Source: Halomarina pelagica (lineage in GTDB: Archaea; Halobacteriota; Halobacteria; Halobacteriales; Haloarculaceae). Taken from it: a stretch of DNA of 64,000 nucleotides. Shown here in pieces: positions 1-64,000 of this stretch (its first letter is position 1; each line of letters begins with the position of its first letter). Where the stretch lies: positions 1,860,001 to 1,924,000 of the forward strand of contig NZ_CP100454.1 of NCBI RefSeq assembly GCF_024228315.1, read 5' to 3'. The notes under the pieces were generated by a model. The model was not told the DNA's origin, searched no databases, and worked only from the letters and a program-made list of their open reading frames with translations. A program made the translations under genes and the position numbers.

Positions 1-469
1 AGAGGCCGATGGCGTCGTGTTCGCGGAGGAGGTCGAGCATCTCCTCGACGGCGGCGCGGGCGCGCTCCTCGTCGGCGTAGTAGGCCATCTCGGTGACCGA
101 GTCCACGGAGACGCGGCGCTTGCCCTCGGTCTCCTCCAAGAACTCGCGGAGGTCCTCGACCATCCCGTCGAGGTCGTCGGGCGAGGAGACGTACCGGACG
201 TGGTCGCCGGCGCGCCGGGAGTAGCCCCGTTCGATCGAGAGCGTGTCGAGGATGACCGCCTTCGACTCGTCGACCTCGTAGTACTCCAGTTTCTGCTGGA
301 CCTCGCGGGCGGTGGTGCGCGTCGAGAGGATGAAGAGGTGGTCGGTGTCGGTCTTGAAGAACTCGGTGTCGAGGCGGTCGGTCTCGCCGGTACTCGGATG
401 CAGGAGCATGATACTGGTTCCCCCCGGGACGGTCTCGGGTGCGCCCTCGATAGTGAGCGTGTAGTCCAT
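1..469 (-). CDS. Haloarchaeal RecA/KaiC-like (HTR-like, DUF7090-type) protein, C-terminus cut by window edge
   Basis: The frame opens with MDYTLTIEGAPETVPGG at 469 and runs off the left edge, leaving 156 residues. An early glycine-rich turn is followed by the phrase TSIMLLHPSTGETD, then FFKTDTDHLFILSTRT, a pattern I associate with the haloarchaeal 'HTR-like' proteins that resemble a degenerate RecA/KaiC fold: an alternating strand/helix protein that lacks a classical P-loop. No membrane segment or export signal is visible. The assignment to the HTR-like/DUF7090 family is from memory of family sequences and is tentative; the function is unknown. The gene reads away from the permease gene that follows. 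Confidence 0.6.
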   Translation of the reverse strand, partial: MDYTLTIEGAPETVPGGTSIMLLHPSTGETDRLDTEFFKTDTDHLFILSTRTTAREVQQKLEYYEVDESKAVILDTLSIERGYSRRAGDHVRYVSSPDDLDGMVEDLREFLEETEGKRRVSVDSVTEMAYYADEERARAAVEEMLDLLREHDAIGL

Positions 470-577
470 ACCCGGTCAGGGACCGCGACCGTCTTATAGG
501 TCCACGTTCCATCGGAGAGTTCCCGGAACGGAAGGACGTGGCGAGAGGGAGACGGAGAGCGGGTCGACCGCCCGAGT

Positions 578-2053
578 TCAGGCGGTCGCCGCCTGCAGGA
601 TGCCGCCCGTCTGGACGACGAAGTAGACGACGAACAGCCCCGCGAGCAGCCACTGCGTGACCGAGATCTCCCGCCACTCGCCGACGGCGACCTTCACGAC
701 GGGGTAGGAGATGATGCCGGCGGCGATGCCGTAGCCGATGTTGAACGTGAACGGCATGATCAGGATGGTCATGCCGGCGGGGACGGTGTGGGTGATGTCG
801 TCCCAGTCGACGCCGGTGATGTTCTGGAGCATCACGACCGCGATGACGACGAGCGCGATGTGACTGGCGTACTGCGGGATCGCCGCCGCGACCGGGACGA
901 ACGCGAGCGACAGGAGAAACAGCAGCGCGACGACGAGCGCCGTCATGCCCGTCCGGCCGCCCTCCTCGACGCCGGCGGCCGACTCGATGTAGGTCGTGAC
1001 CGTCGAGGTGCCGAGGATCCCCCCGACGGTGGTCCCGACGGCGTCCGCCATCAGCGGCTTCTCGATCTCGGGGAGGTCGCCGTCGTCGTCGAGGAAGCCC
1101 GCCGCCTGCCCGACGCCCGTCAGGGTGCCGGCGGTGTCGAAGAAGTCGACGAAGAAGAAGGTGAAGACGATGAGCGCGAAGCCGAAGGGTTCGATGCCGG
1201 TCAGCCCCCGAACGAACGCTCCCGCCAGCGGGGTGATGTCGTACTGCACGCCGAACAGGGAGTTCGCCAACCGGTCCCAGAGGATCTGTCCGTTGCCGAC
1301 GAACCCGGGCGCGACGACCCCCGGCGCGACGAGGCCCGCGAAGGTGACGGCGGACCCGAGCAGCGTCGTTCCGAGGATGCCGACGAGGATGGAGCCGCGG
1401 ACGCCGCGGGCGTAGAGACCGAGGGTGAAGAACAGGCCGACGATCGAGAGGATGGCGACGGGATCGCTTGCGACGTTGCCGAGCGTGATGTAGGTCCCCT
1501 CGGGGTCGGGGACGACGACGCCCATCGCCTGGAGGCCGATGAGCGCGAGGAACGCGCCGATGCCCGATCCGACGGCGAACTTCACGGGTTCGGGGAACGC
1601 CTGGATGATGAACTTGCGCGCGCCGACGACGGTGAGCGCGATGAAGACGATCCCCTCCACGACGACGGCGGCGAGCGCCGTCTGCCAGGGGACGCCGAGG
1701 GTGAGCACGACCGTGAACGCGAAGAAGGCGTTCAGCCCCAGTCCCGGAGCCTGCGCGAACGGGCGGTTCGCGTACAGCGCCATGATGAGCGTCGCCACGG
1801 CCGCCGAGACGAGCGTGACGACGGTGATCATGGAGACGACCGCCCCCTGGCTGTAACCGGGAATGGAGATCGCCTGCGCCAGGATCGCCGGGTTCACGAC
1901 GACGATGTAGGACATGGTCAGGAACGTCGTGACGCCGGCGACGATCTCGGTCTCCAGGTCGGTGTCGTACTCCTCGAAGTCGAAGAACTCGCGCAACGAG
2001 CGGCGAGCGCGACCCGTATACCCGCCGGCGGTATCGGTATCAGTGATGCCCAT
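578..2053 (-). CDS. NCS2 family purine-type permease (AzgA/PbuG-like)
   Basis: This 491-residue integral membrane protein should import nucleobases (adenine, guanine or hypoxanthine class) by ion symport. About 12-14 hydrophobic segments are visible. The N-terminal half has the typical AQAPGLGLNAFF loop (the proline/glycine/asparagine signature of the AzgA branch), and the C-terminal half has FVDFFDTAGTL and GTSTVTTYIESAAG, both characteristic of AzgA/PbuG rather than UraA proteins. I chose the ATG at 2053 (MGITDTDTAGG) because an upstream in-frame ATG at 2086 would overlap the likely promoter; an AT-rich box (AGTTAATTGAC on the minus strand) lies about 2080-2090. It is next to gfcR and close to pyrE, so the three form a nucleobase/phosphoribosyl neighbourhood. 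The substrate is inferred, not shown. Confidence 0.85.
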   Translation of the reverse strand: MGITDTDTAGGYTGRARRSLREFFDFEEYDTDLETEIVAGVTTFLTMSYIVVVNPAILAQAISIPGYSQGAVVSMITVVTLVSAAVATLIMALYANRPFAQAPGLGLNAFFAFTVVLTLGVPWQTALAAVVVEGIVFIALTVVGARKFIIQAFPEPVKFAVGSGIGAFLALIGLQAMGVVVPDPEGTYITLGNVASDPVAILSIVGLFFTLGLYARGVRGSILVGILGTTLLGSAVTFAGLVAPGVVAPGFVGNGQILWDRLANSLFGVQYDITPLAGAFVRGLTGIEPFGFALIVFTFFFVDFFDTAGTLTGVGQAAGFLDDDGDLPEIEKPLMADAVGTTVGGILGTSTVTTYIESAAGVEEGGRTGMTALVVALLFLLSLAFVPVAAAIPQYASHIALVVIAVVMLQNITGVDWDDITHTVPAGMTILIMPFTFNIGYGIAAGIISYPVVKVAVGEWREISVTQWLLAGLFVVYFVVQTGGILQAATA

Positions 2054-2206
2054 GATGCACGTTCGAGCATAACCGTATTCAGTCAATTAACTATTCCCAT
2101 GTCCGACGAACTAGAATGGGCAAGAGCGTGTATATCGGGTGCGGCCAGTGCCTGCGACGTCGGCACCGGCCGTCGTCGGTACCGGGCGTCGCTCGAGTGG
2201 ACCGAC

Positions 2207-2920
2207 TCACTCCATCTTCGTCAGCGCCCCCACGGGCGCGTCGGTCAGGTCGCGGGCGCTCTCGATCCCCTCGTCGCCGACGGCGATGAGCGCGAAGACG
2301 CCCACCACCTCGGTCTCGGCCTGCCGGGCGATGTCGAGCAGGAGTTCCTGGGTCTCGCCCGAGCGGATGAGGTCGTCGACGACGAGGACGCGCTGGCCCG
2401 CGCTGAGCGCGCGCGCGGGGAGGTAGTAGGTGAACTCGATGCCGCTGTCGAGGCGCTGGCGCGCCTCGACGAACTCCTCGACGGCGGTCTCCTTGGACTT
2501 CTTCGCGTAGGCGAGGCGGGCGTCGAAGTGGCTCGCCATCGCCGCGCCGAGGGTGATGCCGTCGGTGGCGGCGGTCAGGACGACGTCGGGGCGCTCTACG
2601 TCGAGTACCTCGGCGGCGACCGGCGCGACGAGGTCGAGAAACGGCTGGTCGAAGACGACCCCGGAGTTGTCGACGTACCCCTCGGGATCGTAGCGGATGC
2701 GCGCCTCCAGTTCGCGCGAGAGCGTCTCCCGGCCGACGGAGGCGACCACCTCCCGGGCGCGCGCCTCCCCGGGGAGGACGTGCCCGTTGACGTAGCGGTT
2801 CAGGTCGCCCGCCGGGAGCCCCGTCTCGTCGGCCAGTTCGTCGTAGGTGCGCGTCTCCTTCAACATCCGGAGGACGGCGACGGCCTGCAACTGCAGGGTC
2901 GTCTTCTCGACTCGGTTCAT
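2207..2920 (-). CDS. gfcR: GfcR-type transcriptional regulator (HTH fused to phosphoribosyltransferase-like domain)
   Basis: 237 residues. The first ~60 residues form a helix-turn-helix (MLKETRTYDELADETGLPAGDLNRYVNG), followed by a type I PRTase fold whose PRPP-loop reads VLVVDDLIRSGETQ near residues 178-190. In haloarchaea this architecture is GfcR, which in Haloferax volcanii activates glycolytic and pyruvate-metabolism genes; it is not expected to be a true orotate phosphoribosyltransferase, and pyrE lies 170 bp upstream as a separate gene. The start MNRVEKTTLQLQ at 2920 fits a leaderless transcript because a TATA-like box (AATCATATCC on the minus strand) lies 22-31 bases upstream. An alternative start 63 bases earlier is not needed. 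The permease downstream may be co-transcribed or separately promoted. Confidence 0.85.
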   Translation of the reverse strand: MNRVEKTTLQLQAVAVLRMLKETRTYDELADETGLPAGDLNRYVNGHVLPGEARAREVVASVGRETLSRELEARIRYDPEGYVDNSGVVFDQPFLDLVAPVAAEVLDVERPDVVLTAATDGITLGAAMASHFDARLAYAKKSKETAVEEFVEARQRLDSGIEFTYYLPARALSAGQRVLVVDDLIRSGETQELLLDIARQAETEVVGVFALIAVGDEGIESARDLTDAPVGALTKME

Positions 2921-2941
2921 ACCCCGGAGTCGACGATGCAC

Positions 2942-2951
2942 GGATATGATT
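2942..2951 (-). promoter_or_regulatory. TATA-like box of gfcR
   Basis: Minus-strand AATCATATCC is centred about 27 bases before the gfcR ATG, the spacing expected for a leaderless archaeal transcript. Confidence 0.5.
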
Positions 2952-3092
2952 ACTTCGACACGAAGCGGCGGGGCGGTATCCACGGGAGTGGTGTCCGCGG
3001 GGCGGGGAGGTCGCCGGGGGAGGACGGCGTCCGCTGTCGGTGATCGGCGAACGATGAGCGACGAGCGACGATCAGCGAGCAGCGAGCAGCGA

Positions 3093-3614
3093 TCAGCGAT
3101 CGGCCAGCAGGTCCGAGGCGGTCAGGAGCGCCTCCAGTTCGACGCCGTGCTCGGCGAGGTGCTCGCGCGCGCCCTCCTCGCGGTCCACGACGACGAGCAC
3201 GCGCTCTACGGTCGCGCCCGCCTCGCGCAGCGCCTCGACCGCGTCGAGGGCGCTCCCCCCGGTCGTGGCGACGTCCTCCAGGACGACGACCTCCTCGCCC
3301 TCGCTCAGGCGGCCCTCGATGCGGTTTCCGGTGCCGTACTCCTTCGCCCTCTTGCGCACGATGACGTAGGGACTGTCCGCGCGGACGCTCGTCGCCGCCA
3401 CCAGCGGGACGGCCCCGAGCGCGACGCCCGCCAGCTTGGCGTCCCCGACGCGCTCGGCGAAGGCGTCGGCGACGAGCGAGAGACACCGGGGGTCAGTCTC
3501 GAAGAGGTACTTGTCCACGTAGTACTCGCTCGTGCCGCCGTGGGAGAGTTCGAACTCCCCGAACCTGACGGCGTCCGCCTCGCACAGCGCCGCGATGAGG
3601 TCCTCGTCGGTCAT
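3093..3614 (-). CDS. pyrE: Orotate phosphoribosyltransferase
   Basis: 173 residues. PyrE converts orotate and PRPP to orotidine 5'-monophosphate in de novo pyrimidine synthesis. The PRPP-binding motif [25 protein letters not shown] is split as strand-acidic pair-TTGGS loop, and the Lys-rich catalytic loop reads [18 protein letters not shown]. The start [14 protein letters not shown] at 3614 was chosen because upstream residues ([10 protein letters not shown]...) do not look conserved and a TATA-like GTTTAACAC (minus strand, about 3637-3645) sits at leaderless spacing before 3614. Length is normal for archaeal PyrE. The adjacent gfcR shares the PRTase fold but has an HTH domain, so the two should not be confused. 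Confidence 0.93.
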
Positions 3615-3701
3615 GCTCGGAAGTGCGCGGACGGGCGTGTTAAACGCCGCGAAGCGGGGCGAGCGGGGAAAGTACTTGTGAGCCATCAGCGAACGTGAAC
3701 C

Positions 3702-4073
3702 GTGTTCGACGCGACGACGGTCGGAAAACTCCTCCAGGCCAGTCCCCCGAGTATCTCGGACCGAGCGGTCTGGCTCGTCGCCTCGCTGGCGCTCTTCGCG
3801 CTCGTCTTCGCCGTCGGCTACGTCGTCCTCCGGTTCGCCTTCGTCGGGGTTGCGGCGTGGAGCGTCGGCGACGTGCGGACGGTGAGGAGGGGAGCAAAGG
3901 TCCTCGCCTTCGTGGACGCGCTGACCGTCGCGCTGGGCGTCGCGGGGATCGGTAGCGTTCCGGGACTCGGCGTCCCTCTACTGACCGTCGCGGGACTCGG
4001 GACCGTCCTCGGGGTCCTCGCCTGCGGCGTCTACCGCTTCGAGCGCGCGCTGGCGGCGAGGAGAGCGGTGTGA
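3702..4073 (+). CDS. Small membrane protein, function unknown
   Basis: 123 residues from a GTG start ([21 protein letters not shown]). There are two clear hydrophobic segments, roughly residues 22-52 and 68-108 (the second may be two short helices), and a short basic tail [10 protein letters not shown]. No catalytic motif is visible. The gene is divergent from pyrE, whose start lies 87 bp away, and is followed by a lipoprotein gene in the same direction. I do not recognise the family; it is called a gene because the reading frame has the haloarchaeal GC-rich third-position pattern and coherent membrane topology. The GTG start is the only candidate that keeps the N-terminal amphipathic stretch. 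Confidence 0.6.
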
Positions 4074-4147
4074 GGCGTCGGTCGCAAGGTGTCGTCCGAA
4101 TCGTACCGCGTACAAAGCTTATGCCGAGGGTCCGCGGAGCAGACCTA

Positions 4148-4756
4148 ATGAACCGTCGTCAGGTTCTCGCGGGCATCGGCGCGGTCTGCGTGAGCGCGCT
4201 TCCGGGGTGCGCGACCGTCGTCGGCGAGACTCGTCTCGGTCGGCCGACGGTCGAAGCCGAGCGGGACGGAGCGACCCACGTCACGTTCAGTGACGGAGGG
4301 GAATTGACCACGAGTTCGCTGTATTCTGACGGCGTCGACGACCGCGGGAGGTTCGACCTCCGGAGCGACACGTGGCACCGCGACGGGACGCGCCTCGACA
4401 GCGCCCGGTTCGCCTTCCGGGACGCGCGGACCGCGTACGGAGGGCGCGACGCGGGATCGATCCCCTCCCTGAAGTTGTACCTCGGGACGCCGGGCGGTTA
4501 CCCGTTTCCGAAGGTATACTTCGATCGCGGCGACGACCACGAGTGGTCGATCCTCGAGATCCCGGACCTGGGAGTGCAAGGCGGAAGCACGCTCTCGCTC
4601 GAATTCATCGGGCAGGTGTTTCACGACTACCGTCCGGTCCTCCTCGACTTCGACCTCCGACTCGAACTCTCTGAGACCGGACTGCTCGGCGGAGGCTACG
4701 TCGCGGAGACCGTCCAGCGGATCGAGGTCCCAGTGGAAGAGTCGACGAGCGACTGA
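4148..4756 (+). CDS. Predicted Tat lipoprotein, function unknown
   Basis: 202 residues. The N-terminus MNRRQVLAGIGAVCVSALPGC carries a twin arginine followed by a hydrophobic stretch and a lipobox ending LPGC, typical of haloarchaeal Tat-exported lipoproteins anchored on the outer face of the membrane. The mature part is acidic and rich in beta-strand-like patterns (DGGELTTSSLYSDGVDD, TLSLEFIGQVFHDY), with no enzymatic motif that I recognise. The ATG at 4148 follows a TATA-like ACAAAGCTTATG at about 4110-4121. It is followed by an interspersed palindromic repeat and the 3' end of polB on the opposite strand. Confidence 0.72.
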   Translation: MNRRQVLAGIGAVCVSALPGCATVVGETRLGRPTVEAERDGATHVTFSDGGELTTSSLYSDGVDDRGRFDLRSDTWHRDGTRLDSARFAFRDARTAYGGRDAGSIPSLKLYLGTPGGYPFPKVYFDRGDDHEWSILEIPDLGVQGGSTLSLEFIGQVFHDYRPVLLDFDLRLELSETGLLGGGYVAETVQRIEVPVEESTSD

Positions 4757-4850
4757 CCGCCGCAGCACGAGCGTACTCACCGCGAGCGACCGAAGGGAGC
4801 GAGCGGGCCAAGGAACCCGTGAGAGCCGAAGGCTCGAACGGGTGACGTAG

Positions 4851-4930
4851 GCTTTTGATCGAGCTTTTGCCAGGGAGCCGGGAGCGACCGCGAAGCGTGT
4901 CGCTCCCGCGCGACCGCAGCAAAAGGTCGT
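4851..4930. repeat. Interspersed hairpin repeat, copy A
   Basis: The stretch begins CTTTTGATCGAGCTTTTGCC, continues with a GC-rich inverted repeat GGGAGCGAC / GTCGCTCCC around GCGAAGCGT, and ends GCAAAAGGTCGT. It abuts the polB stop codon. Closely similar copies lie at 29703-29784 and, inverted, at 37819-37880. The outer GCTTTTGCC...GCAAAAG arms pair with each other. It lies between two convergent genes, so it could act as a bidirectional terminator. Confidence 0.75.
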
Positions 4931-6589
4931 TTAGTTGAAATCCCTGATAGTGAGTTTGAGCGTGTCGAGATCCACGATCGGCGCGTAGGCGTGGTCGGGG
5001 TCGATGTTGACGCTCCGCTGGAAGTCGGTCTGGGCCTGCCAGCAGCCGGAGTTGATGGCGAGCACGTTGTGGTACTTCCCGTAGCCGAGCTTGTGGACGT
5101 GGCCCGTGTGGAAGATGTCGGGTACGTCGTCGACGACGAGGTAGTCGCGCTCCTCGGGCGCGAGGCGGGTGTGCCCGCCGTACTGGGGCGCGACGTGGCG
5201 CTTCTTCAGGAGCTGGTACATCGCGAGGTGTGGCTCGTCGTAGGAGGCCTTGTGCTCCGGTAGCTCCGCGATCACCTCGTCGAGCGAGACGCCGTGGTAC
5301 ATGAGCACGTTCACGCCCTCGACGGTGACGGTCGAGGGGTTGCCCGTGATGCGGGCGTCGTGGGCGCTCATGATCTCCCGGAGTTCCTCGTCGAAGGCGG
5401 GTTGCGGTTCGGCGAGGCGGACGGCGTCGTGGTTGCCCGGGATCATCACGATCTCCACGTCCCCGGGGACCTCCTTCAGGTACTCCGAGAACGCCTCGTA
5501 CTGCTCGTAGATGTCGACGATCGATAGCTCCTCGTCCTGGTTCGGGTAGACGCCGACGCCCTCGACCATGTCGCCCGCGAGCAGGAGGTACTCGACGGCC
5601 TCCGCCTCCTCGGTGTGGAGCCAGGCGGCGAACCGCGACCACTCCTCGGCGAGGAACTCCTGGCTGCCGACGTGCACGTCTGAGACGAGCGCCGCCTGCA
5701 CGTGACGGTCGGCTGTGTTCGGGCGGTGGGTGCGCGGGACGTCCGGGAAGTGAAGCGAGTCGACGAAGAGGACGCCGCCGTCCCCCGAGAGCGTCCCCTC
5801 GACGGCGATCACCTCGTCGAGCAGGAGTTCCTCCACGAGGTCGGCGATCGGCTTGTCCTTGAGGACGAGACACGGGAAGACGCCGTTGGTGTCCTCCAGT
5901 TCGACGAGCCAGTGGCCGCTGGCGGTCGATCTGACGTCGTTGATCATCCCGATGAGGGCCGTCTCCTCGCCGCCGGGCATGTTGGAGACGGCCGTCGTCG
6001 GGCGGTGGTTCACGCGACCCGTGAGCTTCCGGGAGAGTCGCTCGTAGCGGTCGCGAAACACCTTCACGAAGTCGCCGTACTCGCCGGTCCCCGTGCTCCG
6101 CCCCGTGACGTCTCCGGCGATGACCGCCGACTGCGGGGTACGGGGACGCCTAGCAGACCCCCTCGTTTCGACTGGAGAGACATCCACACCGTCGCTATCC
6201 AGCGGTGATTCTCCACCCGAAACGGAGGGGGTTGCGGGAGCGACGGAGTCGGACGGGGAGGATGGACCAGAGGAGTCGGATGGAGGAGACGGATCAGAGG
6301 GGACGGTGGAGTCCGAGGAGACGGTGGAATCAGATGGGGAAGGTGCGGAGCGAGAGGGTGCAGAACGGGAGGGTGGGGAAGGGTCCGATGCCGGTTCGCG
6401 CGAGTCGAGCGCGGTGCGAACGTGGTCGGCCGAGAGTTTCAGCGCGTCCTCGGGGACGGCCTCGAGCGCGCGTTCCAGCGCGGCCGCCGGGTCCGACGCG
6501 CGAGAGAGGAGCGTCACCGCCTCGCGTTCGGCGTTGTACCCCCGACTCGCGAGTTCCCCCACGATGCGTCGCGGCGTCTCCAGTGGCAC
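4931..6589 (-). CDS. polB: DNA polymerase D small subunit DP1 (exonuclease subunit)
   Basis: 552 residues. DP1 is the Mre11-like 3'-5' exonuclease and accessory subunit of archaeal replicative polymerase D. Residues 1-65 are the conserved helical N-terminus (PLETPRRIVGELASRGYNAE), 66-160 a Ser/Pro/Asp-rich linker, about 205-285 an OB-fold, and 296-552 the calcineurin-like phosphoesterase core. Metal-binding motifs are DVHVGS (304-309), AGD (338-340), GNHD (385-388), YHG (431-433) and GHVHK (496-500), so the nuclease centre looks complete. The GTG at 6589 is chosen because the conserved N-terminal helix starts there; the frame is open far upstream but that part is not conserved. Two ORB-like origin boxes are written into the linker (residues 120-127 and 138-144). 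Its position beside orc1 and the origin fits a replication role. Confidence 0.93.
   Translation of the reverse strand: MPLETPRRIVGELASRGYNAEREAVTLLSRASDPAAALERALEAVPEDALKLSADHVRTALDSREPASDPSPPSRSAPSRSAPSPSDSTVSSDSTVPSDPSPPSDSSGPSSPSDSVAPATPSVSGGESPLDSDGVDVSPVETRGSARRPRTPQSAVIAGDVTGRSTGTGEYGDFVKVFRDRYERLSRKLTGRVNHRPTTAVSNMPGGEETALIGMINDVRSTASGHWLVELEDTNGVFPCLVLKDKPIADLVEELLLDEVIAVEGTLSGDGGVLFVDSLHFPDVPRTHRPNTADRHVQAALVSDVHVGSQEFLAEEWSRFAAWLHTEEAEAVEYLLLAGDMVEGVGVYPNQDEELSIVDIYEQYEAFSEYLKEVPGDVEIVMIPGNHDAVRLAEPQPAFDEELREIMSAHDARITGNPSTVTVEGVNVLMYHGVSLDEVIAELPEHKASYDEPHLAMYQLLKKRHVAPQYGGHTRLAPEERDYLVVDDVPDIFHTGHVHKLGYGKYHNVLAINSGCWQAQTDFQRSVNIDPDHAYAPIVDLDTLKLTIRDFN
6157..6178 (-). other. ORB-like origin recognition box A (inside polB)
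   Basis: Minus-strand CTCCAGTCGAAACGAGGGGG matches the haloarchaeal Orc1-binding consensus (CTCCAGTGGAAACGAAGGGG with the G-run). It lies in the low-complexity linker of polB and is inverted relative to box B 31 bp away. Confidence 0.6.
6210..6232 (+). other. ORB-like origin recognition box B (inside polB)
   Basis: Plus-strand CTCCACCCGAAACGGAGGGG is a near match to the ORB consensus including the central GAAACG and the G-run. It also falls in the polB linker and forms an inverted pair with box A. Confidence 0.55.
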
Positions 6590-6718
6590 ACCTACCGATC
6601 GACGACGATCGGGAAAAGCGTAGCGTCTCGTCCGGGGAACGTAGTGGATCCGGAGGCGTCGGGGAGCGGGGCCTGACGCCTCGCCGCCCGAGAGCGGAGG
6701 GAGGGGAACGAGGAGTTC

Positions 6719-6758
6719 GACGTCTCCTCGCCGTCGAATTCGACGACGAGGAGACGTC
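6719..6758. repeat. 40-bp near-perfect palindrome between polB and the signal peptidase gene
   Basis: The left arm GACGTCTCCTCGcCGTCGAA is followed immediately by its reverse complement with one mismatch. It has no loop and lies between divergent genes, about 130 bp from one start and 95 bp from the other. No T-run follows, so a terminator is unlikely; an operator or protein-binding site is possible. Confidence 0.8.
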
Positions 6759-6853
6759 AGCCGTGAGAAGCCCGGAGGAACGCGTTCGATCGGGGTGCGA
6801 AGAAGTGGGAGCCAGGCAGAAAGTTGAAACCGGCCGACGCGGTACAGGGAACA

Positions 6854-7879
6854 ATGACAGATTCCGGTGAGAAGGGCGACCGACCGGTCGGACTCGGATG
6901 GGTTCGCTGGCTTCTCACCACCGACCACGACGCCGTCGCGTACGCGCGCGAGGTCGCTGGAAGCGTCGCTGCCGTCCTGCTCGTCGGCTTCCTCCTGTTC
7001 GCCGTCAGTGGCGTGTGGCCCCCGCTGGTGGCCATCGAGAGCGAGAGCATGGAACCGCACATACAGAAGGGCGACCTCGTGTTCGTGATGGAGGAAGAGC
7101 GCTTCGCGGGCGACGGGGCGATCACGGTGAACGGCGACTCGACCGGCGTGGTCACCTACCAGGTCGGTCGGGAGACCGGCTACACCAAGTTCGCCGAACC
7201 GGGCGACGTCATCGTGTATCGACCCGACGGGAGCGAGCGAGCGACGCCGATCATCCACCGGGCGCGCTTCTGGGTGAACGAGGGCGAGAACTGGTACGAC
7301 GAGGCCAACCCCGAGTACCTCGGCACCGCCGACAACTGCGAGGAACTCCCCGCCTGTCCCGCCCCCAACGCGGGCTTCATCACCAAGGGGGACAACCCCC
7401 GGACCAACCCGCAGTACGATCAGGTCGCGGGCATCGCGAGCAGGCCCGTCCACCCGAGCTGGGTCATCGGCACCGCCGAGTTCCGCGTCCCCCTCCTGGG
7501 CAACATCCGCCTGCTGTTCACCCAGCTGTTCTTCGGCGGCGGAACGGTCTCGGCGCTCGTCGTCTCCCTCGGCGGACTCGGCGTGATCGGCGTCGGCTTC
7601 CTCACGCGCGATCGGTCCGAGGGTGAGGAGGGGCGCGAAGGTGACCAGAGCGACCAGAGCGACGAGGGCGACCAGAGTGAGCGAGAATCGAGACACGAGG
7701 GCGAACCGGAGGGCCGAGACGGAGCGGACCTCGATCCCGGCGAGTCGGACCTCGATCCGGGAGGAACGGACTCGACCGAAGCTACGGGCTCGATCGAAGC
7801 TACGGACGCGACCGAAGGGACGGACGCGTCCGAGGGGACGGACGCGAAATCGGACCACCGCGACGACGAACGTCGCTGA
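6854..7879 (+). CDS. Signal peptidase I (archaeal Sec11 type)
   Basis: 341 residues. It should cleave Sec signal peptides at the outer membrane face. One membrane helix spans about 37-55, followed by the catalytic serine in ESESMEPHIQKGDLV (Ser65), the archaeal/ER-type histidine in place of the bacterial lysine (TPIIHRARFW, His135) and the aspartate box FITKGDNPRTN (Asp180). A second helix covers about 230-250. The last 90 residues are a charged, repetitive tail (DQSDQSDEGDQSE, DLDPGESDLDPGG, EATDATEGTDASEGTDA) whose value is unclear and which is encoded by imperfect DNA repeats. The ATG at 6854 precedes the conserved N-terminus. It converges on orc1. Confidence 0.9.
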   Translation: MTDSGEKGDRPVGLGWVRWLLTTDHDAVAYAREVAGSVAAVLLVGFLLFAVSGVWPPLVAIESESMEPHIQKGDLVFVMEEERFAGDGAITVNGDSTGVVTYQVGRETGYTKFAEPGDVIVYRPDGSERATPIIHRARFWVNEGENWYDEANPEYLGTADNCEELPACPAPNAGFITKGDNPRTNPQYDQVAGIASRPVHPSWVIGTAEFRVPLLGNIRLLFTQLFFGGGTVSALVVSLGGLGVIGVGFLTRDRSEGEEGREGDQSDQSDEGDQSERESRHEGEPEGRDGADLDPGESDLDPGGTDSTEATGSIEATDATEGTDASEGTDAKSDHRDDERR

Positions 7880-7910
7880 GGGATCGTCATGGTTACGTGA
7901 TCGTCACGAA

Positions 7911-7932
7911 CTCGCAGGCGAAACGAAGGGGT
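7911..7932 (+). other. ORB-like origin recognition box C (3' side of orc1)
   Basis: CTCGCAGGCGAAACGAAGGG followed by GTACGG keeps the GAAACGAAGGGGT core but differs in the first half. It lies between the convergent ends of the signal peptidase and orc1 genes. Confidence 0.45.
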
Positions 7933-7978
7933 ACGGAACGGACGAGACGATCGTCGTTCAATCGTTGTTCAACGTCGT

Positions 7979-9877
7979 TCAGTTATCGTCGAAGCGCGCC
8001 TGGACGAACGGCTGGGCCTCCTCGACGTCCCCCAGTCGGGAGTCGCTGAGGAGGACGGCCTCCGTCTCTTCGAGCGGGACCGAGAGGCTCATCTCCTTGG
8101 TGCGCCCGTAGCGCCCCTTGCTCACCACCACGGCGTTGACGATGCCGAGCATGTCGAGTTCGCTGATGAGGTCGGTGACGCGCCGCTGGGTGAGCACGTC
8201 CATGTCGATCTCCGCGCAGAGGCGCTTGTAGATGTTGAACACCTCGCCGGTGTTGATGTTGTGGACGCCGTTTCGTTCGAGCAGGATGACGGCGTAGAGG
8301 ACGAGTTTCGACTGTGTGGGCAGGGTGCGGACCACCTCGACCACGCGGTCGAGTTCGATCTTCTCCTGGGCGCGCCGGACGTGCGCCTCGTTGATGCGCT
8401 CCGTGCGGTCGCGCTCGGCGAGTTCGCCAGCCGTGCGCAGGAGGTCGAGCGCGCGCCGCGCGTCGCCGTGTTCCTGCGCGGCGAACGCCGCACAGAGCGG
8501 GATGACGTCCTCCGAGAGCGCGTCGTCCTTGAACGCGACGTCGGCGCGCGCCTGGAGGATGTCGCGGAGCTGATTGGCGTCGTAGGGCGGGAAGACGATC
8601 TCCTCCTCCCCGAGGCTCGACTTGACGCGCGGGTCGAGGAAGTCGGTGAACTTCAGGTCGTTGGAGATGCCCATGATAGAAACTCGCGAGTTCTGGAGTT
8701 CGGAGTTCATCCGCGAGAGGTTGTAAAGCGTGTCGTCCCCGCTCTTCTCGACGAGCTTGTCGATCTCGTCGAGCATGATGACGACGACGCGCTCCTGGTA
8801 GTCGACCGCCTCGAAGAACGTCGAGTAGACCCGGTCGGTCGGCCAGCCGGTCATCGGGACCGGCTCGAACTCCTCGCGGTCGGCTTCGAGTTTCTCTACG
8901 CGCGCGCGGAGAGTGTCGAGATCAGGGAAGTCCGTTCCCTCGAGGGTCGCCTCGCCGTCCTCCACGCGATCGCGGAGATCGACGAGCCGTTCGAGGTGCG
9001 CGTCGATCCGCTCTCTGTTCTCGTCGATGAACTTGTTCGCGAGCTGCGCGAGCACGCGATACTGCGTGTCCGTCACCTCGCAGTTGATGTACTGCACCTC
9101 GCAGGGCACCTCGTACTTCTGGGAGGTGGTCTCCAGCTCCTCGCTGACGAACTTCGCGCTCGCGGTCTTGCCCGTCCCCGTCTTCCCGTAGATGAGGATG
9201 TTCGAGGGCGTCTCACCCCGTAACGCGGTGACGAGGATCGTCGCCATGTTGTTGATCTGCTCTTCCCGGTGCGGGAGGCGTCGAGGCGTGTAAGAGGGCC
9301 TGAGCACCTCCTTGTTCTCGAAGATCGGCTCGCCGCTCAACAGGTCGTCGAACAGTCCCGGCGAGGCCTCGTCCGCGTCGTCCGCGAGCCCGCGGTCGGA
9401 GAAGGCCCCACCCGTACCGGAGAACGAGAACGAGTCACCCGTGGCCACCCCCCCGCTCGCGGGAGACGTCGAGCCACTCGAACCGTCGGCATCGTCGTTC
9501 GAACCGTCGACGTCCTCGTCCGGCGTCGGCCTGTCGTCGGTCGCCCGCCCGTCGTCGGTCGTCGGCCTGTCGTCGGTCGACGTCTCTCTCGCGGTCGCGT
9601 CCGTCGAAGTCGCGTCCGTCGAAGTCGCGTCCGGTAGAGTAGCTTCGGGTGGAGTCGCCCCTGTCGACGGCGTGTCCGCTGACGGCGCGTCCGCTGACGG
9701 CGTGCCTGCCGACGGAGTCGTCGAGTTCGCCTCCGTCGAGTCTGCTCCCTCGTCGCCGTCGCCGGCGGTTCCGTCCGGTGAACCGTCGGTCTCGGCCGAC
9801 GCGGATACGTCGTCAGTGGCGGATCGCCCGTCGTCGGAGGCACTCGATCGTGATCCGTCCGGGTCTTCGTCGGTCAT
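7979..9877 (-). CDS. orc1: Orc1/Cdc6 replication initiator
   Basis: 632 residues. Orc1/Cdc6 proteins bind ORB elements and load MCM at the origin. The AAA+ core starts near residue 185 (PIFENKEVLRPSYTPRRLPHRE); Walker A is GKTGTGKT (231-238), Walker B is VIMLDEID (367-373), and a sensor-1 phrase GISNDLKFTD follows. A C-terminal winged-helix domain covers about 510-632. Residues 1-170 are a low-complexity acidic Ser/Thr/Asp extension with the repeated phrase STDAT; this is much longer than in most haloarchaeal Orc1 proteins I recall. A further segment at about 285-345 is a charged insertion. The ATG at 9877 is the first in-frame start and lies after a promoter that overlaps an ORB. Location beside the inverted ORB pair and oapABC marks this as the oriC1-type initiator. 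Confidence 0.94.
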   Translation of the reverse strand: MTDEDPDGSRSSASDDGRSATDDVSASAETDGSPDGTAGDGDEGADSTEANSTTPSAGTPSADAPSADTPSTGATPPEATLPDATSTDATSTDATARETSTDDRPTTDDGRATDDRPTPDEDVDGSNDDADGSSGSTSPASGGVATGDSFSFSGTGGAFSDRGLADDADEASPGLFDDLLSGEPIFENKEVLRPSYTPRRLPHREEQINNMATILVTALRGETPSNILIYGKTGTGKTASAKFVSEELETTSQKYEVPCEVQYINCEVTDTQYRVLAQLANKFIDENRERIDAHLERLVDLRDRVEDGEATLEGTDFPDLDTLRARVEKLEADREEFEPVPMTGWPTDRVYSTFFEAVDYQERVVVIMLDEIDKLVEKSGDDTLYNLSRMNSELQNSRVSIMGISNDLKFTDFLDPRVKSSLGEEEIVFPPYDANQLRDILQARADVAFKDDALSEDVIPLCAAFAAQEHGDARRALDLLRTAGELAERDRTERINEAHVRRAQEKIELDRVVEVVRTLPTQSKLVLYAVILLERNGVHNINTGEVFNIYKRLCAEIDMDVLTQRRVTDLISELDMLGIVNAVVVSKGRYGRTKEMSLSVPLEETEAVLLSDSRLGDVEEAQPFVQARFDDN

Positions 9878-9900
9878 GTGTCGTGCTCCCTCTTCTCGAA

Positions 9901-9928
9901 CGACCCCCTCGTTTCAGGTGGAGTCACA
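9901..9928 (-). other. ORB-like origin recognition box D (orc1 5' region)
   Basis: Minus-strand ACTCCACCTGAAACGAGGGG with GTCG following keeps the ORB core and G-run. It lies 24-51 bases upstream of the orc1 ATG, about where transcription should start. Confidence 0.6.
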
Positions 9929-9949
9929 CCTGCGCATTGCCTCAATCGG

Positions 9950-9959
9950 TCGAATATGA
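9950..9959 (-). promoter_or_regulatory. TATA-like box of orc1
   Basis: Minus-strand CATATTCG lies about 75-80 bases before the orc1 ATG, which would put the transcription start near 9925-9930, directly at ORB D. Confidence 0.4.
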
Positions 9960-10185
9960 GCCCGTCACGACCGTTCACGCAAATGGCGGGTAGGGAATGC
10001 GTCCAGTTGATGCAGGAGAACACGTGGAGGAGATTGTAATTAAGCATTGTGATCCCGTCCGATCGAGTGAGAGAGTTCGACGGAGGCGCTTCGCGCACGG
10101 TCGAATGACCACCTTGGTCGGTAGATCTTCCTCTGTCGGTAGATCTCCCCGATCGGTATTTCAGGACTCCCCGGTCGGGATGAGT

Positions 10186-10287
10186 GATGAGGACGAACGA
10201 GTGACGAGGCTAAACGAGCGGCGAGGCTAAACGAGCGGCGAGACTAAACGAGTGGCGAGGTTAAACGGGCGACGAGGCAACACGAGA
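10186..10287. repeat. Six-unit 17-bp iteron-like direct repeat array
   Basis: Six contiguous 17-bp units with consensus GRCGAGGCTAAACGAGC run from 10186 to 10287 (units at 10186, 10203, 10220, 10237, 10254, 10271). Units diverge gradually towards both ends. The array is in the gene-free origin region between orc1 and the AT-rich core. The motif is unlike the ORB. Confidence 0.8.
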
Positions 10288-10450
10288 GGCGAATCCATCC
10301 GGACGGGGAGAGCGACCGACGGAGACGTGGGGACGTACCGACGGAGACGTGGAGGCGTTCGCGGGGTGGAGCGGCATTTACGCGCTGGTGTACTCTTGGA
10401 GAACCTGACCCGCACGCTGTCCGCACAGACCCGGGATCCGTCCTCCTCGT

Positions 10451-10515
10451 GATCCGGAGTCCACGTGATCCGGAGTCCACGTGATATAGAGTCTCACGTA
10501 ATACAGAGTCCACGC
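10451..10515. repeat. Four-unit 16-17-bp direct repeat in the origin region
   Basis: Units GATCCGGAGTCCACGT at 10451 and 10467 are followed by diverged copies at 10483 (one base longer) and 10500. Shorter duplications also lie nearby (CGGTAGATCT at 10120-10150; CCGACGGAGACGTGG at 10316-10353). Confidence 0.7.
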
Positions 10516-10805
10516 GAACCGAACCCTCCCCGGTGAGTCGACTCGCCGGTCGCGGCGAGCGCCGGTGAAGACCGCCGGAGTGCCGCCACCGTCGCGAAAC
10601 GGTCTACTAGGGCCCTCGGTAGCCTAGAAGACGCTAGAGGTGTATTCGAAAGATTGGGGTAACCTTCTTCGGATACGAGTGACAGCGTCATTTCGTGTGG
10701 AGCGGACCGGAGAGGAATCGTACTGGAGAGAACCGACGGTATCGTCCCTTTATCGCCGTTTGGTGGGAGAATCGTCGATGGGGAGAGCGGTCGGGAAACG
10801 GTGAA

Positions 10806-11108
10806 ACCCCCCATCCCCTTCGTTTCGAGTCGAACGTGAGCGAGAGAGGGAGGGGGGTAGCGAGAGCCGCGATCGTCCCTAGACGAGGAAACACTTATTA
10901 CAATAAAGAACAAACAGTATCCGCACTGCGAACAAAAGCGTTATTCGTTGTTGGTTTACTAGAATTAGAGAGTGAATCTAGAGAGACGTTTCTAGTCCTA
11001 GTGAGTTTAACGTCTCGTTTAGTCCGTCGTTCTGACGAATCCACCCGATCCGCCGACCCCCTCCCCACCCTCGCGGGCCGCTCCAGTGGAAACGAAGGGG
11101 TGGGGGTC
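10806..11108. other. Replication origin core (oriC1 type): inverted ORBs flanking an AT-rich unwinding region
   Basis: Box E on the minus strand (10806-10835) reads CTCGAAACGAAGGGGATGGG and box F on the plus strand (11081-11108) reads CTCCAGTGGAAACGAAGGGG followed by TGGGGGTC; each has the extra G-string seen in haloarchaeal ORBs. Between them, 10880-11035 is strikingly AT-rich for this genome (for example ACACTTATTACAATAAAGAA), the likely DNA unwinding element. The arrangement (inverted ORBs, AT-rich middle, orc1 on one side, oapABC on the other) is the described haloarchaeal oriC1 plan. Origin activity itself is inferred. Confidence 0.87.
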
Positions 11109-11280
11109 TTCGTACCACCGTCTGTCTCGTGGTATCATGCCTCTCGTAGTACGGAGCGTCGCACGACGGTGAACGCGTCACCACGGGAGTCGTCGCGTTG
11201 GGAGTCGTCGCTCTTCTATCACGTCCACGGGCAGCTGACCGCGTCACTCGGATACGTCCCACTCCCTCCCACGTCTCCGC

Positions 11281-11370
11281 CTTCCTCTTTCTCACTCTCC
11301 CCTTCACCCCCCTCTTGACCTCCCCTCTTGACCTCCCCTCTTCACCTCTCCTCTTCTCCGCTGTTCCCGC
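11281..11370 (+). repeat. Polypyrimidine tract with 13-bp repeats upstream of oapA
   Basis: About 90 bases are almost only C and T on the plus strand and include three near-copies of CCCCTCTTGACCT. A strand-asymmetric tract like this can form triplex DNA; no gene is seen here. The oapA promoter (CCTTAAGTAC at about 11461-11470) lies downstream. Confidence 0.65.
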
Positions 11371-11532
11371 TCGGCCACTCCTGCTCGGCGGATTCCGTTC
11401 CCGCTCCGTCGTTCCGCCGGTCCCTCCGACTCCCAAACTCTTGACAGGTGTCTGACGCACCCTTAAGTACATCGGGTCTGGTATACCGGGTAGACGCGCC
11501 CCCGTGTGGGGTCGTGGGAGGACACAATACGG

Positions 11533-12180
11533 ATGGGACTGCTCACCGACCTCAGGGATAGCATCTCGCGAGCCACCTCTCGACTCTTCGCGGGACCGGG
11601 ACAGGAACCGAAACGCATCGGCATCTACGGTCCGCCGAACGCCGGTAAAACCACGTTAGCAAACCGCATAGCTCGCGACTGGACCGGGGACGCCGTCGGT
11701 CCGGAGAGTCACGTTCCACACGAAACGCGCCGCGCCCGGCGCAAGGAGAACGTCGAGATCAAGCGCAACGGCAAGACCGTCACGATCGACATCGTCGACA
11801 CGCCGGGCGTGACGACGAAGGTCGACTACAAGGAGTTCCTCGAACACGACATGGAGAAGGAGGACGCCGTCCGCCGGTCACGGGAGGCCACCGAGGGCGT
11901 CGCGGAGGCCATGCACTGGCTCCGGGAGGACGTCGACGGCGTCATCTACGTGCTCGACAGCGCCGAGGACCCGTTCACGCAGGTCAATACGATGCTCATC
12001 GGTATCATCGAGAGCCGCGACCTGCCCGTGCTCATCTTCGCGAACAAGATCGATCTGGAGGAGTCGAGCGTCCAGCGCATCTCGAACGCCTTCCCACAGC
12101 ACGAGACCGTCCCGCTGTCGGCGCTCGAGGGCGACAACATGGACGAGGTCTACGACAAAATCGCGGAGTACTTCGCCTGA
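11533..12180 (+). CDS. oapA: Era-like GTPase, origin-associated protein A
   Basis: 215 residues. It is a small G protein of the Era/TrmE-like group that is conserved beside haloarchaeal oriC1; its cellular role is not established. The G1 P-loop is GPPNAGKTT (33-41), G3 is DTPG (89-92), G4 is NKID (171-174) and G5 is SAL (196-198). Residues 1-25 form an amphipathic helix (LTDLRDSISRATSRLF). I chose the ATG at 11533 (MGLLTDLRD) rather than the GTG-like starts upstream because conserved homologues start there and a TATA-like CCTTAAGTAC precedes it. It is the first gene of a tight oapA-oapB-oapC operon (4 bp, then a 1-base overlap). Confidence 0.88.
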   Translation: MGLLTDLRDSISRATSRLFAGPGQEPKRIGIYGPPNAGKTTLANRIARDWTGDAVGPESHVPHETRRARRKENVEIKRNGKTVTIDIVDTPGVTTKVDYKEFLEHDMEKEDAVRRSREATEGVAEAMHWLREDVDGVIYVLDSAEDPFTQVNTMLIGIIESRDLPVLIFANKIDLEESSVQRISNAFPQHETVPLSALEGDNMDEVYDKIAEYFA

Positions 12181-12184
12181 TACC

Positions 12185-12577
12185 ATGCCCGAATACACCA
12201 CCTCCGACGGCGAAGGCGTCCAGATCGACCTCATCAGCGGCGAGCGGATGTCGAAGCTCCGCACCATGGAGAAGATCCGACTCATCCTCGACGGCGTCCA
12301 CAAGGGGAACATCGTCATCCTCGAGGACGGGCTCTCGCCGGACGAGGAGTCGAAGCTCATCGAGGTGACGATGAGCGAGATCAGTCCCGACGAGTTCACC
12401 GGCATCGAGATCGAGACCTATCCGCGACCGAGCGGCAACGACAGCGGCTTCTTCGGACGGCTGATGGGGCGCGGCTCCGACGGCGGGAACAAGCTGACCG
12501 TCATCGGTCCGGCGAACCGCATCGAGACGCTCCACAAGGACGAGAACCTCATCAGCGCGCTCGTCACCCGGAAATAA
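12185..12577 (+). CDS. oapB: DUF2073 protein, origin-associated protein B
   Basis: 130 residues of the archaeal DUF2073 family. The conserved core reads IDLISGERMSKLRTMEKIRLILDGVHKGNIVILE, then a helix and strand block ending LTVIGPANRIETLHKDENLISALV. No enzymatic motif is visible. It begins 4 bases after the oapA stop, and its stop overlaps the oapC start (TAATG), so the three are almost certainly co-transcribed and translationally coupled. Linkage to oriC1 suggests a role in replication or in coupling replication to another process; that is inference only. Length is normal for the family. Confidence 0.87.
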   Translation: MPEYTTSDGEGVQIDLISGERMSKLRTMEKIRLILDGVHKGNIVILEDGLSPDEESKLIEVTMSEISPDEFTGIEIETYPRPSGNDSGFFGRLMGRGSDGGNKLTVIGPANRIETLHKDENLISALVTRK

Positions 12578-13398
12578 TGCCCCACCAGTGTACCGACTGC
12601 GGCCACGTGTTCGCCGACGGGTCGAAGGAGATGCTGTCGGGCTGCCCCGAGTGCGGCGGGACGAAGTTCCAGTTCCACCCGAAGGGGAGCCCCGTCTCCG
12701 AGACGCCGTCGGACGCGACGCCGCCCGAACCGGAGGCGGGTGGCGTCGCGGAGACGGTCGGACGCGCGACCACGACCGTCCGCGGCTGGGTGCACGGACG
12801 GGACGCGCCCGACGCCTCCGGTTCGCTCGATCCCTCCGACCCGCATGGCCCCTCCGACACGTCCGGTACCTCCGACGCATCCGGTACCTCCGACGCATCC
12901 GGTACCTCCGACGCATCCGGTACCTCCGACGCATCCGACGCGTCCGACGCACCCGTGTCCTCCGGCGGCCTCCCCGACCCGGATGCCCCCAGCGCCCCCT
13001 CGTCTTCGACTGGAACGGCCGACCAGTCAGAAGCGGGTAACCTCCCGAATTCGGTCGTGGAGGACGCGGCTCAGGCCTCCGCCCGTCGAGAGATCGCATC
13101 GCCGGAGGAACTCCCCGACCCCGGTCGCGACGCCGGTCCGCACGCGCGGGACGTCGACGCCGAACCGCCGAACGAGGGCCGCGTGGTGCGCGAACCCACC
13201 GGCGAGCGCCCCGACCTCTCCGAACTCCGGGAGGAACTCAACGAGCAGTTCGAGAGCATCAAGATCCTCGAACCCGGGCAGTACGAACTCAACCTCATGG
13301 AACTGTACGACCGCGACGAGTACATCATCGCCCTCCAGGAGAACGGACGGTACGTCATCCAGATGCCCGAGAACTGGATCGGTCGGGACGACGAGTGA
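12577..13398 (+). CDS. oapC: OapC/ArvC-type zinc-ribbon protein with repeat-expanded linker
   Basis: 273 residues. An N-terminal zinc ribbon uses Cys5, Cys8, Cys23 and Cys26 (CTDC...CPEC). Residues about 35-205 are a variable acidic Ser/Thr/Pro/Asp linker, including four copies of TSDASG encoded by an 18-bp tandem repeat (unit GGTACCTCCGACGCATCC) at about 12866-12937. The C-terminal ~65 residues are the conserved domain (SELREELNEQFESIKILEPGQYELNLMELY), ending WIGRDDE. The ribbon suggests nucleic-acid or protein binding. It overlaps the oapB stop by one base. An ORB-like box follows 45 bases after its stop. Confidence 0.87.
   Translation: MPHQCTDCGHVFADGSKEMLSGCPECGGTKFQFHPKGSPVSETPSDATPPEPEAGGVAETVGRATTTVRGWVHGRDAPDASGSLDPSDPHGPSDTSGTSDASGTSDASGTSDASGTSDASDASDAPVSSGGLPDPDAPSAPSSSTGTADQSEAGNLPNSVVEDAAQASARREIASPEELPDPGRDAGPHARDVDAEPPNEGRVVREPTGERPDLSELREELNEQFESIKILEPGQYELNLMELYDRDEYIIALQENGRYVIQMPENWIGRDDE
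12866..12937 (+). repeat. 18-bp tandem repeat inside oapC
   Basis: Four in-frame copies of GGTACCTCCGACGCATCC encode a Gly-Thr-Ser-Asp-Ala-Ser repeat in the oapC linker. The near-identity of the copies implies recent expansion. Confidence 0.85.
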
Positions 13399-13442
13399 GG
13401 GCGTCCGGACGCCTGAAGGGCTATCCCACCGCAGTACGTCGA

Positions 13443-13467
13443 TTTTCCAGTGGAAACGAAGGGGTTT
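13443..13467 (+). other. ORB-like origin recognition box G (downstream of oapC)
   Basis: TTTTCCAGTGGAAACGAAGG continuing GGTTTTTC is one of the best matches to the ORB in the window. It lies 2.3 kb from box F, beyond the oap operon. The trailing T-run could also help terminate oapC transcription. Confidence 0.65.
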
Positions 13468-13565
13468 TTCAGAACGCGAAACCGCAACCTTCTTCCGTCT
13501 TTCGTCGCCCGGTCGCCCGGGCGTAACCCAACAGAACTTAATCGTCCGTGTACGAACCGGGAGGT

Positions 13566-13652
13566 ATGAGTGACGCAACCAAGATCGTGCTCGGGACTGT
13601 CCTCGTCTCGGGGCTGCTGGCGTTCGTGTCGGTCCTGACGCTCGTCCTGTGA
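13566..13652 (+). CDS. 28-residue single-helix membrane peptide
   Basis: The frame encodes MSDATKIVLGTVLVSGLL followed by AFVSVLTLVL and a TGA stop at 13650. The sequence is a short hydrophilic head and one membrane helix. It follows a TATA-like box (CAGAACTTAATCG, about 13530-13543) at leaderless distance from the ATG, which argues it is expressed. It lies just after oapC and before a hypothetical gene in the same direction. I do not know the function; small one-helix proteins of this kind are common in haloarchaea and easily missed. Confidence 0.6.
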   Translation: MSDATKIVLGTVLVSGLLAFVSVLTLVL

Positions 13653-13676
13653 CGCTGATTCAACACCTACCAAGCG

Positions 13677-14525
13677 ATGTTCTCTCGACGTGACCTGCCC
13701 GACGATCTCGCGTCGGTCCGCGAGACGCACGTCCCGGGCGCGCTCGTCCTCGATTGCGAGGCCGACTTCGAGACCCTCCCGCCCGCGCAGGCGGAGGAAC
13801 TCGGCCTCCTCGTCGATTCGCTCGACCCGGTGAGCTATCCGGAGGAGTGGCTCCCGCCGGACGCGCCGGCCCAGCTGCGCGCCTACGCCGGTCGGGACTT
13901 CACGGTCGGGATGCCCGGCGACGGCGGCGTGACGTGGACGCGCCAGACCGCCCCGCCGACCGTCCTCGTGAAGGCCCGAACGGAGGGATCGCCCGGGGAC
14001 TTCGTGGACTTCCTCGTCGGCGAGGCGCTGGTCGAGGCGGGACTCGGCCTCCCGGAACACTTCCTCGGGTTCTTCGAGGAGCGGTACCGGGAGTTCGCCG
14101 CCGCCGTCGATCCCTCCGGCGCGAGCGCTCCCGCCGATGCGACCGCTTCCGACGCTTCGTCCGGTCGCACCGCCGGTCTCTCCCCCGCGGACACCTACCA
14201 GCTCGCGGTCGCCCTCTACGACGCCTACCTCGGGCTTCACACCCGCGAGGCGTTCCGCGGCTGGGCGTCCGACCGCCCGCGCCTCCACGCGGCGTGGGCG
14301 GACGCCGGCCAGCGACTCCAGCCTCGCCTCTCCGGGCTCTCCCGGGAAGTGGCGACCGATCGCACCGACTTCGCCACCGCCGCGGAACTCGCCTGCGCCG
14401 GCCTCAAGCACGACCTCGACCTGCCGACGCCGTTCGGCGCGCTCGACACGGAGGCGTACCGCGAGTACGGGGCGGACTACGCCGTCACGTGGGCGCGAAA
14501 GACGTTCGAGAAACTGCGCGAATGA
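13677..14525 (+). CDS. Conserved haloarchaeal hypothetical protein
   Basis: 282 residues, soluble and acidic (MFSRRDLPDDLASVRETHVPGALVLDCEAD). The middle has FVDFLVGEALVEAGLGLPEHFLGFFEERYREFAAAVDP and the C-terminus has AYREYGADYAVTWARKTFEKLRE, with a short Ser/Ala/Asp-rich insertion near 145-162. It looks alpha-helical. I do not recognise a catalytic motif or a named family with confidence (it may be one of the haloarchaea-only DUFs). It starts 24 bp after the small membrane peptide gene, so the two may be one transcript. Confidence 0.75.
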   Translation: MFSRRDLPDDLASVRETHVPGALVLDCEADFETLPPAQAEELGLLVDSLDPVSYPEEWLPPDAPAQLRAYAGRDFTVGMPGDGGVTWTRQTAPPTVLVKARTEGSPGDFVDFLVGEALVEAGLGLPEHFLGFFEERYREFAAAVDPSGASAPADATASDASSGRTAGLSPADTYQLAVALYDAYLGLHTREAFRGWASDRPRLHAAWADAGQRLQPRLSGLSREVATDRTDFATAAELACAGLKHDLDLPTPFGALDTEAYREYGADYAVTWARKTFEKLRE

Positions 14526-14531
14526 GGGCGC

Positions 14532-14581
14532 AAGCCCGGGCGACTTCGCTCGGGTAAGCCCGGACGACTTCGCTCGGGCGT
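14532..14581. repeat. Tandem duplicated small hairpin
   Basis: AAGCCCGGGCGACTTCGCTC and AAGCCCGGACGACTTCGCTC follow each other; each copy can form a CGAGCGAAGTCG-type hairpin. Position directly after the preceding stop codon suggests transcription termination. Confidence 0.6.
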
Positions 14582-14642
14582 TGTGCGGTCCTGTCGCACA
14601 TCCACCGCTGTTTTCTTACGTCCCGCGGACCTATCGCCGGTG

Positions 14643-14921
14643 ATGGCGAACCTCGAACTCTACGAACTCGAAGGCTGCCCGTACTGCGCGAAGGTCAAGC
14701 GCAAGCTCGACGAACTCGGACTCGAGTACGAATCGCACATGGTCCCGCGGTCGCACGCCGAGCGCACCGAGGTTGAGGAAGTGAGCGGACAGACCGGCGT
14801 TCCGGTCCTCGTCGACGAGGAGCACGGCGTCGAGGGGATGGCCGAGTCCGACGACATCGTGGCGTACCTCGAGGAGACCTACGGCCAGGGCGCGGACGGG
14901 GACGCGAGCGCGAGCGCCTGA
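14643..14921 (+). CDS. Glutaredoxin-like thiol protein
   Basis: 92 residues with a thioredoxin fold. The active-site motif is CPYC (Cys12-Cys15) after the first strand LELYEL, and the cis-proline element GVPVLVDEEHGVEGMAESDDIVAYLEE follows, as in glutaredoxins and GST N-terminal domains. It should act in thiol-disulfide exchange in the cytoplasm. The ATG at 14643 starts directly at the conserved first strand. A pair of near-identical 22-24 bp repeats with the hairpin CCCGGGCGACTTCGCTCGGG lies at 14532-14581 just upstream, between the previous gene's stop and this promoter. Confidence 0.85.
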   Translation: MANLELYELEGCPYCAKVKRKLDELGLEYESHMVPRSHAERTEVEEVSGQTGVPVLVDEEHGVEGMAESDDIVAYLEETYGQGADGDASASA

Positions 14922-15040
14922 ATCGAACGAACGCCCCGCATCGACCGTTCGAACGCCCAACGCCGATCGTTCTCCGACCGAATCCGGCTCCGTCCTTCGC
15001 GGGAATACGGGATCCCCTCGTGAGCTACGGCGTCGCCGCC

Positions 15041-15109
15041 TCGTAGCTCACTCGGAGGTACGGTCGTAGCTCACTCGGAGGTACGGTCGTAGCTCATCCG
15101 GAGATACGG
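15041..15109. repeat. Three 23-bp tandem repeats overlapping a gene 3' end
   Basis: Units TCGTAGCTCACTCGGAGGTA-CGG start at 15041 and 15064, and a diverged copy starts at 15087. The stop codon of the minus-strand gene lies within the second unit, so the gene's last codons and stop are repeated downstream of it. Confidence 0.85.
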
Positions 15110-15445
15110 CCGGAGGGCGTAGGCGTCCGCCGCACCGACCGGGACGGTCACCCAGTCCTCGACGCGGCGGCCGTGCACCTCGAACGACGCGACGGGGTGG
15201 CGCACCCGGAGGTGTTCGCGCTCCTCCGTCGAGAGTCGCGTCAGGACGATCCCCCGATTCGAGACGAGCGCGAAGGGTTCCCCATCGACGTAGTAGGACG
15301 GACAGTCGAAGGTGACGGCGCGCTCGACGCCCGGCCACGGGAGGACGGTTCGTTCGACCGCGTCGCGAAGCGGGCCCTTCGCCCGCTCGTCGAAGTACCC
15401 ACCCGCGGCGTGACCGCTTGCACCGTAGCTACTCGATGTCGTCAT
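15071..15445 (-). CDS. Conserved protein, YjbR/TfoX-N-like fold suspected
   Basis: 124 residues from MTTSSSYGASGHAAGGYFDERAKG. The core PWPGVERAVTFDCPSYYVDGEPFALVSNRGIVLTRLS has the beta-rich look of TfoX N-terminal or YjbR-type proteins (small folds that often bind nucleic acids), but I cannot place it surely. No membrane segment is present. The ATG at 15445 was preferred because the longer frame upstream encodes repetitive, unlikely residues. The gene ends in the phrase RMSYDRTSE, which is duplicated downstream by a 23-bp tandem repeat. Function unknown. Confidence 0.6.
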   Translation of the reverse strand: MTTSSSYGASGHAAGGYFDERAKGPLRDAVERTVLPWPGVERAVTFDCPSYYVDGEPFALVSNRGIVLTRLSTEEREHLRVRHPVASFEVHGRRVEDWVTVPVGAADAYALRPYLRMSYDRTSE

Positions 15446-15560
15446 GCGAGTCGGCAGCACACGTGCGTAGATAAAGCAGTCGGTCGCGTCAACGGCCACC
15501 GGTCGCGTCACCGGTCGCGTCACCGGTCGCTTCGATCGAAGCGCCGCGCCGTTCGCACCC

Positions 15561-16526
15561 TCACGCCGGTTCCTCGACGTCCTCTCTGCGTTCGCGCAGG
15601 AGGTCGCGGAGGTCCTCGGCGTCGTCGATCCGCTCGACCTCCTCGCGTTCGATGAGGACGGTCCGATCGACGCGCTCGCGCTTCGCGCGGTCGACGACGT
15701 AGAACGACTGGGTGCGGGTCACCTCGCCGACGGAACTCATGATCCGGGCGCGCTTCTCGGCGGTGCGGTCGAACTCGGAGTGCCCGGTGAGCAGGGCCTC
15801 GCGGCGCTCGTCGTCCTCGCTGACCGCCTTGAACGGCGAGCGGAGCGTGGGGTGGACGTCGAACCCGACGCGCGTGAGCACCGCGACGAGGGGCTTGTCG
15901 TCCGGGCCCGCCTCGGGGTCCTCCGGGGTCGAGTCGCCGTCCCGGTGCTCCTCGGTCTCGAAGACGTCGACGGGATGGGTGAGCGGCGCGTCGAACAGTT
16001 CTTCGAGGCGGACGGCGACCTCGACGCTCGCGTTCATGCCGTCCTCGTACTTCGAGACGGTCCGGCGCGAGACGCCGAGTTCCGTGGCGAGCCGTCCCAG
16101 GCTCCAGTCGCGCTGTTTGCGCGCGTCGGCGAGGACGTCGCCGTCGATGCTCACGTAGAGCCCGCCCGGCGCGGCGTAGATGAGCGGCGGGACGTCCTCG
16201 ACGAAGAAGTCCATCGCCGTGTCCGGCGAGAGGACGGGCACGCCGTGTCGGAAGTAGACGACGCCCGGTTTGAGGTCCTCGTCGCGGGTTCGGAGGCCGA
16301 TGACCATGGGCGTCGCGTCGAGGTACGTGCCGAGCCGACGCATCTCCGCGCCGGTCGCGCCGTCGAACGAGTCGATGTTCCCCAGGATCTTCACGAGGAT
16401 GACGTCGTCGCCGCGTCGGGCGGCGAGGTCGAAGCTCTTCGGGCGTACGGCACACCGGTCGCTCACGAGGAACCCCGCGTCGGCGAGCATCGCCGTCACG
16501 TTGCCGACCAGTGCAGACCGTGACAT
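15561..16526 (-). CDS. Archaeal HTH-type transcriptional regulator with N-terminal nuclease-like domain
   Basis: 321 residues of the family annotated as putative archaeal HTH-type transcriptional regulatory protein. Residues 1-125 ([30 protein letters not shown]) resemble a restriction-endonuclease-like alpha/beta domain without an obvious complete active site. An XRE-type helix-turn-helix covers about 131-183 ([23 protein letters not shown]). The C-terminal ~130 residues are a second alpha/beta part. The gene has a strong TATA box (16550-16561) 24-35 bases before its ATG and an inverted repeat GGTCA/TGACC between TATA and start, so autoregulation is plausible. It is divergent from tiaS. Confidence 0.87.
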
Positions 16527-16530
16527 ACCT

Positions 16531-16561
16531 GGTCATAAGCCTTTGACCGAATATATATATT
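16531..16561 (-). promoter_or_regulatory. TATA box and candidate operator of the HTH regulator gene
   Basis: An AATATATATATT box (16550-16561) is spaced for a leaderless start at 16526. GGTCATAAGCCTTTGACC (16531-16548) is a 5-bp inverted repeat with an 8-base spacer between box and ATG, where a bound repressor would block transcription. Confidence 0.6.
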
Positions 16562-16602
16562 GTGCCACTCACCGCGTCGCGTCACGCCGATTCGCGGTCC
16601 CT

Positions 16603-16660
16603 GAACCGGGAGTTACCGCCGTGAACCGGGAGTTACCGCCGTGAACCGGGAGTTACCGAC
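16603..16660. repeat. Three 20-bp tandem repeats upstream of tiaS
   Basis: Units GAACCGGGAGTTACCGCCGT at 16603 and 16623 and a near-complete copy at 16643. They lie between the divergent regulator and tiaS promoters. Confidence 0.85.
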
Positions 16661-16709
16661 CGGACGCGCGTGCGAAAGTGGTTAATCGATCCCTGTCTGA
16701 TCGTTTCAC

Positions 16710-18098
16710 GTGACGATCGTCGGACTCGACGACACGGACTCCCGCGAGCACGGCATGTGCACCACGTACGTCGCCGCCCTGATCGCGGACCTGCTCCGCG
16801 ACCGCGGGCGCGTCGAGCGCCTGCTACTGGTCCGACTCAACCCCGCGGTCGAGCACAAGACCCGCGGCAACGCCGCCCTCGCGATCCACACCGACGTTTC
16901 GTCCGACGTCGCCTTCGAGGTCGCCCGGGACGCCATCGAGACCCACGCCGCGACCGACGACGAGCGGACCAACCCCGGCCTGGTCGTCATCCCCGGCGGT
17001 CCCGACGATCCGAGCGCCTCCGACGGCCCGAACGCCCCCGACGATTCGAGCGCCCTCGACGATTCGAGCGCCCTCGACGACTTCGGCGCGAGCGCCGGCG
17101 TCCACGACGCGCTCGCCGCCTTCGCCCGCTCTGCGGTCCGTGAGCACCTCACGATCGCCGACGCCGAGGCGCTCGTCGAACACGCCGGCTACCGGAGCGC
17201 GGCGTGGGGCGACGGTCGCGGGCGCATCGGCGCGCTCGCCGCCGCGGGCGCGTGGGCGGCGTGGCCCCCGTCGTCGTCCCACACCTCTCCCGGCGACTGG
17301 ACCTACGAGTGCATCTCCTACCGCGAGCGGGAGCGCTGGGGGACGCCGCGCGAGGTCGACCGCGACTCCGTCTTCGCGGCCGCCGAGGCCGAGTACCCCG
17401 CGGTCTGGGACACCGTCGACCGCGGCGAGGGTGAGACGGTCTGCGTCCCCCACACCCCCTGTCCGATCCTCCACGGCATCCGCGGCGACGACCGCGGGGC
17501 GGTCGAGCGCGTCGCCCGCGCGATCGAGGGCGAACCCGTCGCCCGCCGCGATACCTTCCTGACCAACCAGGGGACCGACGCCCACCTCGCCCCGGGGACG
17601 GTCGACGGCGTCCTCGACGGCCGCGCCTACCGGCTCTCGGGGACGGTCTCGACCCCCCCGGAGACGCGACAGGGCGGGCACGTCTTCTTCGACTTCGCCG
17701 ATCCCGACGGGGAGTACGAGATCCGGTGCGCCGCGTTCGAACCCACCAAGCGCTTCCGCGACCGCGTCCGCGCGCTCCGCCCGGGCGACCGCATCACCGC
17801 CTGCGGGGAGGTCGCGGACGGCACCCTCAAACTGGAGAAGTTCGCGGTCCGCGACCTCGTCGCGACCGAGCGCGTCGCGCCCACGTGTCCGGACTGCGGG
17901 CGGACGATGAAGAGCGCCGGCCGCGACCAGGGCTACCGCTGTCGGGACTGCGGGACCGCGGCGGCGGGGAAGGTCGAACGGGGGATCGAGCGCGACCTCG
18001 AATCGGGCTGGTACGAGGTGCCGCCGTGCGCCCGCCGGCACATCGCCAAGCCGCTCGTCCGCGGCGGGTTCGACGCGCCGACGCACCCCGAGCGGTAG
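16710..18098 (+). CDS. tiaS: tRNA(Ile2) 2-agmatinylcytidine synthetase
   Basis: 462 residues from a GTG start (TIVGLDDTDSREHGMCTTYVAALIADLL). TiaS modifies C34 of tRNA-Ile(CAU) with agmatine so that it reads AUA. The N-terminal GLDDTDS motif is diagnostic. An OB-fold (VSTPPETRQGGHVFFDFADP) lies at about 320-390 and a C-terminal zinc ribbon at about 394-416 (CPDCGRTM...YRCRDCG). Residues about 95-125 are a Ser/Ala/Asp insertion encoded by short DNA repeats (CGACGATTCGAGCGCCCT). A TATA-like GGTTAATCG at about 16679-16687 fits a leaderless start. Length is somewhat above the family usual because of the insertion. Confidence 0.93.
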   Translation: MTIVGLDDTDSREHGMCTTYVAALIADLLRDRGRVERLLLVRLNPAVEHKTRGNAALAIHTDVSSDVAFEVARDAIETHAATDDERTNPGLVVIPGGPDDPSASDGPNAPDDSSALDDSSALDDFGASAGVHDALAAFARSAVREHLTIADAEALVEHAGYRSAAWGDGRGRIGALAAAGAWAAWPPSSSHTSPGDWTYECISYRERERWGTPREVDRDSVFAAAEAEYPAVWDTVDRGEGETVCVPHTPCPILHGIRGDDRGAVERVARAIEGEPVARRDTFLTNQGTDAHLAPGTVDGVLDGRAYRLSGTVSTPPETRQGGHVFFDFADPDGEYEIRCAAFEPTKRFRDRVRALRPGDRITACGEVADGTLKLEKFAVRDLVATERVAPTCPDCGRTMKSAGRDQGYRCRDCGTAAAGKVERGIERDLESGWYEVPPCARRHIAKPLVRGGFDAPTHPER

Positions 18099-18132
18099 TC
18101 ACGGTAGTCCCCCCGCTCACGTATCCCCCCGC

Positions 18133-18228
18133 TCACGTATCCCCCTCCCGTTCCGCTGACTCGAACAGCTCCGGTGCGACGTCGAGCGAGGCGTGCTGTC
18201 GCCGTTCGCGCGACTCGTCGGGGGTCAT
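18133..18228 (-). CDS. 31-residue small protein coupled to nirA
   Basis: The ATG lies two bases after the nirA stop (TGACGATG), giving MTPDESRERRQHASLDVA followed by PELFESAEREGDT. The tight spacing suggests translation coupled to nirA. The peptide is very hydrophilic, without cysteines or a membrane helix. I do not recognise it. It could be a genuine small protein of the nitrate cluster or chance coding in a GC-rich genome. Confidence 0.4.
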   Translation of the reverse strand: MTPDESRERRQHASLDVAPELFESAEREGDT

Positions 18229-18230
18229 CG

Positions 18231-19994
18231 TCAGTCGTCCGAGGTGGTCGGCGCGCCGTCGACCGCCGACCGTGCGGGCGTCGAGTCGTCGGCGAACGGG
18301 TACCACGACCCCTTGGCGTCGTACATCGCCGGGTCCTCGTAGTCCGTCTCCTCCGGTTCGCAGAACGCCGTCAGCGCCTCCTCGTCGGTCGCCGCGACCC
18401 ACTCGCGGAAGGACTCCCCGTCGCTCCGCTCTGCGACGAACGCCTCGATCAGGTTCCGCAGCGCGCCCGGCACCTCGTCCGCGGGGACGCGCTGGCGGAT
18501 CCACGTCACGAAGCCCGGTTCCTCGCCCATCCCACCGCCGACGCCGACGTCGAGCGCCTCGACGAGTTCGCCGTCCTTCCGCCCGCGCATCCCCAGCAGG
18601 CCGATGTCGGCGGTGTGGGCGTGTCCGCAGTCGGCCGTACAGCCCGAGAAGTGGACGTGGAGGTGCTCCACGTCCGGCGGGAGGTCGACGTTCGCGTTCA
18701 GCCACCGGAGCAACCGGGCGAGGCGCGTCTTCGTCTCCGTGAGCGCGAGCGAGCAGAACTCCGTCCCCGTGCAGGCCATCCCGCCGCGCTGGAACGGCGT
18801 CGGCTCCGCCGGGTAGCGCTCCAGGAGCGGCTCGGCGAGCAGGTCGGCCACGTTCGACTCGGGGACGTCCACGAGAAGGGGGTTCTGCCGCCGGGTGAGC
18901 CGGATCTCGCCGGAGCCGTACGCCTCCGCGAGGTCGGCGAGCGCCAGCGCGTCGCGCGCCGGGAGCCGTCCGACGGGGACGGTCAGACCCACGAAGTAGT
19001 CGCCGTCGCGCTGCTGGTTCACCCCTACGAGGTCCGCGTCGCCGGTTCCCGATCCGGCGTTGTACTCGTACCGCTCGCGGAAGTCCTCGCCCGCCGGGCG
19101 GAGGTCGAAGTCGACGTACTCCGCGTCGAGCAGGTCGCGGATCCGGTCCGTGCCCCACTCGTCGACGAGGAAGCGGGTTCGGTTGCGCGCGCGGCGCTGG
19201 CGGTCGCCGTGATCGCGGTAGAGCCGTACGAACCCGCGGACGACCTCGTAGGCCTCCTCGGGGGTGACGAAGACGTCGAGCGGCCGGGCGACCCGGGGTT
19301 GCTTCCCCCCGAGCCCGCCGCCGACGCGGACGTTGTAGCCGATCACCGCCTCGCCGTCTACCTCCTGCCGCGCCGGTTCGAGGCCGACGTCGTTGATCGC
19401 GTCCTGGGCCGAGCCGTCGGGGACCCCGCTCACGCCGATGTTGAACTTCCGGGGGAGGTTCGACAGGGCGTCGTCCCCGCGGAGGTCGGTCGACAGGCGC
19501 TCGAGGAGCGGCCGGGTGTCGATCACCTCGCGGGCGTCCTTCCCGGCGACGGGGCTGCCCGTGATGTTGCGCATCGCGTCCCCACCGGAGGAGCGGGTGC
19601 TCACGCCGACGGCCTCGAGCTTCTTCCAGATCGCGGGGACGTCCGCAAGCCTGATCCAGTGGAGCTGGATCGACTGGCGGCTGGTGAGGTCGATCCACCC
19701 GTTGCCGAACTCGGGGTTGGCGACCGGCCCGACGGCGTAGTCGCGGGCCACCTCCGCGACGGCCGTCAGCTGCCCGGGGCGCAGGACGCCGTCGGCGTTC
19801 GCGATCCGCATCATGAAGTAGCCCTCCTGGCCGCTCCGCTGGTGGAACAGTCCCCAGAACTTGAAGCGGCTGAACCAGGCGTCCCGCTCGTCCTCGGGGA
19901 CGGACTCGAACCCCTCCTCCGCGAACGCGAGGATCCGGTCGCGCACCGCGTCGCCGTAGCACTCGTCCTTCCACGCCTCCTTCTTATGCGCCAC
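18231..19994 (-). CDS. nirA: Assimilatory ferredoxin-nitrite reductase
   Basis: 587 residues. NirA reduces nitrite to ammonium with six electrons from ferredoxin, using siroheme and a [4Fe-4S] cluster. The two-repeat sulfite/nitrite reductase fold is seen: LTSRQSIQLHWIRLADVP is the siroheme-binding phrase of the first half, and the cluster cysteines are CTGTEFC (about 406-412) and CTADC (about 450-454). It starts with GTG at 19994 (AHKKEAWKDECYG), the only start before the conserved N-terminus. It is separated by 365 bp from the transporter gene and has its own AT-rich upstream region with a palindrome, so separate transcription is likely. Sulfite reductase is less likely given the linked nitrate genes. 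Confidence 0.9.
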   Translation of the reverse strand: MAHKKEAWKDECYGDAVRDRILAFAEEGFESVPEDERDAWFSRFKFWGLFHQRSGQEGYFMMRIANADGVLRPGQLTAVAEVARDYAVGPVANPEFGNGWIDLTSRQSIQLHWIRLADVPAIWKKLEAVGVSTRSSGGDAMRNITGSPVAGKDAREVIDTRPLLERLSTDLRGDDALSNLPRKFNIGVSGVPDGSAQDAINDVGLEPARQEVDGEAVIGYNVRVGGGLGGKQPRVARPLDVFVTPEEAYEVVRGFVRLYRDHGDRQRRARNRTRFLVDEWGTDRIRDLLDAEYVDFDLRPAGEDFRERYEYNAGSGTGDADLVGVNQQRDGDYFVGLTVPVGRLPARDALALADLAEAYGSGEIRLTRRQNPLLVDVPESNVADLLAEPLLERYPAEPTPFQRGGMACTGTEFCSLALTETKTRLARLLRWLNANVDLPPDVEHLHVHFSGCTADCGHAHTADIGLLGMRGRKDGELVEALDVGVGGGMGEEPGFVTWIRQRVPADEVPGALRNLIEAFVAERSDGESFREWVAATDEEALTAFCEPEETDYEDPAMYDAKGSWYPFADDSTPARSAVDGAPTTSDD

Positions 19995-20008
19995 TGCCGC
20001 TCACCTCA

Positions 20009-20030
20009 CAAAGACGTACGTCTACTTTGT
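20009..20030. promoter_or_regulatory. Palindrome before nirA
   Basis: ACAAAGACGTACGTCTACTTTGT is an almost perfect inverted repeat around ACGTACGT, 15-36 bases before the nirA GTG. The position suits an operator. The surrounding 365-bp gap (19995-20359) is AT-rich near 20030-20150 and holds no gene. Confidence 0.45.
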
Positions 20031-20359
20031 CGGCTGATTTTTTCATGTACATTCTTCGTTTCACTCTAAGTCGGATGATCGTGGAGCACAATAGGATAAA
20101 AGCGTAATCGTTGAAAATATCTAAAAACGCCGCGTCGGGCGGAACGAGCGTCTAATCTGAGTAGGTGTATAGGCGATATAAGGGGGTTCTTTGTCGAAAA
20201 ACGGCGGAGGATACGGAACGCAACTGTCCCATCGTCAAATTGTCGTCGGCCGCTCCCACCGCCTCGCGCCGTCCCGTCGCGCGCGAGTTCGCCCCGCTCG
20301 TGGCTCCTGTCCCGCGTTCGCGGAAGAATTCGGAGGAGGGTGACGGGCGTCGAGTCGCC

Positions 20360-21643
20360 TCAGTCGTCGCTCTCGTCCGCGCGCTCCGGGGAGGACGCGG
20401 GGTCGAACGGTCCGGCGGCGTGCGCCCGACGGGCGACGACTGGCCGCGCGATCCACGCGTTCAGGAGGACGATGGGGACCACTAGGGCGGCCACGGCGGC
20501 GTACCCGGCGTGGACGCTCCCGAGGGTCGTCGCGGCGGAGGCGAACACGAGGGGGAAGCCGATCCCGCCGAACGTGCCGATCCCGCCGACGAGCCCGGCG
20601 GCCGTCCCCGTCCGCTCGGGGAACATCGCCGGGACCTGCGCGAACACCGCGCCCTCGGCGAACGCACAGGACGCGCCGACGAGCACGCCCGCGGCGACGG
20701 TGAGCGTCACGCTCCCCGTCTCGCCCGCGAGCGTCAGTCCGAACAGGCTGACCACCACGCACGAGAGGCAGACGACGGTCCACTGCTCCCGCGGGCGACC
20801 GGCGAACACGGGGAGGACGTCGCGCTCCTCGCGCACGAGCCGGTCGCTGACGTACCCGCCGATCGGCCGAAGGAGTCCCGCGGCGAGCGAGAAGGTCGCC
20901 GCGAAGGTACTCGCGACCACGAGCCCCGAGCCGAAGCCCTCGCGGAAGTACGTCGGGAGCCAGCCGTTCATCGAAATCTCGAGCCCGAAGCTCATCACGT
21001 AGGCCAGCGAGAGACCGAGGACGCCGTAGCGGGTGGCGACGTGGAGCCACTCTCTGAGGGACGCCCGCTCGCTCGCCTCGCGTGCCCGCGCCTCGCTTTC
21101 TGCGTCCTCACCCAGCAGGACGTAGACGACCGCCATCGCCATCGCCGCGACGCCCGTGACGAGGAACGCGCTCCGCCAGTCGGTCCCGAACAGCCGCGGG
21201 AGCAGGAGCGCCCCTCCGGCGGCCCCCGCGTTCCCGACGCCGGCGTAGACGCCCTCGGCGGTCCCCAGTTGCTCCTCGGGGAACCACTGGGCGACGTGCT
21301 GGATGCCGACGACGAACGTGACGCCCGCCGAGGCGACGACCAGTCGCGAGAGGAAGAACGCGACGTAGGAGTCGGCGAACGCGCTGACGACGCTGAACGC
21401 GCCGACGTACGCGAGCACCGCGGCGAACACCTTCGGCGCGCCGAACCGATCGGAGAGCCAGCCGGTCACGATCCGGCCCGGCGGCGCGCTCCAGATGGCG
21501 GCGCTCGCGAGCAGTCCGAGGTCCCACGTCGTGAGCCCGAACTCCTCGCCGATGGGGCCAGTGAACGGGGCGAACGAGAACCAGATCAGGAAGGAGAGGT
21601 TGAACGCGGCGGTCGCGAGCAGGAGCGTCCGCCACTTCGTCAT
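20360..21643 (-). CDS. Nitrate/nitrite transporter, MFS NarK/NasA type
   Basis: 427 residues with about 12 membrane helices ([26 protein letters not shown] at the start). MFS signature [12 protein letters not shown] follows helix 2, and the nitrate-porter motifs [15 protein letters not shown] (helix 5) and [18 protein letters not shown] (helix 11) are present, matching NNP family carriers. I prefer the ATG at 21643; a GTG at 21658, overlapping the nasA stop as TGAGTG, is an alternative giving five more residues. It follows nasA with 15 bases between, so nasA and the transporter form an operon for nitrate uptake and reduction. Confidence 0.9.
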
Positions 21644-21658
21644 CCGGACGAGCCCCAC

Positions 21659-23746
21659 TCAGCTCACCTCCGGGAGCGCGACGCCCCGCGACCGCTCGGG
21701 CGCGACCAGCCTGACGGCGCACTGCTTGTAGTTCGGCTCTCGTGACAGCGGATCGACCGCCGGGAGCGTGAGTCGGTTGGCGAGCGGGTGGTGGATCGGC
21801 ACCCAGACCACCCCCTCCGGGACGCCCTGGTCGGGGACGAGGCGGGCGGGGACCGCCCCCCGGCGCGACTGGAGCGTCGCGGTCGGCCCGTCCCCGCCGC
21901 GCTCGATCCCCGACCGGTGGCGCTCGACCGTCGCCGGGTGGACGCGCGCGACCAGCGCCCCGCGATCCCCCGGCCCGGCGCGCGAGCGGACCCCCGTGTT
22001 GTACGCCTCGGCCGTCCGCGCCGTCGTGAGCGTGAGCGGGTACGCTTCGTCGGTCGGTTCCGCGGGGTCGGCGGCGACCTGCGCCCCGAAGCGCGCCAGG
22101 CCGTCGGCCGTCGGGAACGACCAGCCATCGCCGTCGCGGTAGCGGTAGCCGCCGACCGAGTCGGCGTCGGGCGCGGGCCAGCGGACGGCGCGCTCGGCGT
22201 CGAGTCGCTCGTACGTGATCCCCGAGCAGTCGGCGTTCGTCCCCGCGGTGAGCGCGGCGAACTCGGCGAACGTCGCCGTGGCCGACGGCGGCGCGTCCGG
22301 GAACAGGCCGGGAGCGACGCCGTTCCCGATCGCCGCGATCAGGTCCAGGTCGCTCCTGACCCCCGAGGGCGTCCCGGTCACGGGGCGCACCCGCGAGACC
22401 GTCCGCTCCATGTTCATCGCCGTCCCCGAGGACTCGCCCCACGTCGCGGCCGGGAGGACGACGTCGGCGCACTCGACGGTCTCGGTGCGGAACGCGTCCT
22501 GGACGACGAGGAACGCCTCGTCCAGCCGCGATGCGGCCCGGTCCGCGTCGGGCAGGCTGGCGACGGGGTTCGTCGCCACCGTCCAGACGGCCTCGACCTC
22601 GCTCCCTACGCGGTCGACGATCCCGACCGGCCCCGGACCGGCGTCGTCCGGGAGGCGCGCCTCGGGGACCCCCCAGGTCGCCGCGACCGCCGCTCGCGCC
22701 GCCGGGTCGTCGAACGGTCGGTGGCCCGGCCAGGTACCCTTCGAAGAGCAGACGCGCGTCCCCATCGAGTTGGCCTGCCCGGTGAGCGAGAACGGCCCGC
22801 GCCCCGGTCCGAGGTTCCCCGTGGCGAGACAGAGGTCGATCAGCGCCCGCGCCGTCGCGGTCCCGTTCGCGCTCTGGTTGACGCCCATCCCCCAGTAGAG
22901 CAGCGTCCGACGGTCGAGCAGCGCCGCGAGTCGGCGGACCGTCCCGGCCGGGACGCCCGCCGCGGCCGCCCCCGCCTCGACGGTCGGCAACCGAGCGCGC
23001 AGGGCCTCGAACCCGGTCGTCGCCTCGCGCACGAACGCCTCGTCGATCCCGTCGCGTTCGACGGCGGCGGCGAGCACGGCGCGGACGAGCGCCAGGTCGG
23101 CACCCGGCTTCGGTCGGACGTGGAGGTCCGCGCGCGCCGCGGTCCGCGTCTCGACGGGATCGACGACGACGAGGTCGCCGTCGGCCGCGCTATCCTCGAT
23201 CCAGCGAAAGAGCACCGGGTGCGCGACCGCCGGGTTCGCCCCCCAGATCACGTGCACGTCGGCCAGCGGGACGTCGTCGTACGTCGGCGGGGGCGCGTCG
23301 CTCCCGAACGCGTCGTAGTAGGCCCGGACCGCGCTGGCCATGCAGAGCGTCGTGTTGGCGTCGTAGTTGCGCGTCCCGACGCCGCCGCGGGCGACCTTCC
23401 CCAGGGCGTACGCCGCCTCGTTGGTCTGCTGGCCGCTCCCGAGGACCGCCACGCCGTTCGGGTCCCGCTCGGTGATCGCCCGGAAGCGAGCGATCACCGC
23501 CCCGAGTGCGACGTCCCAGGTCGTCGGAACTAGCTCGCCGCTGCGCCTGATCAACGGGCGGGTAAGCCACTCGCCGTCGGGGTCGGCCGACTCGCTCGTC
23601 CCCCGCCGACAGGCCAGCCCGCGATTGACGGGGTGGGCCGGGTCGCCGCGCACCGCGTCGACGCCGTACCCGATCGCCGCGCCCTGCTGGACGTGCCCGC
23701 ACCCGACGGCGCAGCGCATGCACGTCGTCGGGACCTGTTCGCTCAT
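21659..23746 (-). CDS. nasA: Assimilatory nitrate reductase, molybdopterin catalytic subunit
   Basis: 695 residues. The protein reduces nitrate to nitrite, using bis-MGD molybdenum and an N-terminal [4Fe-4S] cluster bound by Cys9, Cys12, Cys16 and Cys46 (CMRCAVGC...GLAC). The molybdopterin oxidoreductase core has IWGANPAVAHPVLF, YWGMGVNQSANG and GQANSMGTRVCSSKGTWPGHRPF, and the C-terminal dinucleotide-binding domain has LTTARTAEAYNTG. No Tat signal is seen, so the enzyme is cytoplasmic, as expected for assimilation. Its start ATG overlaps the stop of a 24-codon upstream reading frame (ATGA). A TATA box lies at about 23851-23859. Expression is probably induced by nitrate and repressed by ammonium, but no known operator is evident. 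Confidence 0.9.
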   Translation of the reverse strand: MSEQVPTTCMRCAVGCGHVQQGAAIGYGVDAVRGDPAHPVNRGLACRRGTSESADPDGEWLTRPLIRRSGELVPTTWDVALGAVIARFRAITERDPNGVAVLGSGQQTNEAAYALGKVARGGVGTRNYDANTTLCMASAVRAYYDAFGSDAPPPTYDDVPLADVHVIWGANPAVAHPVLFRWIEDSAADGDLVVVDPVETRTAARADLHVRPKPGADLALVRAVLAAAVERDGIDEAFVREATTGFEALRARLPTVEAGAAAAGVPAGTVRRLAALLDRRTLLYWGMGVNQSANGTATARALIDLCLATGNLGPGRGPFSLTGQANSMGTRVCSSKGTWPGHRPFDDPAARAAVAATWGVPEARLPDDAGPGPVGIVDRVGSEVEAVWTVATNPVASLPDADRAASRLDEAFLVVQDAFRTETVECADVVLPAATWGESSGTAMNMERTVSRVRPVTGTPSGVRSDLDLIAAIGNGVAPGLFPDAPPSATATFAEFAALTAGTNADCSGITYERLDAERAVRWPAPDADSVGGYRYRDGDGWSFPTADGLARFGAQVAADPAEPTDEAYPLTLTTARTAEAYNTGVRSRAGPGDRGALVARVHPATVERHRSGIERGGDGPTATLQSRRGAVPARLVPDQGVPEGVVWVPIHHPLANRLTLPAVDPLSREPNYKQCAVRLVAPERSRGVALPEVS

Positions 23747-23817
23747 CGGCGCACCACCGCGGGACGCGATCGAGGTGGACGAACGTCCGCGAATCTCGAA
23801 TCTCGGTCGTGTTTCAT
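23743..23817 (-). CDS. 24-residue leader reading frame overlapping the nasA start
   Basis: ATG at 23817 encodes MKHDRDSRFADVRPPRSR then PAVVRR, and its TGA overlaps the nasA ATG as ATGA. The peptide is unusually basic (9 Arg/Lys/His-type residues), unlike the acidic norm here. The predicted transcription start (TATA at 23851-23859) would place this frame first on the mRNA with about 10 bases of leader. It could be a translational coupling device rather than a functional peptide. Confidence 0.45.
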   Translation of the reverse strand: MKHDRDSRFADVRPPRSRPAVVRR

Positions 23818-23850
23818 TGGTACTCGACGTAAAAAGTTGATACAGTACTG

Positions 23851-23859
23851 ATTTATAGT
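23851..23859 (-). promoter_or_regulatory. TATA box of the nas operon
   Basis: Minus-strand ACTATAAAT lies about 35-42 bases before the leader frame ATG and about 105 bases before nasA. Confidence 0.55.
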
Positions 23860-23946
23860 CTCAACTGTTTATGAATGTCTCTTTGTGTGCGACATCGGCA
23901 GACGAACGGCCAAAAACACAACGTGTATTACGCGACTAAGGGAATT

Positions 23947-23992
23947 TTTCGTCCAATTCCGAGGCGGACACCCCTCGAAAAACTGGACGAAA
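23947..23992. terminator. Inverted repeat between thrC and the nas promoter
   Basis: TTTCGTCCA (23947-23955) pairs with TGGACGAAA (23984-23992), and an inner CGAGG/CCTCG pair shortens the loop. It lies 148 bp beyond the upstream end of the nas promoter and 150 bp before the thrC stop. As both neighbours are on the minus strand it could be regulatory for nas or simply a palindromic repeat. The rest of 23860-24139 shows no gene. Confidence 0.4.
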
Positions 23993-24139
23993 TACATTCC
24001 CGTCGGTCGGCGATCGACGCGGCGGTAGGGAGGTCGATCGCCCGACCGCGCGCCGGCGATCCGCACCGTCCTCTCACCGTTCGACCACCGCGTCCCTCCC
24101 GCGGCGAGGTGGGTCTGGGGGTCCGATTGACCGTCCCGC

Positions 24140-25192
24140 TCACGTCTTCAGTCCGCTTCCGGTGAGCGGGACGACCACGTCCGCGTCGGCGTCGATCACG
24201 CCGCGCTCGCGGTACTCGCGCAGTCCGGCGGGCGCGACGGCGGACGTCGACTCGGTGTAGAAGCCGTTCGCGTGAAGGGCGTCTAGCTCGCGCTCGGTGG
24301 CCGCGGCGTCCACGCTGATGGCGTCGCCGTCGGTCGCCTCGATGGCCGTCAGGATCTCGTCGCGGCGCACCGGCTCGCGGATCTGGATTCCGTCGGCGAG
24401 GTCGTTCCGCCCGTCGGACGACCCGTGGAGCGCCTGTGTGATCGGATCGTATCCCGCCGCCTGCACGCCGAGCAACCGGGGCATCCGGTCGGTCCAGCCC
24501 GCCTCGCGGAGCGCGCGGAAGCCGCGGTACGCGCCGAGAAAGAGCGTTCCGTGGCCGAGCGGGAGGACGACGGCGTCGGGCACCGTCCAGTCGCGCTGGT
24601 GGGCGACCTCGTAGGCGAACGTGGCCGTCCCGGCGAAGAACGCGGGGTTCCACGCGTGGCTCGCGTACCACCCTCCGCACGTCTCGACGGCCTCGACGCA
24701 CGCCTCGGTGACGGCCTCGCGGCTCCCCTCGACGCGCACCACCTCCGCCCCCGCGCGCTCGATGGCGCGGACCTTCGACTCCTTGACCGCCGCGGGAACG
24801 TAGATGGTGCAGTCGACCCCAGCGCGGGCGGCGTAGGTGGCGATCGCGGCCCCCGCGTTGCCGGAGGAGTCCTCGACGACGCGCTCCGCGCCGACCTCGA
24901 CCGCCCGCGAGAGCGTCGCCGTCGCTCCGCGGTCCTTGAAGCTCCCCGTCGGGAAGACGTACTCCAGTTTGAACCCGGCGTCCCACTTCGGCGCGTCCAC
25001 GAGCGGCGTGTACCCCTCGCCCAACGTCACGCGTTTCTCCACCGGAAGGAAGGGGGTGTACGCCCACAGCCCCTCGCGCGGGTCGGGTTCGTACCGATCG
25101 GGTCGCGGCTCCTCGGCGAACTCGAGCGGGTGGCCGCACTCGCAGCGCCACCGGTCGTCGTACTCGGTACCACAGGCGGGGCAGTAGAGCAT
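24140..25192 (-). CDS. thrC: Threonine synthase-like PLP enzyme
   Basis: 350 residues. Threonine synthase converts O-phosphohomoserine to threonine. The N-terminal zinc ribbon (CPAC at 4-7, CEC at 17-19) is typical of archaeal ThrC-like proteins; the PLP lysine is Lys86 in PTGSFKDRGAT; the phosphate-binding loop is VPLTGSG near the end. The frame extends far upstream, but the ATG at 25192 begins at the ribbon. Related PLP beta-family enzymes (for example cysteate synthase or paralogous ThrC) share the fold, so the exact substrate is inferred. The upstream 340 bp hold a composite palindromic element and no gene. Confidence 0.82.
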   Translation of the reverse strand: MLYCPACGTEYDDRWRCECGHPLEFAEEPRPDRYEPDPREGLWAYTPFLPVEKRVTLGEGYTPLVDAPKWDAGFKLEYVFPTGSFKDRGATATLSRAVEVGAERVVEDSSGNAGAAIATYAARAGVDCTIYVPAAVKESKVRAIERAGAEVVRVEGSREAVTEACVEAVETCGGWYASHAWNPAFFAGTATFAYEVAHQRDWTVPDAVVLPLGHGTLFLGAYRGFRALREAGWTDRMPRLLGVQAAGYDPITQALHGSSDGRNDLADGIQIREPVRRDEILTAIEATDGDAISVDAAATERELDALHANGFYTESTSAVAPAGLREYRERGVIDADADVVVPLTGSGLKT

Positions 25193-25397
25193 ACCCGAGG
25201 CTGGTGAGCGCCAGACCTGTCGGTTTCGGTCGCGCTCGGTGTGGCGAACAGGCGACGCGTGGCACCCTCGCGGAACGGCGCGTCGCACTCCCGCCTCGAC
25301 CGTCCCGCGGCCGTACTCAGACGATGGGGTCTCTGGTCCCGTTCCGGTACTTGAAGGTTCGTACCGCCAGGCGGGGGCGGTCGAAGAGCGTCCGCGG

Positions 25398-25527
25398 CCT
25401 TTTTTGGTCCTTCCAGAACCGCCCGCGGTTCTGGAAGCCTGTTGGACGCTTCGCGTCCAACAATGCAGATTTTTTGGCGGGGGTCGAGTGGCCGCCGAAG
25501 GCTGCCGCGAGGCCCCCGCCAAAAAAT
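25398..25527. repeat. Composite three-hairpin element
   Basis: Three adjacent perfect hairpins are present: CTTCCAGAACC...GGTTCTGGAAG (25410-25437), TGTTGGACGC...GCGTCCAACA (25440-25462) and ATTTTTTGGCGGGGG...CCCCCGCCAAAAAAT (25469-25483 with 25513-25527). The whole is bounded by TTTTTTGG (about 25399-25406) and CCAAAAAA (25519-25526). It sits 6 bp beyond the stop of the AstE-like gene; the last hairpin with its T-runs would terminate transcription from either side. The rest of 25193-25397 shows nothing recognisable. Confidence 0.85.
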
Positions 25528-25533
25528 GTGGTT

Positions 25534-26490
25534 TTACACCTCGTCGATGTCCGTCCCGACCGAGCAGACGTACTCGCCGGTGGCGACCTGCGGGAGGCGT
25601 CGGGTGCGCCAGAAGATCCCCCCGGAGTCGGCCGTCACGGTCGATTTCACGGTGCCGAACGCGTCGGTGACGTCGAAGAGGGGGTCGCCCCGGACGACGT
25701 CGTCGCCGAGGTCCTTGTGAAACGTGATGAGGCCGCCCGCGGGCGCGCCGTACTGCTCGAACCCGGTCGCGCGGGTCTGCGGTTCGATCTCCACGTCGCC
25801 CTCGGTGAAGCCGTAGTGTGCGAGGACGTTCTTCACGCCCCGGACGCCGAGGCGGATGCTCTCCTCGTCCCACCCGACGCTACCGCCCAGTTCGGGGTCG
25901 ACGGTGGGGATGCCCTCGTCCGGGGCGGCGCGGGCGAGCTGGCCGTCGGGACCCTTCTGGTCGAGGATGTACCCGCAGCCGAACACCTTCGCGAGTTCGA
26001 GACACTCGCGGTGGAGGCGGTGGCGGTGGCCACAGCGGACCCGCGTCTCGTCGATCATCCGGCTGGTCGATCCCTGGTGGAGGTCGAGGATGAGGTCGGC
26101 GCGGGTGGCCGCCTCGAAGGTGGCGGCGGCGATCCGTTCGCTTGACGTCCCGTTGGCGTCGCCGGGGTACGCCCGGTTCATCTTGGTGTCGTCGATCGGG
26201 TTGCGGTGCTGGGCGACGTAGAAGCCGTGGACGTTGACGATCCCCGTCACGAGGATTTCGCCCGAGATCGCCTCGGGGTCGAGCTGGGGGATCAGCCGCT
26301 GGAGTACGCCGACGCCGTTGAGTTCGTCGCCGTCGCTCACCGCCTGCAGATAGAGGGTCTTGCCGTCGTTCGCGCCGTTGATGACCGCGACCGGGAGCGC
26401 GACCTGGCTTCCGTCGCGGGCCTCGCCGACGGCCAAGCGCCCGACGGCTACCTCCCCCGGAGCGGCGGTCGCCGTACCGAGCGTCGTCAT
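25534..26490 (-). CDS. Succinylglutamate desuccinylase/aspartoacylase family protein
   Basis: 318 residues of the zinc-carboxypeptidase-like AstE/AspA group. Recognisable pieces are VINGANDGKTLYLQAVSDGDELNG, HGFYVAQHRNPIDDTKMNRAYPG (the Asn-Arg phosphate/substrate motif), LILDLHQGS (metal-binding His) and a C-terminal beta domain with APAGGLITFHKDLGD. The usual first metal motif His-Gly-Asp-Glu reads Ser-Asp-Gly-Asp-Glu here, so the first ligand may be replaced. Other members deacylate N-acyl amino acids, but the real substrate is unknown. ATG at 26490; its end is marked by the composite palindrome. Confidence 0.82.
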   Translation of the reverse strand: MTTLGTATAAPGEVAVGRLAVGEARDGSQVALPVAVINGANDGKTLYLQAVSDGDELNGVGVLQRLIPQLDPEAISGEILVTGIVNVHGFYVAQHRNPIDDTKMNRAYPGDANGTSSERIAAATFEAATRADLILDLHQGSTSRMIDETRVRCGHRHRLHRECLELAKVFGCGYILDQKGPDGQLARAAPDEGIPTVDPELGGSVGWDEESIRLGVRGVKNVLAHYGFTEGDVEIEPQTRATGFEQYGAPAGGLITFHKDLGDDVVRGDPLFDVTDAFGTVKSTVTADSGGIFWRTRRLPQVATGEYVCSVGTDIDEV

Positions 26491-26604
26491 TGTATGTAAT
26501 CGGTAGACACACGCTCTTAGGCGGTTCGGTCTCGGAGTCTCCGACGCCGTCCGTCGCCGTCCGCCGCACGAAGACGCTTTGTGGGCGACGGCCGAACTGC
26601 GACC

Positions 26605-26949
26605 GTGACAGACGACGACCCGGCTTCCGGCACGTTCGAACGGGGCGGCGACGGCGAGCGCGAGAGCGCGGGGGAGCCGCGAGCGGTCCCCGAACGCCCC
26701 GGAACGGCCGCCTTCGCCGCGGCGCTGAACGTCGGGCGAAACGCGAGGGTCGGGGTGGCCGTCGGGTTCGTCGTCGCGGCGCTCGTCTACGCCGTCCGCG
26801 TGTTCGAACTGCTGGGTCCCGTCCCCGGTACCGGCCCGGGTCCGCTGCTCTTTCTCGCGCTCGCGTTCGTCCTCGGGGTGGGCGTCGCGCTCCTCGCGAC
26901 GCTCGCGCTCACGCTCGTCTCCGCGTCCCGGGCGGCCCGTCGGCTCTGA
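26605..26949 (+). CDS. Two-helix membrane protein, function unknown
   Basis: 114 residues from a GTG (VTDDDPASGTFERGGDGERES). A hydrophilic acidic head of about 45 residues precedes two membrane helices (about 48-68 and 78-105), with a short basic tail SRAARRL. It resembles the many small haloarchaeal proteins with a disordered head and a helix pair. No motif is recognised. The start follows the divergent AstE-like promoter by 115 bp. Confidence 0.6.
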   Translation: MTDDDPASGTFERGGDGERESAGEPRAVPERPGTAAFAAALNVGRNARVGVAVGFVVAALVYAVRVFELLGPVPGTGPGPLLFLALAFVLGVGVALLATLALTLVSASRAARRL

Positions 26950-26983
26950 GGCGTCTCCGCCGTCGGCTCGCGCTCGCCTCCGC

Positions 26984-28231
26984 TCACTCGTACTCCCGGT
27001 CGAGGTCGTCGCCCGCCAGTTCGGCGAGGCGTCCGGCCCCGGCTCGCGTCCCCTTGGCGACGAGGACATCGCCCGCGTGGAGTTCGGTCTCGGCGCGCGG
27101 GGAGACCACCCACTCGCCGCGCTCGCGGCCGAAACGCGACTGGGCTGTGGTGCCCGCGACCGATCCGCGCCGGACGGCGATGACGCGCATGCCCGTCTCG
27201 GTGGCGACCATCTCGTCGCGCAGGGTCGCCCCGTCGAGAGCGCTCCCCTCCGCGACCCGGAGTCGGACGATGACCTCGTCCGACTCGAACACCGCCTCGG
27301 CGACGACGGGGTGGGTTCCGAGTCCGCGGAGGACCCCCTCGCTGATCTCCAGGGCGGCGTCGGAGATCACCTCCGTCGAGCGCGCCAGGTGGACCAGACC
27401 CCGGAGGGAGACGGGATCCTCGACGCGGCTGGCGGCCTGGAGGGTCCACGCCTCGAAGCGCGACTGGAGGGCGTCGACCTCGGCCTCGAGTTCCAGCACC
27501 TCCTCGGCGACGGCCGTGCTGTCGAACAGCGCCGCGCCGTAGGCGAGGTCCACGGCGAGTTCGCTCATGTTCTTCATCAGGACGATGGAGTCGACCGCGC
27601 GCTCGAGGTCGTCGATCGCCGGTTCGGCGGCCTCGACGGTCTCGTAGGTCCGGCCGGTCGCCCGCTCGTACACCTCCGAGAGCGCCTCCTCGTCCCCGCG
27701 CAGGAGGAGCACGTCGCCCGGGGCGAGGAGCGTGTCGGCCCCGGGGTTGGTGAGCCACTCGCCGTCGCGCCGGATCGCGATGACCCGCACGCCCGTCTCG
27801 GTCTCGAGGTTGACGTCGTCGAGGGTCCGGTTCGCGAGGTCGGCGTCGGGGGAGAGCGTCGCGCGCACGAGGGTCTCGACGGCCTCCGGGAGGGCGGCGC
27901 GCATCGCCTCGGGGAGGCCGATGTCCTCGAGGACGATCTTCGCGATGTCGCCGGAGGCGTCGGAGATCTTCTCCGCGGCCCCGACGACGCCGAGGACGGG
28001 CGCGAGCGCCTCGGCGTCCTCCGGGTTGCGCGCAGCCATCAGCAGGCTCATCCGGGCGCGCATCTGGAGGATGTCCATCCGATCCTCGAGGTCGAGCACC
28101 TCCTCCGCGATGGCGTCGCTGCCGAGGAGGACGGCCGAGTACGACAGGTCGATGAGGAGTTCCGCCGTGTCTTTCATCTCCGCCAGGACCTCCTTCACGC
28201 TGACGGGCTGGTACTCGACCTCGCGGTTCAT
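26984..28231 (-). CDS. Tandem PhoU-like/TrkA-C domain protein (potassium channel-associated)
   Basis: 415 residues with an internal duplication: PhoU-like helices (about 10-115; LIDLSYSAVLLGSDAIAEEVLDLE), a TrkA-C domain (about 118-200; VRVIAIRRDGEWLTNPGADTLLAPGDVLLLRG), then a second PhoU-like segment (about 215-325; AVDLAYGAALFDSTAVAEEVLELE) and a second TrkA-C domain (about 328-410). TrkA-C domains bind small ligands and gate K+ channels or carriers. There is no membrane segment, so this is a soluble regulatory partner. No transporter gene is adjacent in this window. Confidence 0.85.
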   Translation of the reverse strand: MNREVEYQPVSVKEVLAEMKDTAELLIDLSYSAVLLGSDAIAEEVLDLEDRMDILQMRARMSLLMAARNPEDAEALAPVLGVVGAAEKISDASGDIAKIVLEDIGLPEAMRAALPEAVETLVRATLSPDADLANRTLDDVNLETETGVRVIAIRRDGEWLTNPGADTLLAPGDVLLLRGDEEALSEVYERATGRTYETVEAAEPAIDDLERAVDSIVLMKNMSELAVDLAYGAALFDSTAVAEEVLELEAEVDALQSRFEAWTLQAASRVEDPVSLRGLVHLARSTEVISDAALEISEGVLRGLGTHPVVAEAVFESDEVIVRLRVAEGSALDGATLRDEMVATETGMRVIAVRRGSVAGTTAQSRFGRERGEWVVSPRAETELHAGDVLVAKGTRAGAGRLAELAGDDLDREYE

Positions 28232-28330
28232 GTCCTCCCCTCCGGTCGGCGGGGTAAAAGGGTTGCCGGGGGACGGCCGCTCGCGCCCGTCGTCGACCCC
28301 GGAGCGTCGCTCCCGATCGTCGACGGCAGG

Positions 28331-28400
28331 CGGATGGCGGCCGGCAGATGGTGGCCGGCAGATAGTGGCCAGCGGCTGGTGGCCAGCGGCTGGCGAACGG
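28331..28400. repeat. Imperfect GC-rich tandem repeats
   Basis: Repeats of about 14-18 bp (GGCCGGCAGATGGTGGCC, then GTGGCCAGCGGCTG twice) fill the gap between the TrkA-C gene and citrate synthase; no gene is seen in 28232-28486. A TATA-like CAATAATAACC (about 28444-28454) for citrate synthase lies downstream. Confidence 0.65.
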
Positions 28401-28486
28401 GCGTCTCGGGCCAGACGGCGACGTCAGGGCCGCTGGCGGTCCATCAATAATAACCCTTTTAGACTCGGCTCCGGAACCGATAGCGT

Positions 28487-29620
28487 ATGGCTGACGAGCT
28501 GAAGAAGGGGCTCGAGGGTGTGCTGGTCGCCGAATCCGAGTTGAGCTTCATCGACGGGGATGCCGGGCGGCTCATCTATCGGGGCTACTCCATCGACGAC
28601 CTCGCGCGCGAGGCCAGCTTCGAGGAGGTCGTCTACCTGCTCTGGCACGGCGAACTCCCGGAGGCGGGCGACCTCGCCGAGTTCGCCGACGCGATGGCGA
28701 CCGAGCGTCACCTCGCCGACGGCATGCACGACCTCGTCCGCGAACTCGCCGCCGCGGACGAGGAGCCGATGGCCGCCATGCGGACGATCGCGTCCGACCT
28801 CTCGGCGTACGATCCGGACGCGGACGCCGACCCGACCGACCGCGAGGCGAACCTCCGGAAGGGTCGTCGCCTCACCGCGAAGCTCCCGACGGCGCTCGCG
28901 TCGTTCACCCGCCTCCGCGAGGGCGAGGAGCCGGTCGCCCCGCGCGAGGACCTCTCGCACGCCACGAACTTCCTCTACATGCTCAACGGCGAGGAGCCGG
29001 ACGACGTGCTCGCCGAGACGTTCGACATGGCGCTCGTGCTCCACGCCGACCACGGACTGAACGCCTCGACGTTCTCCGCGATGGTCACCTCATCGACGCT
29101 TGCAGACCTCCACAGCGCCGTCACGAGCGCGATCGGGACGCTCTCGGGTAGCCTCCACGGCGGGGCCAACCAGGACGTGATGGAGATGCTGAAGGAGGTC
29201 GACGAGAGCGACAAGGACCCCAAGCAGTGGATCGACGACGCGCTCGCGAACGGCCGCCGCGTCCCCGGGTTCGGTCACCGCGTCTACAACGTGAAGGACC
29301 CCCGCGCGCGCATCCTGAGCGAGAAGTCGAAGGCGCTCGGCGAGGCGAGCGAGCAGAAGTGGTACGACTACAGCGTCGCCATCGAGGAGTACCTCCGGGA
29401 GGAGAAGGGCCTCGCGCCGAATGTGGACTTCTACTCCGCCTCGACCTACTACCAGATGGGCATCCCCGTCGACATCTACACCCCCATCTTCGCCGTCAGC
29501 CGCGTCGGCGGCTGGATCGCCCACGTCCTCGAACAGTACGAGGACAACCGCCTCATCCGCCCCCGCGCCCGGTACGTCGGCGAGCGGGGCCTGGACTACG
29601 CGTCGGCCGACGAGCGGTAG
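28487..29620 (+). CDS. citZ: Citrate synthase
   Basis: 377 residues. The enzyme condenses oxaloacetate with acetyl-CoA, the entry step of the TCA cycle. Catalytic residues are visible: His224 in SLHGGANQD, His264 in VPGFGHRVY and Asp314 in PNVDFYSAS. Length and the MADELKKGLEGVLVAESELSFIDG start match short archaeal type citrate synthase. A 2-methylcitrate synthase role cannot be excluded by sequence, but this is the only such gene here. The ATG at 28487 follows a TATA-like CAATAATAACC. It is followed by an interspersed hairpin repeat likely to end transcription. Confidence 0.93.
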   Translation: MADELKKGLEGVLVAESELSFIDGDAGRLIYRGYSIDDLAREASFEEVVYLLWHGELPEAGDLAEFADAMATERHLADGMHDLVRELAAADEEPMAAMRTIASDLSAYDPDADADPTDREANLRKGRRLTAKLPTALASFTRLREGEEPVAPREDLSHATNFLYMLNGEEPDDVLAETFDMALVLHADHGLNASTFSAMVTSSTLADLHSAVTSAIGTLSGSLHGGANQDVMEMLKEVDESDKDPKQWIDDALANGRRVPGFGHRVYNVKDPRARILSEKSKALGEASEQKWYDYSVAIEEYLREEKGLAPNVDFYSASTYYQMGIPVDIYTPIFAVSRVGGWIAHVLEQYEDNRLIRPRARYVGERGLDYASADER

Positions 29621-29702
29621 ACTAGCAGACGTCGTGGGCCAGCACTGCTCCCGCGAGCGCGGAGCGCGAGCGGCCGCGAGGGCGACCGGAGGGAGCCCGA
29701 AG

Positions 29703-29784
29703 CGGTTTTAGTCGAGGTTTTGCCAGGGAGCGGCCGGCGACCGCGGAGCGTGTCGCCGGCACGCGACCGCAGCAAAACGTCGAG
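29703..29784. repeat. Interspersed hairpin repeat, copy B
   Basis: GGTTTTAGTCGAGGTTTTGC is followed by CAGGGAGCGGCCGGCGAC, its inverted partner GTCGCCGGC and GCAGCAAAACGTCG. It is about three-quarters identical to copy A at 4851 and follows citZ. Confidence 0.75.
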
Positions 29785-29822
29785 CCAAGAAGCTTACGTT
29801 CCCCGACGACTCCCATCTCTCC

Positions 29823-30344
29823 GTGTACGAAACGGTCCCCCCGGTGGTGCAGTCGCTACTCGAGACCTCCACCGGTCCCCTCGGGTTGCTGGTCGTCCTC
29901 GTCTACTCGTTGCTCGTGGCGACCGTCCTCCCCTTCCCCGGCGAGGTCGTGCTCGCGGTCCCGCTGGACCTGGGGTTCGACCCGCGCGTCGAACTCGGAC
30001 TGCTCATCGTCGCGAGTAGCCTCGGGAAGGCCGCCGGTAGCCTGCTCGCCCTCCACGTGCGCGACGGGGCGACGCGGTCGAACCCCTTCGTCCGCGTCTA
30101 CGGGCGGGTTCCGGCGTGGGTCGCGGAGCGACAGCGCGCGTTCGTCCGCCGGGTCGGTCGACACGGCTACCTCGGACTCACCGCGGGGCTCGCCGTCCCG
30201 CTGATGCCCGACACGGCGCTCATCTACGCGTTCAGCGTGGTGGAGACGAACCCGGTCAAGTTCGCCGTCGCCGCCTTCGTCGGGACGGCGTTCCGCCTGC
30301 TCGCGGTTGTCGGCCTCGTCGGCGGGCTCTCCGCGCTCGCCTGA
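29823..30344 (+). CDS. DedA/SNARE-associated (VTT) family membrane protein
   Basis: 173 residues from a GTG (MYETVPPVVQSLLETSTGPLGLL). Four or so hydrophobic segments are seen. The conserved VTT-domain features are LPFPGEVVLAVPLDLG (reentrant loop with Pro-Phe-Pro-Gly-Glu), the glycine-rich SSLGKAAGSLLAL, and the second loop GLTAGLAVPLMPDTALIYAFSVV. DedA proteins are linked to lipid scrambling or undecaprenyl/polyprenyl carrier recycling and membrane potential. The specific role is unknown. A TATA-like AAGAAGCTTACG precedes the start at the right distance. Confidence 0.8.
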   Translation: MYETVPPVVQSLLETSTGPLGLLVVLVYSLLVATVLPFPGEVVLAVPLDLGFDPRVELGLLIVASSLGKAAGSLLALHVRDGATRSNPFVRVYGRVPAWVAERQRAFVRRVGRHGYLGLTAGLAVPLMPDTALIYAFSVVETNPVKFAVAAFVGTAFRLLAVVGLVGGLSALA

Positions 30345-30349
30345 GCGGT

Positions 30350-31879
30350 TCAGTCCTCCGCGAGACTGCCGCGCTCGGCCATCATCCGGGCGGCCCGCCC
30401 GGCCCAGTCCGAGCGCCCGAAGCTGACCGCGACGACGAGCGCCATCCAGACGTACGCAAGCGCGATGCCCGCGTACGCCCCGACGACGCCGTAGCCCAGA
30501 ACGACGCCCGCCAGGTAGGTGAACCCGACGAGGAACCCGAAGAGGGCGGACGTGCGCGCGACGAGTGGGACGCGCGTCTCGCCCGCGCCGCGCAGTGCCC
30601 CCTGTAGCACGACGAAGACGACGAGGAACGACGCGGTGAGACCGTAGACGCGCGCGAAGGCGACCGCGTAGCGCGTCGTCTCGGGGTCGTCGGTGAACGC
30701 GGCGACGAACGCGTCCGCGACGCCGACCAGCAGGAGGCCGACGACGCCGACGGTGCAGATACCGAGTGCCGCGGTCGCCCGGCCCTCGAAGCGCGCCCGG
30801 CCGGGGTCGCCGTCGCCGAGCGCCTGCCCGACGACGACGCTCGCGGCGACGTTGTACCCGCGAGAGAGGGGGCTCGTCACCTGCTGGAAGACCCGCCGAC
30901 CGATCTGGTAGGCGGCGTTCACCGCCGTCCCGAAGCCGAGCAGGATCGCGTTGAGCGGGAAGGCGGCGAGCGTCGAGGCCAGCCCCTCGGCGACGGCGGG
31001 GGCGCTCACCGCGAGGAGTTGTCGGGCGACGATCGGGTCAGCGGGGCGGACCAGGCCAGCGTCGGTCCACCCCGTGCGGAGCGCGGCCGTGAGGACGACG
31101 GCGGTGAAGACGTTCGCGGCGGCGGTGGCGAGGCCGACGCCGACCACGCCGAGGTCGGGCGCGCCGAACCACCCCAGGCCGAGCGCGACGCTGCCGGCGA
31201 TGTTCAGCCCGTTGGCGACGACGTTGACGTACATCGGCGTTCGGGTGTCGCCGGTTCCCTGTAGCGAGCGGGCGGCGACGAGCGAGACGTGGCGGGCCGG
31301 GGCGGTGGCGAAGACGATCGCGAGGTAGGTGCCGCCGAGGCGCGCCACTTCGGGCGGCGCGCCGAGCAGTGCGATGGCTTCACGTCCGAACAGGAGGCCG
31401 AACGCGACGAACGGGAGGCCGAGCAGCGCCCCGGCGAGGAGCGCCGTGCTGATGGCCTGGTCGCGGTTCGCGACGGCGCGTGCGACGCCGGCGTCGGCAG
31501 GGTCGGGGGTCCCGTCGCCTCCGGCATCGGGTGTCCGGGACGTCGGGGACGCCCCGGTGTCCTGGCTGGAGAGCGCGATCGCCCCGCCGCCCATGCCGAG
31601 GCCGATCCAAAGGGGAAAGCGGGCGTGAACCGCCTCGGGGTCAAGTGGTTCGAGAGAGCGACGCTCTCTCGTCATCGCGGAAGATCGAAGATCTTCCGTA
31701 CGACCCCGAGGCACTCGCCTTGCTCATCTGTAGAGGTCCGCGAGGCCGATGGCGGCGACGGCGATCGGCGAGATCGTCGCGCCGATCACGACGTCCGTCG
31801 TCCGCATCAGCGTCCGGAACGTCTGCTCGGCCATCACCGGCCACGAGAGGTCGAACACGCGCCTCCACACGGCGAGCAC
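30350..31879 (-). pseudogene. MATE-type efflux transporter interrupted by a 105-bp palindromic insertion
   Basis: The 5' part starts about GTG 31879 and encodes RRVFDLSWPVMAEQTFRT and IGATISPIAVAAIGLADLY, helix 1 and 2 of a MATE pump. The matching continuation ARFPLWIGLGMGGGAIALS lies 105 bases further on in the same frame. The 105 bases between (31625-31729) contain one in-frame TGA and strong inverted repeats. The rest to 30350 is a normal MATE sequence with about ten more helices and no other lesion. Either the gene is a fresh pseudogene or translation restarts at ATG 31672 inside the insertion, making a protein lacking the first helices. An intact MATE gene lies at 59733-61214. Confidence 0.8.
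31625..31729. mobile_element. 105-bp cruciform-like insertion in the MATE gene
   Basis: An outer inverted repeat GCCTCGGGGTC (31632-31642) / GACCCCGAGGC (31702-31712) encloses two perfect hairpins: GAGAGAGCG-A-CGCTCTCTC (31652-31670) and GGAAGATC-GAA-GATCTTCC (31679-31697). The boundaries are set by comparing with the uninterrupted MATE protein phrase LADLY/ARFPLW. No target-site duplication is obvious. It looks like a non-autonomous palindromic element. Confidence 0.7.
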
Positions 31880-31975
31880 GCGGCGGTGCGACGCGGACGG
31901 CACGACACGACGGTTCGACCGATCGTCGTTTGAGCGTGCCGGTCCGTTTACGTGTCCGTGCGGGCGACGGTCCAC

Positions 31976-32368
31976 ATGGACGTGTTCGTCTACGGGACGC
32001 TGACCGACCCGGCGCGCGCGGACGAGGTCCTCGACGACTACGAGTACGCCGGCGAGGCGACGCTCTCGGGGCTCCACCGCGTCGACGGGACGTACCCGAC
32101 GCTGGCTCCGGGCGGCGAGACGCGGGGTCGCCTGCTGCGCACCTCGGCCCTCGCGACGCTCGACGCCTACGAGGGCGTCGATCGCGGCCTCTACGCCCGC
32201 GTCCGCGTCCCGAGCGACGCACGCTCGGGGTCGGTGTGGACGTACGTGGGCGACCCCGAGGCGCTGTTCGCTCCCGCCGAGTGGCCGGGCGACGGGCCGT
32301 TCCCCGAGCGCGTCAGGGACTTCATTCAATCTCGACCCGTCGTGGTACGAACGAACGACGTCCGTTAG
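31976..32368 (+). CDS. Gamma-glutamylcyclotransferase family protein
   Basis: 130 residues. It opens with the family hallmark VFVYGTLTDPARADEVL and has the cavity-lining phrase YPTLAPGGETRGRLLR, the conserved acidic residue in LDAYEGVDRGLYARVRV and a following strand WTYVGDPEAL. Such AIG2/GGCT-like folds cleave gamma-glutamyl or similar amine-linked groups to release pyroglutamate; the substrate here is unknown. The ATG at 31976 begins at the first strand. It is divergent from the broken MATE gene, whose start is 97 bp away. Confidence 0.85.
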   Translation: MDVFVYGTLTDPARADEVLDDYEYAGEATLSGLHRVDGTYPTLAPGGETRGRLLRTSALATLDAYEGVDRGLYARVRVPSDARSGSVWTYVGDPEALFAPAEWPGDGPFPERVRDFIQSRPVVVRTNDVR

Positions 32369-32437
32369 CCGTCCGTCCGACGGTCGGAAAAAGCGGCCGC
32401 TGTCACGCGATTACACTTTCAGTGTGGATGGGGAGAG

Positions 32438-32510
32438 TTTATACGTCTCCTCGCTCATCGGAGAGGTGTCACACGTTCCGAACGGACTCGGAACGCACCA
32501 CCTGTGTTTT
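32438..32510 (+). promoter_or_regulatory. ilvA promoter with 5' leader hairpin
   Basis: TTTATAC (32438-32444) would start a transcript near 32468, leaving about 110 nt of leader, long for a haloarchaeon. CGTTCCGA / TCGGAACG (32474-32495) form a perfect stem with an outer AGGTG/CACCT (32464-32468 with 32499-32503) and a GTTTT run (32506-32510). Confidence 0.5.
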
Positions 32511-32578
32511 CCCCACGGGTCGGGTCCCTCCCGGCCTTTCAAAACACGTAACACCGACCACCGGGTACGCCGGGGCAT

Positions 32579-33790
32579 ATGCTGTCGCTCGACGACGTGT
32601 ACGCGGCCCGCGAGCGGATCGGCGACGCCGCCGTTCGCACGCCTATCGAGTACTCCCACACGTTCTCCGAGTTCACCGGCGCGGAGATCCACCTCAAGTA
32701 CGAGCAGTTCCAGCGGACGGGCGCGTTCAAGATCCGGGGGGCGACCAACCGCATCGCCACCCTCTCCGCGTCGGAGCGCGAGGCCGGCGTCGTCACCGCC
32801 AGCGCGGGCAACCACGCGCAGGGGGTCGCCCTCGCCGCCACGCGGGCCGACGTGGACGCGACGATCGTCATGCCCGAGAACGCGCCCATCTCGAAGGTGA
32901 AGGCGACGGAGGGCTACGGCGGTCGGGTCGTCCTCCACGGCGCGGGCTACGACGAGGCGCAGGCCCGCGCCCACGAGATCGAGCGCGAGGAGGGGCGGTT
33001 CTACCTCCACGCCTTCGACGACGCCGACGTGATGGCCGGACAGGGGACGATCGGCCTCGAGATCGTCGAGGACCTCCCCGCGGTCGACGCGGTTGTCGTC
33101 CCCGTCGGCGGCGGCGGTCTCATCTCGGGGGTCGCCACCGCGGTGAAGGGGATCGACCCCGACGTGCGCGTGGTCGGCGTGCAGGCGGCGGGCGCGTCGA
33201 GCGTCGCCGACTCGCTTCGGAAGGGCGAGGTCGTCTCCTGCGACGGCGTCGACACCATCGCCGACGGCATCGCCGTCACGCACGCCGGGGAGCGGACCTT
33301 CGACGTCATCCGCGAGCGCGTCGACGAGGTCGTCACCGTCTCCGACCCGGAGATCGCGATAGCGATCACCTACCTGCTGGAGCGCTCGAAGGTGCTCGCC
33401 GAGGGTGCCGGCGCGGTCCCCCTCGCGGCCGCGCTCGGCGAGAAGTTCGACTACGAATCGGGCGAGGTCGTCGTCCCGGTGATCTCCGGGGGGAACATCG
33501 ACTCGAACACGCTCACGACCGTCCTGATGCGCGGGCTCCTCGAACGAGGGCGCTACCTGCGCATCAAGACCGTCCTCAAGGACGAACCCGGCGCGCTGCG
33601 CAACCTGGCGGGCGTCATCGCCGGCGAGCGCGCGAACATCTACGCCATCCAGCACGACCGCACCGCCCGCGACGTCGGGATGTCCTCGGCGGAGGTGGAA
33701 CTCGACCTCGAGACGCGCGGCCACGACCACGTCGACCGACTCATCGAGACGCTGGAGTCGAAGGGCTACCCCGTCGAAGTGCTCGTGTGA
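32579..33790 (+). CDS. ilvA: Threonine ammonia-lyase (threonine deaminase)
   Basis: 403 residues. IlvA converts threonine to 2-oxobutanoate and ammonia, the first step of isoleucine synthesis. PLP binds Lys51 in GAFKIRGATNR; the phosphate loop is VPVGGGGLISG; a serine-rich segment ASAGNHAQGVA precedes it. A C-terminal ACT domain (about 330-403, VLKDEPGALRNLAGVIAGERANIYAIQHDRT) suggests feedback control by amino acids. It begins with ATG at 32579 after an unusually long leader with a hairpin. The ridA gene 200 bp downstream encodes the enzyme that clears the enamine intermediate of this reaction. Confidence 0.92.
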   Translation: MLSLDDVYAARERIGDAAVRTPIEYSHTFSEFTGAEIHLKYEQFQRTGAFKIRGATNRIATLSASEREAGVVTASAGNHAQGVALAATRADVDATIVMPENAPISKVKATEGYGGRVVLHGAGYDEAQARAHEIEREEGRFYLHAFDDADVMAGQGTIGLEIVEDLPAVDAVVVPVGGGGLISGVATAVKGIDPDVRVVGVQAAGASSVADSLRKGEVVSCDGVDTIADGIAVTHAGERTFDVIRERVDEVVTVSDPEIAIAITYLLERSKVLAEGAGAVPLAAALGEKFDYESGEVVVPVISGGNIDSNTLTTVLMRGLLERGRYLRIKTVLKDEPGALRNLAGVIAGERANIYAIQHDRTARDVGMSSAEVELDLETRGHDHVDRLIETLESKGYPVEVLV

Positions 33791-33835
33791 GCGGCGTCCC
33801 GAACGGCGGGCATCACGTCCCCGCCCCGCCGAACC

Positions 33836-33945
33836 GCGCGCGAGGACGTCCTCCGGGACGGGGTTCACGTCCTCTACGTCCTCGTCCGCGCGCAGGCGCT
33901 CGAAGTCGCGGTCGGTCGTCACGAACCTGTCGGCGTTCGCCCGGC
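33836..33945 (-). pseudogene. Remnant of a PIN-domain (VapC-like) gene C-terminus
   Basis: The minus strand encodes RANADRFVTTDRDFERLR then ADEDVEDVNPV, matching the C-terminal signature of PIN toxins (a threonine/aspartate strand, Asp-Arg-Asp-Phe, then a glutamate/valine tail). No start or first half is found, and the frame runs on into antisense of ilvA. I read it as a truncated relic. It lies between ilvA and ridA. Confidence 0.45.
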
Positions 33946-33997
33946 GTGCTCGACCCCTCCGCCGGGATTTATGCTCCCTCCGGCGGAGGGGTCGGGT

Positions 33998-34381
33998 ATG
34001 AAGCGCATCATCAGCACGGACGACGCGCCCGCGGCCGTCGGCGCGTACAGCCAGGCGACGACCACCGGCGACCTCGTGTTCACCGCGGGACAGATTCCCC
34101 TCACGCCGGACGGCGAGTTGCTGGACGACGCCTCCATCGCCGAGCAGACCGAGCAGGCGCTCTCGAACGTCGAGGCGGTCCTCGCGGAGGCGGGTGCGGA
34201 CCTCTCGGACGTGCTCAAGACGACGGTGTTCCTCGCGGACATCGACGACTTCGAGGAGATGAACGAGACGTACGCGGGCTTCTTCGACGAGGAGCCGCCC
34301 GCCCGGAGCGCGGTGCAGGCCGGGGCGCTCCCCAAGGGGGTCGGCGTCGAGATCGAGGCGGTCGCCTCGCTCGCGGAGTGA
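33998..34381 (+). CDS. ridA: RidA family 2-iminobutanoate/2-iminopropanoate deaminase
   Basis: 127 residues. RidA hydrolyses the reactive enamine/imine made by PLP enzymes such as IlvA, protecting other PLP enzymes. Family features are PAAVGAYSQATTTGDLVFTAGQIPL at the start, a conserved catalytic Arg in PPARSAVQAGALPKGVGVEIEAVA (Arg107) and a terminal Glu in the same segment. Length is typical. It is two genes away from ilvA in the same direction, a functionally sensible pairing. The ATG at 33998 sits after AT-poor DNA; TTTATGC (33968-33974) may be its TATA box. Confidence 0.93.
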   Translation: MKRIISTDDAPAAVGAYSQATTTGDLVFTAGQIPLTPDGELLDDASIAEQTEQALSNVEAVLAEAGADLSDVLKTTVFLADIDDFEEMNETYAGFFDEEPPARSAVQAGALPKGVGVEIEAVASLAE

Positions 34382-34578
34382 GATCGCGGCTCCGGTCGAG
34401 TCTCCTCTGGGGACTGGTCGGCGCGCTCGCGTTCCTCGTGCTCGTGCAGGGCTACGACCTCGCGATCGGACGGCTCCCGGTCGATTTCCCCGCGCGGCTG
34501 GCGCTCGCCGCGGTCGTCGGCGCGCTCGCCGCGTCGGCGGCGTACGTCACCGAACACCGGCTCTACAGGCGGGCGTGA
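34378..34578 (+). CDS. Small two-helix membrane protein coupled to ridA
   Basis: 66 residues from a GTG whose last two bases overlap the ridA stop (GTGA). The product (RSRLRSSLLWGLVGALAFLVLVQGYDLA...) has a basic head and two membrane helices, about residues 9-26 and 38-56, then a basic tail EHRLYRRA. The four-base overlap implies translational coupling with ridA. No family is recognised; the consistent topology and codon pattern argue it is real. Confidence 0.6.
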   Translation: MRSRLRSSLLWGLVGALAFLVLVQGYDLAIGRLPVDFPARLALAAVVGALAASAAYVTEHRLYRRA

Positions 34579-34610
34579 GCCGTCTCGGCCGCTCGGCGAC
34601 GTTCCTCGCG

Positions 34611-34850
34611 TCAGATGTCTCCTCGGAGCCGAACCTCCGTCTCGGTCACGTCCGCGACGAGGTCGGCCTCGACGGCGACGTCGTCCGCGTCGGCTTCGTC
34701 GTGGCCGAGTCCGGCCAGGATCGTCTCCCCGACGCCCGGATCGAGGTCGACGAACGCGACCCCGTCCTCGACGCCGGTCACGACGCCGAGTGCTTCCCCC
34801 TCGGCGTCGACGAGCACCTTCCCCTTCTCGTCCGAACTGAGCGCGACCAT
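34611..34850 (-). CDS. PRC-barrel domain protein
   Basis: 79 residues, MVALSSDEKGKVLVDAEGEALGVVTGVEDG, matching the small haloarchaeal PRC-barrel proteins (a beta-barrel fold found in ribosome maturation and photosynthesis proteins). The middle has the conserved VDLDPGVGETILAGLG and an acidic tail. Start at 34850 is preferred because homologues begin with Met-Val or Met-Ala before Thr/Ser-Asp-Asp-Gly-Lys; an ATG four codons earlier is possible. The function is unknown. It converges with the preceding small gene and is divergent from the tRNA-Ser. Confidence 0.8.
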   Translation of the reverse strand: MVALSSDEKGKVLVDAEGEALGVVTGVEDGVAFVDLDPGVGETILAGLGHDEADADDVAVEADLVADVTETEVRLRGDI

Positions 34851-34936
34851 TGCGCGTGGCATTCGGCCCCCGCCGGCAAAGGGTTTCGCCGGGCAAACGA
34901 AAGGACTTAACCGAGCCGACGGGTACCACCCTACGA

Positions 34937-35017
34937 GCCAGGATGGCCGAGTGGTAAGGCGCACGCCTGGAAAGCGTGTTCCCTCTGGGATCCGGGGTTC
35001 AAATCCCTGTCCTGGCG
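34937..35017 (+). tRNA. tRNA-Ser(GGA)
   Basis: An 81-nt cloverleaf: acceptor GCCAGGA/TCCTGGC with discriminator G, anticodon stem CACGC/GCGTG with loop CTGGAAA (anticodon GGA), a long class II variable arm containing CCC-TCT-GGG, and a T arm with GGTTCAAATCCC. No intron and no encoded CCA. A TATA-like ACTTAACC lies about 30 bases upstream (34904-34912). The tRNA 3' end is repeated twice downstream. Confidence 0.94.
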
Positions 35018-35144
35018 TTCTCCTGGAATCGCAACTCTGTAGCGCGTCTCGTCGCGCTACGAATGTCCGCGATTCCGTACAATGACAACGAAGGGATTTT
35101 AATCAGACCGAGGTTCTGTGCCGCAGGCACAGGTTCTCGGGCGT

Positions 35145-35166
35145 GGTTCAAATCCCTGTCCTGGCG
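35145..35166 (+). repeat. Copy of the tRNA-Ser 3' end (22 bp), first downstream
   Basis: GGTTCAAATCCCTGTCCTGG-CG is identical to tRNA positions 34996-35017. It is 149 bp downstream and looks like an attachment-site (att) footprint. No integrase is seen in the window. Confidence 0.88.
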
Positions 35167-35287
35167 TCCTCTCGAAATCGAGCCCTAGCGGCGCGATGAA
35201 CCGCGCCGCTAGGGCTCGAGTTCGTGTGATGCTGACGAAGGGATTTGAGCAGGGAGTGAAGCGAGCGACCGCGAGCGGAACGACCGT

Positions 35288-35308
35288 GTTCAAATCCCTG
35301 TCCTGGCG
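35288..35308 (+). repeat. Copy of the tRNA-Ser 3' end (21 bp), second downstream
   Basis: GTTCAAATCCCTGTCCTGGC-G again matches the tRNA 3' end. Each copy is preceded by a phrase like GAAGGGATTT that is inverted to the AAATCCCT within it (for example AGGGATTTGA 35239-35248 with TCAAATCCCT 35290-35299). The gene-free stretch 35018-35489 consists of these modules. Confidence 0.86.
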
Positions 35309-35397
35309 TATTGTGACGCGAACGGACGTGAGCGTCTACATCACTGACGAGAGGATTTGAGCGGACGAGACGCTCGAACCTGCGTAGCGTGCCTCAC

Positions 35398-35422
35398 GAC
35401 CCCCCGATTTCGACTGGAACGG
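35398..35422 (-). other. ORB-like box H (distant)
   Basis: Minus-strand GTTCCAGTCGAAATCGGGGG resembles an ORB (GTTCCAGTCGAAACGAGGGG) but is 24 kb from the origin. It lies just upstream of a hypothetical gene. The central AAATCGGGGGG differs from the core by two positions. Confidence 0.3.
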
Positions 35423-35489
35423 GCGACAGGTCCGGTCGCGGACGGGTCGAATCCACGACTGCTATGTGGTTCGGCCCGGTCGGTTCGGT

Positions 35490-35903
35490 ATGGACGAGCA
35501 GCGGTACCGGAGCAACTACGCGCTCGTTGAGTTCAGCGAGCACCTCGGGACGGATCCGGACGCCCTCGACATCCCGTGGGCGGAGTTCGTCGGCGACGAG
35601 TCGACCGAACGGGTGTTCAGGGTCCCGGTCGAGGGTGCGGTGGACGGCTACGTGACGATCCAGGCGTTCGACGTCGGGACGTACGGCCACGAGGTCCTGA
35701 TCAACGGCGAGGCGCTCTCGGGGTTCGACCTCCCCCCCGCCGCGGGCTGGCAGTGCTGGATGGACGTGCTCACGGGCGCGACGCTCCGCGCGGGCGAGAA
35801 CGCGATCCAGATCCGCCGCGACACGGAGTCGGGCGACGACTTCGCCGTCGGGACGGTACGGGTGAACTGGCGCGAGCCGACGTCGGACGTCGATAGTATT
35901 TAA
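35490..35903 (+). CDS. Haloarchaeal conserved protein, beta-rich
   Basis: 137 residues: MDEQRYRSNYALVEFSEHLG, then WAEFVGDESTERVFRVPVEGAVDGYVTIQAFDVGTYGHEVLINGEALSGFDLPPAAGWQCWMD and a final strand VGTVRVNWREP. The pattern of short strands, Gly turns and aromatic-rich loops suggests a jelly-roll like small domain; similar proteins are common in haloarchaea (a DUF, possibly DUF7383, from memory). No catalytic motif is clear. The ATG at 35490 follows the tRNA repeat region. Confidence 0.7.
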   Translation: MDEQRYRSNYALVEFSEHLGTDPDALDIPWAEFVGDESTERVFRVPVEGAVDGYVTIQAFDVGTYGHEVLINGEALSGFDLPPAAGWQCWMDVLTGATLRAGENAIQIRRDTESGDDFAVGTVRVNWREPTSDVDSI

Positions 35904-36042
35904 AACGATCGCGCCTCGCGGATCGGAGATGGCGGCTCGACCCGCGGTGGGTGGCGGGTTCGCCCCACGTGAGCCACGTCAACCGCCTGTCGCGATCGCT
36001 CCGACCGTCCCGTGGTAGCACGTCCGTCCCCGAATCCTGAAC

Positions 36043-36051
36043 TTTTATATA
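36043..36051 (+). promoter_or_regulatory. TATA box of the thermosome gene
   Basis: TTTTATATA lies 27-35 bases before the ATG, with CGAA (36031-36034) as a possible BRE-like element upstream. The match to known haloarchaeal heat-responsive cct promoters (TTTATA with a purine-rich BRE) is suggestive. Confidence 0.6.
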
Positions 36052-36078
36052 GAATCACAAACAACGTTCGACTCGATT

Positions 36079-37751
<1,673 letters not shown>

Positions 37752-37758
<7 letters not shown>

Positions 37759-37784
37759 ACGTCGGCTGAACCGACGTTCACATA
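37752..37784 (+). terminator. Hairpin overlapping the thermosome stop codon
   Basis: TATGTGAACGTCGG (37752-37765) and CCGACGTTCACATA (37771-37784) form a perfect 14-bp stem with a 5-base loop that includes the stop codon. It would end transcription or stabilise the mRNA 3' end. A second small hairpin GCCGAAC...GTTCGGC follows at 37789-37805. Confidence 0.7.
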
Positions 37785-37818
37785 GGCAGCCGAACTCCGT
37801 TCGGCCCGCCGATGTAGG

Positions 37819-37880
37819 ACGACCTTTTGCCCTGCGCTCGGGCCTAGCGGCCCTCGCTCGGCAAAAGCTCGATCAAAAGC
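37819..37880. repeat. Interspersed hairpin repeat, copy C (inverted)
   Basis: GACGACCTTTTGCC...GGCAAAAGCTCGATCAAAAGC is the reverse complement of the ends of copy A. The GC-rich centre differs. The following stretch 37881-38230 is gene-free and consists largely of short inverted repeats (for example CACTCGTCGCTCACTTCGGTG). Confidence 0.75.
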
Positions 37881-38230
37881 ACCGTCGGAGTAGAGCTCCG
37901 ACGAGCCCTCGTTCACTCCGTTCGCGAGGACACTCGTCGCTCACTTCGGTGCTTCGCACCTCCGTTCGCTCCTCGGCCCGCTCGCACCGCTCCGCGGTGC
38001 TCGCGGTGAGCGCGCCGGTGAACCGCCCGCCGAACGCTTCCTCTTTGTTTTCGCTCGCCGAGCGTGAGCCACCGCTCGCCAACCATCTCCGTCTCAAACC
38101 GCTCGACCGCCGCGCTGGGTTCGCGCCGCGCCGATCCGCACCGCCACCGAGACAGCTACCGACGATGTTATTTCGAATTAGACTATTCACACAGAAAAAC
38201 ATATCACTCATCGTCAGGTACTGGGAGTGC

Positions 38231-38725
38231 ATGTGTCCTCGCTCACGTCGAACGATCCTCCGTTCGGTGGCGGCGGCGGTCGCCCTGGGCGTCGCCGGGT
38301 GCGTCGCGTCGCCCGGTGACGCGAACGCGTCCTCGACGCCCGACGACGCCAACGGGTCGTCGCCCACGTCCCCCACGCCCCCCACGACCGGCGACGGATC
38401 GGTCGGCCGACGGCCCGAGGCGTACGCGGCGCTCCACCTCGTCAACGCGGACGACGTCGCGCACGCCGTCCGCGTCCGGATCGCGAACGGTGCGGGGGAG
38501 TCGTCGTTCGGCGCGACCGTCGAACTCGACGGGGGCGGGACGGCCCGCTACGCGGAGGCGCTCCCGCTCGCGGCGACGGGGATGACCGACTTCCCGTTCG
38601 CCGTGCGCGTCGACGGCGGCCGACCCCACCGGGAGGCGGTCGTCCTGAGCCGCGACGGCGGTCGGGTCGTGCGCGTCACCGTCCGAGAGGGCGAGGTCGC
38701 CATCGATTTCGCGTCGAGCGTTTGA
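38231..38725 (+). CDS. Predicted Tat lipoprotein, function unknown
   Basis: 164 residues. MCPRSRRTILRSVAAAVALG then VAGC is a twin-arginine signal with a lipobox, so the mature part is tethered outside the membrane. A Thr/Ser/Pro spacer (ASSTPDDANGSSPTSPTPPTT) follows, then a compact domain of about 100 residues (RPEAYAALHLVNADDVAHAVRVRIAN, DGGRVVRVTVREGEVAIDFASSV) that looks like an Ig- or lipocalin-like beta fold. The adjacent convergent lipoprotein gene is separated by one base between stops, so their transcripts overlap 3'. Function unknown. Confidence 0.68.
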   Translation: MCPRSRRTILRSVAAAVALGVAGCVASPGDANASSTPDDANGSSPTSPTPPTTGDGSVGRRPEAYAALHLVNADDVAHAVRVRIANGAGESSFGATVELDGGGTARYAEALPLAATGMTDFPFAVRVDGGRPHREAVVLSRDGGRVVRVTVREGEVAIDFASSV

Positions 38726-38726
38726 G

Positions 38727-40193
38727 CTACCTGTCCGCGACCACCTGCCAGTCGGTCTCGTTCGCCGCCTCCTCGAGCCACGCCGGTCGCGGCACGTCCG
38801 TCGTCCCGCGGTTCACGTACCGGAACGTCTCGCGGTGGCGGACGGTTCGCTCCCCCTCCACGCGCACGTACGTCTCGACGTACTCCTCGACGAAACCGTC
38901 CTCGCGGACGACGAACTCGACGCGACCGTCGTGGACCTCGGCCCTCCCCTCGTCCCCGTATCGCCGGCCGTCTATCGGAATTCCGGTCGCGACGACGCGG
39001 TAGCGACCGTCGCCGAGCGCCGTGACGGTCGTCTCCTCGGCGAAGACGATGCTCCGACTGAACGACGGGGACCGCGCGCGGTGATCCGTCGCGCCCAGCC
39101 GGTCGTACCTCGGCTCACCGTCGACGCCGACGCGCCGCACGTAGGTGACCGTCCCGTTCGACCAGCGCTCGTCGCGCCCCCGCCGCTCGTCGTCGTACTG
39201 CTCCTCGATCCGGTAGTAGTTCCGTCCGTTCGCTCCTACCCACGTCGTCCCGGCGTAGCGGACGAGCACCGTCCCGTTTTCCGCTCGGCGCGTCCGTTCG
39301 TACTCGTAGGTCACCGAGACGTTCCGGAGCGCCCTGCGGTGCGCCCCGCGCAGCGCGTCCGGATCCACGACCCGCTCGCTCGTCACGCCGGGCGCGACGT
39401 ACTCGCGGCTCGCGACCCGACCGAGCGCGTCGGCGACCCAGGCGGGACGCCCGACCTCGGTCGCCCCGACGCGCTCGTAGCGGACGGTCCGCCGTCGCAC
39501 CGTTCGCCGCCCGTCCCGCCCGTCGGATTCGCGGTCCGTCTCGGTGAACCGCCGGATGAACCCCCGCTCGTCCACGACGAAAGTCGTCGACGAGCGCTCA
39601 CCGGGCAATCCCGCTAGCTCTCTCGCCACGGTCACCTCGAAGACGTCGTAGGTCCCGCCCGTATCGAGGCCGCGGACGGAGACGACGGTCCCCTCGGCGA
39701 ACGCGTGTCCCAGCCCCGCCAGGTGCATCCTGGGATCGAACCGGTCGCCGCTGCGGTCCACCCGAACGGACGATCGCCCGTCGCGTCGTTCGTCGAAGAC
39801 CGTCACGGAGCCGTTCGACCAGATCCGGGTCAGGTACCCGCCCTCCGGGTCGGCGGGATCGCGAACCACGATCTCCACGCGCTTCCCGTCGGCGCTGTGG
39901 CGGAACGTCGTGCGCCGATCCCAGACGACCCGTCCGCCCTCCCGGTAGGTCGATCGCGACGCGACCGTCACCGAGCGGCCCGCCAGCACCTCGCGGTGGG
40001 CGCGGAGCAGCGCGGAGGCGTTCACGACGCGCTGCTCGGTGAGTCCGGGGGCGATGGTCCCGCCGTACATGTCGCGCGGTACCTCGGCGGGCGTCACGGG
40101 GGGCATCTCGCCGCCGTCGATCCCCGGCACGATCCCGTTGCAACCGGCGAGCGGGAGGAGGACGAGCGCGAGCGCGAGCGGGACGTGTCGCAT
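38727..40193 (-). CDS. Large lipoprotein with internally duplicated domain
   Basis: 488 residues with an N-terminal lipoprotein signal (RHVPLALALVLLPLAGC). The mature chain contains two copies of a ~210-residue domain: APGLTEQRVVNASALLRAHREVL...RIWSNGSVTVFDE in the first half and APGVTSERVVDPDALRGAHRRAL...RWSNGTVTYVRR in the second, each of short beta strands and a helix. It resembles the haloarchaeal lipoprotein family I know as DUF7537. No membrane segment beyond the signal. The start ATG at 40193 is clear because the hydrophobic signal starts immediately. Confidence 0.78.
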   Translation of the reverse strand: MRHVPLALALVLLPLAGCNGIVPGIDGGEMPPVTPAEVPRDMYGGTIAPGLTEQRVVNASALLRAHREVLAGRSVTVASRSTYREGGRVVWDRRTTFRHSADGKRVEIVVRDPADPEGGYLTRIWSNGSVTVFDERRDGRSSVRVDRSGDRFDPRMHLAGLGHAFAEGTVVSVRGLDTGGTYDVFEVTVARELAGLPGERSSTTFVVDERGFIRRFTETDRESDGRDGRRTVRRRTVRYERVGATEVGRPAWVADALGRVASREYVAPGVTSERVVDPDALRGAHRRALRNVSVTYEYERTRRAENGTVLVRYAGTTWVGANGRNYYRIEEQYDDERRGRDERWSNGTVTYVRRVGVDGEPRYDRLGATDHRARSPSFSRSIVFAEETTVTALGDGRYRVVATGIPIDGRRYGDEGRAEVHDGRVEFVVREDGFVEEYVETYVRVEGERTVRHRETFRYVNRGTTDVPRPAWLEEAANETDWQVVADR

Positions 40194-40281
40194 ACGATCA
40201 CTGTCGCCGACGCGGACAAAAGCTTTCCCCGCTCGCGGGCGCTTCAGATGCATTAAGTACCGGGAGGAAAGTATTGCCGTC

Positions 40282-41337
40282 ATGCAGACGCTGCTGTTGA
40301 ACCCCGAGGACGTCCTCGCCAACGCGAAGATGTCCGAGGTCATCGCGGCGGTCGAGGACGCCTTCGCCGCCTACGAGCACGGCGACGCACAGATGCCCGC
40401 CAAGTCCTACATCGACCTGCCGCGGTACAACGGCGACTTCCGGTCGATGCCCGCCTACCTCGACGTCCGGAAGAGCGAGTACGGCCCTTCGGGGCGGTCT
40501 GACTCGCCCGCGGGTTCCGACGCGTCCGGCGACTGGGACGCCGCCGGGGTGAAGTGGGTGAACGTCCACCCCGACAACGCCGATCGGTACGACCTGCCGA
40601 CCGTGCTCGGGACGGTCATCTACTCCGATCCGCGGAACGCCTTCCCGCTGGCCGTGATGGACGGGACGAGCGTCACGCGCCTGCGCACGGGCGCGGCGGC
40701 CGCCGTCGCCACCGACCACCTCGCCGTCGAGGATGCGACCTCCCTCGGCATCGTCGGCGCGGGCGTCCAGTCGTACACCCAGCTGGAGGCCATCAGCGCG
40801 ATCCGACCTATCGAGCGCGTCGTCGTGAGCGACATCGACGCGGAGCGGGTCGCGGCCTTCCGCGATCGGTTCGGCGACGACTTCGACGTGCGGGCCGGGA
40901 GCGTCGAGGAGGCCGCCGCCTGCGACGTGCTCTCGACGGTCACGCCCGTCGAGGAGCCGATCGTGAAGCGCGAGTGGGTCGGCGAGCGCACGCACGTCAA
41001 CGCCATGGGCGCGGACGCCGCCGGCAAGCACGAACTCGAGGACGGGATACTGCTCGACGCGACGCTCGTCATCGACGACCACGCCCAGACCACCCACTCC
41101 GGCGAGATCAACGTCCCCTACTCGAAGGGCGTCCTGACCGACGACGACATCCACGCCGCGATCGGCGAGATCGTCGTCGGGGAACGCCCGGGCCGAACGG
41201 CGGACACCGGCGTCACCGTCTTCGACTCGACCGGCCTCGCGATCCAGGACATCGCGACCGCGCACGTCGTCTACGAGCACGCGAAGGAGACCGGCGCGGG
41301 CTACCCGTTCGACCTCGTGGACACGCGCGTTCGGTGA
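40282..41337 (+). CDS. Alanine dehydrogenase / ornithine cyclodeaminase family protein
   Basis: 351 residues. Archaeal members of this Rossmann family act as NAD-dependent alanine dehydrogenase, making ammonia and pyruvate reversibly, or as cyclodeaminases. The NAD-binding phrase LGIVGAGVQSYTQLEAI is followed by VVVSDIDAERVAAF, and the substrate pocket phrase MPAKSYIDLPRYNGDFRSMPAYL contains the conserved Lys. A short Ser/Gly/Asp insertion lies at about residues 66-90. The specific substrate is inferred only. The ATG at 40282 follows a TATA-like GCATTAAGTACC. The divergent lipoprotein start is 89 bp away. Confidence 0.82.
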   Translation: MQTLLLNPEDVLANAKMSEVIAAVEDAFAAYEHGDAQMPAKSYIDLPRYNGDFRSMPAYLDVRKSEYGPSGRSDSPAGSDASGDWDAAGVKWVNVHPDNADRYDLPTVLGTVIYSDPRNAFPLAVMDGTSVTRLRTGAAAAVATDHLAVEDATSLGIVGAGVQSYTQLEAISAIRPIERVVVSDIDAERVAAFRDRFGDDFDVRAGSVEEAAACDVLSTVTPVEEPIVKREWVGERTHVNAMGADAAGKHELEDGILLDATLVIDDHAQTTHSGEINVPYSKGVLTDDDIHAAIGEIVVGERPGRTADTGVTVFDSTGLAIQDIATAHVVYEHAKETGAGYPFDLVDTRVR

Positions 41338-41395
41338 CGAGAGCGACGTAACGGTCTTCCGTCCTCGGTACGTTCACGGACGCAGTCACCACCCG

Positions 41396-41818
41396 ATGCC
41401 ACGCTCCATCGATCGATTCACGCGGGTGATCGCGGCCCTCGGCGGCGGAGCGGCCGCGACGGTCGTCGCGTCGTACCCGCTGGCGCGGCTCTTCGGGACG
41501 GTCGGACTCGCGGCGGTCGCGCTCGCGTACGCCGGGTTCGCCGCGGCGATCTTCCTCGCGCTCACCGCGCTCTCGCGACCCTACGAGGGCGAGCGACCCC
41601 GCGTCGCGCGGGCCATCGACGCGTTCTACGACGTGTCCTCCGCGGCCTTCCTCGCGACGCTGCTGGTATGGTCTCTCTACGGCGTCCTCCAGGTCCTCGT
41701 CGACGACCCCGTCCTCGCGTTCCCGAACGTGGCGCGTTCGTTGCTAATCGTACTCTGCGTCGCAACGGTCGTCATCTACGTGGCTCTGTATCGATTGCCG
41801 TCACGGCGCTCGGCGTAA
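41396..41818 (+). CDS. Four-helix membrane protein, function unknown
   Basis: 140 residues with hydrophobic segments near 9-32, 36-58, 79-100 and 110-132 (for example GTVGLAAVALAYAGFAAAIFLALTAL). A polar loop PYEGERPRVARAIDAFYDV lies between the second and third. No export signal is predicted beyond the helices. I do not recognise the family; it may be one of the haloarchaea-specific membrane families. A downstream 15-bp tandem repeat (41831-41890) lies between this gene and the following convergent one. Confidence 0.68.
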   Translation: MPRSIDRFTRVIAALGGGAAATVVASYPLARLFGTVGLAAVALAYAGFAAAIFLALTALSRPYEGERPRVARAIDAFYDVSSAAFLATLLVWSLYGVLQVLVDDPVLAFPNVARSLLIVLCVATVVIYVALYRLPSRRSA

Positions 41819-41830
41819 TTCGGACTCCCG

Positions 41831-41890
41831 CTATTCCCGCCTCCGCTACTCCCGCCTCCGCTACTCCCGCCTGCACTACTCCCGCCGTCG
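41831..41890. repeat. Four 15-bp tandem repeats overlapping a gene 3' end
   Basis: Units CTACTCCCGCCTCCG at 41831, 41846, 41861 and 41876 diverge by a few bases. In the minus-strand gene, the last unit encodes Arg-Arg-Arg-Glu and the TAG stop, so each copy repeats those codons and the stop downstream. Confidence 0.85.
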
Positions 41891-42100
41891 CGCCCGTCGC
41901 TCCGCACCGCGCTCGAACAGCTTCGAGACGGCCCAGACGATCGCGATGAAGGGCAGTAGCGGCACGAGCAGGATCACCATGCCGAGAAAGAGCGCCCAGC
42001 CGATGGCGCTCATCTCCGCGTCCGGCCGGCCGAAGTACTCCGGCGTGACGGTTCGCATCCGCGCGGCGAGGCCCTGCTGTTCGTTCGGGTCCTGGCTCAT
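41876..42100 (-). CDS. Small single-helix protein, function unknown
   Basis: 74 residues: MSQDPNEQQGLAARMRTVTPEYFGRPDAEMSAIGWALFLGMVILLVPLLPFIAIVWAVSKLFERGAERRARRRE. One membrane helix or a helical hairpin covers about 31-60. The phrase RMRTVTPEYFGRPDAEMSAIGW is well conserved in haloarchaeal small proteins I recall, but the function is unknown. The last codons and stop lie within the tandem repeat that extends downstream. It follows leuS (archaeal type) in reverse orientation. Confidence 0.7.
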   Translation of the reverse strand: MSQDPNEQQGLAARMRTVTPEYFGRPDAEMSAIGWALFLGMVILLVPLLPFIAIVWAVSKLFERGAERRARRRE

Positions 42101-42139
42101 GCTTACCGCTACGCCGCGCGGAAATAAATCCCTGTTCGC

Positions 42140-45046
42140 TCACTCGATGTGGATCGCAGGACGGAAGGGCGTCGCCCGTCCCGCCCGCTCGAAGTCGGCG
42201 TCCGCCTCGACGGTCACCTCGATCTCCGCGTCGAACTCGCGTTCGAGGAAGTCCGACGCGTCGGCGTAGACCGCCCGCTCGTCGACCTCGCGCATGGCGT
42301 CGACCGTCGCCGCCTCGCGCCCGCGGACCGCCTCAGCCAGGTCGCCCACCAGCCGGTTCACCGCCTCGCCCCGCTCGCGTAGATCGGGATCCGCCATCAC
42401 CTCGCCCATGACCGCGCCGACGTCGGGGGCGGTCGCGCGCTCGGCGTCGTCCGCGAGCGCCCGCTCGACCACGGCGTCGAACACGTCGCGCTTCCAGTCG
42501 TCGGCGACGGCGATCCGGACGCGCTCGGGGTCGGTGCCCGTCACCTCGACGATGTCGCGAACGTCGTCCGCGAGGCGGGCGATCAGTGCCTCGCGGAACT
42601 CGCTTCGCTCGTCACGCCACGCCTCGACCGCCGCGGGCCACTCGGTCGCCGGCTCGCCCGTCAGCCGCTCGTGGAGTTCGTTCGCGAGGAACGGGACGAA
42701 CGGCGCGAGCAGGCGGAGGCGGGTGCGGAGCACCTCGCGGAGCGTCCAGCGTGCCCCCGCGCGGTCGAGGTCCGCGATCCCGGCCTCCCCGGAGCCCGCC
42801 CGCCGGCGGTACCACCGCAGGTGCTCCTCGAAGTTGTAGAAGGCCGCCTGGCTCGCGGTGCGCGTCTCGAAGCCGTCCATCGCGCGGGTCACGTCCGCGA
42901 CGGTCGCCGCGAGCTTCGAGAGCAGCCAGCGGTCGACGTCCCGCAGGTCGGGACGCTCGTCGGGGGCGTCGGCCTCGATCACCGCCTCCGCGCGGGCGTA
43001 GAAACGGGTCAGTTGATCGCGCACGTCGCCGACGGCGTCGTCTCGCCAGTCGTAGTCCTGCCACGGTTCGGCGCTGTTGAGCAGGAAGAACCGGACGGTG
43101 TCCGCGCCGTACTCCTCGATGGCCGCCGCCGGGAGGACGACGTGGCCCTTCGAGGAGGACATCTTCTCGCCCTCGAGCAACCCCATGCCCATGACGGTGA
43201 TCCCCCGCGGCCAGTTCGGCCGGTCGAACAGCTCGGCGTGGTGAAACAGGTAGAACGTCAGGTGGTTCGCGATGAGGTCGTTCGCGGAACAGCGGACGTC
43301 GACGGGATACCAGTAGTCCCACTCCTCGCGCAGGGCGAGCGCGCGGTCGTCCGGATTCTCGACGGCTTCCCTCCCGTAGAACAGCGTATCGAAGAACTCC
43401 CGCGTCAGGTCCTCCGGCGGGACGTCGCGCAGTCGGTGGACGATCGCGTAGTAGGCCATGTAGATCGTCGAGTCCGACAGCGGTTCGATGACGAAGTCGG
43501 GGTCCCACGGCAGGCGCGTGCCCAGCCCGTAGTTGCGGATGCAGGGCCACTCGTTCAGCCAGTCGATCGTGTGGTCGTACTGCTCGCGGGTGTTCTCGGG
43601 GATCGCCGTGAGCCCCTCGACCGCCTCGTGGGCCTCCGTCTTCCAGTCGGGATCGTCGTACCGCAGGAACCACGTCTCCTGTTCTGCCACCTCGACCTCC
43701 CCGCCGCAGCGGCAGATCACCTCCTCGGTGAACTCGTACATCGAGGTGAACGCGCCGCGGTCGACGAACTCCCGCTTCAGCGCCTCGCGGACGTCCTCGA
43801 CGACTTCGCCCGCGTACTCGCCGTACTGCTCGCCGAGCACGCCCGCGTGGAACTCGCGGTTGTACACCTCCCGCGTGGCCTCAGCCAGCCGCGGGTCGGC
43901 AGAGGACTCGATGCCCCGCTCCTCGACGGCGTCGCGGGCCGGGAACTCGCCGTACCCCTCGACGGTCAGGATCGCGCGGGGTTCGATCGCCCGCACCGCC
44001 TCGGGATCGAGGCCGTGGGCCGCCATGCCCTCGGCGTCGGCCTTGGCCTCCCGCAGCGCCACCCAGTCGTCGGGGCTGTGCGCCGGGACGGACATCACCA
44101 CGCCCGTCGCGTTGTCCGGGTCGACGAACGACGCCGGGAGCACGGGCACCGCCTCGTCCGTGACGGGGTTCGCGACGCGCTCGCCGACCAGCCGCTCGCC
44201 CGCGAACGCCTCCTCGACCTCGACCTCGCGTGCCTGCAGCCGGAGCTTCTCGACCGCCTCGCGGGAGACGACCCACGGCTCCCCGTCCACGCTCGCCCGG
44301 ACGTACTCCGCGTCGGGGTTCACGAACGCGTTCGTCACGCCGTACACCGTCTCCGGGCGCAGGGTCGCCATCGGGACGACCGCCGATTTCTCGTCGCCGC
44401 TCGCCTCCCACTCGAACTCGATCAGCGTGTAGTCCTGGAACTCCGCCTCCTCGCCCTCCAGCAGGTCGTGGGTCGTGACGGGGTTGTTCTCGCGGGTGCA
44501 GTACTTCACCGGGTGGAGACCCTTCTCGAGCAGCCCGCGGTCGCGCAGGGTCTCGTACTGCCAGGTGATGAACTTCGAGTAGCGCTCGTCGTTGGTAGTG
44601 AACTCCCGCCGCCAGTCGATCGAGAGCCCGAGCGCCTTCATGTTCTTCTTGTAGTGGTTCTCGATGAAGTACCGGGCGAACCCCATCGGCGTCTCGAGTT
44701 CCTCCAGCGTCTCCTCGGGCACCTCGTAGGTGTCCCGGAGCAGCGAGAGCTGCTTCTCCTCGCCGCTCTTCAGGCGCTCTACGGCCCCCACGATGGGCGT
44801 GCCGGTCACGTGCCACGCGATGGGAAAGAGCACCGTGTCCCCCCGCAGGCGGCGGTAGCGCGCGTACACGTCCGGCACGGTGTACGTCCGGGCGTGCCCG
44901 ATGTGCATCCCCCCCGACGGGTAGGGGTAGGGGACGGTGACGAACGTCGGGTCGGGGTCGTCCGTGGGGTCGGCCTCGTAGGTCCCCTTCTCCGCCCACC
45001 GCTCGCGCCACTTCTCCTCTACGGCGTGCGGGTCGTAGTCGCTCAT
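42140..45046 (-). CDS. leuS: Leucyl-tRNA synthetase, archaeal type
   Basis: 968 residues. LeuRS charges tRNA-Leu. The class I signatures are HIGH at 48-51 (PYPSGGMHIGHARTYTVPD) and KMSSS at about 628-632 (LLEGEKMSSSKG). The archaeal/eukaryotic-type features are WHVTGTPIVGAVERLKSGEEKQ, and an editing (CP1) domain with TLRPETVYGVTNAFVNP and VVMSVPAHSPDDW (the conserved Asp present). The C-terminal ~60 residues include LEREFDAEIEVTVEADADFERAG. The ATG at 45046 fits the conserved MSDYDPHAVEEKWRERW start. A second, bacterial-type LeuRS lies 1.2 kb upstream in the opposite direction. Confidence 0.94.
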   Translation of the reverse strand: MSDYDPHAVEEKWRERWAEKGTYEADPTDDPDPTFVTVPYPYPSGGMHIGHARTYTVPDVYARYRRLRGDTVLFPIAWHVTGTPIVGAVERLKSGEEKQLSLLRDTYEVPEETLEELETPMGFARYFIENHYKKNMKALGLSIDWRREFTTNDERYSKFITWQYETLRDRGLLEKGLHPVKYCTRENNPVTTHDLLEGEEAEFQDYTLIEFEWEASGDEKSAVVPMATLRPETVYGVTNAFVNPDAEYVRASVDGEPWVVSREAVEKLRLQAREVEVEEAFAGERLVGERVANPVTDEAVPVLPASFVDPDNATGVVMSVPAHSPDDWVALREAKADAEGMAAHGLDPEAVRAIEPRAILTVEGYGEFPARDAVEERGIESSADPRLAEATREVYNREFHAGVLGEQYGEYAGEVVEDVREALKREFVDRGAFTSMYEFTEEVICRCGGEVEVAEQETWFLRYDDPDWKTEAHEAVEGLTAIPENTREQYDHTIDWLNEWPCIRNYGLGTRLPWDPDFVIEPLSDSTIYMAYYAIVHRLRDVPPEDLTREFFDTLFYGREAVENPDDRALALREEWDYWYPVDVRCSANDLIANHLTFYLFHHAELFDRPNWPRGITVMGMGLLEGEKMSSSKGHVVLPAAAIEEYGADTVRFFLLNSAEPWQDYDWRDDAVGDVRDQLTRFYARAEAVIEADAPDERPDLRDVDRWLLSKLAATVADVTRAMDGFETRTASQAAFYNFEEHLRWYRRRAGSGEAGIADLDRAGARWTLREVLRTRLRLLAPFVPFLANELHERLTGEPATEWPAAVEAWRDERSEFREALIARLADDVRDIVEVTGTDPERVRIAVADDWKRDVFDAVVERALADDAERATAPDVGAVMGEVMADPDLRERGEAVNRLVGDLAEAVRGREAATVDAMREVDERAVYADASDFLEREFDAEIEVTVEADADFERAGRATPFRPAIHIE

Positions 45047-45585
45047 GGGGGAGGAGAGACGGGCGAGCGGTAAAGAACTAGACGCCGATATCGTTCTCTG
45101 CATCCGTCGAAGGATCGATCACTCGGCGACGAAGACGTCTCGTCGCCCATCGTCGGTGAGTTCCGCCGGGTTCGGGAGAGACTCCGCGGGACGTTCAGTG
45201 GGATGTACCGTCCAGGAGCGTCCGGTGGCAGGTCGAACCCTTCTATCATTACTGGATCGTCCAGCGCACTACAGTAAAAATTTCCCCTCTGATTTTGAAC
45301 ATCCGTGGCCGCGTTGTGGCCATAGTACAACTATATGGGAAAATTTTCAATATGAGGCCGTGACGTAGCTCGGTACGATTCGCACACCCATGTACTGTAG
45401 CTCCCGTCTCGAGCCCTGCTCAAACCGCTTCGCTTCGACGGTGTGCCGGTCGCCACTCGTGGATACTGTGAGACCGTCGAAGGGTGAAACATCGAGTGCA
45501 ATCGAGGCATGGCGTCGTCCGCGGCGCTTTCGCGGTGCGGTACCTTCGATCCCCTCGTCGTACGAGCATCGCTGACGAGGATGCG
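45047..45585. other. Gene-poor, AT-rich upstream region of leuS
   Basis: No gene that I can support lies in this 540 bp. It is unusually AT-rich near 45250-45365 (for example ACAGTAAAAATTTCCCCTC, ACTATATGGGAAAATTTTC), consistent with a promoter for leuS at about 45325-45335 (minus strand CATATAGTTG). A reading frame ending VRIVPSYVTASY on the minus strand looks protein-like but lacks a start. Confidence 0.5.
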
Positions 45586-46122
45586 TTACTCGATCTCCGA
45601 GTACGACCTCGTCCGTACCTCCTCGTACAGGACCTCCTCGGGTGGCGCGGAGAACCACCCTACCTCGGCGATTTCGCCCTCACGAGGGCGGGGTTTTCCG
45701 TCGACGTACTTCCCGGTGAAGATCACGATGGCCTCACAGACGGCGGGAGCGTCGCCCTCGACGCACCGGTTTTCTATCCAGTGGACTTCGAGGACGCCCG
45801 TTATCCGACAGTCGACGCCCGCCTCCTCTCTGACTTCCCGCTTCGCGGCCCGCTCGTGCGTCTCGCCGGGTTCGACTTTTCCGCCCGGATCCGCCCATCC
45901 GTCGTCGCCGACGTTGCGAACGAGCAGTACCTCTCCCCGTTCGTTGGTCAGCCACACTCCGCCCCCGCCGAGTCCGCCGTTCTCGTAGCGCTCGACGATG
46001 GCTTCGTGCCGGGTGCGTGGGTGCTCCCACGTCTTGTCGATGACCTCGAACTCCCCGTGCTCCTCGGCCAGACGGCGTATCACCGCGCCGACCTGCGCTC
46101 TGCTCTCCTCGTAGACCGACAT
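45586..46122 (-). CDS. Nudix hydrolase
   Basis: 178 residues. Nudix enzymes cleave nucleoside diphosphate-linked substrates. The Nudix box runs from Gly80 to Val103 (GGKVEPGETHERAAKREVREEAG), with all key Glu residues. The N-terminal ~50 residues (MSVYEESRAQVGAVIRRLAEEHGEFEVIDKTWEHP) are an extra helical part found in haloarchaeal Nudix proteins. The substrate cannot be read from sequence. It lies between the two leuS genes and reads in the same direction as the archaeal-type one. Confidence 0.9.
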   Translation of the reverse strand: MSVYEESRAQVGAVIRRLAEEHGEFEVIDKTWEHPRTRHEAIVERYENGGLGGGGVWLTNERGEVLLVRNVGDDGWADPGGKVEPGETHERAAKREVREEAGVDCRITGVLEVHWIENRCVEGDAPAVCEAIVIFTGKYVDGKPRPREGEIAEVGWFSAPPEEVLYEEVRTRSYSEIE

Positions 46123-46266
46123 GAGGATGGACGGAGCGAGCGGTCTCGCTTCAGCCTTTCGGGACGCACGGTACGCTCCGCGTCGCGTTACCCGCCACTC
46201 CCTCACCGTCGAATGACAACATAAAGAACCCCGGCCCGACTAGGTACCGCAACTCCCTCTCCATCT

Positions 46267-48936
46267 ATGCAGGAACAACGAGGATTCGACCACGCCGAGA
46301 TCGAGCGGAAGTGGCAGGCGCGGTGGGCCGACGCGGGGGTCTACCGCACGCCGGACGACGCCGAGGACCCGACCTACGTGCTCGGGATGTTCCCCTACAC
46401 GTCCGGCGAGTTGCACATGGGCCACGTCCGGAACTACACCATCACGGACGCCTACGCGCGGTTCGAGCGCATGCGGGGCGAGGAGGTGCTCCACCCGATG
46501 GGGTGGGACTCCTTCGGTCTGCCCGCCGAGAACGCGGCCATCGAGCACGATACCAACCCCAGAGACTGGACGCTCGACTGCATCGAGCGGATGCGCGAGC
46601 AGATGCAGGCGATGGGCTTCGGCTACGACTGGGAGCGCGAGATCGCCACCTGCCAGCCCGAGTACTACCGCTGGAACCAGTGGCTCTTCGAGCGCTTCTT
46701 CGAGGCCGGCCTCGTGGAGCGGAAGGCCAGCGAGGTCAACTGGTGTCCCTCCTGCGAGACGGTGCTCGCCGACGAGCAGGTGGAGGGCGAGGCGGAGCTG
46801 TGCTGGCGCTGTGACACGCCCGTCGAGCGCCGGGAACTGGACCAGTGGTTCCTGAAGATCACCGAGTACGCCGACGAACTCGAGGCGGCGCTCTCCGACC
46901 TGGACGGCTGGCCGGACAACGTCCGGCAGATGCAGCGCAACTGGATCGGCCGCCAGCCCGGCGCGACGCTTGAGTTTGATATCGAGGACTACGGCCCCGT
47001 GGAGGTGTTCACCACTCGCATCGACACGATCCACGGCGTCACGTTCTTCGCGCTCGCGCCGGGTCACGAGATCTCGCAAGCGCTCGCCGAGGAGGACGAG
47101 GACGTGCGTCGTTTCGTCGAGGAGGTGGCCGACCCCGAGGGCGACACCCCGCAGGGCGTGCGCACCGACCTCACCGCGACGAACCCCGTCACGGGCGACG
47201 AGGTGCCCGTCTTCGTCGCCGACTTCGTCCTCTCGGACGTGGGCACGGGCGCGCTGATGGGCGTGCCGGGCCACGACGAACGCGACCACGCCTTCGCGGA
47301 GGCGCAGGGAATCGACATCGTTCCCGTGATCGCACCCGCGGACGGGCGCGCGGACGAGCGCGCCCGATCGGCCGGGAACATCGAGATTCCGGACGTGAGC
47401 GAGGCGGCCTACACCGAGGACGGCGTGCTCGTGAACAGCGGGCGGTACTCCGGCATGGAGAGCGCCGCCGCGCGCGAGCGGCTGGTCGCCGACGTGAAGG
47501 GCGCGGCGGAGCACGTCCAGTACCGCCTGCGCGACTGGGGCATCTCCCGGCAGCGCTACTGGGGGACGCCGATACCGGTCGTCCACTGCCCGGAGTGCGG
47601 TCCCGTCCTCGTCCCGGAGGAGGACCTGCCCGTCGAGTTGCCCGAGTTCGTCCCGACCACGGGCAACCCGATCGCCGCGGTCGAGGAGTTCGTCCGCACG
47701 ACCTGCCCCGAGTGCGGCGGCGAGGCGGAGCGCGAGACGGACACGATGGACACCTTCATGGACTCCTCGTGGTACTTCCTGCGCTACGTCTCGCCGGACG
47801 CGACGGACGCGCCCTACGACGTCGCGCGCGCGAACGACTGGATGCCCGTCGACCGGTACGTCGGCGGCATCGAGCACGCCGTGATGCACCTGCTCTACTC
47901 GCGGTTCGTCACGAAGGTCCTCGCGGACCTCGACATGCTCGAGCACCGCGAGCCGTTCTCGAACCTCGTCACGCAGGGGATGGTGCTCGCCGACGGCGAG
48001 AAGATGTCGAAGAGCAAGGGCAACGGCGTCTCGCCGCTCGAGATCGTCGAGCGCTACGGCGCGGACACCGCCCGTCTGTTCACCCTCCAGGCCGCCCAGC
48101 CCGAGCGCGACTTCGACTGGTCGGACAAGGGCGTCCAGTCCGCCCACGCCTTCCTCCAGCGGTTCGCCGAGCTTGTCGAGGCGTTCGATCCCGCGGCGGC
48201 GACCGGGGAGCGCGACGAGGTCGCCGAGTACGTCGCCCGCGAGATCGACGCCACCGTCGCGGCGGCCACCGAGGACTTCGAGACGCTCACGTTCAACACC
48301 GCGATCCGCGAGACGCGGTCGCTCGCGCGCCTGCTGCGACGGTACCGCGAGCACGCGACGCCCCACGCGGAGACGTTCGAGCGCGGCCTGCGCGCCGTCG
48401 TGAAGCTCCTCGCGCCGGTGGCTCCACACGTCAGCGAGGAGCTGTGGCGCGAACTCGACGCCGACGGCTTCGTCGCCGAGGCCCCGTGGCCCGAACCCGA
48501 GCGCGACGTGCGCGACCGCGAGCGCGTCCGCCGCCTCGTGGAGAACACCCGGGGCGACGTCCGCCAGATCGTCGACGTGGCGGGCATCGACGACCCCGAG
48601 CGCATCGAGGTGGTCGTCGCGCCCGAGTGGAAGCACCGCGCGCTCTCCATCGCGATCGAGAGCGACGCGCCGAACGTCATCGGCGAGATCATGGGCGACG
48701 AGGAGATCCGGGCGCAGGGGGACGCCGCGGCGTCCTACGGTCAGGACCTCCAGGACGAGCGGCAGTCGCTCACGCCCGCGCTGGCACCCGAGCGGGAGTA
48801 CGAGGCGCTCCGGCGCGCGGCGTGGCTGCTCGAACGGGAGTTCGACGCCGAGGTTCGCGTCACCCGCGCTGGGGACGCGAGCGACGACCTCGCCGGCAAG
48901 GCCCGCCCCGGGCGGCCGGCGATCCGGATCGACTGA
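46267..48936 (+). CDS. Leucyl-tRNA synthetase, bacterial type with archaeal-like C-terminus
   Basis: 889 residues. The catalytic core is bacterial: HMGH at 50-53 (GELHMGHVRNYTITDAYARFERM), GWDSFGLPAENAAI, KMSKS at 579-583 (LADGEKMSKSKGNGVSPLE). Zinc-binding cysteines are seen (CPSC...CWRC), and the editing domain looks intact (TTRIDTIHGVTFFALAPGH; GTGALMGVPGHDERDHAF). The last ~100 residues (LLEREFDAEVRVTRAGDASDDLAGKARPGRPAIRID) resemble the C-terminus of the archaeal-type LeuRS at 42140, so the gene is a core-swap hybrid. Haloarchaeal LeuRSs of this bacterial-core, archaeal-tail kind are known from the literature (for example in Natrialba). Start ATG at 46267. Confidence 0.9.
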   Translation: MQEQRGFDHAEIERKWQARWADAGVYRTPDDAEDPTYVLGMFPYTSGELHMGHVRNYTITDAYARFERMRGEEVLHPMGWDSFGLPAENAAIEHDTNPRDWTLDCIERMREQMQAMGFGYDWEREIATCQPEYYRWNQWLFERFFEAGLVERKASEVNWCPSCETVLADEQVEGEAELCWRCDTPVERRELDQWFLKITEYADELEAALSDLDGWPDNVRQMQRNWIGRQPGATLEFDIEDYGPVEVFTTRIDTIHGVTFFALAPGHEISQALAEEDEDVRRFVEEVADPEGDTPQGVRTDLTATNPVTGDEVPVFVADFVLSDVGTGALMGVPGHDERDHAFAEAQGIDIVPVIAPADGRADERARSAGNIEIPDVSEAAYTEDGVLVNSGRYSGMESAAARERLVADVKGAAEHVQYRLRDWGISRQRYWGTPIPVVHCPECGPVLVPEEDLPVELPEFVPTTGNPIAAVEEFVRTTCPECGGEAERETDTMDTFMDSSWYFLRYVSPDATDAPYDVARANDWMPVDRYVGGIEHAVMHLLYSRFVTKVLADLDMLEHREPFSNLVTQGMVLADGEKMSKSKGNGVSPLEIVERYGADTARLFTLQAAQPERDFDWSDKGVQSAHAFLQRFAELVEAFDPAAATGERDEVAEYVAREIDATVAAATEDFETLTFNTAIRETRSLARLLRRYREHATPHAETFERGLRAVVKLLAPVAPHVSEELWRELDADGFVAEAPWPEPERDVRDRERVRRLVENTRGDVRQIVDVAGIDDPERIEVVVAPEWKHRALSIAIESDAPNVIGEIMGDEEIRAQGDAAASYGQDLQDERQSLTPALAPEREYEALRRAAWLLEREFDAEVRVTRAGDASDDLAGKARPGRPAIRID

Positions 48937-49019
48937 GGGCGCTCTGGTCGGCTTCGCGTAGTGGGAGAGATATAGCAGGGTACAAAATATTTACCAGCTC
49001 CAAATATACGTGCACCTCC

Positions 49020-49814
49020 ATGTTGAGGTCCACGCTTCTAATCGTTACCCTCGCCGCCCTCGTCGTTTCTGCCGGTTGTATTGGTCCCGTGGAAAACGGC
49101 GGTTCGCCGTCTACACCCGATCGATCACCCGTCACACCGAAACCGACGCCGGATCGCCCGGATACGGTAACCAACGACTCCGTCGTCGATTATCTTGAAC
49201 AGTACGAGCGGGTCCAGCGGTACAACGGCTTGATCGACGAAAATTTCTCCAACGCTGAACTGAGGTGTAACGCAATGCTGGTGAACAATACGAAGATGGG
49301 GTACTACCTCCGAGCCGGATGCGGCGGCGCTTCGTATTACGATCTAGACGGGGACGGTGAAGCGGCAGAGCATCAGGACATGGGGATCGACGATACCGAT
49401 TACGTGGTAACGAACACCTCTACCCTGCGAATCAACCCCGAACAGAGGGTCGTCGAAACCCCTTTCGAGAGTAACCGGTCCTCACAGGACACCCCCCAGG
49501 AGGCGTTCGGGTCGTTCAGCGTGCTGAATTTCGACGACGATAGCGTATCTATCACGGTTACCATAGAGTACGTGGGGAACGGTTCGCCCGAATCGGCGCT
49601 CGACGCGACGTACGACCTGGAACCTACTTCGGGCTATGAAATCTACCGGGTAACCGAACAGCCGGGTACCTATCTCGTCACCGTAACCGTCGATTCGACG
49701 TCGTATCAGTATCGGTGGTCTCCGAAGACGGAAACGGACGCGAAGCCGTTCTCGATCGTCGTCTGGCCGGATCGAACAGTGACGTTCGAACCGCGTCCGG
49801 TGATCGAGTACTGA
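49020..49814 (+). CDS. Predicted lipoprotein with lower GC content
   Basis: 264 residues. MLRSTLLIVTLAALVVSAGC is a lipoprotein signal. The mature chain is beta-rich (NGLIDENFSNAELRCNAMLVN, SFSVLNFDDDSVSITVTIEYVGNGSPESALDATYDLEPTSGYEIYRVTEQPGTYLVTV), similar to other haloarchaeal surface lipoproteins of unknown function. The codon usage is clearly less GC-rich than neighbours (many A/T third positions), suggesting recent transfer. A TATA-like CAAAATATTTACC lies about 30 bases before the ATG. Confidence 0.72.
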   Translation: MLRSTLLIVTLAALVVSAGCIGPVENGGSPSTPDRSPVTPKPTPDRPDTVTNDSVVDYLEQYERVQRYNGLIDENFSNAELRCNAMLVNNTKMGYYLRAGCGGASYYDLDGDGEAAEHQDMGIDDTDYVVTNTSTLRINPEQRVVETPFESNRSSQDTPQEAFGSFSVLNFDDDSVSITVTIEYVGNGSPESALDATYDLEPTSGYEIYRVTEQPGTYLVTVTVDSTSYQYRWSPKTETDAKPFSIVVWPDRTVTFEPRPVIEY

Positions 49815-50071
49815 GACGATCGCATCGTCGTCTCTCGCGGCGGGCCTGTCTGTAAACGGAGAGAGAGCACTCCTTTATTACGTGTGTCGCAGCTAACGCA
49901 CTCGTATCACGCCGTCGAGTTCGCGCTCGATCCGCCGAAGCGCGGCGCGGAGCGCCCCGACGGGTGGCGGGCGCTCGCCGCTCGAACCGCGGACGAGATC
50001 GCCGCGCTGTACTGATCGTCCGGTCGCGGATCGTCCGACGGGGATCCGTGACTGCGACTCCCCGACGGGGA
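49815..50071. other. Gene-free gap before hsp20, with short repeats
   Basis: The right half repeats GACGGGGATC three times (about 50037-50083). A 43-residue GTG frame (49884-50015, VSQLTHSYHAVEFALDPP...) looks protein-like and could be the 3' end of a decayed gene, but no start context or homologue is recalled. Confidence 0.35.
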
Positions 50072-50482
50072 TCACTCGATGGGGATCGACTCCCCGCTGT
50101 CGGTGCTCTCCTTCGAGAGCGTGACCGTCAGGACGCCGTTGTTGTAGCTCGCGTTCGTCGAGGACGGGTCGACCCGCTCGGACAGGCGGACGCTGCGGGT
50201 GACCGACTCGCGCGTGCGCTCGCGGCGGACGTAGCTTCCCTCCTCCGCCTCCTCCTCCTCGGCGGAGCGCTCCGCCGAGACGACGAGCGTCGATCCCGAC
50301 AGCCGAACGTCGATGTCCGACTTCTCGTAGCCGGGGAGGTCGGCGGTGACGACGAACGAGTCGTCCGTCTCGACGACGTCGATGGGCACGCCCTGCGTGA
50401 GGCCGGTGTCGAAGGTGCGCAGTCCCTCGTTCATCTCCTCGAACATGCGCTCGATCTCCTCGAACGGGTTTCGACGGGGCAT
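50072..50482 (-). CDS. Hsp20 (alpha-crystallin) small heat shock protein
   Basis: 136 residues. Hsp20 proteins hold unfolding proteins in large oligomers. The alpha-crystallin domain spans about 35-120 with VVTADLPGYEKSDIDVRLSGSTLVVSAERS and the conserved GVLTVTL motif near the end (ASYNNGVLTVTLSKES). The N-terminus PRRNPFEEIERMFEEMNEGLRTFD is typical. The ATG at 50482 is the only reasonable start. It is divergent from nothing close and precedes pheA in the same direction. Confidence 0.92.
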   Translation of the reverse strand: MPRRNPFEEIERMFEEMNEGLRTFDTGLTQGVPIDVVETDDSFVVTADLPGYEKSDIDVRLSGSTLVVSAERSAEEEEAEEGSYVRRERTRESVTRSVRLSERVDPSSTNASYNNGVLTVTLSKESTDSGESIPIE

Positions 50483-50514
50483 ATTCGCTCGTACGCCTCC
50501 ATCCCGGATAAATT

Positions 50515-51321
50515 CTAGTACAGCACGTGCCGAGTGTCGTACGACCCGAGGCGACGGACCCAGCCGTCCTCGACGATCCCCTCGACGGCGTCGATGGCCT
50601 CCTGCGTGCGCTCCTCGTACAGGCCCGCCGCGACGTCGACGTGGAACACGTAGTCGCCGAGGCGCTCGCCGCTCGGGCGGGACTCGACGCGCGTCAGGTT
50701 GATGTCCCGCTCGGCGAACGGTTCGAGCAGTCGCAGCAGCAGGCCGGGGTAGTTCGTGTTCGGGTAGACCACCAGCGAGGTCTTCCCGCCCGCCTCCTCG
50801 CGCTCGTGTTCGGGGGCGACGACGACGAAGCGCGTCGCGTTCGACGTGCGATCCTGGATGTTCTCGGCGAGCACGCGCAGTCCGTCGCCCGCGTTGTCGG
50901 GGTGCCCGATCCCGGCGACGGACGGGTCCTCCCGCGCCTGTTCGACGCCGCGGGCGGTGCTGGCGACCGCCTCCCGGGCGACGTGCGGGTAGTTCTCCTC
51001 CAGGTAGCTGCGACACTGTGCGAGCGCCTGCGCGTGGCTGGCCACCACCTCGAAGTCCTCGCGCTGGGCGAGCAGGGCGTGCCGGATCGGCGTGACGATC
51101 TCCTGAACGACGGCCACGTCGTGGGTGGCGAGCGCGTCGAGGCTCTCGGTGACGCTCCCCTCGATGCTGTTCTCGATCGGGACGACGCCCCGCTCGACGC
51201 GCCCCTCGGCGACCGCCTCGACGATGTCGGTCACCGACTCGGCGAACGTGACCTCCTCGGCGATTGCGCGCGCGGCCCGGTGGGAGTACGTCCCCTCCGG
51301 ACCGAGCGTGATGGCCTTCAT
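50515..51321 (-). CDS. pheA: Prephenate dehydratase
   Basis: 268 residues. PheA converts prephenate to phenylpyruvate in phenylalanine synthesis. The catalytic Thr-Arg-Phe motif is in SNATRFVVVAPE, the conserved GPEGTYSHRAARAIAEE begins the protein, and IENSIEGSVTESLD carries the substrate-binding ENS. A C-terminal ACT domain (YPGLLLRLLEPFAERDINLTRVESRPS) should bind phenylalanine for feedback inhibition. The start at 51321 (MKAITLGPEGTYSH) is clear. Length is typical for a monofunctional enzyme. Confidence 0.94.
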   Translation of the reverse strand: MKAITLGPEGTYSHRAARAIAEEVTFAESVTDIVEAVAEGRVERGVVPIENSIEGSVTESLDALATHDVAVVQEIVTPIRHALLAQREDFEVVASHAQALAQCRSYLEENYPHVAREAVASTARGVEQAREDPSVAGIGHPDNAGDGLRVLAENIQDRTSNATRFVVVAPEHEREEAGGKTSLVVYPNTNYPGLLLRLLEPFAERDINLTRVESRPSGERLGDYVFHVDVAAGLYEERTQEAIDAVEGIVEDGWVRRLGSYDTRHVLY

Positions 51322-51488
51322 GGGCCTTCGTCGTCGAGAGGGGCCTAAAACGCGTCGGCGGATCGGTACGACGGGGGGCGGTCGTCCGATCGGTCGCAAC
51401 CCTTTTTCCCCCGTGGCTGGTTTCCTTCGTCGTTGACAGGGGCACTGCCGATTACCACCCCCGAGCGACCGGGGGTCGCGCGCCGTCG

Positions 51489-51968
51489 ATGACGACCATC
51501 CGTCTCGCAACGCCGATCGATGCGCCAGCGGAGCGCGTCTTCGACCTCGCGCGGTGCGTCACCCTCCGCGAGAACGCGCTCCGACCGTACCGCCTCCGCG
51601 CCGCCGCCGGCGTGACCGGCGACTTCCTGCGGCCGGGGACCTCGCTCGTCTGGCGCGGTCGCTTCTTCGGCGTCCCCGTCTCCTACACGATGAAGCTCTC
51701 CACGTACAGCCGCCCGCGACACTTTCGCGAGCGCATGACCGAGGGCCCGTTCGAGCGCCTCATCCACGACCGCTTCTTCGAACCCCGAGAGGGGGATGGG
51801 ACGCTCCTCCGCGACGTCTACACGTTCGAGTCGCCGCTCGGTCCGTTCGGGGAGGTCGTCGACGCCGTCTACTTCGAGGGGTATCTCGAACAGATCCTCG
51901 AAGTGGTCAACGCGGAGCTACGACGCGTCGCCGAGTCGGAGGAGTGGCGGCGCTACCTCGACGAGTAG
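51489..51968 (+). CDS. SRPBCC (START-like) family protein
   Basis: 159 residues. TTIRLATPIDAPAERVFDLARCVTLRENALRPYRLRAAAGVTGDFLRPGTSLVWRGRFFGVPVSYTMKLSTYSRPRHFRERMTEGPFERLIHDRFFEPREGDGTLLRDVYTFESPLGPFGEVVDAVYF is the helix-grip pattern of SRPBCC proteins that bind lipids or aromatic ligands in a deep cavity. The ligand is unknown. It has a separate promoter and reads away from pheA. Confidence 0.85.
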   Translation: MTTIRLATPIDAPAERVFDLARCVTLRENALRPYRLRAAAGVTGDFLRPGTSLVWRGRFFGVPVSYTMKLSTYSRPRHFRERMTEGPFERLIHDRFFEPREGDGTLLRDVYTFESPLGPFGEVVDAVYFEGYLEQILEVVNAELRRVAESEEWRRYLDE

Positions 51969-52026
51969 GAGTAGGTGGTCGTCGTCCGCCGCTTACGGGT
52001 GACGGCGGGCGGGCCCGATACCTCGA

Positions 52027-53451
52027 TCAGCGGTTCAGCGTGTGGATCGCGTGGCCCTGTGCGTTCTCCGCGGCCTCCATCACCGCCTCCGAGAGCGTCG
52101 GGTGGACGTGGATGGTGGCGGCGACGTCCTCCAGGGTCGCGCCCATCTCGATCGCCAGAGTGAGTTCGGCGACCAGTTCGGAGGCCTCCGGGGCCACGAT
52201 CTGCGCGCCGAGGACGAACCCGCTCGGCCCGTCGGCGACGATGCGGACGAAACCGTCCCCCTCGTTCATCGTCAGCGCGCGCCCGCTCGCCCGCATCGGC
52301 ATCTGGCCGACGACGGGTTCGAAGCCCGCCTCCTCGGCCTCGGCCTCCGTCATGCCGACGGTGCCGATCTCGGGGTCGGTGAACACCGCGGCCGGGACCG
52401 ACTGGTAGTCGAGCGCCGACGGTTCGCCGGCGATGACCTCCGCGGCGACCTGGCCCTCCTTCATCGCCTTGTGCGCGAGCATCGGCTCGCCCGCGACGTC
52501 GCCGACGGCGTAGACGTGCTCGACGTTGGTCCGCGCGCGGTCGTCCGTCGGGACGAACCCCCGCTCGTCGGTCTCGACGCCCGCCGCCTCCAGGTTCAGC
52601 GTGTCCGTGACGGGGCTACGCCCGACCGCGACCAGCACCTTCTCCGCGCCGAACTCGCTCACGGTGCCCTCACCGTCCTCGGTGCGGACGGTGATGCCGT
52701 CGCCCGAGCGCTCCCAGTCCTTCGCGGCCTCGCCGAAGTGGAACTCGATGCCGAGGTCCTCCGCGCGGCTCCGGACGATCCGCGCCACGTCGTCCTCGTA
52801 GCCGGGCAGCGCCGAGTCGAGCATCTCGACGACGGTGACGTCCGTCCCGAGCTTCGCGAAGACGGTGCCGAGTTCCATCCCGATGTAGCCCGCGCCCACG
52901 ACGACGAGGCTCTCCGGGAGCGTGTCGAGCGCCAGCGCGTGGCGCGAGGAGAGGACGTACTCGCCGTCGAACTCGAAGTTCGGGATCTGGACGGGCCGCG
53001 AGCCGGTCGAGATGATCGCGTGCTCGAACTCGATGGACTCCGAGCCCTGTCCCTCGCCGTCGTGGGCGACGCGCACCTTGCGCTCGTCCGCGAACTCCGC
53101 GGTCCCCTCGACGAGGTTGACGCCGTTGGCCTTACAGAGCTTCTCGACGCCCCCCGTCAACTGATCGACGACGCCGTCCTTCCACGACACCATCCCCTTC
53201 ATGTCCACGGCGGGGTCGGCGTGGATGCCCATCTCCTCCGCCTCCCGGGCGGCGTAGGCGACGTCCGACGCCGTCACCAGCGCCTTCGACGGGATGCAGC
53301 CGTAGTTCAGACAGGTCCCCCCGTAGGCGTCCCGCTCGACGAGCGTCGTGTCCAGCCCCAGTTGCGCGGCGCGGATGGCGGCCACGTACCCGCCGGGTCC
53401 CGCGCCGACGACGAGGACCTCCGTTCCAGTCGCGATGTCTCCGACCACCAT
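52027..53451 (-). CDS. lpdA: Dihydrolipoyl dehydrogenase (E3)
   Basis: 474 residues. E3 reoxidises the dihydrolipoyl group of E2 with NAD+. FAD is bound by VLVVGAGPGGYVAAIRAAQLG (first Rossmann) and an NAD-type second Rossmann LVVVGAGYIGMELGTVFAKLG. The redox disulfide is GGTCLNYGCIPSK (Cys47-Cys52) and the catalytic His-Glu dyad is HPTLSEA near the C-terminus. The ATG at 53451 is chosen because earlier residues are not conserved. It is the last gene of the complex operon, after a 146-bp gap from E2. Confidence 0.94.
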   Translation of the reverse strand: MVVGDIATGTEVLVVGAGPGGYVAAIRAAQLGLDTTLVERDAYGGTCLNYGCIPSKALVTASDVAYAAREAEEMGIHADPAVDMKGMVSWKDGVVDQLTGGVEKLCKANGVNLVEGTAEFADERKVRVAHDGEGQGSESIEFEHAIISTGSRPVQIPNFEFDGEYVLSSRHALALDTLPESLVVVGAGYIGMELGTVFAKLGTDVTVVEMLDSALPGYEDDVARIVRSRAEDLGIEFHFGEAAKDWERSGDGITVRTEDGEGTVSEFGAEKVLVAVGRSPVTDTLNLEAAGVETDERGFVPTDDRARTNVEHVYAVGDVAGEPMLAHKAMKEGQVAAEVIAGEPSALDYQSVPAAVFTDPEIGTVGMTEAEAEEAGFEPVVGQMPMRASGRALTMNEGDGFVRIVADGPSGFVLGAQIVAPEASELVAELTLAIEMGATLEDVAATIHVHPTLSEAVMEAAENAQGHAIHTLNR

Positions 53452-53597
53452 GACGTGTGCAGTATTTGCCGCGCGGGGTAAGGCTGTATGGGTTTCCTCG
53501 CGGAGGGTTTGCCCTGCCGGGCTGAACGCGAGGGCTTCCGAGGTCACCGACTCGCGATCGCCGGCACGGAGAAACGAGAAACGAAGTCGCCGCCGGC

Positions 53598-55184
53598 CTA
53601 CTCCAGCAGGAGTAGCGACGGGTCCTCCAGGTACTCCATCACCCGGTTCGTGAAGGCGGCGGCCTGCGCGCCGTCGATGACGCGGTGATCGATGGAGAGC
53701 GAGAGCGTCATCACGTAGCGCGGGACGACCTCGCCGCTCACGGCCGTCCCGTTCTCTCGGTGGGCCCCCGACGCGTCGCTCTCCACCACGCGCGGTTTCT
53801 TCTTGATCGCGCCCAGCCCGAGGATGGCCGTCTCGGGGTAGTTGATGATGGGGGTGGCGTACTCGCCGCCGATCGCCCCGAAGTTGGTGATGGTGAACGT
53901 CCCGCCCTGCATCTCCTCGCGCGAGATGGTGCGCTCGCGGGCCTTCTCGACGAGGTCGCTCAGCTCCGAGGACAGCCGTAGCATGCCCTTCCGGTCCGCG
54001 TTCCGGATGACGGGGACCATCAGCCCCGCGTCGGTCGCGACGGCGACGCCGACGTTGTAGTCCTTCCGGAGGACGATCTCCTCCGCCTCCTCGTCGAGCG
54101 TGGAGTTGAGGTAGGGGAACTCGCGCAGCGCCGCGACGACCGCCCGAATGACGAACGGCATGTACGTGAGCGAGACGCCGCGCTCGGCGGCGACCTCCTT
54201 CAGTTCGCTCCGGACCGCGACGAGTTCGGTCACGTCCACCTCGTCGTGGTGGGTGACGTGCGGCGCGGTGTACTTCGAGCGCGCCATCTGCGCGCCGATG
54301 GTGCGCCGGATGCCGCGGTAGGGGACGCGCTCGTCCTCGGCGGCCTCGTACCGCTCGGGCGAGACGCCAGCGGGTGCCGCACCGATCGCGGCGGCGTCCG
54401 CGGCCTGAGCCTCCTCCTGGGCCTCGGCGTAGGCGACGACCTGCTCGGGCGCGACGAACGGCCGGCCGTCGCGCTCCTCGTCGGTGGGGACGGCGTTCAG
54501 GTCGACGCCGCGCTCCTCGGCCAGTCGCCGCGTGGCGGGGGCGGCGAGCGTCCGATCCCGCTCGGCCACCTCGACGGCCGAGGCGGCGGGCGCACTCACG
54601 TCCGCCCCCCCCGCCCCCGCGCCGTCGTCGCTCGCGCGGCCGGCGGCGGATCCCCCGCGCTCTGCCTCCGGTTCGGGGGCCTGGGACGCCTCGGCCTCGC
54701 CCGCGCCCTCGGCGTGCGCGCGCACGTCGGCCTCGCCGACGCGTCCGCCGGGGCCGGACCCCTCCACCTCGGCGATGTCGACGCCGAGTTCGCGCGCCAG
54801 CCGCCGCGCGCTGGGTGCGGCGAAGACGCGTCCCTCGGGGGTTGACACCTCCTCGGTCCCGCCGCCGGGGACCTCCTCCGCGGCACCCGCCGCCGCCTCG
54901 GGTTCCGGTCGCCCGGTCTCGGGTTCCTCGGCCGCCTCGCCGCCCTCGGTCTCGAAGACGATGATGACCTCGCCGACGGGGACGACCTCGCCCGCCTCGG
55001 CGCGGATCTCCTTCACCGTCCCGTCGACGGGGGAGGGGACCTCGACGACCGCCTTGTCGGTCTCGGCCTCCGCGACCGGCTGGTCTTCCGTGACCGCGTC
55101 GCCCTCCTCGACGAGCCAGCCGACGATCTCCGCCTCCGTCAGCCCCTCGCCAACGTCCGGGAGCTTGAATTCTCGCGTCGCCAT
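53598..55184 (-). CDS. Dihydrolipoamide acyltransferase (E2), one lipoyl and two E3-binding-like domains
   Basis: 528 residues. The lipoyl domain (1-80) has the lipoylated Lys44 in ETDKAVVEVPSP. A first peripheral subunit-binding domain is at about 120-156 (FAAPSARRLARELGVDIAEVEGSGPGGRVGEADVRAHA), and a second, degenerate copy is at about 213-256 (LAAPATRRLAEERGVDLNAVPTDEERDGRPFVAPEQVVAYAEA), lacking the GSGxxGR loop. Between are low-complexity linkers. The catalytic acyltransferase domain has the conserved His in SIDHRVIDGAQAAAF. The start ATG at 55184 is three bases from the E1-beta stop. Substrate specificity (pyruvate versus branched-chain) is not readable; pyruvate or branched-chain oxoacid is likely. 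Confidence 0.93.
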   Translation of the reverse strand: MATREFKLPDVGEGLTEAEIVGWLVEEGDAVTEDQPVAEAETDKAVVEVPSPVDGTVKEIRAEAGEVVPVGEVIIVFETEGGEAAEEPETGRPEPEAAAGAAEEVPGGGTEEVSTPEGRVFAAPSARRLARELGVDIAEVEGSGPGGRVGEADVRAHAEGAGEAEASQAPEPEAERGGSAAGRASDDGAGAGGADVSAPAASAVEVAERDRTLAAPATRRLAEERGVDLNAVPTDEERDGRPFVAPEQVVAYAEAQEEAQAADAAAIGAAPAGVSPERYEAAEDERVPYRGIRRTIGAQMARSKYTAPHVTHHDEVDVTELVAVRSELKEVAAERGVSLTYMPFVIRAVVAALREFPYLNSTLDEEAEEIVLRKDYNVGVAVATDAGLMVPVIRNADRKGMLRLSSELSDLVEKARERTISREEMQGGTFTITNFGAIGGEYATPIINYPETAILGLGAIKKKPRVVESDASGAHRENGTAVSGEVVPRYVMTLSLSIDHRVIDGAQAAAFTNRVMEYLEDPSLLLLE

Positions 55185-55187
55185 GGT

Positions 55188-56189
55188 CTAGAACTCGTGG
55201 GCCTCCCGGATACCGTCCTCGATGCGCGCGGCCTCGGGGAGGTAGTAGTCCTCCAGCGCGTACAGCGGGAAGGGCACGTCGAAGCCCGTCACGCGCGTGA
55301 TCGGTGCCTCCTGGTACAGCAGCGCTTCCTCCTGGAGGGTGGCGGTGATCTCGCCGGCCAGCCCGCCGGTCTTCGGGGCCTCGTGGACGACGACCGCGCG
55401 GCCCGTCTTCTCGAACGACTCGACGATCGTCGCCTCGTCGAGCGGCGAGAGCGTCCGCAGGTCGACGACCTCGACGTCGATCTCGCCGGCCAGGTTCTCA
55501 GCGGCCTCCATCGTCGCCCGCGTCATCGCGCCCCACGTGAACACGCTCACGTCCTCGCCCTCGCGGCGCACGTCGGCCTCGCCGAGCGAGACGGTGTACG
55601 TCTCGTCGGGTACCGCCTCGCGGAACGCGCGGTAGATGAGCTTCGGCTCGAGGAAGATCACCGGGTCCGGGTCGCGGATCGCGCTCGCGAGCAGCCCCTT
55701 CGCGTCGTAGGGCGTGCTCGGGACGACGACCTTCAGGCCGGGTTCGTGGACGTAGAACGCCTCCTTCGACTCGGAGTGGTGCTCGGGCGCGCGGATGCCG
55801 CCGCCGTAGGGGGCGCGCACGACCAGCGGACAGGAGAAGCGTCCCCGCGACCGGTTTCGGAGCCGGGCGGCGTGACTGACGATCTGGTCGAAGGCGGGGT
55901 ACATGAACCCCGAGAACTGCATCTCCGCGACCGGGCGGAGGCCGTAGGCCGCCATCCCGACCGCGGTGCCGGCGATGCCCGACTCCGCGAGCGGCGTGTC
56001 GATGACGCGGTCGCCGCCGAACTCGTCGTAGAGTCCCTGCGTGGCGCGGAAGACGCCGCCGTTCTTCCCGACGTCCTCGCCCATCACGATCACGTCCTCG
56101 TCGCGCTCCATCTCCCCGTGCAGACCGTCGCGGACGGCCTGCACGAGCGTGAGGTTCTGCGTCGCCGTCCGTTGCTCCTGTTGACTCAT
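55188..56189 (-). CDS. 2-oxoacid dehydrogenase E1 component, beta subunit
   Basis: 333 residues. E1 decarboxylates a 2-oxoacid with thiamine diphosphate; the beta subunit provides part of the cofactor site. Typical phrases are [46 protein letters not shown] and the later [16 protein letters not shown] and [21 protein letters not shown]. Its ATG overlaps the E1-alpha stop (ATGA), so the two are translationally coupled. Whether the substrate is pyruvate or a branched-chain oxoacid is not clear from sequence; the haloarchaeal homologues have been reported as poorly active with pyruvate. Confidence 0.93.
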
Positions 56190-57289
56190 TCTAGTAGTTC
56201 CTCGTCGCCGTGGCGTTCGCGGAGTCGTTCCAGGTAGTCGAGTTGCTGGCGGAGGCGCTCTGGCATGTCCGCGTAGACGTACGCGAACATGTCCGCCGGG
56301 TCGGGCCGCTCGATGGACTCGGCGACGTCGATCGCCTCCGCGACTTCCGCCTCGACGGACTCGGTGACGGCGTCCACGCGCTCGTCGTTGAGGACGCCCC
56401 GGTCGCGGAGGAACGACTCCAGCCGCGGGATCGGGTCCTTGCGCTTCCACTCCTCTACCTCCTCCTCCTCGCGGTAGACCGAGGGGTCGTCGGCGGTCGT
56501 GTGCGCGCCGAAGCGGTACTGGACCGCCTCGATCAGCGTCGGCCGGCTCTCCCCGTCGCCGGGATCCTTTGCCTTCTCGACGGCGTCGCGCGTCACCTGG
56601 TAGACCGCGAGCGGGTCCATTCCGTCGACCTGGACCCCCTCGAACCCGTAGGCGATGGCCTTCTGGGCGATCGTCTCGCTCGCGGTCTGGCGTTCGCGAG
56701 GGACCGAGATGGCCCACTGGTTGTTGTTGCAGAAGAAGACCGTCGGCGTGTCGAAGACGCCCGCGAAGTTGAGTCCCTCGTGGAAGTCGCCCTCGCTGGT
56801 GCCGCCGTCGCCGAAGTAACAGAGGAACGCCTGGCGCTCGCCCTTGAGCTTCGCCGCCCACGCGAGGCCGGTGGCGTGGAGGATCTGCGTCGCGATCGGG
56901 ACGGCGATGGTGAAGACGTTCTGGCCGGCCATCCGGTTCCCGCGCTCGTCGCCCATCCAGTAGCGAAGCGTCTCCTCGAAGCCGACGCCGCGCGTGTAGG
57001 CGGCGGCGTGCTCGCGGTAACTCGGGATCAGCCAGTCGTCCGCGTCGAGCGCGAACGCCGACCCGATCTGTGCGCCCTCCTGCCCCGACAGCGGCGGGTA
57101 GGTACCCATCCGACCCTGGCGCTGGAGGCTCACCGCGCGCGTGTCGAAGTGGCGCGCCAGCCGCATCTGCCTGTACATCTCGACCATCGACTCGTCGTCG
57201 AGGTCGGGCACCTCGGCTCCCTCGAGCACGCGCCCGTCCTCGTCGAGGACCTGCACGCGCTCCCGGGGATCGCGCTGGAGCGTACTCAT
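56186..57289 (-). CDS. 2-oxoacid dehydrogenase E1 component, alpha subunit
   Basis: 367 residues. The thiamine diphosphate motif starts [20 protein letters not shown] and closes with [11 protein letters not shown] (GDG-N26-NN). The substrate-channel phrase is [15 protein letters not shown]. The start at 57289 ([16 protein letters not shown]) is preferred over 57301 because GGAGG lies seven bases before it, a good Shine-Dalgarno. It heads the operon E1alpha-E1beta-E2-E3 with very short gaps. lipA nearby would supply lipoate for the E2. The promoter lies at about 57330-57350. Confidence 0.93.
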
Positions 57290-57301
57290 ACCGCCCTCCA
57301 T

Positions 57302-57710
57302 GACATACCACGAGTCCCGCCGCTGGCAGTATAGTAGTTTCGTAAAAACGTTTCTCTTATGCTGATTCTTGCCGCCCGAACGGGGATACCGTCGAACTGT
57401 GTCGAGGAGATCGGAAACTATCCGACGACATCAGGAATTCTACGGACGAAAATTGGACGAAACGGCGTCAGACGCGACCCCGATGCCGGAGTTCTGGACG
57501 ATCGTTCGTTCGGATCTGCGGAGACGGTCCTCGAACGGTCGGGGTGCGAGGAAGATGTAGTCTCGCGCACCGCATCACGCTACGAGAGTGCTAGAGCGTG
57601 TTCCGAGAGATCGCTTTCGCTCCGAGAGTTGGTGGATCAGATGGTACGGGATGGGAACGGACGGCAAGCAGTTCCTCGAAATGCCGATCGACGGCATCTC
57701 TGAGGTGGGG
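57302..57710. other. Gene-poor region upstream of the E1-alpha promoter
   Basis: 409 bp with no gene that I can support; small frames are not conserved-looking. AT-rich positions near 57327-57360 (GTATAGTAGTTTCGTAAAAACG) fit the promoter of the E1alpha operon. The phrase AATTGGACGAAA at 57453-57464 also occurs, inverted, at 23948-23959. Confidence 0.5.
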
Positions 57711-58100
57711 TTAGATCACGTTAGTAGGGAGTTCTGCACCGTGTTCGACCAGTTCGTTATCGAACGAAACGAGGGTAGCATCGATGGCATCGGCGGCTGT
57801 GAGGATGAGGGCGTCCATCGGATAAAGAAGCGTCTCGGACTGGAGTTCGTTGGCTGCCATCATGTCTGATGCATCAGGGAACGTGACCGTGGTGCGGGAG
57901 ATGATCCGAGCCTCGATTCGATCGATCCGGTCGCGTTCGAACTGCTTCTTTTTCGTCAGAACGCTCCGGGTCTCCATTAAACTCAGCACAGAGACGTACG
58001 TTTCGTCGGCTTCGTTGAGTACTTCGATTGCGTCGTCGGATCGTTTAGTATCACGTGTAACTGCAGCAATCAGAATATTCGTGTCGAGAAGTAGTTTCAT
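57711..58100 (-). CDS. vapC: VapC-type PIN domain toxin
   Basis: 129 residues. PIN toxins are metal-dependent RNases. Key acidic residues are Asp6 (LLDTNILIAAV), Glu43 (LMETRSVL), Asp96 (YPMDALILTAADAI) and Asp114 (VSFDNEL), all present. The start ATG overlaps the antitoxin stop (ATGA), so the pair is translationally coupled. The gene lies just upstream of the 2-oxoacid dehydrogenase operon and is less GC-rich than neighbours, consistent with mobility. A PIN relic is also present at 33836-33945. Confidence 0.9.
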   Translation of the reverse strand: MKLLLDTNILIAAVTRDTKRSDDAIEVLNEADETYVSVLSLMETRSVLTKKKQFERDRIDRIEARIISRTTVTFPDASDMMAANELQSETLLYPMDALILTAADAIDATLVSFDNELVEHGAELPTNVI

Positions 58101-58249
58101 AACCGTTCTCGAACGTCACGAACGGCCTCTACGGAATCGACATCGATATCGACAGCCAACTCCGCGAGTGCATCGCCGAGCGGGACAGTCGTATCATCTT
58201 CGGAGTCCGAAGTCATGAACGGCTTGAAGTCGTCCGTAGTGAGGCTCAT
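58097..58249 (-). CDS. vapB: Short antitoxin, VapB-like partner of VapC
   Basis: 50 residues: MSLTTDDFKPFMTSDSEDDT then TVPLGDALAELAVDIDVDSVEAVRDVRERL. It is acidic and ends in a charged helix. The ATG is at 58249 and its TGA overlaps the vapC ATG. No swapped-hairpin or AbrB motif is obvious, so DNA binding is not shown; the position and size make an antitoxin likely. The phrase AVRDVRERL may bind the toxin. Confidence 0.6.
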   Translation of the reverse strand: MSLTTDDFKPFMTSDSEDDTTVPLGDALAELAVDIDVDSVEAVRDVRERL

Positions 58250-58403
58250 GCAATTTGATTGAACTGCTGCTTGGAAAAGCTTGCTGGTGGAACGGCTTCA
58301 CGATCGTTATCGGTCGAGAGTCGCTCGAATTTCGAGCGGGGACGTCAGCACCCATCACCACGCTCTACGCCATCCTTATTATCGATTGACCTGAACGTCG
58401 TCC

Positions 58404-58643
58404 ATGGTCGTCTCGACCGACTCCGTCTGGGAATCCCTCGCGGACCTGTTCGAGGAGGAGTACGACGACGTCACCGTCTACGGCGACGCCGACGGGCGGG
58501 CGGTCCTCCACGAGGGACCCGTTCGCGTCCGTGCGAACGGCTGGGTCGACCTCCCGACCGGTCGCCTCCTGTCGCCCGCGGCCGTCCACCACGTCGACGT
58601 CCAGTCGTCGGGCGACCCCGACGACGCCGTCGGTCGGTCGTAG
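58404..58643 (+). CDS. Small haloarchaeal hypothetical protein
   Basis: 79 residues: MVVSTDSVWESLADLFEEEYDDVTVYGDADGRAVLHEGPVRVRANGWVDLPTGRLLSPAAVHHVDVQSSGDP. A compact acidic beta-rich domain with no cysteines. The ATG follows a TATA-like CCTTATTATCG (about 58373-58383) at leaderless distance. I do not recognise a function; it is divergent from lipA at the 3' end (convergent orientation), separated by 15 bases. Confidence 0.7.
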   Translation: MVVSTDSVWESLADLFEEEYDDVTVYGDADGRAVLHEGPVRVRANGWVDLPTGRLLSPAAVHHVDVQSSGDPDDAVGRS

Positions 58644-58658
58644 GACCGCCGAGCGCGC

Positions 58659-59594
58659 TCAGTCGCCCGTCTCCGCCCGGGCGACCGCGCGCGCCTCCTC
58701 GACGCTCCGGCCCTCCCGGAGGAGGGCGTCGACGAACAGCTCGCCCGCCTTGTACGACGACCGGACGAGTGGACCGCTGGCGCAGTAGAGGAAGTCGAAC
58801 TCCTCCTCGGCCACGTCGCGCCACGTGTCGAACTTGTCGGGGTGGACGAACTCGCTCACCTCCAGGTGGCGGCGCGAGGGCTGGAGGTACTGGCCGAAGG
58901 TGAGGACGTCGACGCCCACCTCCCGGAGGTCGCCCATCGTCTGGTAGACCTCGTGGTCGTACTCGCCGACGCCGAGCATGAGCGAGGTCTTGGTGTAGAT
59001 CGTCGACTCCTCGTCGACCCGCTCGAGCACCGAGAGCGACTGCTCGTAGTTCGCCCGCCGGTCGCGCACGGGCCACTGGAGGCGCTCGACCGTCTCGACG
59101 TTGTGCGCGATCACGTCGGGCCGCGCGTCGACGATGCGGTCGACGCACTCCGGATCGCCCCGGAAGTCCGGTATCAGCACCTCCACGAGGATCGAGGGGT
59201 CCCGCTCCTTGATCTCGCGGATCGTCCGCGCGAAGTGGCCGGACCCCTGATCCGGCAGGTCGTCCCGGTCCACCGACGTGAGCACGACGTAGTCGAGACC
59301 GATCTCGGTCACCGCCTCGGCGACGTTCGCCGGTTCGTCCTCGTCGAGCGGCTCCATCCCGCCGGTCTTCACGTCGCAGAAGTTACAGCCCCGCGAGCAG
59401 CGATCGCCCATCAGCATGAACGTCGCCGTCCCCGGCCCGTCGCGCCCGCTCCAGCACTCCCCGAGGTTCGGACAGTTGGCCTCCTCGCAGACCGTGTGCA
59501 GGTCGCGGTCCCGGAGGGTCCGCTTGATCTCGGCGAAGCGCTGGCCCGACGGCGGCCGCATCTTCAGCCAGTCGGGCTTGCGCGCGTGACTCAT
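58659..59594 (-). CDS. lipA: Lipoyl synthase
   Basis: 311 residues. LipA is a radical SAM enzyme that inserts two sulfurs into octanoyl groups on lipoyl domains. The auxiliary cluster cysteines are Cys36, Cys41 and Cys47 (CEEANC...C), the radical SAM triad is Cys66, Cys70, Cys73 (CSRGCNFC), and the C-terminal RSSYKAGE motif supplies the conserved Ser. The position 1.4 kb from the E2 gene links it to lipoylation of that complex. The start (MSHARKPDWLKMRPPSGQRF) is clear. Length is normal. Confidence 0.95.
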   Translation of the reverse strand: MSHARKPDWLKMRPPSGQRFAEIKRTLRDRDLHTVCEEANCPNLGECWSGRDGPGTATFMLMGDRCSRGCNFCDVKTGGMEPLDEDEPANVAEAVTEIGLDYVVLTSVDRDDLPDQGSGHFARTIREIKERDPSILVEVLIPDFRGDPECVDRIVDARPDVIAHNVETVERLQWPVRDRRANYEQSLSVLERVDEESTIYTKTSLMLGVGEYDHEVYQTMGDLREVGVDVLTFGQYLQPSRRHLEVSEFVHPDKFDTWRDVAEEEFDFLYCASGPLVRSSYKAGELFVDALLREGRSVEEARAVARAETGD

Positions 59595-59705
59595 ACGCCC
59601 TCCTCCGACGGCCTCGGACTAAAACCTGCGGTTCACCCGGGAGACGGCCGCCGTCCGTCGATCGTCGCGTTCGTCGCTACTCATCAAATGAATTGCAAAA
59701 ATTAA

Positions 59706-59726
59706 TAACTGTTATGCTAAAACAGT
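59706..59726. promoter_or_regulatory. Candidate operator in the MATE promoter
   Basis: ACTGTT-ATGCTAA-AACAGT (59708-59726) is an inverted repeat just after a TATA-like AAAAATTAATAAC (about 59696-59708) and 7 bases before the ATG. That position suits a repressor of drug-efflux type. Confidence 0.5.
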
Positions 59727-59732
59727 GCATAA

Positions 59733-61214
59733 ATGCTCGACCTCTCGTCCGACGACATCACCGAGGGGCCGGTCCTGCGGGCGCTCCTCGTGCTTGCGGC
59801 CCCGCTGCTCGTGCAGAACGTCGTCCAGGTGTTCCAGCAGATCATCGACCTGTTCTGGGTCGGTCGCCTCGCCAACGCCGACGCGGCCGTCGCGGCCGTC
59901 GGACTGGTGACGCCGCTGCAGGCGCTCGTCTTCGGCGTCGCGCTCTTCATCCCGTTCGTGGGGACGCAGGTGCTCGTCGCCCAGCGGATCGGCGCGGACG
60001 ACGCCTCGGGCGCGCGTCGAGGGGCCGCCACCGGGTTCCTCACCGCGCTCGGACTGGGCCTCGGGGTCGGTCTGCTCGCCGTCGCGCTCGCGCCGACGCT
60101 CGTCGACCTGATCACGAGCACGCGGCCGGACGCGGCCGTCGAGTCCGTCGAGTCGCTCGCCGTCGGCTACTTCAGCGTCCTGATGCTCGGGCTGCCGGTG
60201 CTCACGCTCTCCGACACCACCGAGGCCGCGTTCGTCGGCTGGGGCGACGCGCGCGTCGCGCTCTACATGAACCTCCTCGCGATCGGCGTCAACGCGCTGC
60301 TCGATCCGATCCTCATCTTCGGCTTCGACGTGAACCCCGCGCTCGCGGCGCTCGGTCTCGAGGGGCTCTCCGCCTCGCTGTACGACGCGACGGGCTTCGC
60401 GGGGCTGGGCGTCGAGGGGGCGGCGCTGGCGACGATCGTCGGCTACGCGCTCGGGTTCCTCCTCGGCGCGACGTTCCTCCTCGCCGGGCGCAACGGCGGG
60501 ATGCTCTCCCGGGAGGCGTTCGACGTCGAGGTCCCGGAGTTCCGCGAACTGTTCGACGTCGGTCTCCCGGTCGCCGGACAGCACGTCGCGAAGCAGATGG
60601 CCGACCTCGTGCTCGTGGTCGTCGCGTTCACCCTCGGCGGCGCGGCGGGCCTCGCGGCGTACTTCGTCGGGTTCCGCGTCGCGGGGGTCGCCACGATCCC
60701 GTCGTCGAGCCTCCAGCAGGCCGCCCAGAGCGTCGTCGGACAGAACCTCGGGGCGGGGCTGGTCGAGCGCGCCCGCGCGGCGACCTGGCGCGGTGCCGCC
60801 GTCGCCGCCCTCGTCCTCGGCGCGCTCGGCGTCGCCCAGTGGTTCGCGCCGACGGTCATCGTCGACGCGCTCGCCCCGCAACTGGAGGGGCGTGCGCTCG
60901 ACCTCACGGTTCTCTACCTCCGGATCCTCGCCGTCGGATACCCCGCGATCGGCGCGGCCTACCTCTTCCAGGCGGGGTTCAACGGGGCGAGTCGCACCCG
61001 GACGAGTTTCGTCGCCAGCCTCCTGCAGTACTGGGGCGTGCGCCTCCCGATCGCGGTCGTCGGCGGACTGGTGCTCGTGACGGGCGTCGAGGCCGTCTTC
61101 TGGGCGGTCACCGTCTCGAACGTCGTCGCGGCGGTCGGCCTCGGCGCGTACTACCACTACTCCGCCGAGAACGGGCTGTTCGACCTCCCCGAGGAGGGCG
61201 TCGCGGCCGACTGA
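59733..61214 (+). CDS. MATE family efflux transporter (intact)
   Basis: 493 residues with about 12 helices: MLDLSSDDITEGPVLRALLVLAAPLLVQNVVQVFQQIIDLFWVGRL, then the second half from about residue 260 (VPEFRELFDVGLPVAGQHVAKQMADLVLVV). The internal repeat of the two six-helix halves and the conserved proline in the first helix (AAPLLVQN) match MATE pumps, which export cationic drugs with Na+ or H+. The start ATG at 59733 has a TATA box and an operator-like palindrome. A second MATE gene in this window is broken. Confidence 0.9.
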   Translation: MLDLSSDDITEGPVLRALLVLAAPLLVQNVVQVFQQIIDLFWVGRLANADAAVAAVGLVTPLQALVFGVALFIPFVGTQVLVAQRIGADDASGARRGAATGFLTALGLGLGVGLLAVALAPTLVDLITSTRPDAAVESVESLAVGYFSVLMLGLPVLTLSDTTEAAFVGWGDARVALYMNLLAIGVNALLDPILIFGFDVNPALAALGLEGLSASLYDATGFAGLGVEGAALATIVGYALGFLLGATFLLAGRNGGMLSREAFDVEVPEFRELFDVGLPVAGQHVAKQMADLVLVVVAFTLGGAAGLAAYFVGFRVAGVATIPSSSLQQAAQSVVGQNLGAGLVERARAATWRGAAVAALVLGALGVAQWFAPTVIVDALAPQLEGRALDLTVLYLRILAVGYPAIGAAYLFQAGFNGASRTRTSFVASLLQYWGVRLPIAVVGGLVLVTGVEAVFWAVTVSNVVAAVGLGAYYHYSAENGLFDLPEEGVAAD

Positions 61215-61271
61215 TCCGCGTACCCGCCGGCGGAGAGAAACCCCTTTCATCGCTCGCACCTCCCATCCGCT

Positions 61272-63614
61272 GTGAACGTTACCGAGCGCCTCCCGCAGTT
61301 CGCCGACGCCTTTCCGTTCGAGTCGTTCAACCGAATGCAGTCGGAGGCGCTCCCCGCGATCCTCGAACGCGACGAGAACGTCGTCGTCAGCGCGCCCACC
61401 GCGAGCGGCAAGACCGCCCTCGCGGAACTCGCCATCTGTAAGACCTTAGAGCGGGGCGGCACCGCCCTCTTTCTCGCCCCGCTCCGCGCGCTGACCAACG
61501 AGAAGGAGAGCGAGTGGGAGCGCTTCGAGGCCCTCGGCTACTCGGTGTACGTCGTCACCGGCGAGCGCGAGCTGAACTCCCGCCGGGCCGAGCGCGCCGA
61601 CATCCTCGTGATGACGCCCGAGAAGGCCGACTCCGCCACCCGCAAGCACGAGTCCTCCCGGTACGCGTTCGTCCGGCGCGTGGACTGCTGCGTCATCGAC
61701 GAGGTCCACCTGCTCGACTCCGACCGGCGGGGGTCCGTCCTCGAGGTGACCATCTCGCGACTGCGACGCATCTGCGACCCGCGGATCGTCGCCCTCTCCG
61801 CGACGATGCCCAACGTGGACGACGTGGCGGCCTGGCTCGACGCCGTTCCCGAGACGACCTTCGAGTTCGACGACGGCTACCGCCCCGTCCCGCTGGAGGC
61901 GGGGGTCCGCACCTACACCCACGGCGACAACCCCTTCGCCGACAAGTACCGGCGGCTCTATCGCGCGCTCGACATCGCGGAGCCGCACATCCGCGACGGC
62001 GGCCAGGCGCTGGTGTTCGTCGCCTCCCGGCAGGACACCGTCCGCGCCGCGGAGAAGGCCCGTGACGAACTCGCCGGCCGGGACGTCCCGATGGGCGCGC
62101 GCGGCGACTACGACTTCCACACCGAGGCGAAGGAGCTACAGAACAAGACGCTCCGCCAGTCGGTCCTCGACGGCGTCGGCTTTCACCACGCCGGGCTCTC
62201 CCGCGAGGACAAGGCGCGCGTCGAGGCGTGGTTCCGCCGCGGCGACATCCAGCTTCTCTTCTCGACCTCGACGCTCGCCTGGGGCGTGAACCTCCCCGCC
62301 CGCTGCGTCGTCATCCGGGACACGAAGCTCCACGACCCACTGGAGGGCGAGGTGGACATGAGCCCGCTCGACGTGCTCCAGATGCTCGGGCGGGCCGGGC
62401 GGCCGGGCTACGACGACGCGGGCTACGCCTGGGTGGTCTGCGACGCCGCGGACGCCGACAGGTACCGCCGCCTGCTCCGGGAGGGAAAGGAGATCGAGTC
62501 CCGCCTCGCGGAGGACTTAGACGCCCACCTCAACGCCGAGATCGCCCTCGGGACCATCGACGACCTCGACGACGTGATGGACTGGCTCGACACCACCTTC
62601 TACGCCACGCGCGCTCGAAGCGCCCCCGACCGCTACGACTTCGGCGGCCGCCTGCGCGAGCGCGTCCGCGAGACGCTCTCTCGGCTCGTCGAGGGCGGGT
62701 TCGTCGAGACGGACGCCGAACTCCGCGTCGAGGGGACCGCCCTCGGACGGCTCGCCTCGCGGTACTACCTCCGGCTCGACACCGCGGAGCGCTTCGCCGC
62801 CCTCGCGGAGCGGGACGGGATCTCCGAGATGGACGTGCTGACCGCCGTCGCGCGCGCCGCCGAGTTCGACAGCGTCAGCTGCCGCCAGTCGGAGCGCGAC
62901 GCCGTGAACGCCGTGCTCACCGGACGCGCGGCCGACGTGGACGACGCGAGCCACCGGAAGGTGCTCGCCATCCTCCGATCGAGCATGGCCGGAACGACCC
63001 CCGGCGAACTCCAGAGCGACGCCTGGGTCATCCGGCAGAACGCCCTGCGCCTGCTCGCCGCCCTGCGGGCGTTCCTCGAACGCTTCGGCGGCCCCGCCGA
63101 CGCCAACCTCGCCCGCCGCGTCGAGGCGCGCGTCGAGAACGCCATCAGCGCGGACGCCGTCGGCCTGACGGCCATCGACGGGGTCGGGTCCGGCCGGGCG
63201 AAGAAGCTCGCCGGCGAGGGGCTCACCACCCCCGCGGACGTGGTCGGGGCGGGCGTCGATGCGCTCGTCGACGCCGGGCTCACGCGGGGCGTCGCGGAGC
63301 GCGTCGTCGAGAGCGCCCGAAGCCTCCCCGTCGTCGAGGTCGAGTGGGGTGACTTCCCCGAGCGGATCGCCCGCGGACGGAACGACATGCGCGAGGTGCG
63401 CGTCCGCTCGACGGCCGGCGGCGCGCGCGCGGGCGTCGCCGTCACCGTCAACGGCGTCTCGATGACCGAATCCACTGCGTACCTCGGCGAGACGACCGTC
63501 CCCGTCGGCGTCTTCGGCGGCACCGCCGAGGAGATGGAGTACGAGATCACCGTCACCTTCCCGGAACTCCCGCTCGTGCCGGTGCGGGAGTCGCGGACCG
63601 TGCGCGTGGAGTGA
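61272..63614 (+). CDS. Ski2/Hel308-type ATP-dependent DNA helicase with C-terminal beta domain
   Basis: 780 residues from a GTG. Walker A is APTASGKTA (41-49), the DEVH box is at 143-146 (CCVIDEVHLLDSDRRGSVLE), and later motifs SATMPN, STSTLAWGVNLPA and QMLGRAGRPG are present. After the helicase core come a winged-helix/ratchet part, a helix-hairpin-helix (LTAIDGVGSGRAKKLAGEGL, about 634-660) and a final ~95-residue beta-rich domain (VEWGDFPERIARGRNDMREVRVRSTAGGARAGVAVTVNGVSM...), which Hel308 itself normally lacks. Role in repair or replication restart is likely but the exact branch (Hel308 paralogue or ASCC3/Brr2-like) is not settled. Confidence 0.85.
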   Translation: MNVTERLPQFADAFPFESFNRMQSEALPAILERDENVVVSAPTASGKTALAELAICKTLERGGTALFLAPLRALTNEKESEWERFEALGYSVYVVTGERELNSRRAERADILVMTPEKADSATRKHESSRYAFVRRVDCCVIDEVHLLDSDRRGSVLEVTISRLRRICDPRIVALSATMPNVDDVAAWLDAVPETTFEFDDGYRPVPLEAGVRTYTHGDNPFADKYRRLYRALDIAEPHIRDGGQALVFVASRQDTVRAAEKARDELAGRDVPMGARGDYDFHTEAKELQNKTLRQSVLDGVGFHHAGLSREDKARVEAWFRRGDIQLLFSTSTLAWGVNLPARCVVIRDTKLHDPLEGEVDMSPLDVLQMLGRAGRPGYDDAGYAWVVCDAADADRYRRLLREGKEIESRLAEDLDAHLNAEIALGTIDDLDDVMDWLDTTFYATRARSAPDRYDFGGRLRERVRETLSRLVEGGFVETDAELRVEGTALGRLASRYYLRLDTAERFAALAERDGISEMDVLTAVARAAEFDSVSCRQSERDAVNAVLTGRAADVDDASHRKVLAILRSSMAGTTPGELQSDAWVIRQNALRLLAALRAFLERFGGPADANLARRVEARVENAISADAVGLTAIDGVGSGRAKKLAGEGLTTPADVVGAGVDALVDAGLTRGVAERVVESARSLPVVEVEWGDFPERIARGRNDMREVRVRSTAGGARAGVAVTVNGVSMTESTAYLGETTVPVGVFGGTAEEMEYEITVTFPELPLVPVRESRTVRVE

Positions 63615-63647
63615 GGGTTTTTGTACGAGAGCGGGACCAGCGTCCCT

Positions 63648-64000
63648 ATGTCACCGACCGACCCCACCTCCGCCGTTCGCGTGATCGCCGGCGACTGCAC
63701 CGCCGAGTTCGAGGGCACCCGCTCGCAGGTCCAGCGCGGGCGCGTCGTCTGCCTCCTCAAGCCCGACGGCACCGTCCTCGTCCACGACGCCGACGGCTAC
63801 CAGCCCGTGGCGTGGCTCACCCGCCCCGAGGAGCGTCACGTGACGAACGACCCAGTGGCGATCGAGGCGCGCGACGGCGACCAGTTCCTCCGGGTGACGG
63901 TCCACGAAGCGGCCGCCGACGCGACCGTCCCGGCGAGCCCGGCGGGGGTTCCGGTGGGAACCGCCCCGGACGGCGGGCCGCTCGTCCGGGCGCGCGGCGC
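63648..64000 (+). CDS. nucS: NucS/DUF91-like endonuclease, N-terminal part only (cut by window edge)
   Basis: 117 residues visible: MSPTDPTSAVRVIAGDCTAEFEGTRSQVQRGRVVCLLKPDGTVLVHDADGYQPVAWLT. The phrase GDCTxEFEGxxxxxxxRGxxVxLLKPDGTVLVHxxDGxxPV is the N-terminal beta domain of archaeal NucS/EndoMS, a mismatch-cutting nuclease that associates with PCNA; the catalytic domain lies beyond the window. The helicase just upstream gives a repair context. Confidence 0.7.
   Translation, partial: MSPTDPTSAVRVIAGDCTAEFEGTRSQVQRGRVVCLLKPDGTVLVHDADGYQPVAWLTRPEERHVTNDPVAIEARDGDQFLRVTVHEAAADATVPASPAGVPVGTAPDGGPLVRARG

Follow-up and report, generated by a model that had tools for sequence, protein, structure and literature searches.

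We propose, as a reasonably probable reading, that oriC1 is a class-wide two-tier system in the Halobacteria, in which a licensing pair of ORBs with G-strings would be accompanied by conserved short ORBs (an operator upstream of orc1, an inverted pair inside dp1, and a gradient over several hundred kb). These short ORBs would form an initiator-feedback or chromosome-marking network, which would have escaped description since ORB searches had been restricted to the intergenic neighborhood of cdc6 genes. The proposal started from the window, i.e., the whole 64,000-nucleotide stretch of Halomarina pelagica DNA that was analysed, in which motif, composition and gene context support the identification of positions 10807-11106 as oriC1 of the main chromosome of this haloarchaeon of the Haloarculaceae. 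The core as such is an ordinary conserved chromosomal oriC1 of a known kind, and the set of satellite ORBs around it looks like an apparently undescribed variant. The core and its neighboring genes contain the following features (window coordinates).

4931-6475, minus strand: dp1, small subunit of DNA polymerase D (PolD); PF04042 (DNA_pol_E_B, metallophosphoesterase); start codon provisional
7979-9877, minus strand: orc1 (Orc1/Cdc6 initiator, 632 aa); Cdc6_C and Cdc6_lid matches
10807-10812: C-run, the extended G-string of the left core ORB
10815-10834, minus strand: left core ORB, TTCGACTCGAAACGAAGGGG; 31.9 bits; aligned in 8/8 same-genus genomes
10848-10858, plus strand: left arm of a G-rich inverted repeat, read from the sequence
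10879, 10959, 10978, 10992 and 10998: CTAG sites in or bordering the AT-rich core
10880-11009: AT-rich core, 36.9% GC against 69% GC for the window; likely unwinding element
10989-11001: TTTCTAGTYCTAG, within the AT-rich core; invariant in 8/8 same-genus genomes; contains two CTAG methylation sites
11056-11066, minus strand: right arm of the G-rich inverted repeat, one mismatch to the left arm
11081-11100, plus strand: right core ORB, CTCCAGTGGAAACGAAGGGG; 30.1 bits; aligned in 8/8 same-genus genomes
11102-11106: G-run of the extended G-string of the right core ORB (TGGGGGT, reaching 11107)
11533-12180, plus strand: oapA (GTPase); an alternative GTG start at 11506 is possible
12185-12577, plus strand: oapB (PF09846, 5.8e-41)
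12577-13398, plus strand: oapC (PF09845, 3.8e-28)

A sequence-only reading of the window had placed here two near-consensus ORBs facing each other about 245 bp apart, flanked by orc1 and oapABC. Both boxes were recovered at 31.9 and 30.1 bits (the best possible score is 36.5 bits for our ORB matrix, built from 85 haloarchaeal core ORBs); they are inverted with their G-strings pointing outward and 246 bp between them, and the flanking genes were confirmed by domain matches (Cdc6_C, Cdc6_lid, GTPase, PF09846 and PF09845). The window contains 4 ORB matches, as compared to a mean of 0.02 in dinucleotide shuffles at the same stringency, which excludes a chance origin of these matches. Both core ORBs are kept in position in the relatives, namely in 8/8 same-genus genomes and in nearly all class-wide loci examined. 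The intervening span had also been called the most AT-rich part of the window; this holds at a scale of 130 bp (10880-11009 is the lowest-GC 130-bp stretch) but not at 245 bp, where the origin span ranks behind 20001-20245 (45.7% GC) and level with 23763-24007 (47.3%), two short stretches of 46-47% GC that are as AT-rich as the origin span.

The arms of the G-rich inverted repeat sit 13-14 bp inward of each core ORB, and in place and composition the repeat matches the oriC1 enhancer repeat of Haloarcula hispanica, where the G-rich inverted repeat is an origin enhancer and G-string mutations abolish origin function (PMC3936714). The cumulative G-C curve of the window reaches its maximum at 11005, within the AT-rich core, and mean GC skew changes from positive values left of the origin to negative ones right of it (Mann-Whitney p = 0.016; 20 chromosome stretches of 15 kb plus the window), an inverted sense already known for haloarchaea (PMC2841640). 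With gene context, inverted ORBs with extended G-strings, G-rich repeat, AT-rich core, skew reversal and conservation all found, the earlier assignment to the oriC1 type stands; by analogy to oriC1 described in other haloarchaea, this origin would be expected to fire in vivo. We note that TTTCTAGTYCTAG (10989-11001) may act as a binding site, in a position comparable to that of the Sulfolobus ucm motif (PMC12141716). Between orc1 and the core there are also degenerate tandem repeats with units of 17 bp (GAGYGGCGAGGCTAAAC) and 16 bp (CGTGATCCGGAGTCCA), at 10182-10283 and 10432-10521.

The density of CTAG in oriC1 cores (162 sites over 10.7 kb) is about 50 times that of the flanks, and the core has 0-1 CTAG in the six genomes that lack a homologue of the N4/N6 methylase of this genome. 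CTAG clusters at haloarchaeal origins and their link with an orphan m4C methylase were reported earlier (PMC4752239), so we do not count the clustering as novel; here it only supports the oriC1 identification.

The order dp1, signal peptidase, orc1, origin, oapABC is found in most full-length loci across the class. The product of orc1 has intact AAA+, lid and winged-helix domains, is the top Cdc6_lid match genome-wide, and shares 88-93% identity with same-genus Orc1 proteins. Its conserved region is preceded by an N-terminal extension (9428-9877) of about 150 aa, low-complexity and rich in Ser, Thr and Asp; class-wide, its length lies between about 10 and 170 aa. In Halovivax asiaticus the oap operon and the likely core ORBs lie across dp1 from orc1 (a natural rearrangement), and two ORBs in inverted orientation, 80 bp from each other, follow oapC. 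The H. pelagica genome contains 14 Cdc6_lid matches, five of them on contig C1 including the orc1 of oriC1, which suggests further candidate origins. On C3, three TTACTGGAAACGATGGGG copies (C3:78881-79366) adjoin another orc1/cdc6 gene (C3:80414), and this is likely to be a distinct origin with a box type of its own.

The sequence-only reading had taken 10806-11108 as a complete origin. The oriC1 features are indeed present, but the interval is too narrow, because the ORB set reaches several kb beyond it. An ORB-pattern search of the whole genome (4.6 Mb) gave 8 matches: 7 fall in a stretch of 7.3 kb around the core, and the eighth is 75 kb from oriC1. Besides the core pair, the ORBs of the window are the following.

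6158-6177, minus strand: left half of the dp1 satellite pair; encodes SPVETRG
6211-6230 (6211/6213), plus strand: right half of the dp1 satellite pair; its complement encodes TPSVSGGE
7914-7931, plus strand: weak ORB-like site, GCAGGCGAAACGAAGGGG, in the gap after the orc1 stop codon; below the 14-bit threshold
9904-9923, minus strand: satellite ORB, CTCCACCTGAAACGAGGGGG, 26-27 bp upstream of the orc1 ATG; candidate operator for orc1 autoregulation
13445-13464, plus strand: satellite ORB after oapC, TTCCAGTGGAAACGAAGGGG followed by TTTTTC; zero pattern mismatches; without the G-string extension

We searched 50 haloarchaeal loci over about 10 kb to each side of orc1 (matrix from 85 core ORBs, 14-bit threshold) and obtained 291 ORB matches, with satellites recurring at fixed places across the loci. 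Chance matching is ruled out as a source of the satellites by the shuffles and by the reversed sequences (0 matches against 291); reversed-pattern controls gave 1 match in 8 genomes and 3 in 19 genomes. An ORB upstream of orc1, on the orc1 strand, was found in 43/49 loci; an ATG follows it after 6-16 bp in most cases and after 24-27 bp in this species and its closest relatives. The ORB after oapC is present in 8/8 same-genus genomes and in 13/43 loci class-wide, an extra ORB lies inside orc1 in loci of Natrinema, Natronococcus, Natronolimnohabitans and Halovivax, and the dp1 pair and the oapC site are absent or weak in several genera. An extended G-string (5 or 6 G in the six-base extension) is found in 95% of 94 core ORBs versus 4% of 197 satellites. 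In H. hispanica, oriC1 cannot function without the G-string (PMC3936714), so the satellites probably lack the ability to license an origin.

The dp1 pair is oriented minus then plus, with a spacing of 53 bp in the window, and of 56 bp in most genera and in 13 of the 19 pairs class-wide (the others are 53, 68, 71 or 74 bp). The spacings always differ by multiples of 3, and the reading frame is nearly always the same. At least one dp1 box scores above threshold in 30 of 38 dp1 genes, and a weaker pair, also spaced at 56 bp, occurs in three additional same-genus genomes. The peptides encoded by the boxes are DPSVSTG (opposite strand) and SPVETKG (same strand), located in a fast-changing linker. 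Within the boxes, Val is encoded by GTT in 17/17 cases (6.5% in the rest of dp1), Thr by ACT in 12/12 (6.0%), Gly by GGA in 17/17 (10.8%) and Pro by CCA in 23/24 (7.2%), figures that are inflated by counting at sites selected by motif score, a bias partly removed by a control in which sites were chosen by peptide. In this control, PLET near the start of dp1 uses GAG while the linker PVET uses GAA, and PSVS outside the box has ordinary codons. The motif could be thought a by-product of a conserved peptide; we rejected this, as the box is encoded in one orientation by one peptide and in the other by a different one, with codons that are otherwise rare, and similar peptides in other parts of dp1 (PLET, PSVS) use ordinary ones. 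These sequence statistics show the dp1 pair to be under DNA-level selection. It is unlikely to be a second origin: the 33-54 bp between its boxes have 53-83% GC, and the boxes are without the G-string.

The codon usage also bears on the notion that the core alone is functional and the satellites are relics of older origins, or recombination copies, kept by synteny. Gene order around oriC1 is strongly conserved (PMC4010727), so inheritance alone could carry such sites along; relics would decay, though, and here the exact motif and a fixed spacing are kept class-wide, in a fast-changing linker and with rare synonymous codons. We regard relics as very improbable, and the statistics of motif and codon use show that the second-tier ORBs are real and under selection at the DNA level.

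ORB density falls with distance from the core. In 15 genomes of the class (one rearranged genome, G063, was left out), satellite density per Mb is 127 at 0.3-10 kb, 14 at 10-50 kb, 5.4 at 50-100 kb, 0.85 at 100-200 kb, 0.92 at 200-400 kb and 0.50 at 400-800 kb, and 0 satellites were found in the 12 Mb scanned beyond 800 kb; 60 of the 70 satellites in these genomes lie within 100 kb of the core. On circular chromosomes the origin-near excess beyond 10 kb has a KS p = 3e-9, in a tally that includes G063, which swelled its 100-200 kb bin; the p-value is only a guide since related genomes are non-independent samples. Within the genus, sites occur at +62.5 to +62.9 kb in three species and at about -37 kb (-36.5/-37.0) in two, and this recurrence at the same distance means that at least some distal sites were inherited and kept. 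The eighth match of our own genome is a pattern-perfect ORB at C1:1945776-1945795, about 50 bp after a tRNA-Gln gene.

The decay with distance, the equal distances of distal sites in several species (those just given) and the inverted-pair geometry in dp1 are what one would expect of centromere-like or nucleoid-organising sites, where Orc1 or another reader of the same box would mark the origin region over hundreds of kb, in the manner of parS, for chromosome organisation or segregation. The best-conserved satellite, however, has a fixed place upstream of the start of orc1, as would fit a role in gene control, and no protein is known to spread from ORBs. We consider a centromere-like role unlikely.

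Gene control in its plain form would mean that the satellites serve ordinary Orc1-dependent transcription of orc1, dp1 and the oap operon, with no titration role. Sites do lie at or in orc1 and dp1 and beside oapC, and the paralogue Orc1-2 has been reported as a global regulator of DNA-damage-responsive expression (PMC9738581). The dp1 pair, in turn, sits about 250-300 bp inside the gene, away from the promoter, and distal sites adjoin unrelated genes, such as tRNA-Gln at the 75 kb site; we find transcription control alone about as doubtful as the centromere-like role.

We give a slightly better than even chance to a mechanism in which the licensing pair is complemented by second-tier ORBs for Orc1 feedback and titration, limiting re-initiation. 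Orc1 (7979-9877) would bind the two inverted core ORBs, which extended G-strings and the inner G-rich repeat would make competent, so that the AT-rich core is melted and MCM loaded, by analogy to experiments on oriC1 of H. hispanica and Sulfolobus. The second tier would consist of the ORBs without an extended G-string, i.e., those upstream of orc1, in dp1 and after oapC, and those spread thinly over a few hundred kb on each side. Orc1 on the orc1-upstream ORB would repress orc1, and the origin-proximal satellites, doubled once oriC1 fires, would soak up free Orc1; autorepression and titration together would limit re-initiation, working like dnaA autoregulation combined with datA-type titration. 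We infer the binding of satellites by Orc1, the repression of orc1 and the titration of Orc1 from the boxes and their positions, and motif identity suggests that the reader would be the Orc1 of oriC1 rather than a paralogue (14 Cdc6_lid matches). As at a titration locus, extra initiator boxes were found outside the replicating core and near the origin; as a counterpoint, titration by a handful of sites may be weak in polyploid cells.

Our literature search found no described mechanism by which archaea would keep the conserved oriC1 from re-firing. Satellite boxes could be a way for cells to keep the initiator protein in check: if they bind Orc1, they would constitute a testable cis-encoded feedback circuit at the one origin common to all haloarchaea, accessible in genetically tractable genera (Haloferax, Haloarcula). 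An inverted pair of initiator boxes kept by codon choice inside a replicative polymerase gene would, if true, be remarkable on its own, and the fall in ORB density away from the origin is reminiscent of origin-marking systems in bacteria. The satellite system was not found described in our literature search, although some of its sites, above all the orc1-upstream ORB, may have been listed earlier. Earlier ORB searches were confined to intergenic regions beside cdc6 genes (PMC3528665; PMC4595724), and ORBs inside dp1 or far from the origin would therefore have been missed.

Among known systems, the core resembles oriC1 of Haloarcula hispanica (oriC1-cdc6A) and of Haloferax in having a neighboring orc1/cdc6 gene, two inverted ORBs with the halophile-specific G-string, a G-rich inverted repeat just inside the ORBs, an AT-rich core and the same neighbors. 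The published oriC1 maps consulted here show the inverted core pair alone, whereas here there are also orc1-upstream, dp1-internal, oapC and distal ORBs. In H. hispanica, a downstream cluster of ORBs, oriC2D, restrains oriC2; it has 11 ORBs downstream of cdc6E, and a titration of Cdc6E has been proposed (PMC3936714). The satellites share with oriC2D the presence of extra initiator boxes near an origin, outside its replicating core, and a proposed negative control. They differ in form, since oriC2D is a dense cluster in one intergenic region that belongs to another initiator family, while the satellites at oriC1 comprise isolated boxes plus a single intragenic pair, in fixed positions, and a long-range gradient. 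The boxes at the initiator gene and the logic of titration sites also recall dnaA autoregulation and datA of Escherichia coli (as cited in PMC3936714); there the initiator and the box are unrelated to those of oriC1, and the satellite system is analogous to the bacterial one, not a member of it.

Follow-up and report, generated by a model that had tools for sequence, protein, structure and literature searches.

A short leader frame overlapping the nasA start recurs across the Halobacteriales and probably delivers ribosomes to the nitrate reductase gene

In Halomarina pelagica, a 24-codon open reading frame lies ahead of the assimilatory nitrate reductase gene nasA and overlaps the nasA start codon with its stop codon. 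A frame that opens with ATG and terminates at the nasA start was found in 99 of 118 dereplicated nasA loci (those that passed a filter against a gene directly upstream). Comparison of the loci indicates that selection has kept the start codon of this leader, its open frame and the overlap of stop and start, and has not kept its peptide. Because the frame recurs in most relatives but the peptide does not, its job is suggested to be the passing of ribosomes to nasA, and we consider a leader that delivers ribosomes independently of its peptide to be the probable explanation.

Coordinates refer to the window, the whole 64,000-nt stretch of the 4.6-Mb genome that was analyzed. The leader frame (24 codons plus TGA, MKHDRDSRFADVRPPRSRPAVVRR) occupies 23817..23743 on the minus strand, as the original prediction had described from the ORF list and the sequence. 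Its TGA (23745-23743) and the nasA ATG (23746-23744, minus strand) have the letters ATGA (23743..23746) in common. The nasA gene (21659..23746, minus strand) encodes a protein of 695 aa whose identity is firm (equivalog model NF041323, 1144.9 bits vs. a cut-off of 1000). The next gene on the strand is nasB (20360..21658, minus strand), a NarK-type nitrate/nitrite transporter whose best match, TIGR00886, scored 196 bits, under the model cut-off of 311.7. After a gap follows nirA (nasD; 18231..19994, minus strand, GTG start), a probable assimilatory nitrite reductase gene recognized from its ORF and relatives and named by analogy: three plasmid records annotate a ferredoxin--nitrite reductase gene next to nasA. 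The leader peptide contains 8 Arg but only one His among its 24 residues; it is thus rich in Arg, as had been noted, and the same description was wrong for His. Among the matches listed, which may omit records very close to the window, the nearest named relative was Halomarina halobia, with 94% identity in NasA; its leader, MKDDRYSRFTDVRPPRLRSAVVRR, is identical to that of the window in length and overlap.

The first set comprised the best 80 of 275 named nasA candidates and 30 loci from a family search, with the window itself among these 30. The nasA start was placed by homology, and two loci lacked a start codon close to the aligned position. The other 108 loci were reduced to 93 representatives at 90% identity. 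Of these, 10 were set aside for an upstream context that was operon-internal or unclear, 4 for unclear starts and 1 for insufficient length, which left 78 curated loci. In the shuffles, dinucleotides of the upstream sequence were kept and the real nasA start was left intact. An open ATG frame with a stop exactly at +4 was present in 61 of the 78 curated loci (36 of 50 when counted by loose sequence clusters), compared with 14.0 ± 3.2 in the shuffles (maximum 23, 300 runs). Six further curated loci had an ATG in the other out-of-frame phase with a stop at +8, which brought the total to 67.

A single mechanical rule was then run on every set (first, hold-out and controls). Under this rule, 64 of 77 loci of the first set were coupled (110 located, 15 dropped, 77 after dereplication), compared with 19.8 in the shuffles (maximum 35). 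For the hold-out, the order's other families supplied 80 regions, chosen among the matches listed; 27 resembling the first set were removed, 5 were dropped and 44 remained after dereplication. Coupling was found in 38 of these 44 (shuffles 11.0, maximum 18 in 200 runs). Three hold-out loci (L238, L264 and L268), which have a small gene with MDVAPELF in another arrangement and no leader, were taken out after inspection, leaving 35 of 41; the pooled count given at the outset includes this correction. Of the 102 coupled loci, three operon-internal loci among them, 92 had the stop at +4, and NTGA was present at the nasA start in 112 of the 118 loci. When 68 of the 80 named loci were tallied by lineage with a limit of 140 nt, a coupled ATG leader occurred at least once in 32 of 38 lineages and was absent from the other six.

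The 19 exceptions, without an ATG leader within 130 nt, had an ATG frame slightly farther upstream in 3 cases, a GTG frame only (weak evidence) in 12, and neither in 4. The filter against upstream genes was imperfect, since one locus counted as coupled (L009) lies behind a nirA and a DUF6360 gene that a plasmid record places 117 nt away. Annotated nasA starts agreed with the homology starts in all four plasmid records consulted. In three of these records nasA lies behind nirA, and one has a hypothetical protein with a 4-nt overlap with the nasA start; none of the four lists a leader ORF like that of the window, the PLSDB tables being incomplete.

Stops are rare in GC-rich DNA, and a second NasA codon starting with A gives a TGA at +4 automatically, so that the +4 TGA is by itself weak evidence, and an open frame in a GC-rich leader may arise by chance. 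Four unrelated control genes, all from the window's own family, gave 11 coupled loci of 72 when pooled: 2 of 15 for citrate synthase (30 located, 12 dropped), 0 of 19 for a phoU-domain protein (30 located, 9 dropped), 4 of 21 for a tiaS-like gene (9 dropped) and 5 of 17 for a GTPase gene. Shuffles run for citrate synthase (1.6) and the phoU-domain protein (0.7) showed both of these counts to be no higher than chance. The original prediction had allowed that the nasA frame could equally be chance; this was rejected, as the arrangement recurs across the order above both shuffles and controls. The shuffles of the curated loci and of the hold-out, together with the promoter geometry described below, led us to discard a chance frame, which we regard as extremely improbable.

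Upstream of the GTPase gene (window position 11533), a conserved stretch beside CTTAAGT imitates a short ORF (MSDVxLSE) in loci L328-L348. A pattern located 19 of 30 loci; in these, the ATG beside CTTAAGT led to stops at -46, -1 or +13, or to none before the gene, and three of the five coupled GTPase cases were met again among them. The stretch is probably the promoter itself, and the stop of the mimic ORF is not conserved.

A motif search that took no account of the leader was run over the 118 nasA loci and gave TaAACGATTAccGTTTTg in the region ahead of nasA. At 83 confident promoter sites, the first ATG lying 12 nt or more downstream began a frame that terminates at the nasA start in 66 cases (59 at +4, 5 at +8 and 2 at -5, the last in Haloferax, which has a GTGA start nine bases upstream of the aligned nasA start). 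The distance from the motif to the leader ATG was 24-37 nt in 62 of these 66 (extremes 13 and 64), and that from the motif to nasA had a median of 111 nt (10th to 90th percentile, 90-125 nt). In 13 of 15 citrate synthase loci, the best site lay 24-26 nt from the ATG. The motif is therefore taken as the core promoter, for which a distance of about 25 nt would mean a leaderless transcript, and TAAACGATTAccGTTTT was rejected as a nas-specific operator on the same grounds. With the spacing calibrated in this way, the mRNA end is predicted 0-12 nt ahead of the leader ATG in most cases and some 65-100 nt ahead of nasA. When one mismatch was allowed, the strict pattern AACGATTANNNTTTTA matched at only two places in the window's own genome, one of them ahead of nirA.

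The window's own nasA promoter fits the learned motif poorly. A predicted TATA box, TATAAA, is present at 23852..23857 on the minus strand, within the range given by the original prediction, which had placed the leader between TATA and nasA; it lies approximately 37 nt upstream of the leader ATG. From the citrate synthase spacing, transcription would be expected to start approximately 10 nt ahead of the leader ATG, i.e., upstream of 23817. Farther upstream of this promoter, at 23945..23993, we observed an inverted repeat (TTTCGTCCA / TGGACGAAA), recognizable by eye in Halomarina halobia too, which is a possible operator.

A Shine-Dalgarno-like 5-mer preceded nasA in 45 of the 99 coupled loci (shuffles 13.1, maximum 22) and was absent there from the other 54, whereas it preceded the leader ATG in 3 of 99 (3.7 expected). 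The nasA start codon was GTG in 53 of the 99. The window has GGTGGTG at the leader end (23752..23758, minus strand), a weak Shine-Dalgarno-like element with a match of 4 nt only. In haloarchaea, Shine-Dalgarno motifs are described as unused for de novo initiation and commoner at overlapping gene pairs, and their contribution to reinitiation in Haloferax volcanii differs by gene pair (PMC6728339).

The pattern might be one of tolerance rather than of requirement: upstream ATGs would be purged unless their frame ends at nasA, and the survivors would look coupled without being used. In the curated loci, the in-frame class of upstream ATGs was depleted, as this reading has it (4 loci vs. 16.5 expected). 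However, the other out-of-frame class was not depleted (21 vs. 17.2 expected), and the coupled ATG was enriched three- to fourfold above the shuffles, which is more than being spared. The narrow distance of this ATG from the promoter and the enrichment of Shine-Dalgarno motifs at the reinitiation site also argue against mere tolerance, which we consider unlikely.

The leader peptides were compared within 11 clusters of equal-length leaders. Their dN/dS was near 1 in Halomarina (0.88), Halorubrum (1.14), a Haloarcula cluster (1.17) and genome family f7 (0.86), and lower in Haloferax (0.42), Natrialba (0.64), a second Halorubrum type (0.63) and one further cluster (0.66). Values of 0.42 and 0.41 were obtained for the group of L010 and for a small gene with MTDDAP, both of the operon-internal type, and 2.37 for one pair. 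In all of these values the pairs are non-independent, some rows are near-copies and independent events are few; the Halomarina count doubles each change, as two of its rows (L005 and L085) are copies. Between the leaders of the window and of Halomarina halobia, eight of 75 bases differ; five of these changes affect the first codon position, one the second and two the third. Partial constraint on the peptide is possible in Haloferax and in the clusters at 0.63-0.66; overall, these comparisons suggest that the peptide is mostly not conserved and has no coding signature. The f7 leaders (L249, L252, L263, L265, L269, L272 and L281, all from the hold-out) have CK(S/P) in common at mid-peptide; this family is probably Natrialbaceae.

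A small protein with its own function would account for the parts of the peptide that are kept in some clusters. No consistent third-position excess was found across the leader clusters, and no peptide was common to the families. The GC content at the three codon positions of the leaders was flat (0.60/0.57/0.57), compared with 0.71/0.57/0.83 in the start of nasA. A coding small protein was rejected on the flat GC content and the missing third-position excess, and we hold this alternative to be highly improbable.

The original prediction had also suggested that the leader responds to charged tRNA or stalled ribosomes, in which case stalling on the peptide, for example at Arg or His codons, would switch nasA translation. 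The 8 Arg of the window peptide, the mid-peptide motif of the f7 leaders, the lower dN/dS of Haloferax and of the three clusters at about 0.65, and Glu at 1.36 of expectation could be cited for it. Relative to mononucleotide shuffles, however, Asp (1.79), Phe (1.42) and Ile (1.32) were about as high as Glu or higher, so no single residue stands out; Arg was at 1.10, and His (0.81) and Gln (0.68) were under expectation. Folding of the leaders gave no signal: z averaged -0.16 over the 99 leaders, with 5 of them lower than -2, and was +1.11 for the window. Amino-acid attenuators such as trp retain regulatory codons and alternative hairpins. The nasA leader resembles them as a short ORF before a metabolic operon, but neither conserved regulatory codons or peptide nor, by these z values, hairpins beyond chance were found in it. 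With peptides that are mostly not conserved and differ between families, no residue that stands out and no leader structure found, the sensing proposal is not supported, and attenuation dependent on peptide or tRNA appears distinctly unlikely.

The open frame could instead be incidental to a conserved DNA or RNA element, and nucleotides are indeed partly conserved within clusters. However, the frame, its start and its stop persist where the sequence changes. The leader of L106 is one base shorter than those of L112 and L104 and is still coupled, through a stop at +8 formed with the nasA codon AGT, where L112 and L104 have AGC (this comparison rests on these three loci, with L103 and L110 left out). 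A search against Rfam gave a single match, under the gathering score (E 0.14): a snoRNA model matched 23863-23993, which lies ahead of the leader. The search thus identified no riboswitch or described structured RNA family; with no structure in the leaders either, such an element is very unlikely.

A second leader ORF was found in the window ahead of nirA (19984..20052, minus strand; 22 codons, MYMKKSADKVDVRLCEVSGSGA), with a TAA that overlaps the nirA start by 11 nt; a motif scan placed the core-promoter motif of nirA, TCAACGATTACGCTTTTA, at 20097..20114 on the minus strand. Among 22 nirA loci, 9 were coupled, with mixed offsets (shuffles 2.5, maximum 6), and in 8 the stretch from the best motif site to the start contained no ATG. 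The leader is thus usual for nasA and not for nirA. Directly after nirA lies a 31-codon ORF with a DVAPELF motif (18133..18228, minus strand). Small ORFs with DVAPEL or DAAPEL overlap the nasA start by NTGA in L007, L064, L238, L264 and L268, and a hypothetical protein is annotated at the position of the DVAPEL-type small ORF in L288. A NasA tree was built from 98 loci (with fasttree only; the deepest branches are weak). Of the 8 loci labeled operon-internal, 6 grouped in a single branch of 8 rows, and ATG leaders were scattered over the tree; the label of L041 looks false. Given this distribution, an origin of the leader as a relic of a small ORF between nirA and nasA was not favored.

Under the preferred reading of a ribosome-delivering leader, the transcript would begin a few nucleotides ahead of the leader AUG, as the promoter distance implies, and ribosomes would initiate de novo on the leader, as on leaderless haloarchaeal mRNAs. 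They would translate approximately 24 codons, terminate at the TGA overlapping the nasA AUG and reinitiate at nasA, aided in many species by the Shine-Dalgarno-like motif in the last codons of the leader. NasA synthesis would then depend on translation of the leader. The idea of a small first frame followed by a coupled start, put forward in the original prediction, is thus borne out to the extent that the frame lies near the predicted 5' end, overlaps the nasA start with its stop and recurs across the order; the outcome it had named as refuting, a leader frame conserved nowhere, is not what the loci showed.

The device itself is of a known type, and the new part is its recurrence across an order at one archaeal gene. 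The leaderless small ORFs of Mycobacterium reported by Shell et al. (2015; PMC4633059) lie at the 5' end, at or near which the nasA leader is predicted to start, and overlap the next start with their stop as RTGA, the form that the window leader takes as ATGA at 23743-23746. An example in that report has a peptide that is not conserved, whereas its leaderless initiation and linkage are. Linkage kept while the peptide drifts is also what the nasA leaders display, with partial constraint possible in some clusters. The mycobacterial ORFs are bacterial and were described with experimental start sites and footprints, whereas the nasA leader concerns one archaeal gene across an order and is known from sequence. 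The overlapping gene pairs of Haloferax volcanii (Huber et al. 2019, 2023; PMC6728339, PMC10666635) have the ATGA or GTGA overlap in common with the nasA leader, and the 4-nt overlap of such termination-reinitiation pairs is present at the window nasA. Their upstream frames carry a Shine-Dalgarno motif near the end; such a motif is enriched among the coupled nasA loci and matches over 4 nt only in the window. Both members of those pairs are ordinary genes, whereas the upstream member at nasA is a leader without a conserved product. These reports describe 13 of 14 tested overlapping pairs (nine of the 14 from H. volcanii) as strictly coupled, with coupling that drops steeply with distance.

In H. 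volcanii, 72% of coding transcripts were reported to be leaderless and control by structured leaders was described as not typical (PMC4983044). The same study lists 16 small ORFs in leaders of 150-250 nt which, like that of nasA, span 15-31 codons within transcript leaders; its main text does not contain the word nasA, and its section on these ORFs describes no overlap with the main start. A review raises the idea that bringing in a ribosome may be all that a short ORF does (PMC12548453). Among the matches listed from open-licence literature, no earlier description of the nasA leader ORF was found.

Ammonium repression in Haloferax mediterranei is reported as visible at the transcript level (PMC2483277), and ammonium regulation was also seen there through promoter mutations (PMC8143581). 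Since this known regulation is seen at the transcript and in promoter mutations, a translational switch is possible and not needed. More tentatively, and with clear reservations, the leader might form a gate throughout the Halobacteriales, in which nasA (and nirA in some species) would be translated only by way of a relay ORF free of sequence requirements. Output would then be set by initiation near the 5' end and by the efficiency of termination-reinitiation, and cells might tune it with their nitrogen or translation state.

An ORF that is kept for its start and stop, and not for its product, would offer a clean natural test of how archaeal ribosomes gain access to internal starts. It raises the question of why the head of a regulated operon would not simply be leaderless, and it suggests that constructs from which the nas leader has been removed could misjudge promoter strength.
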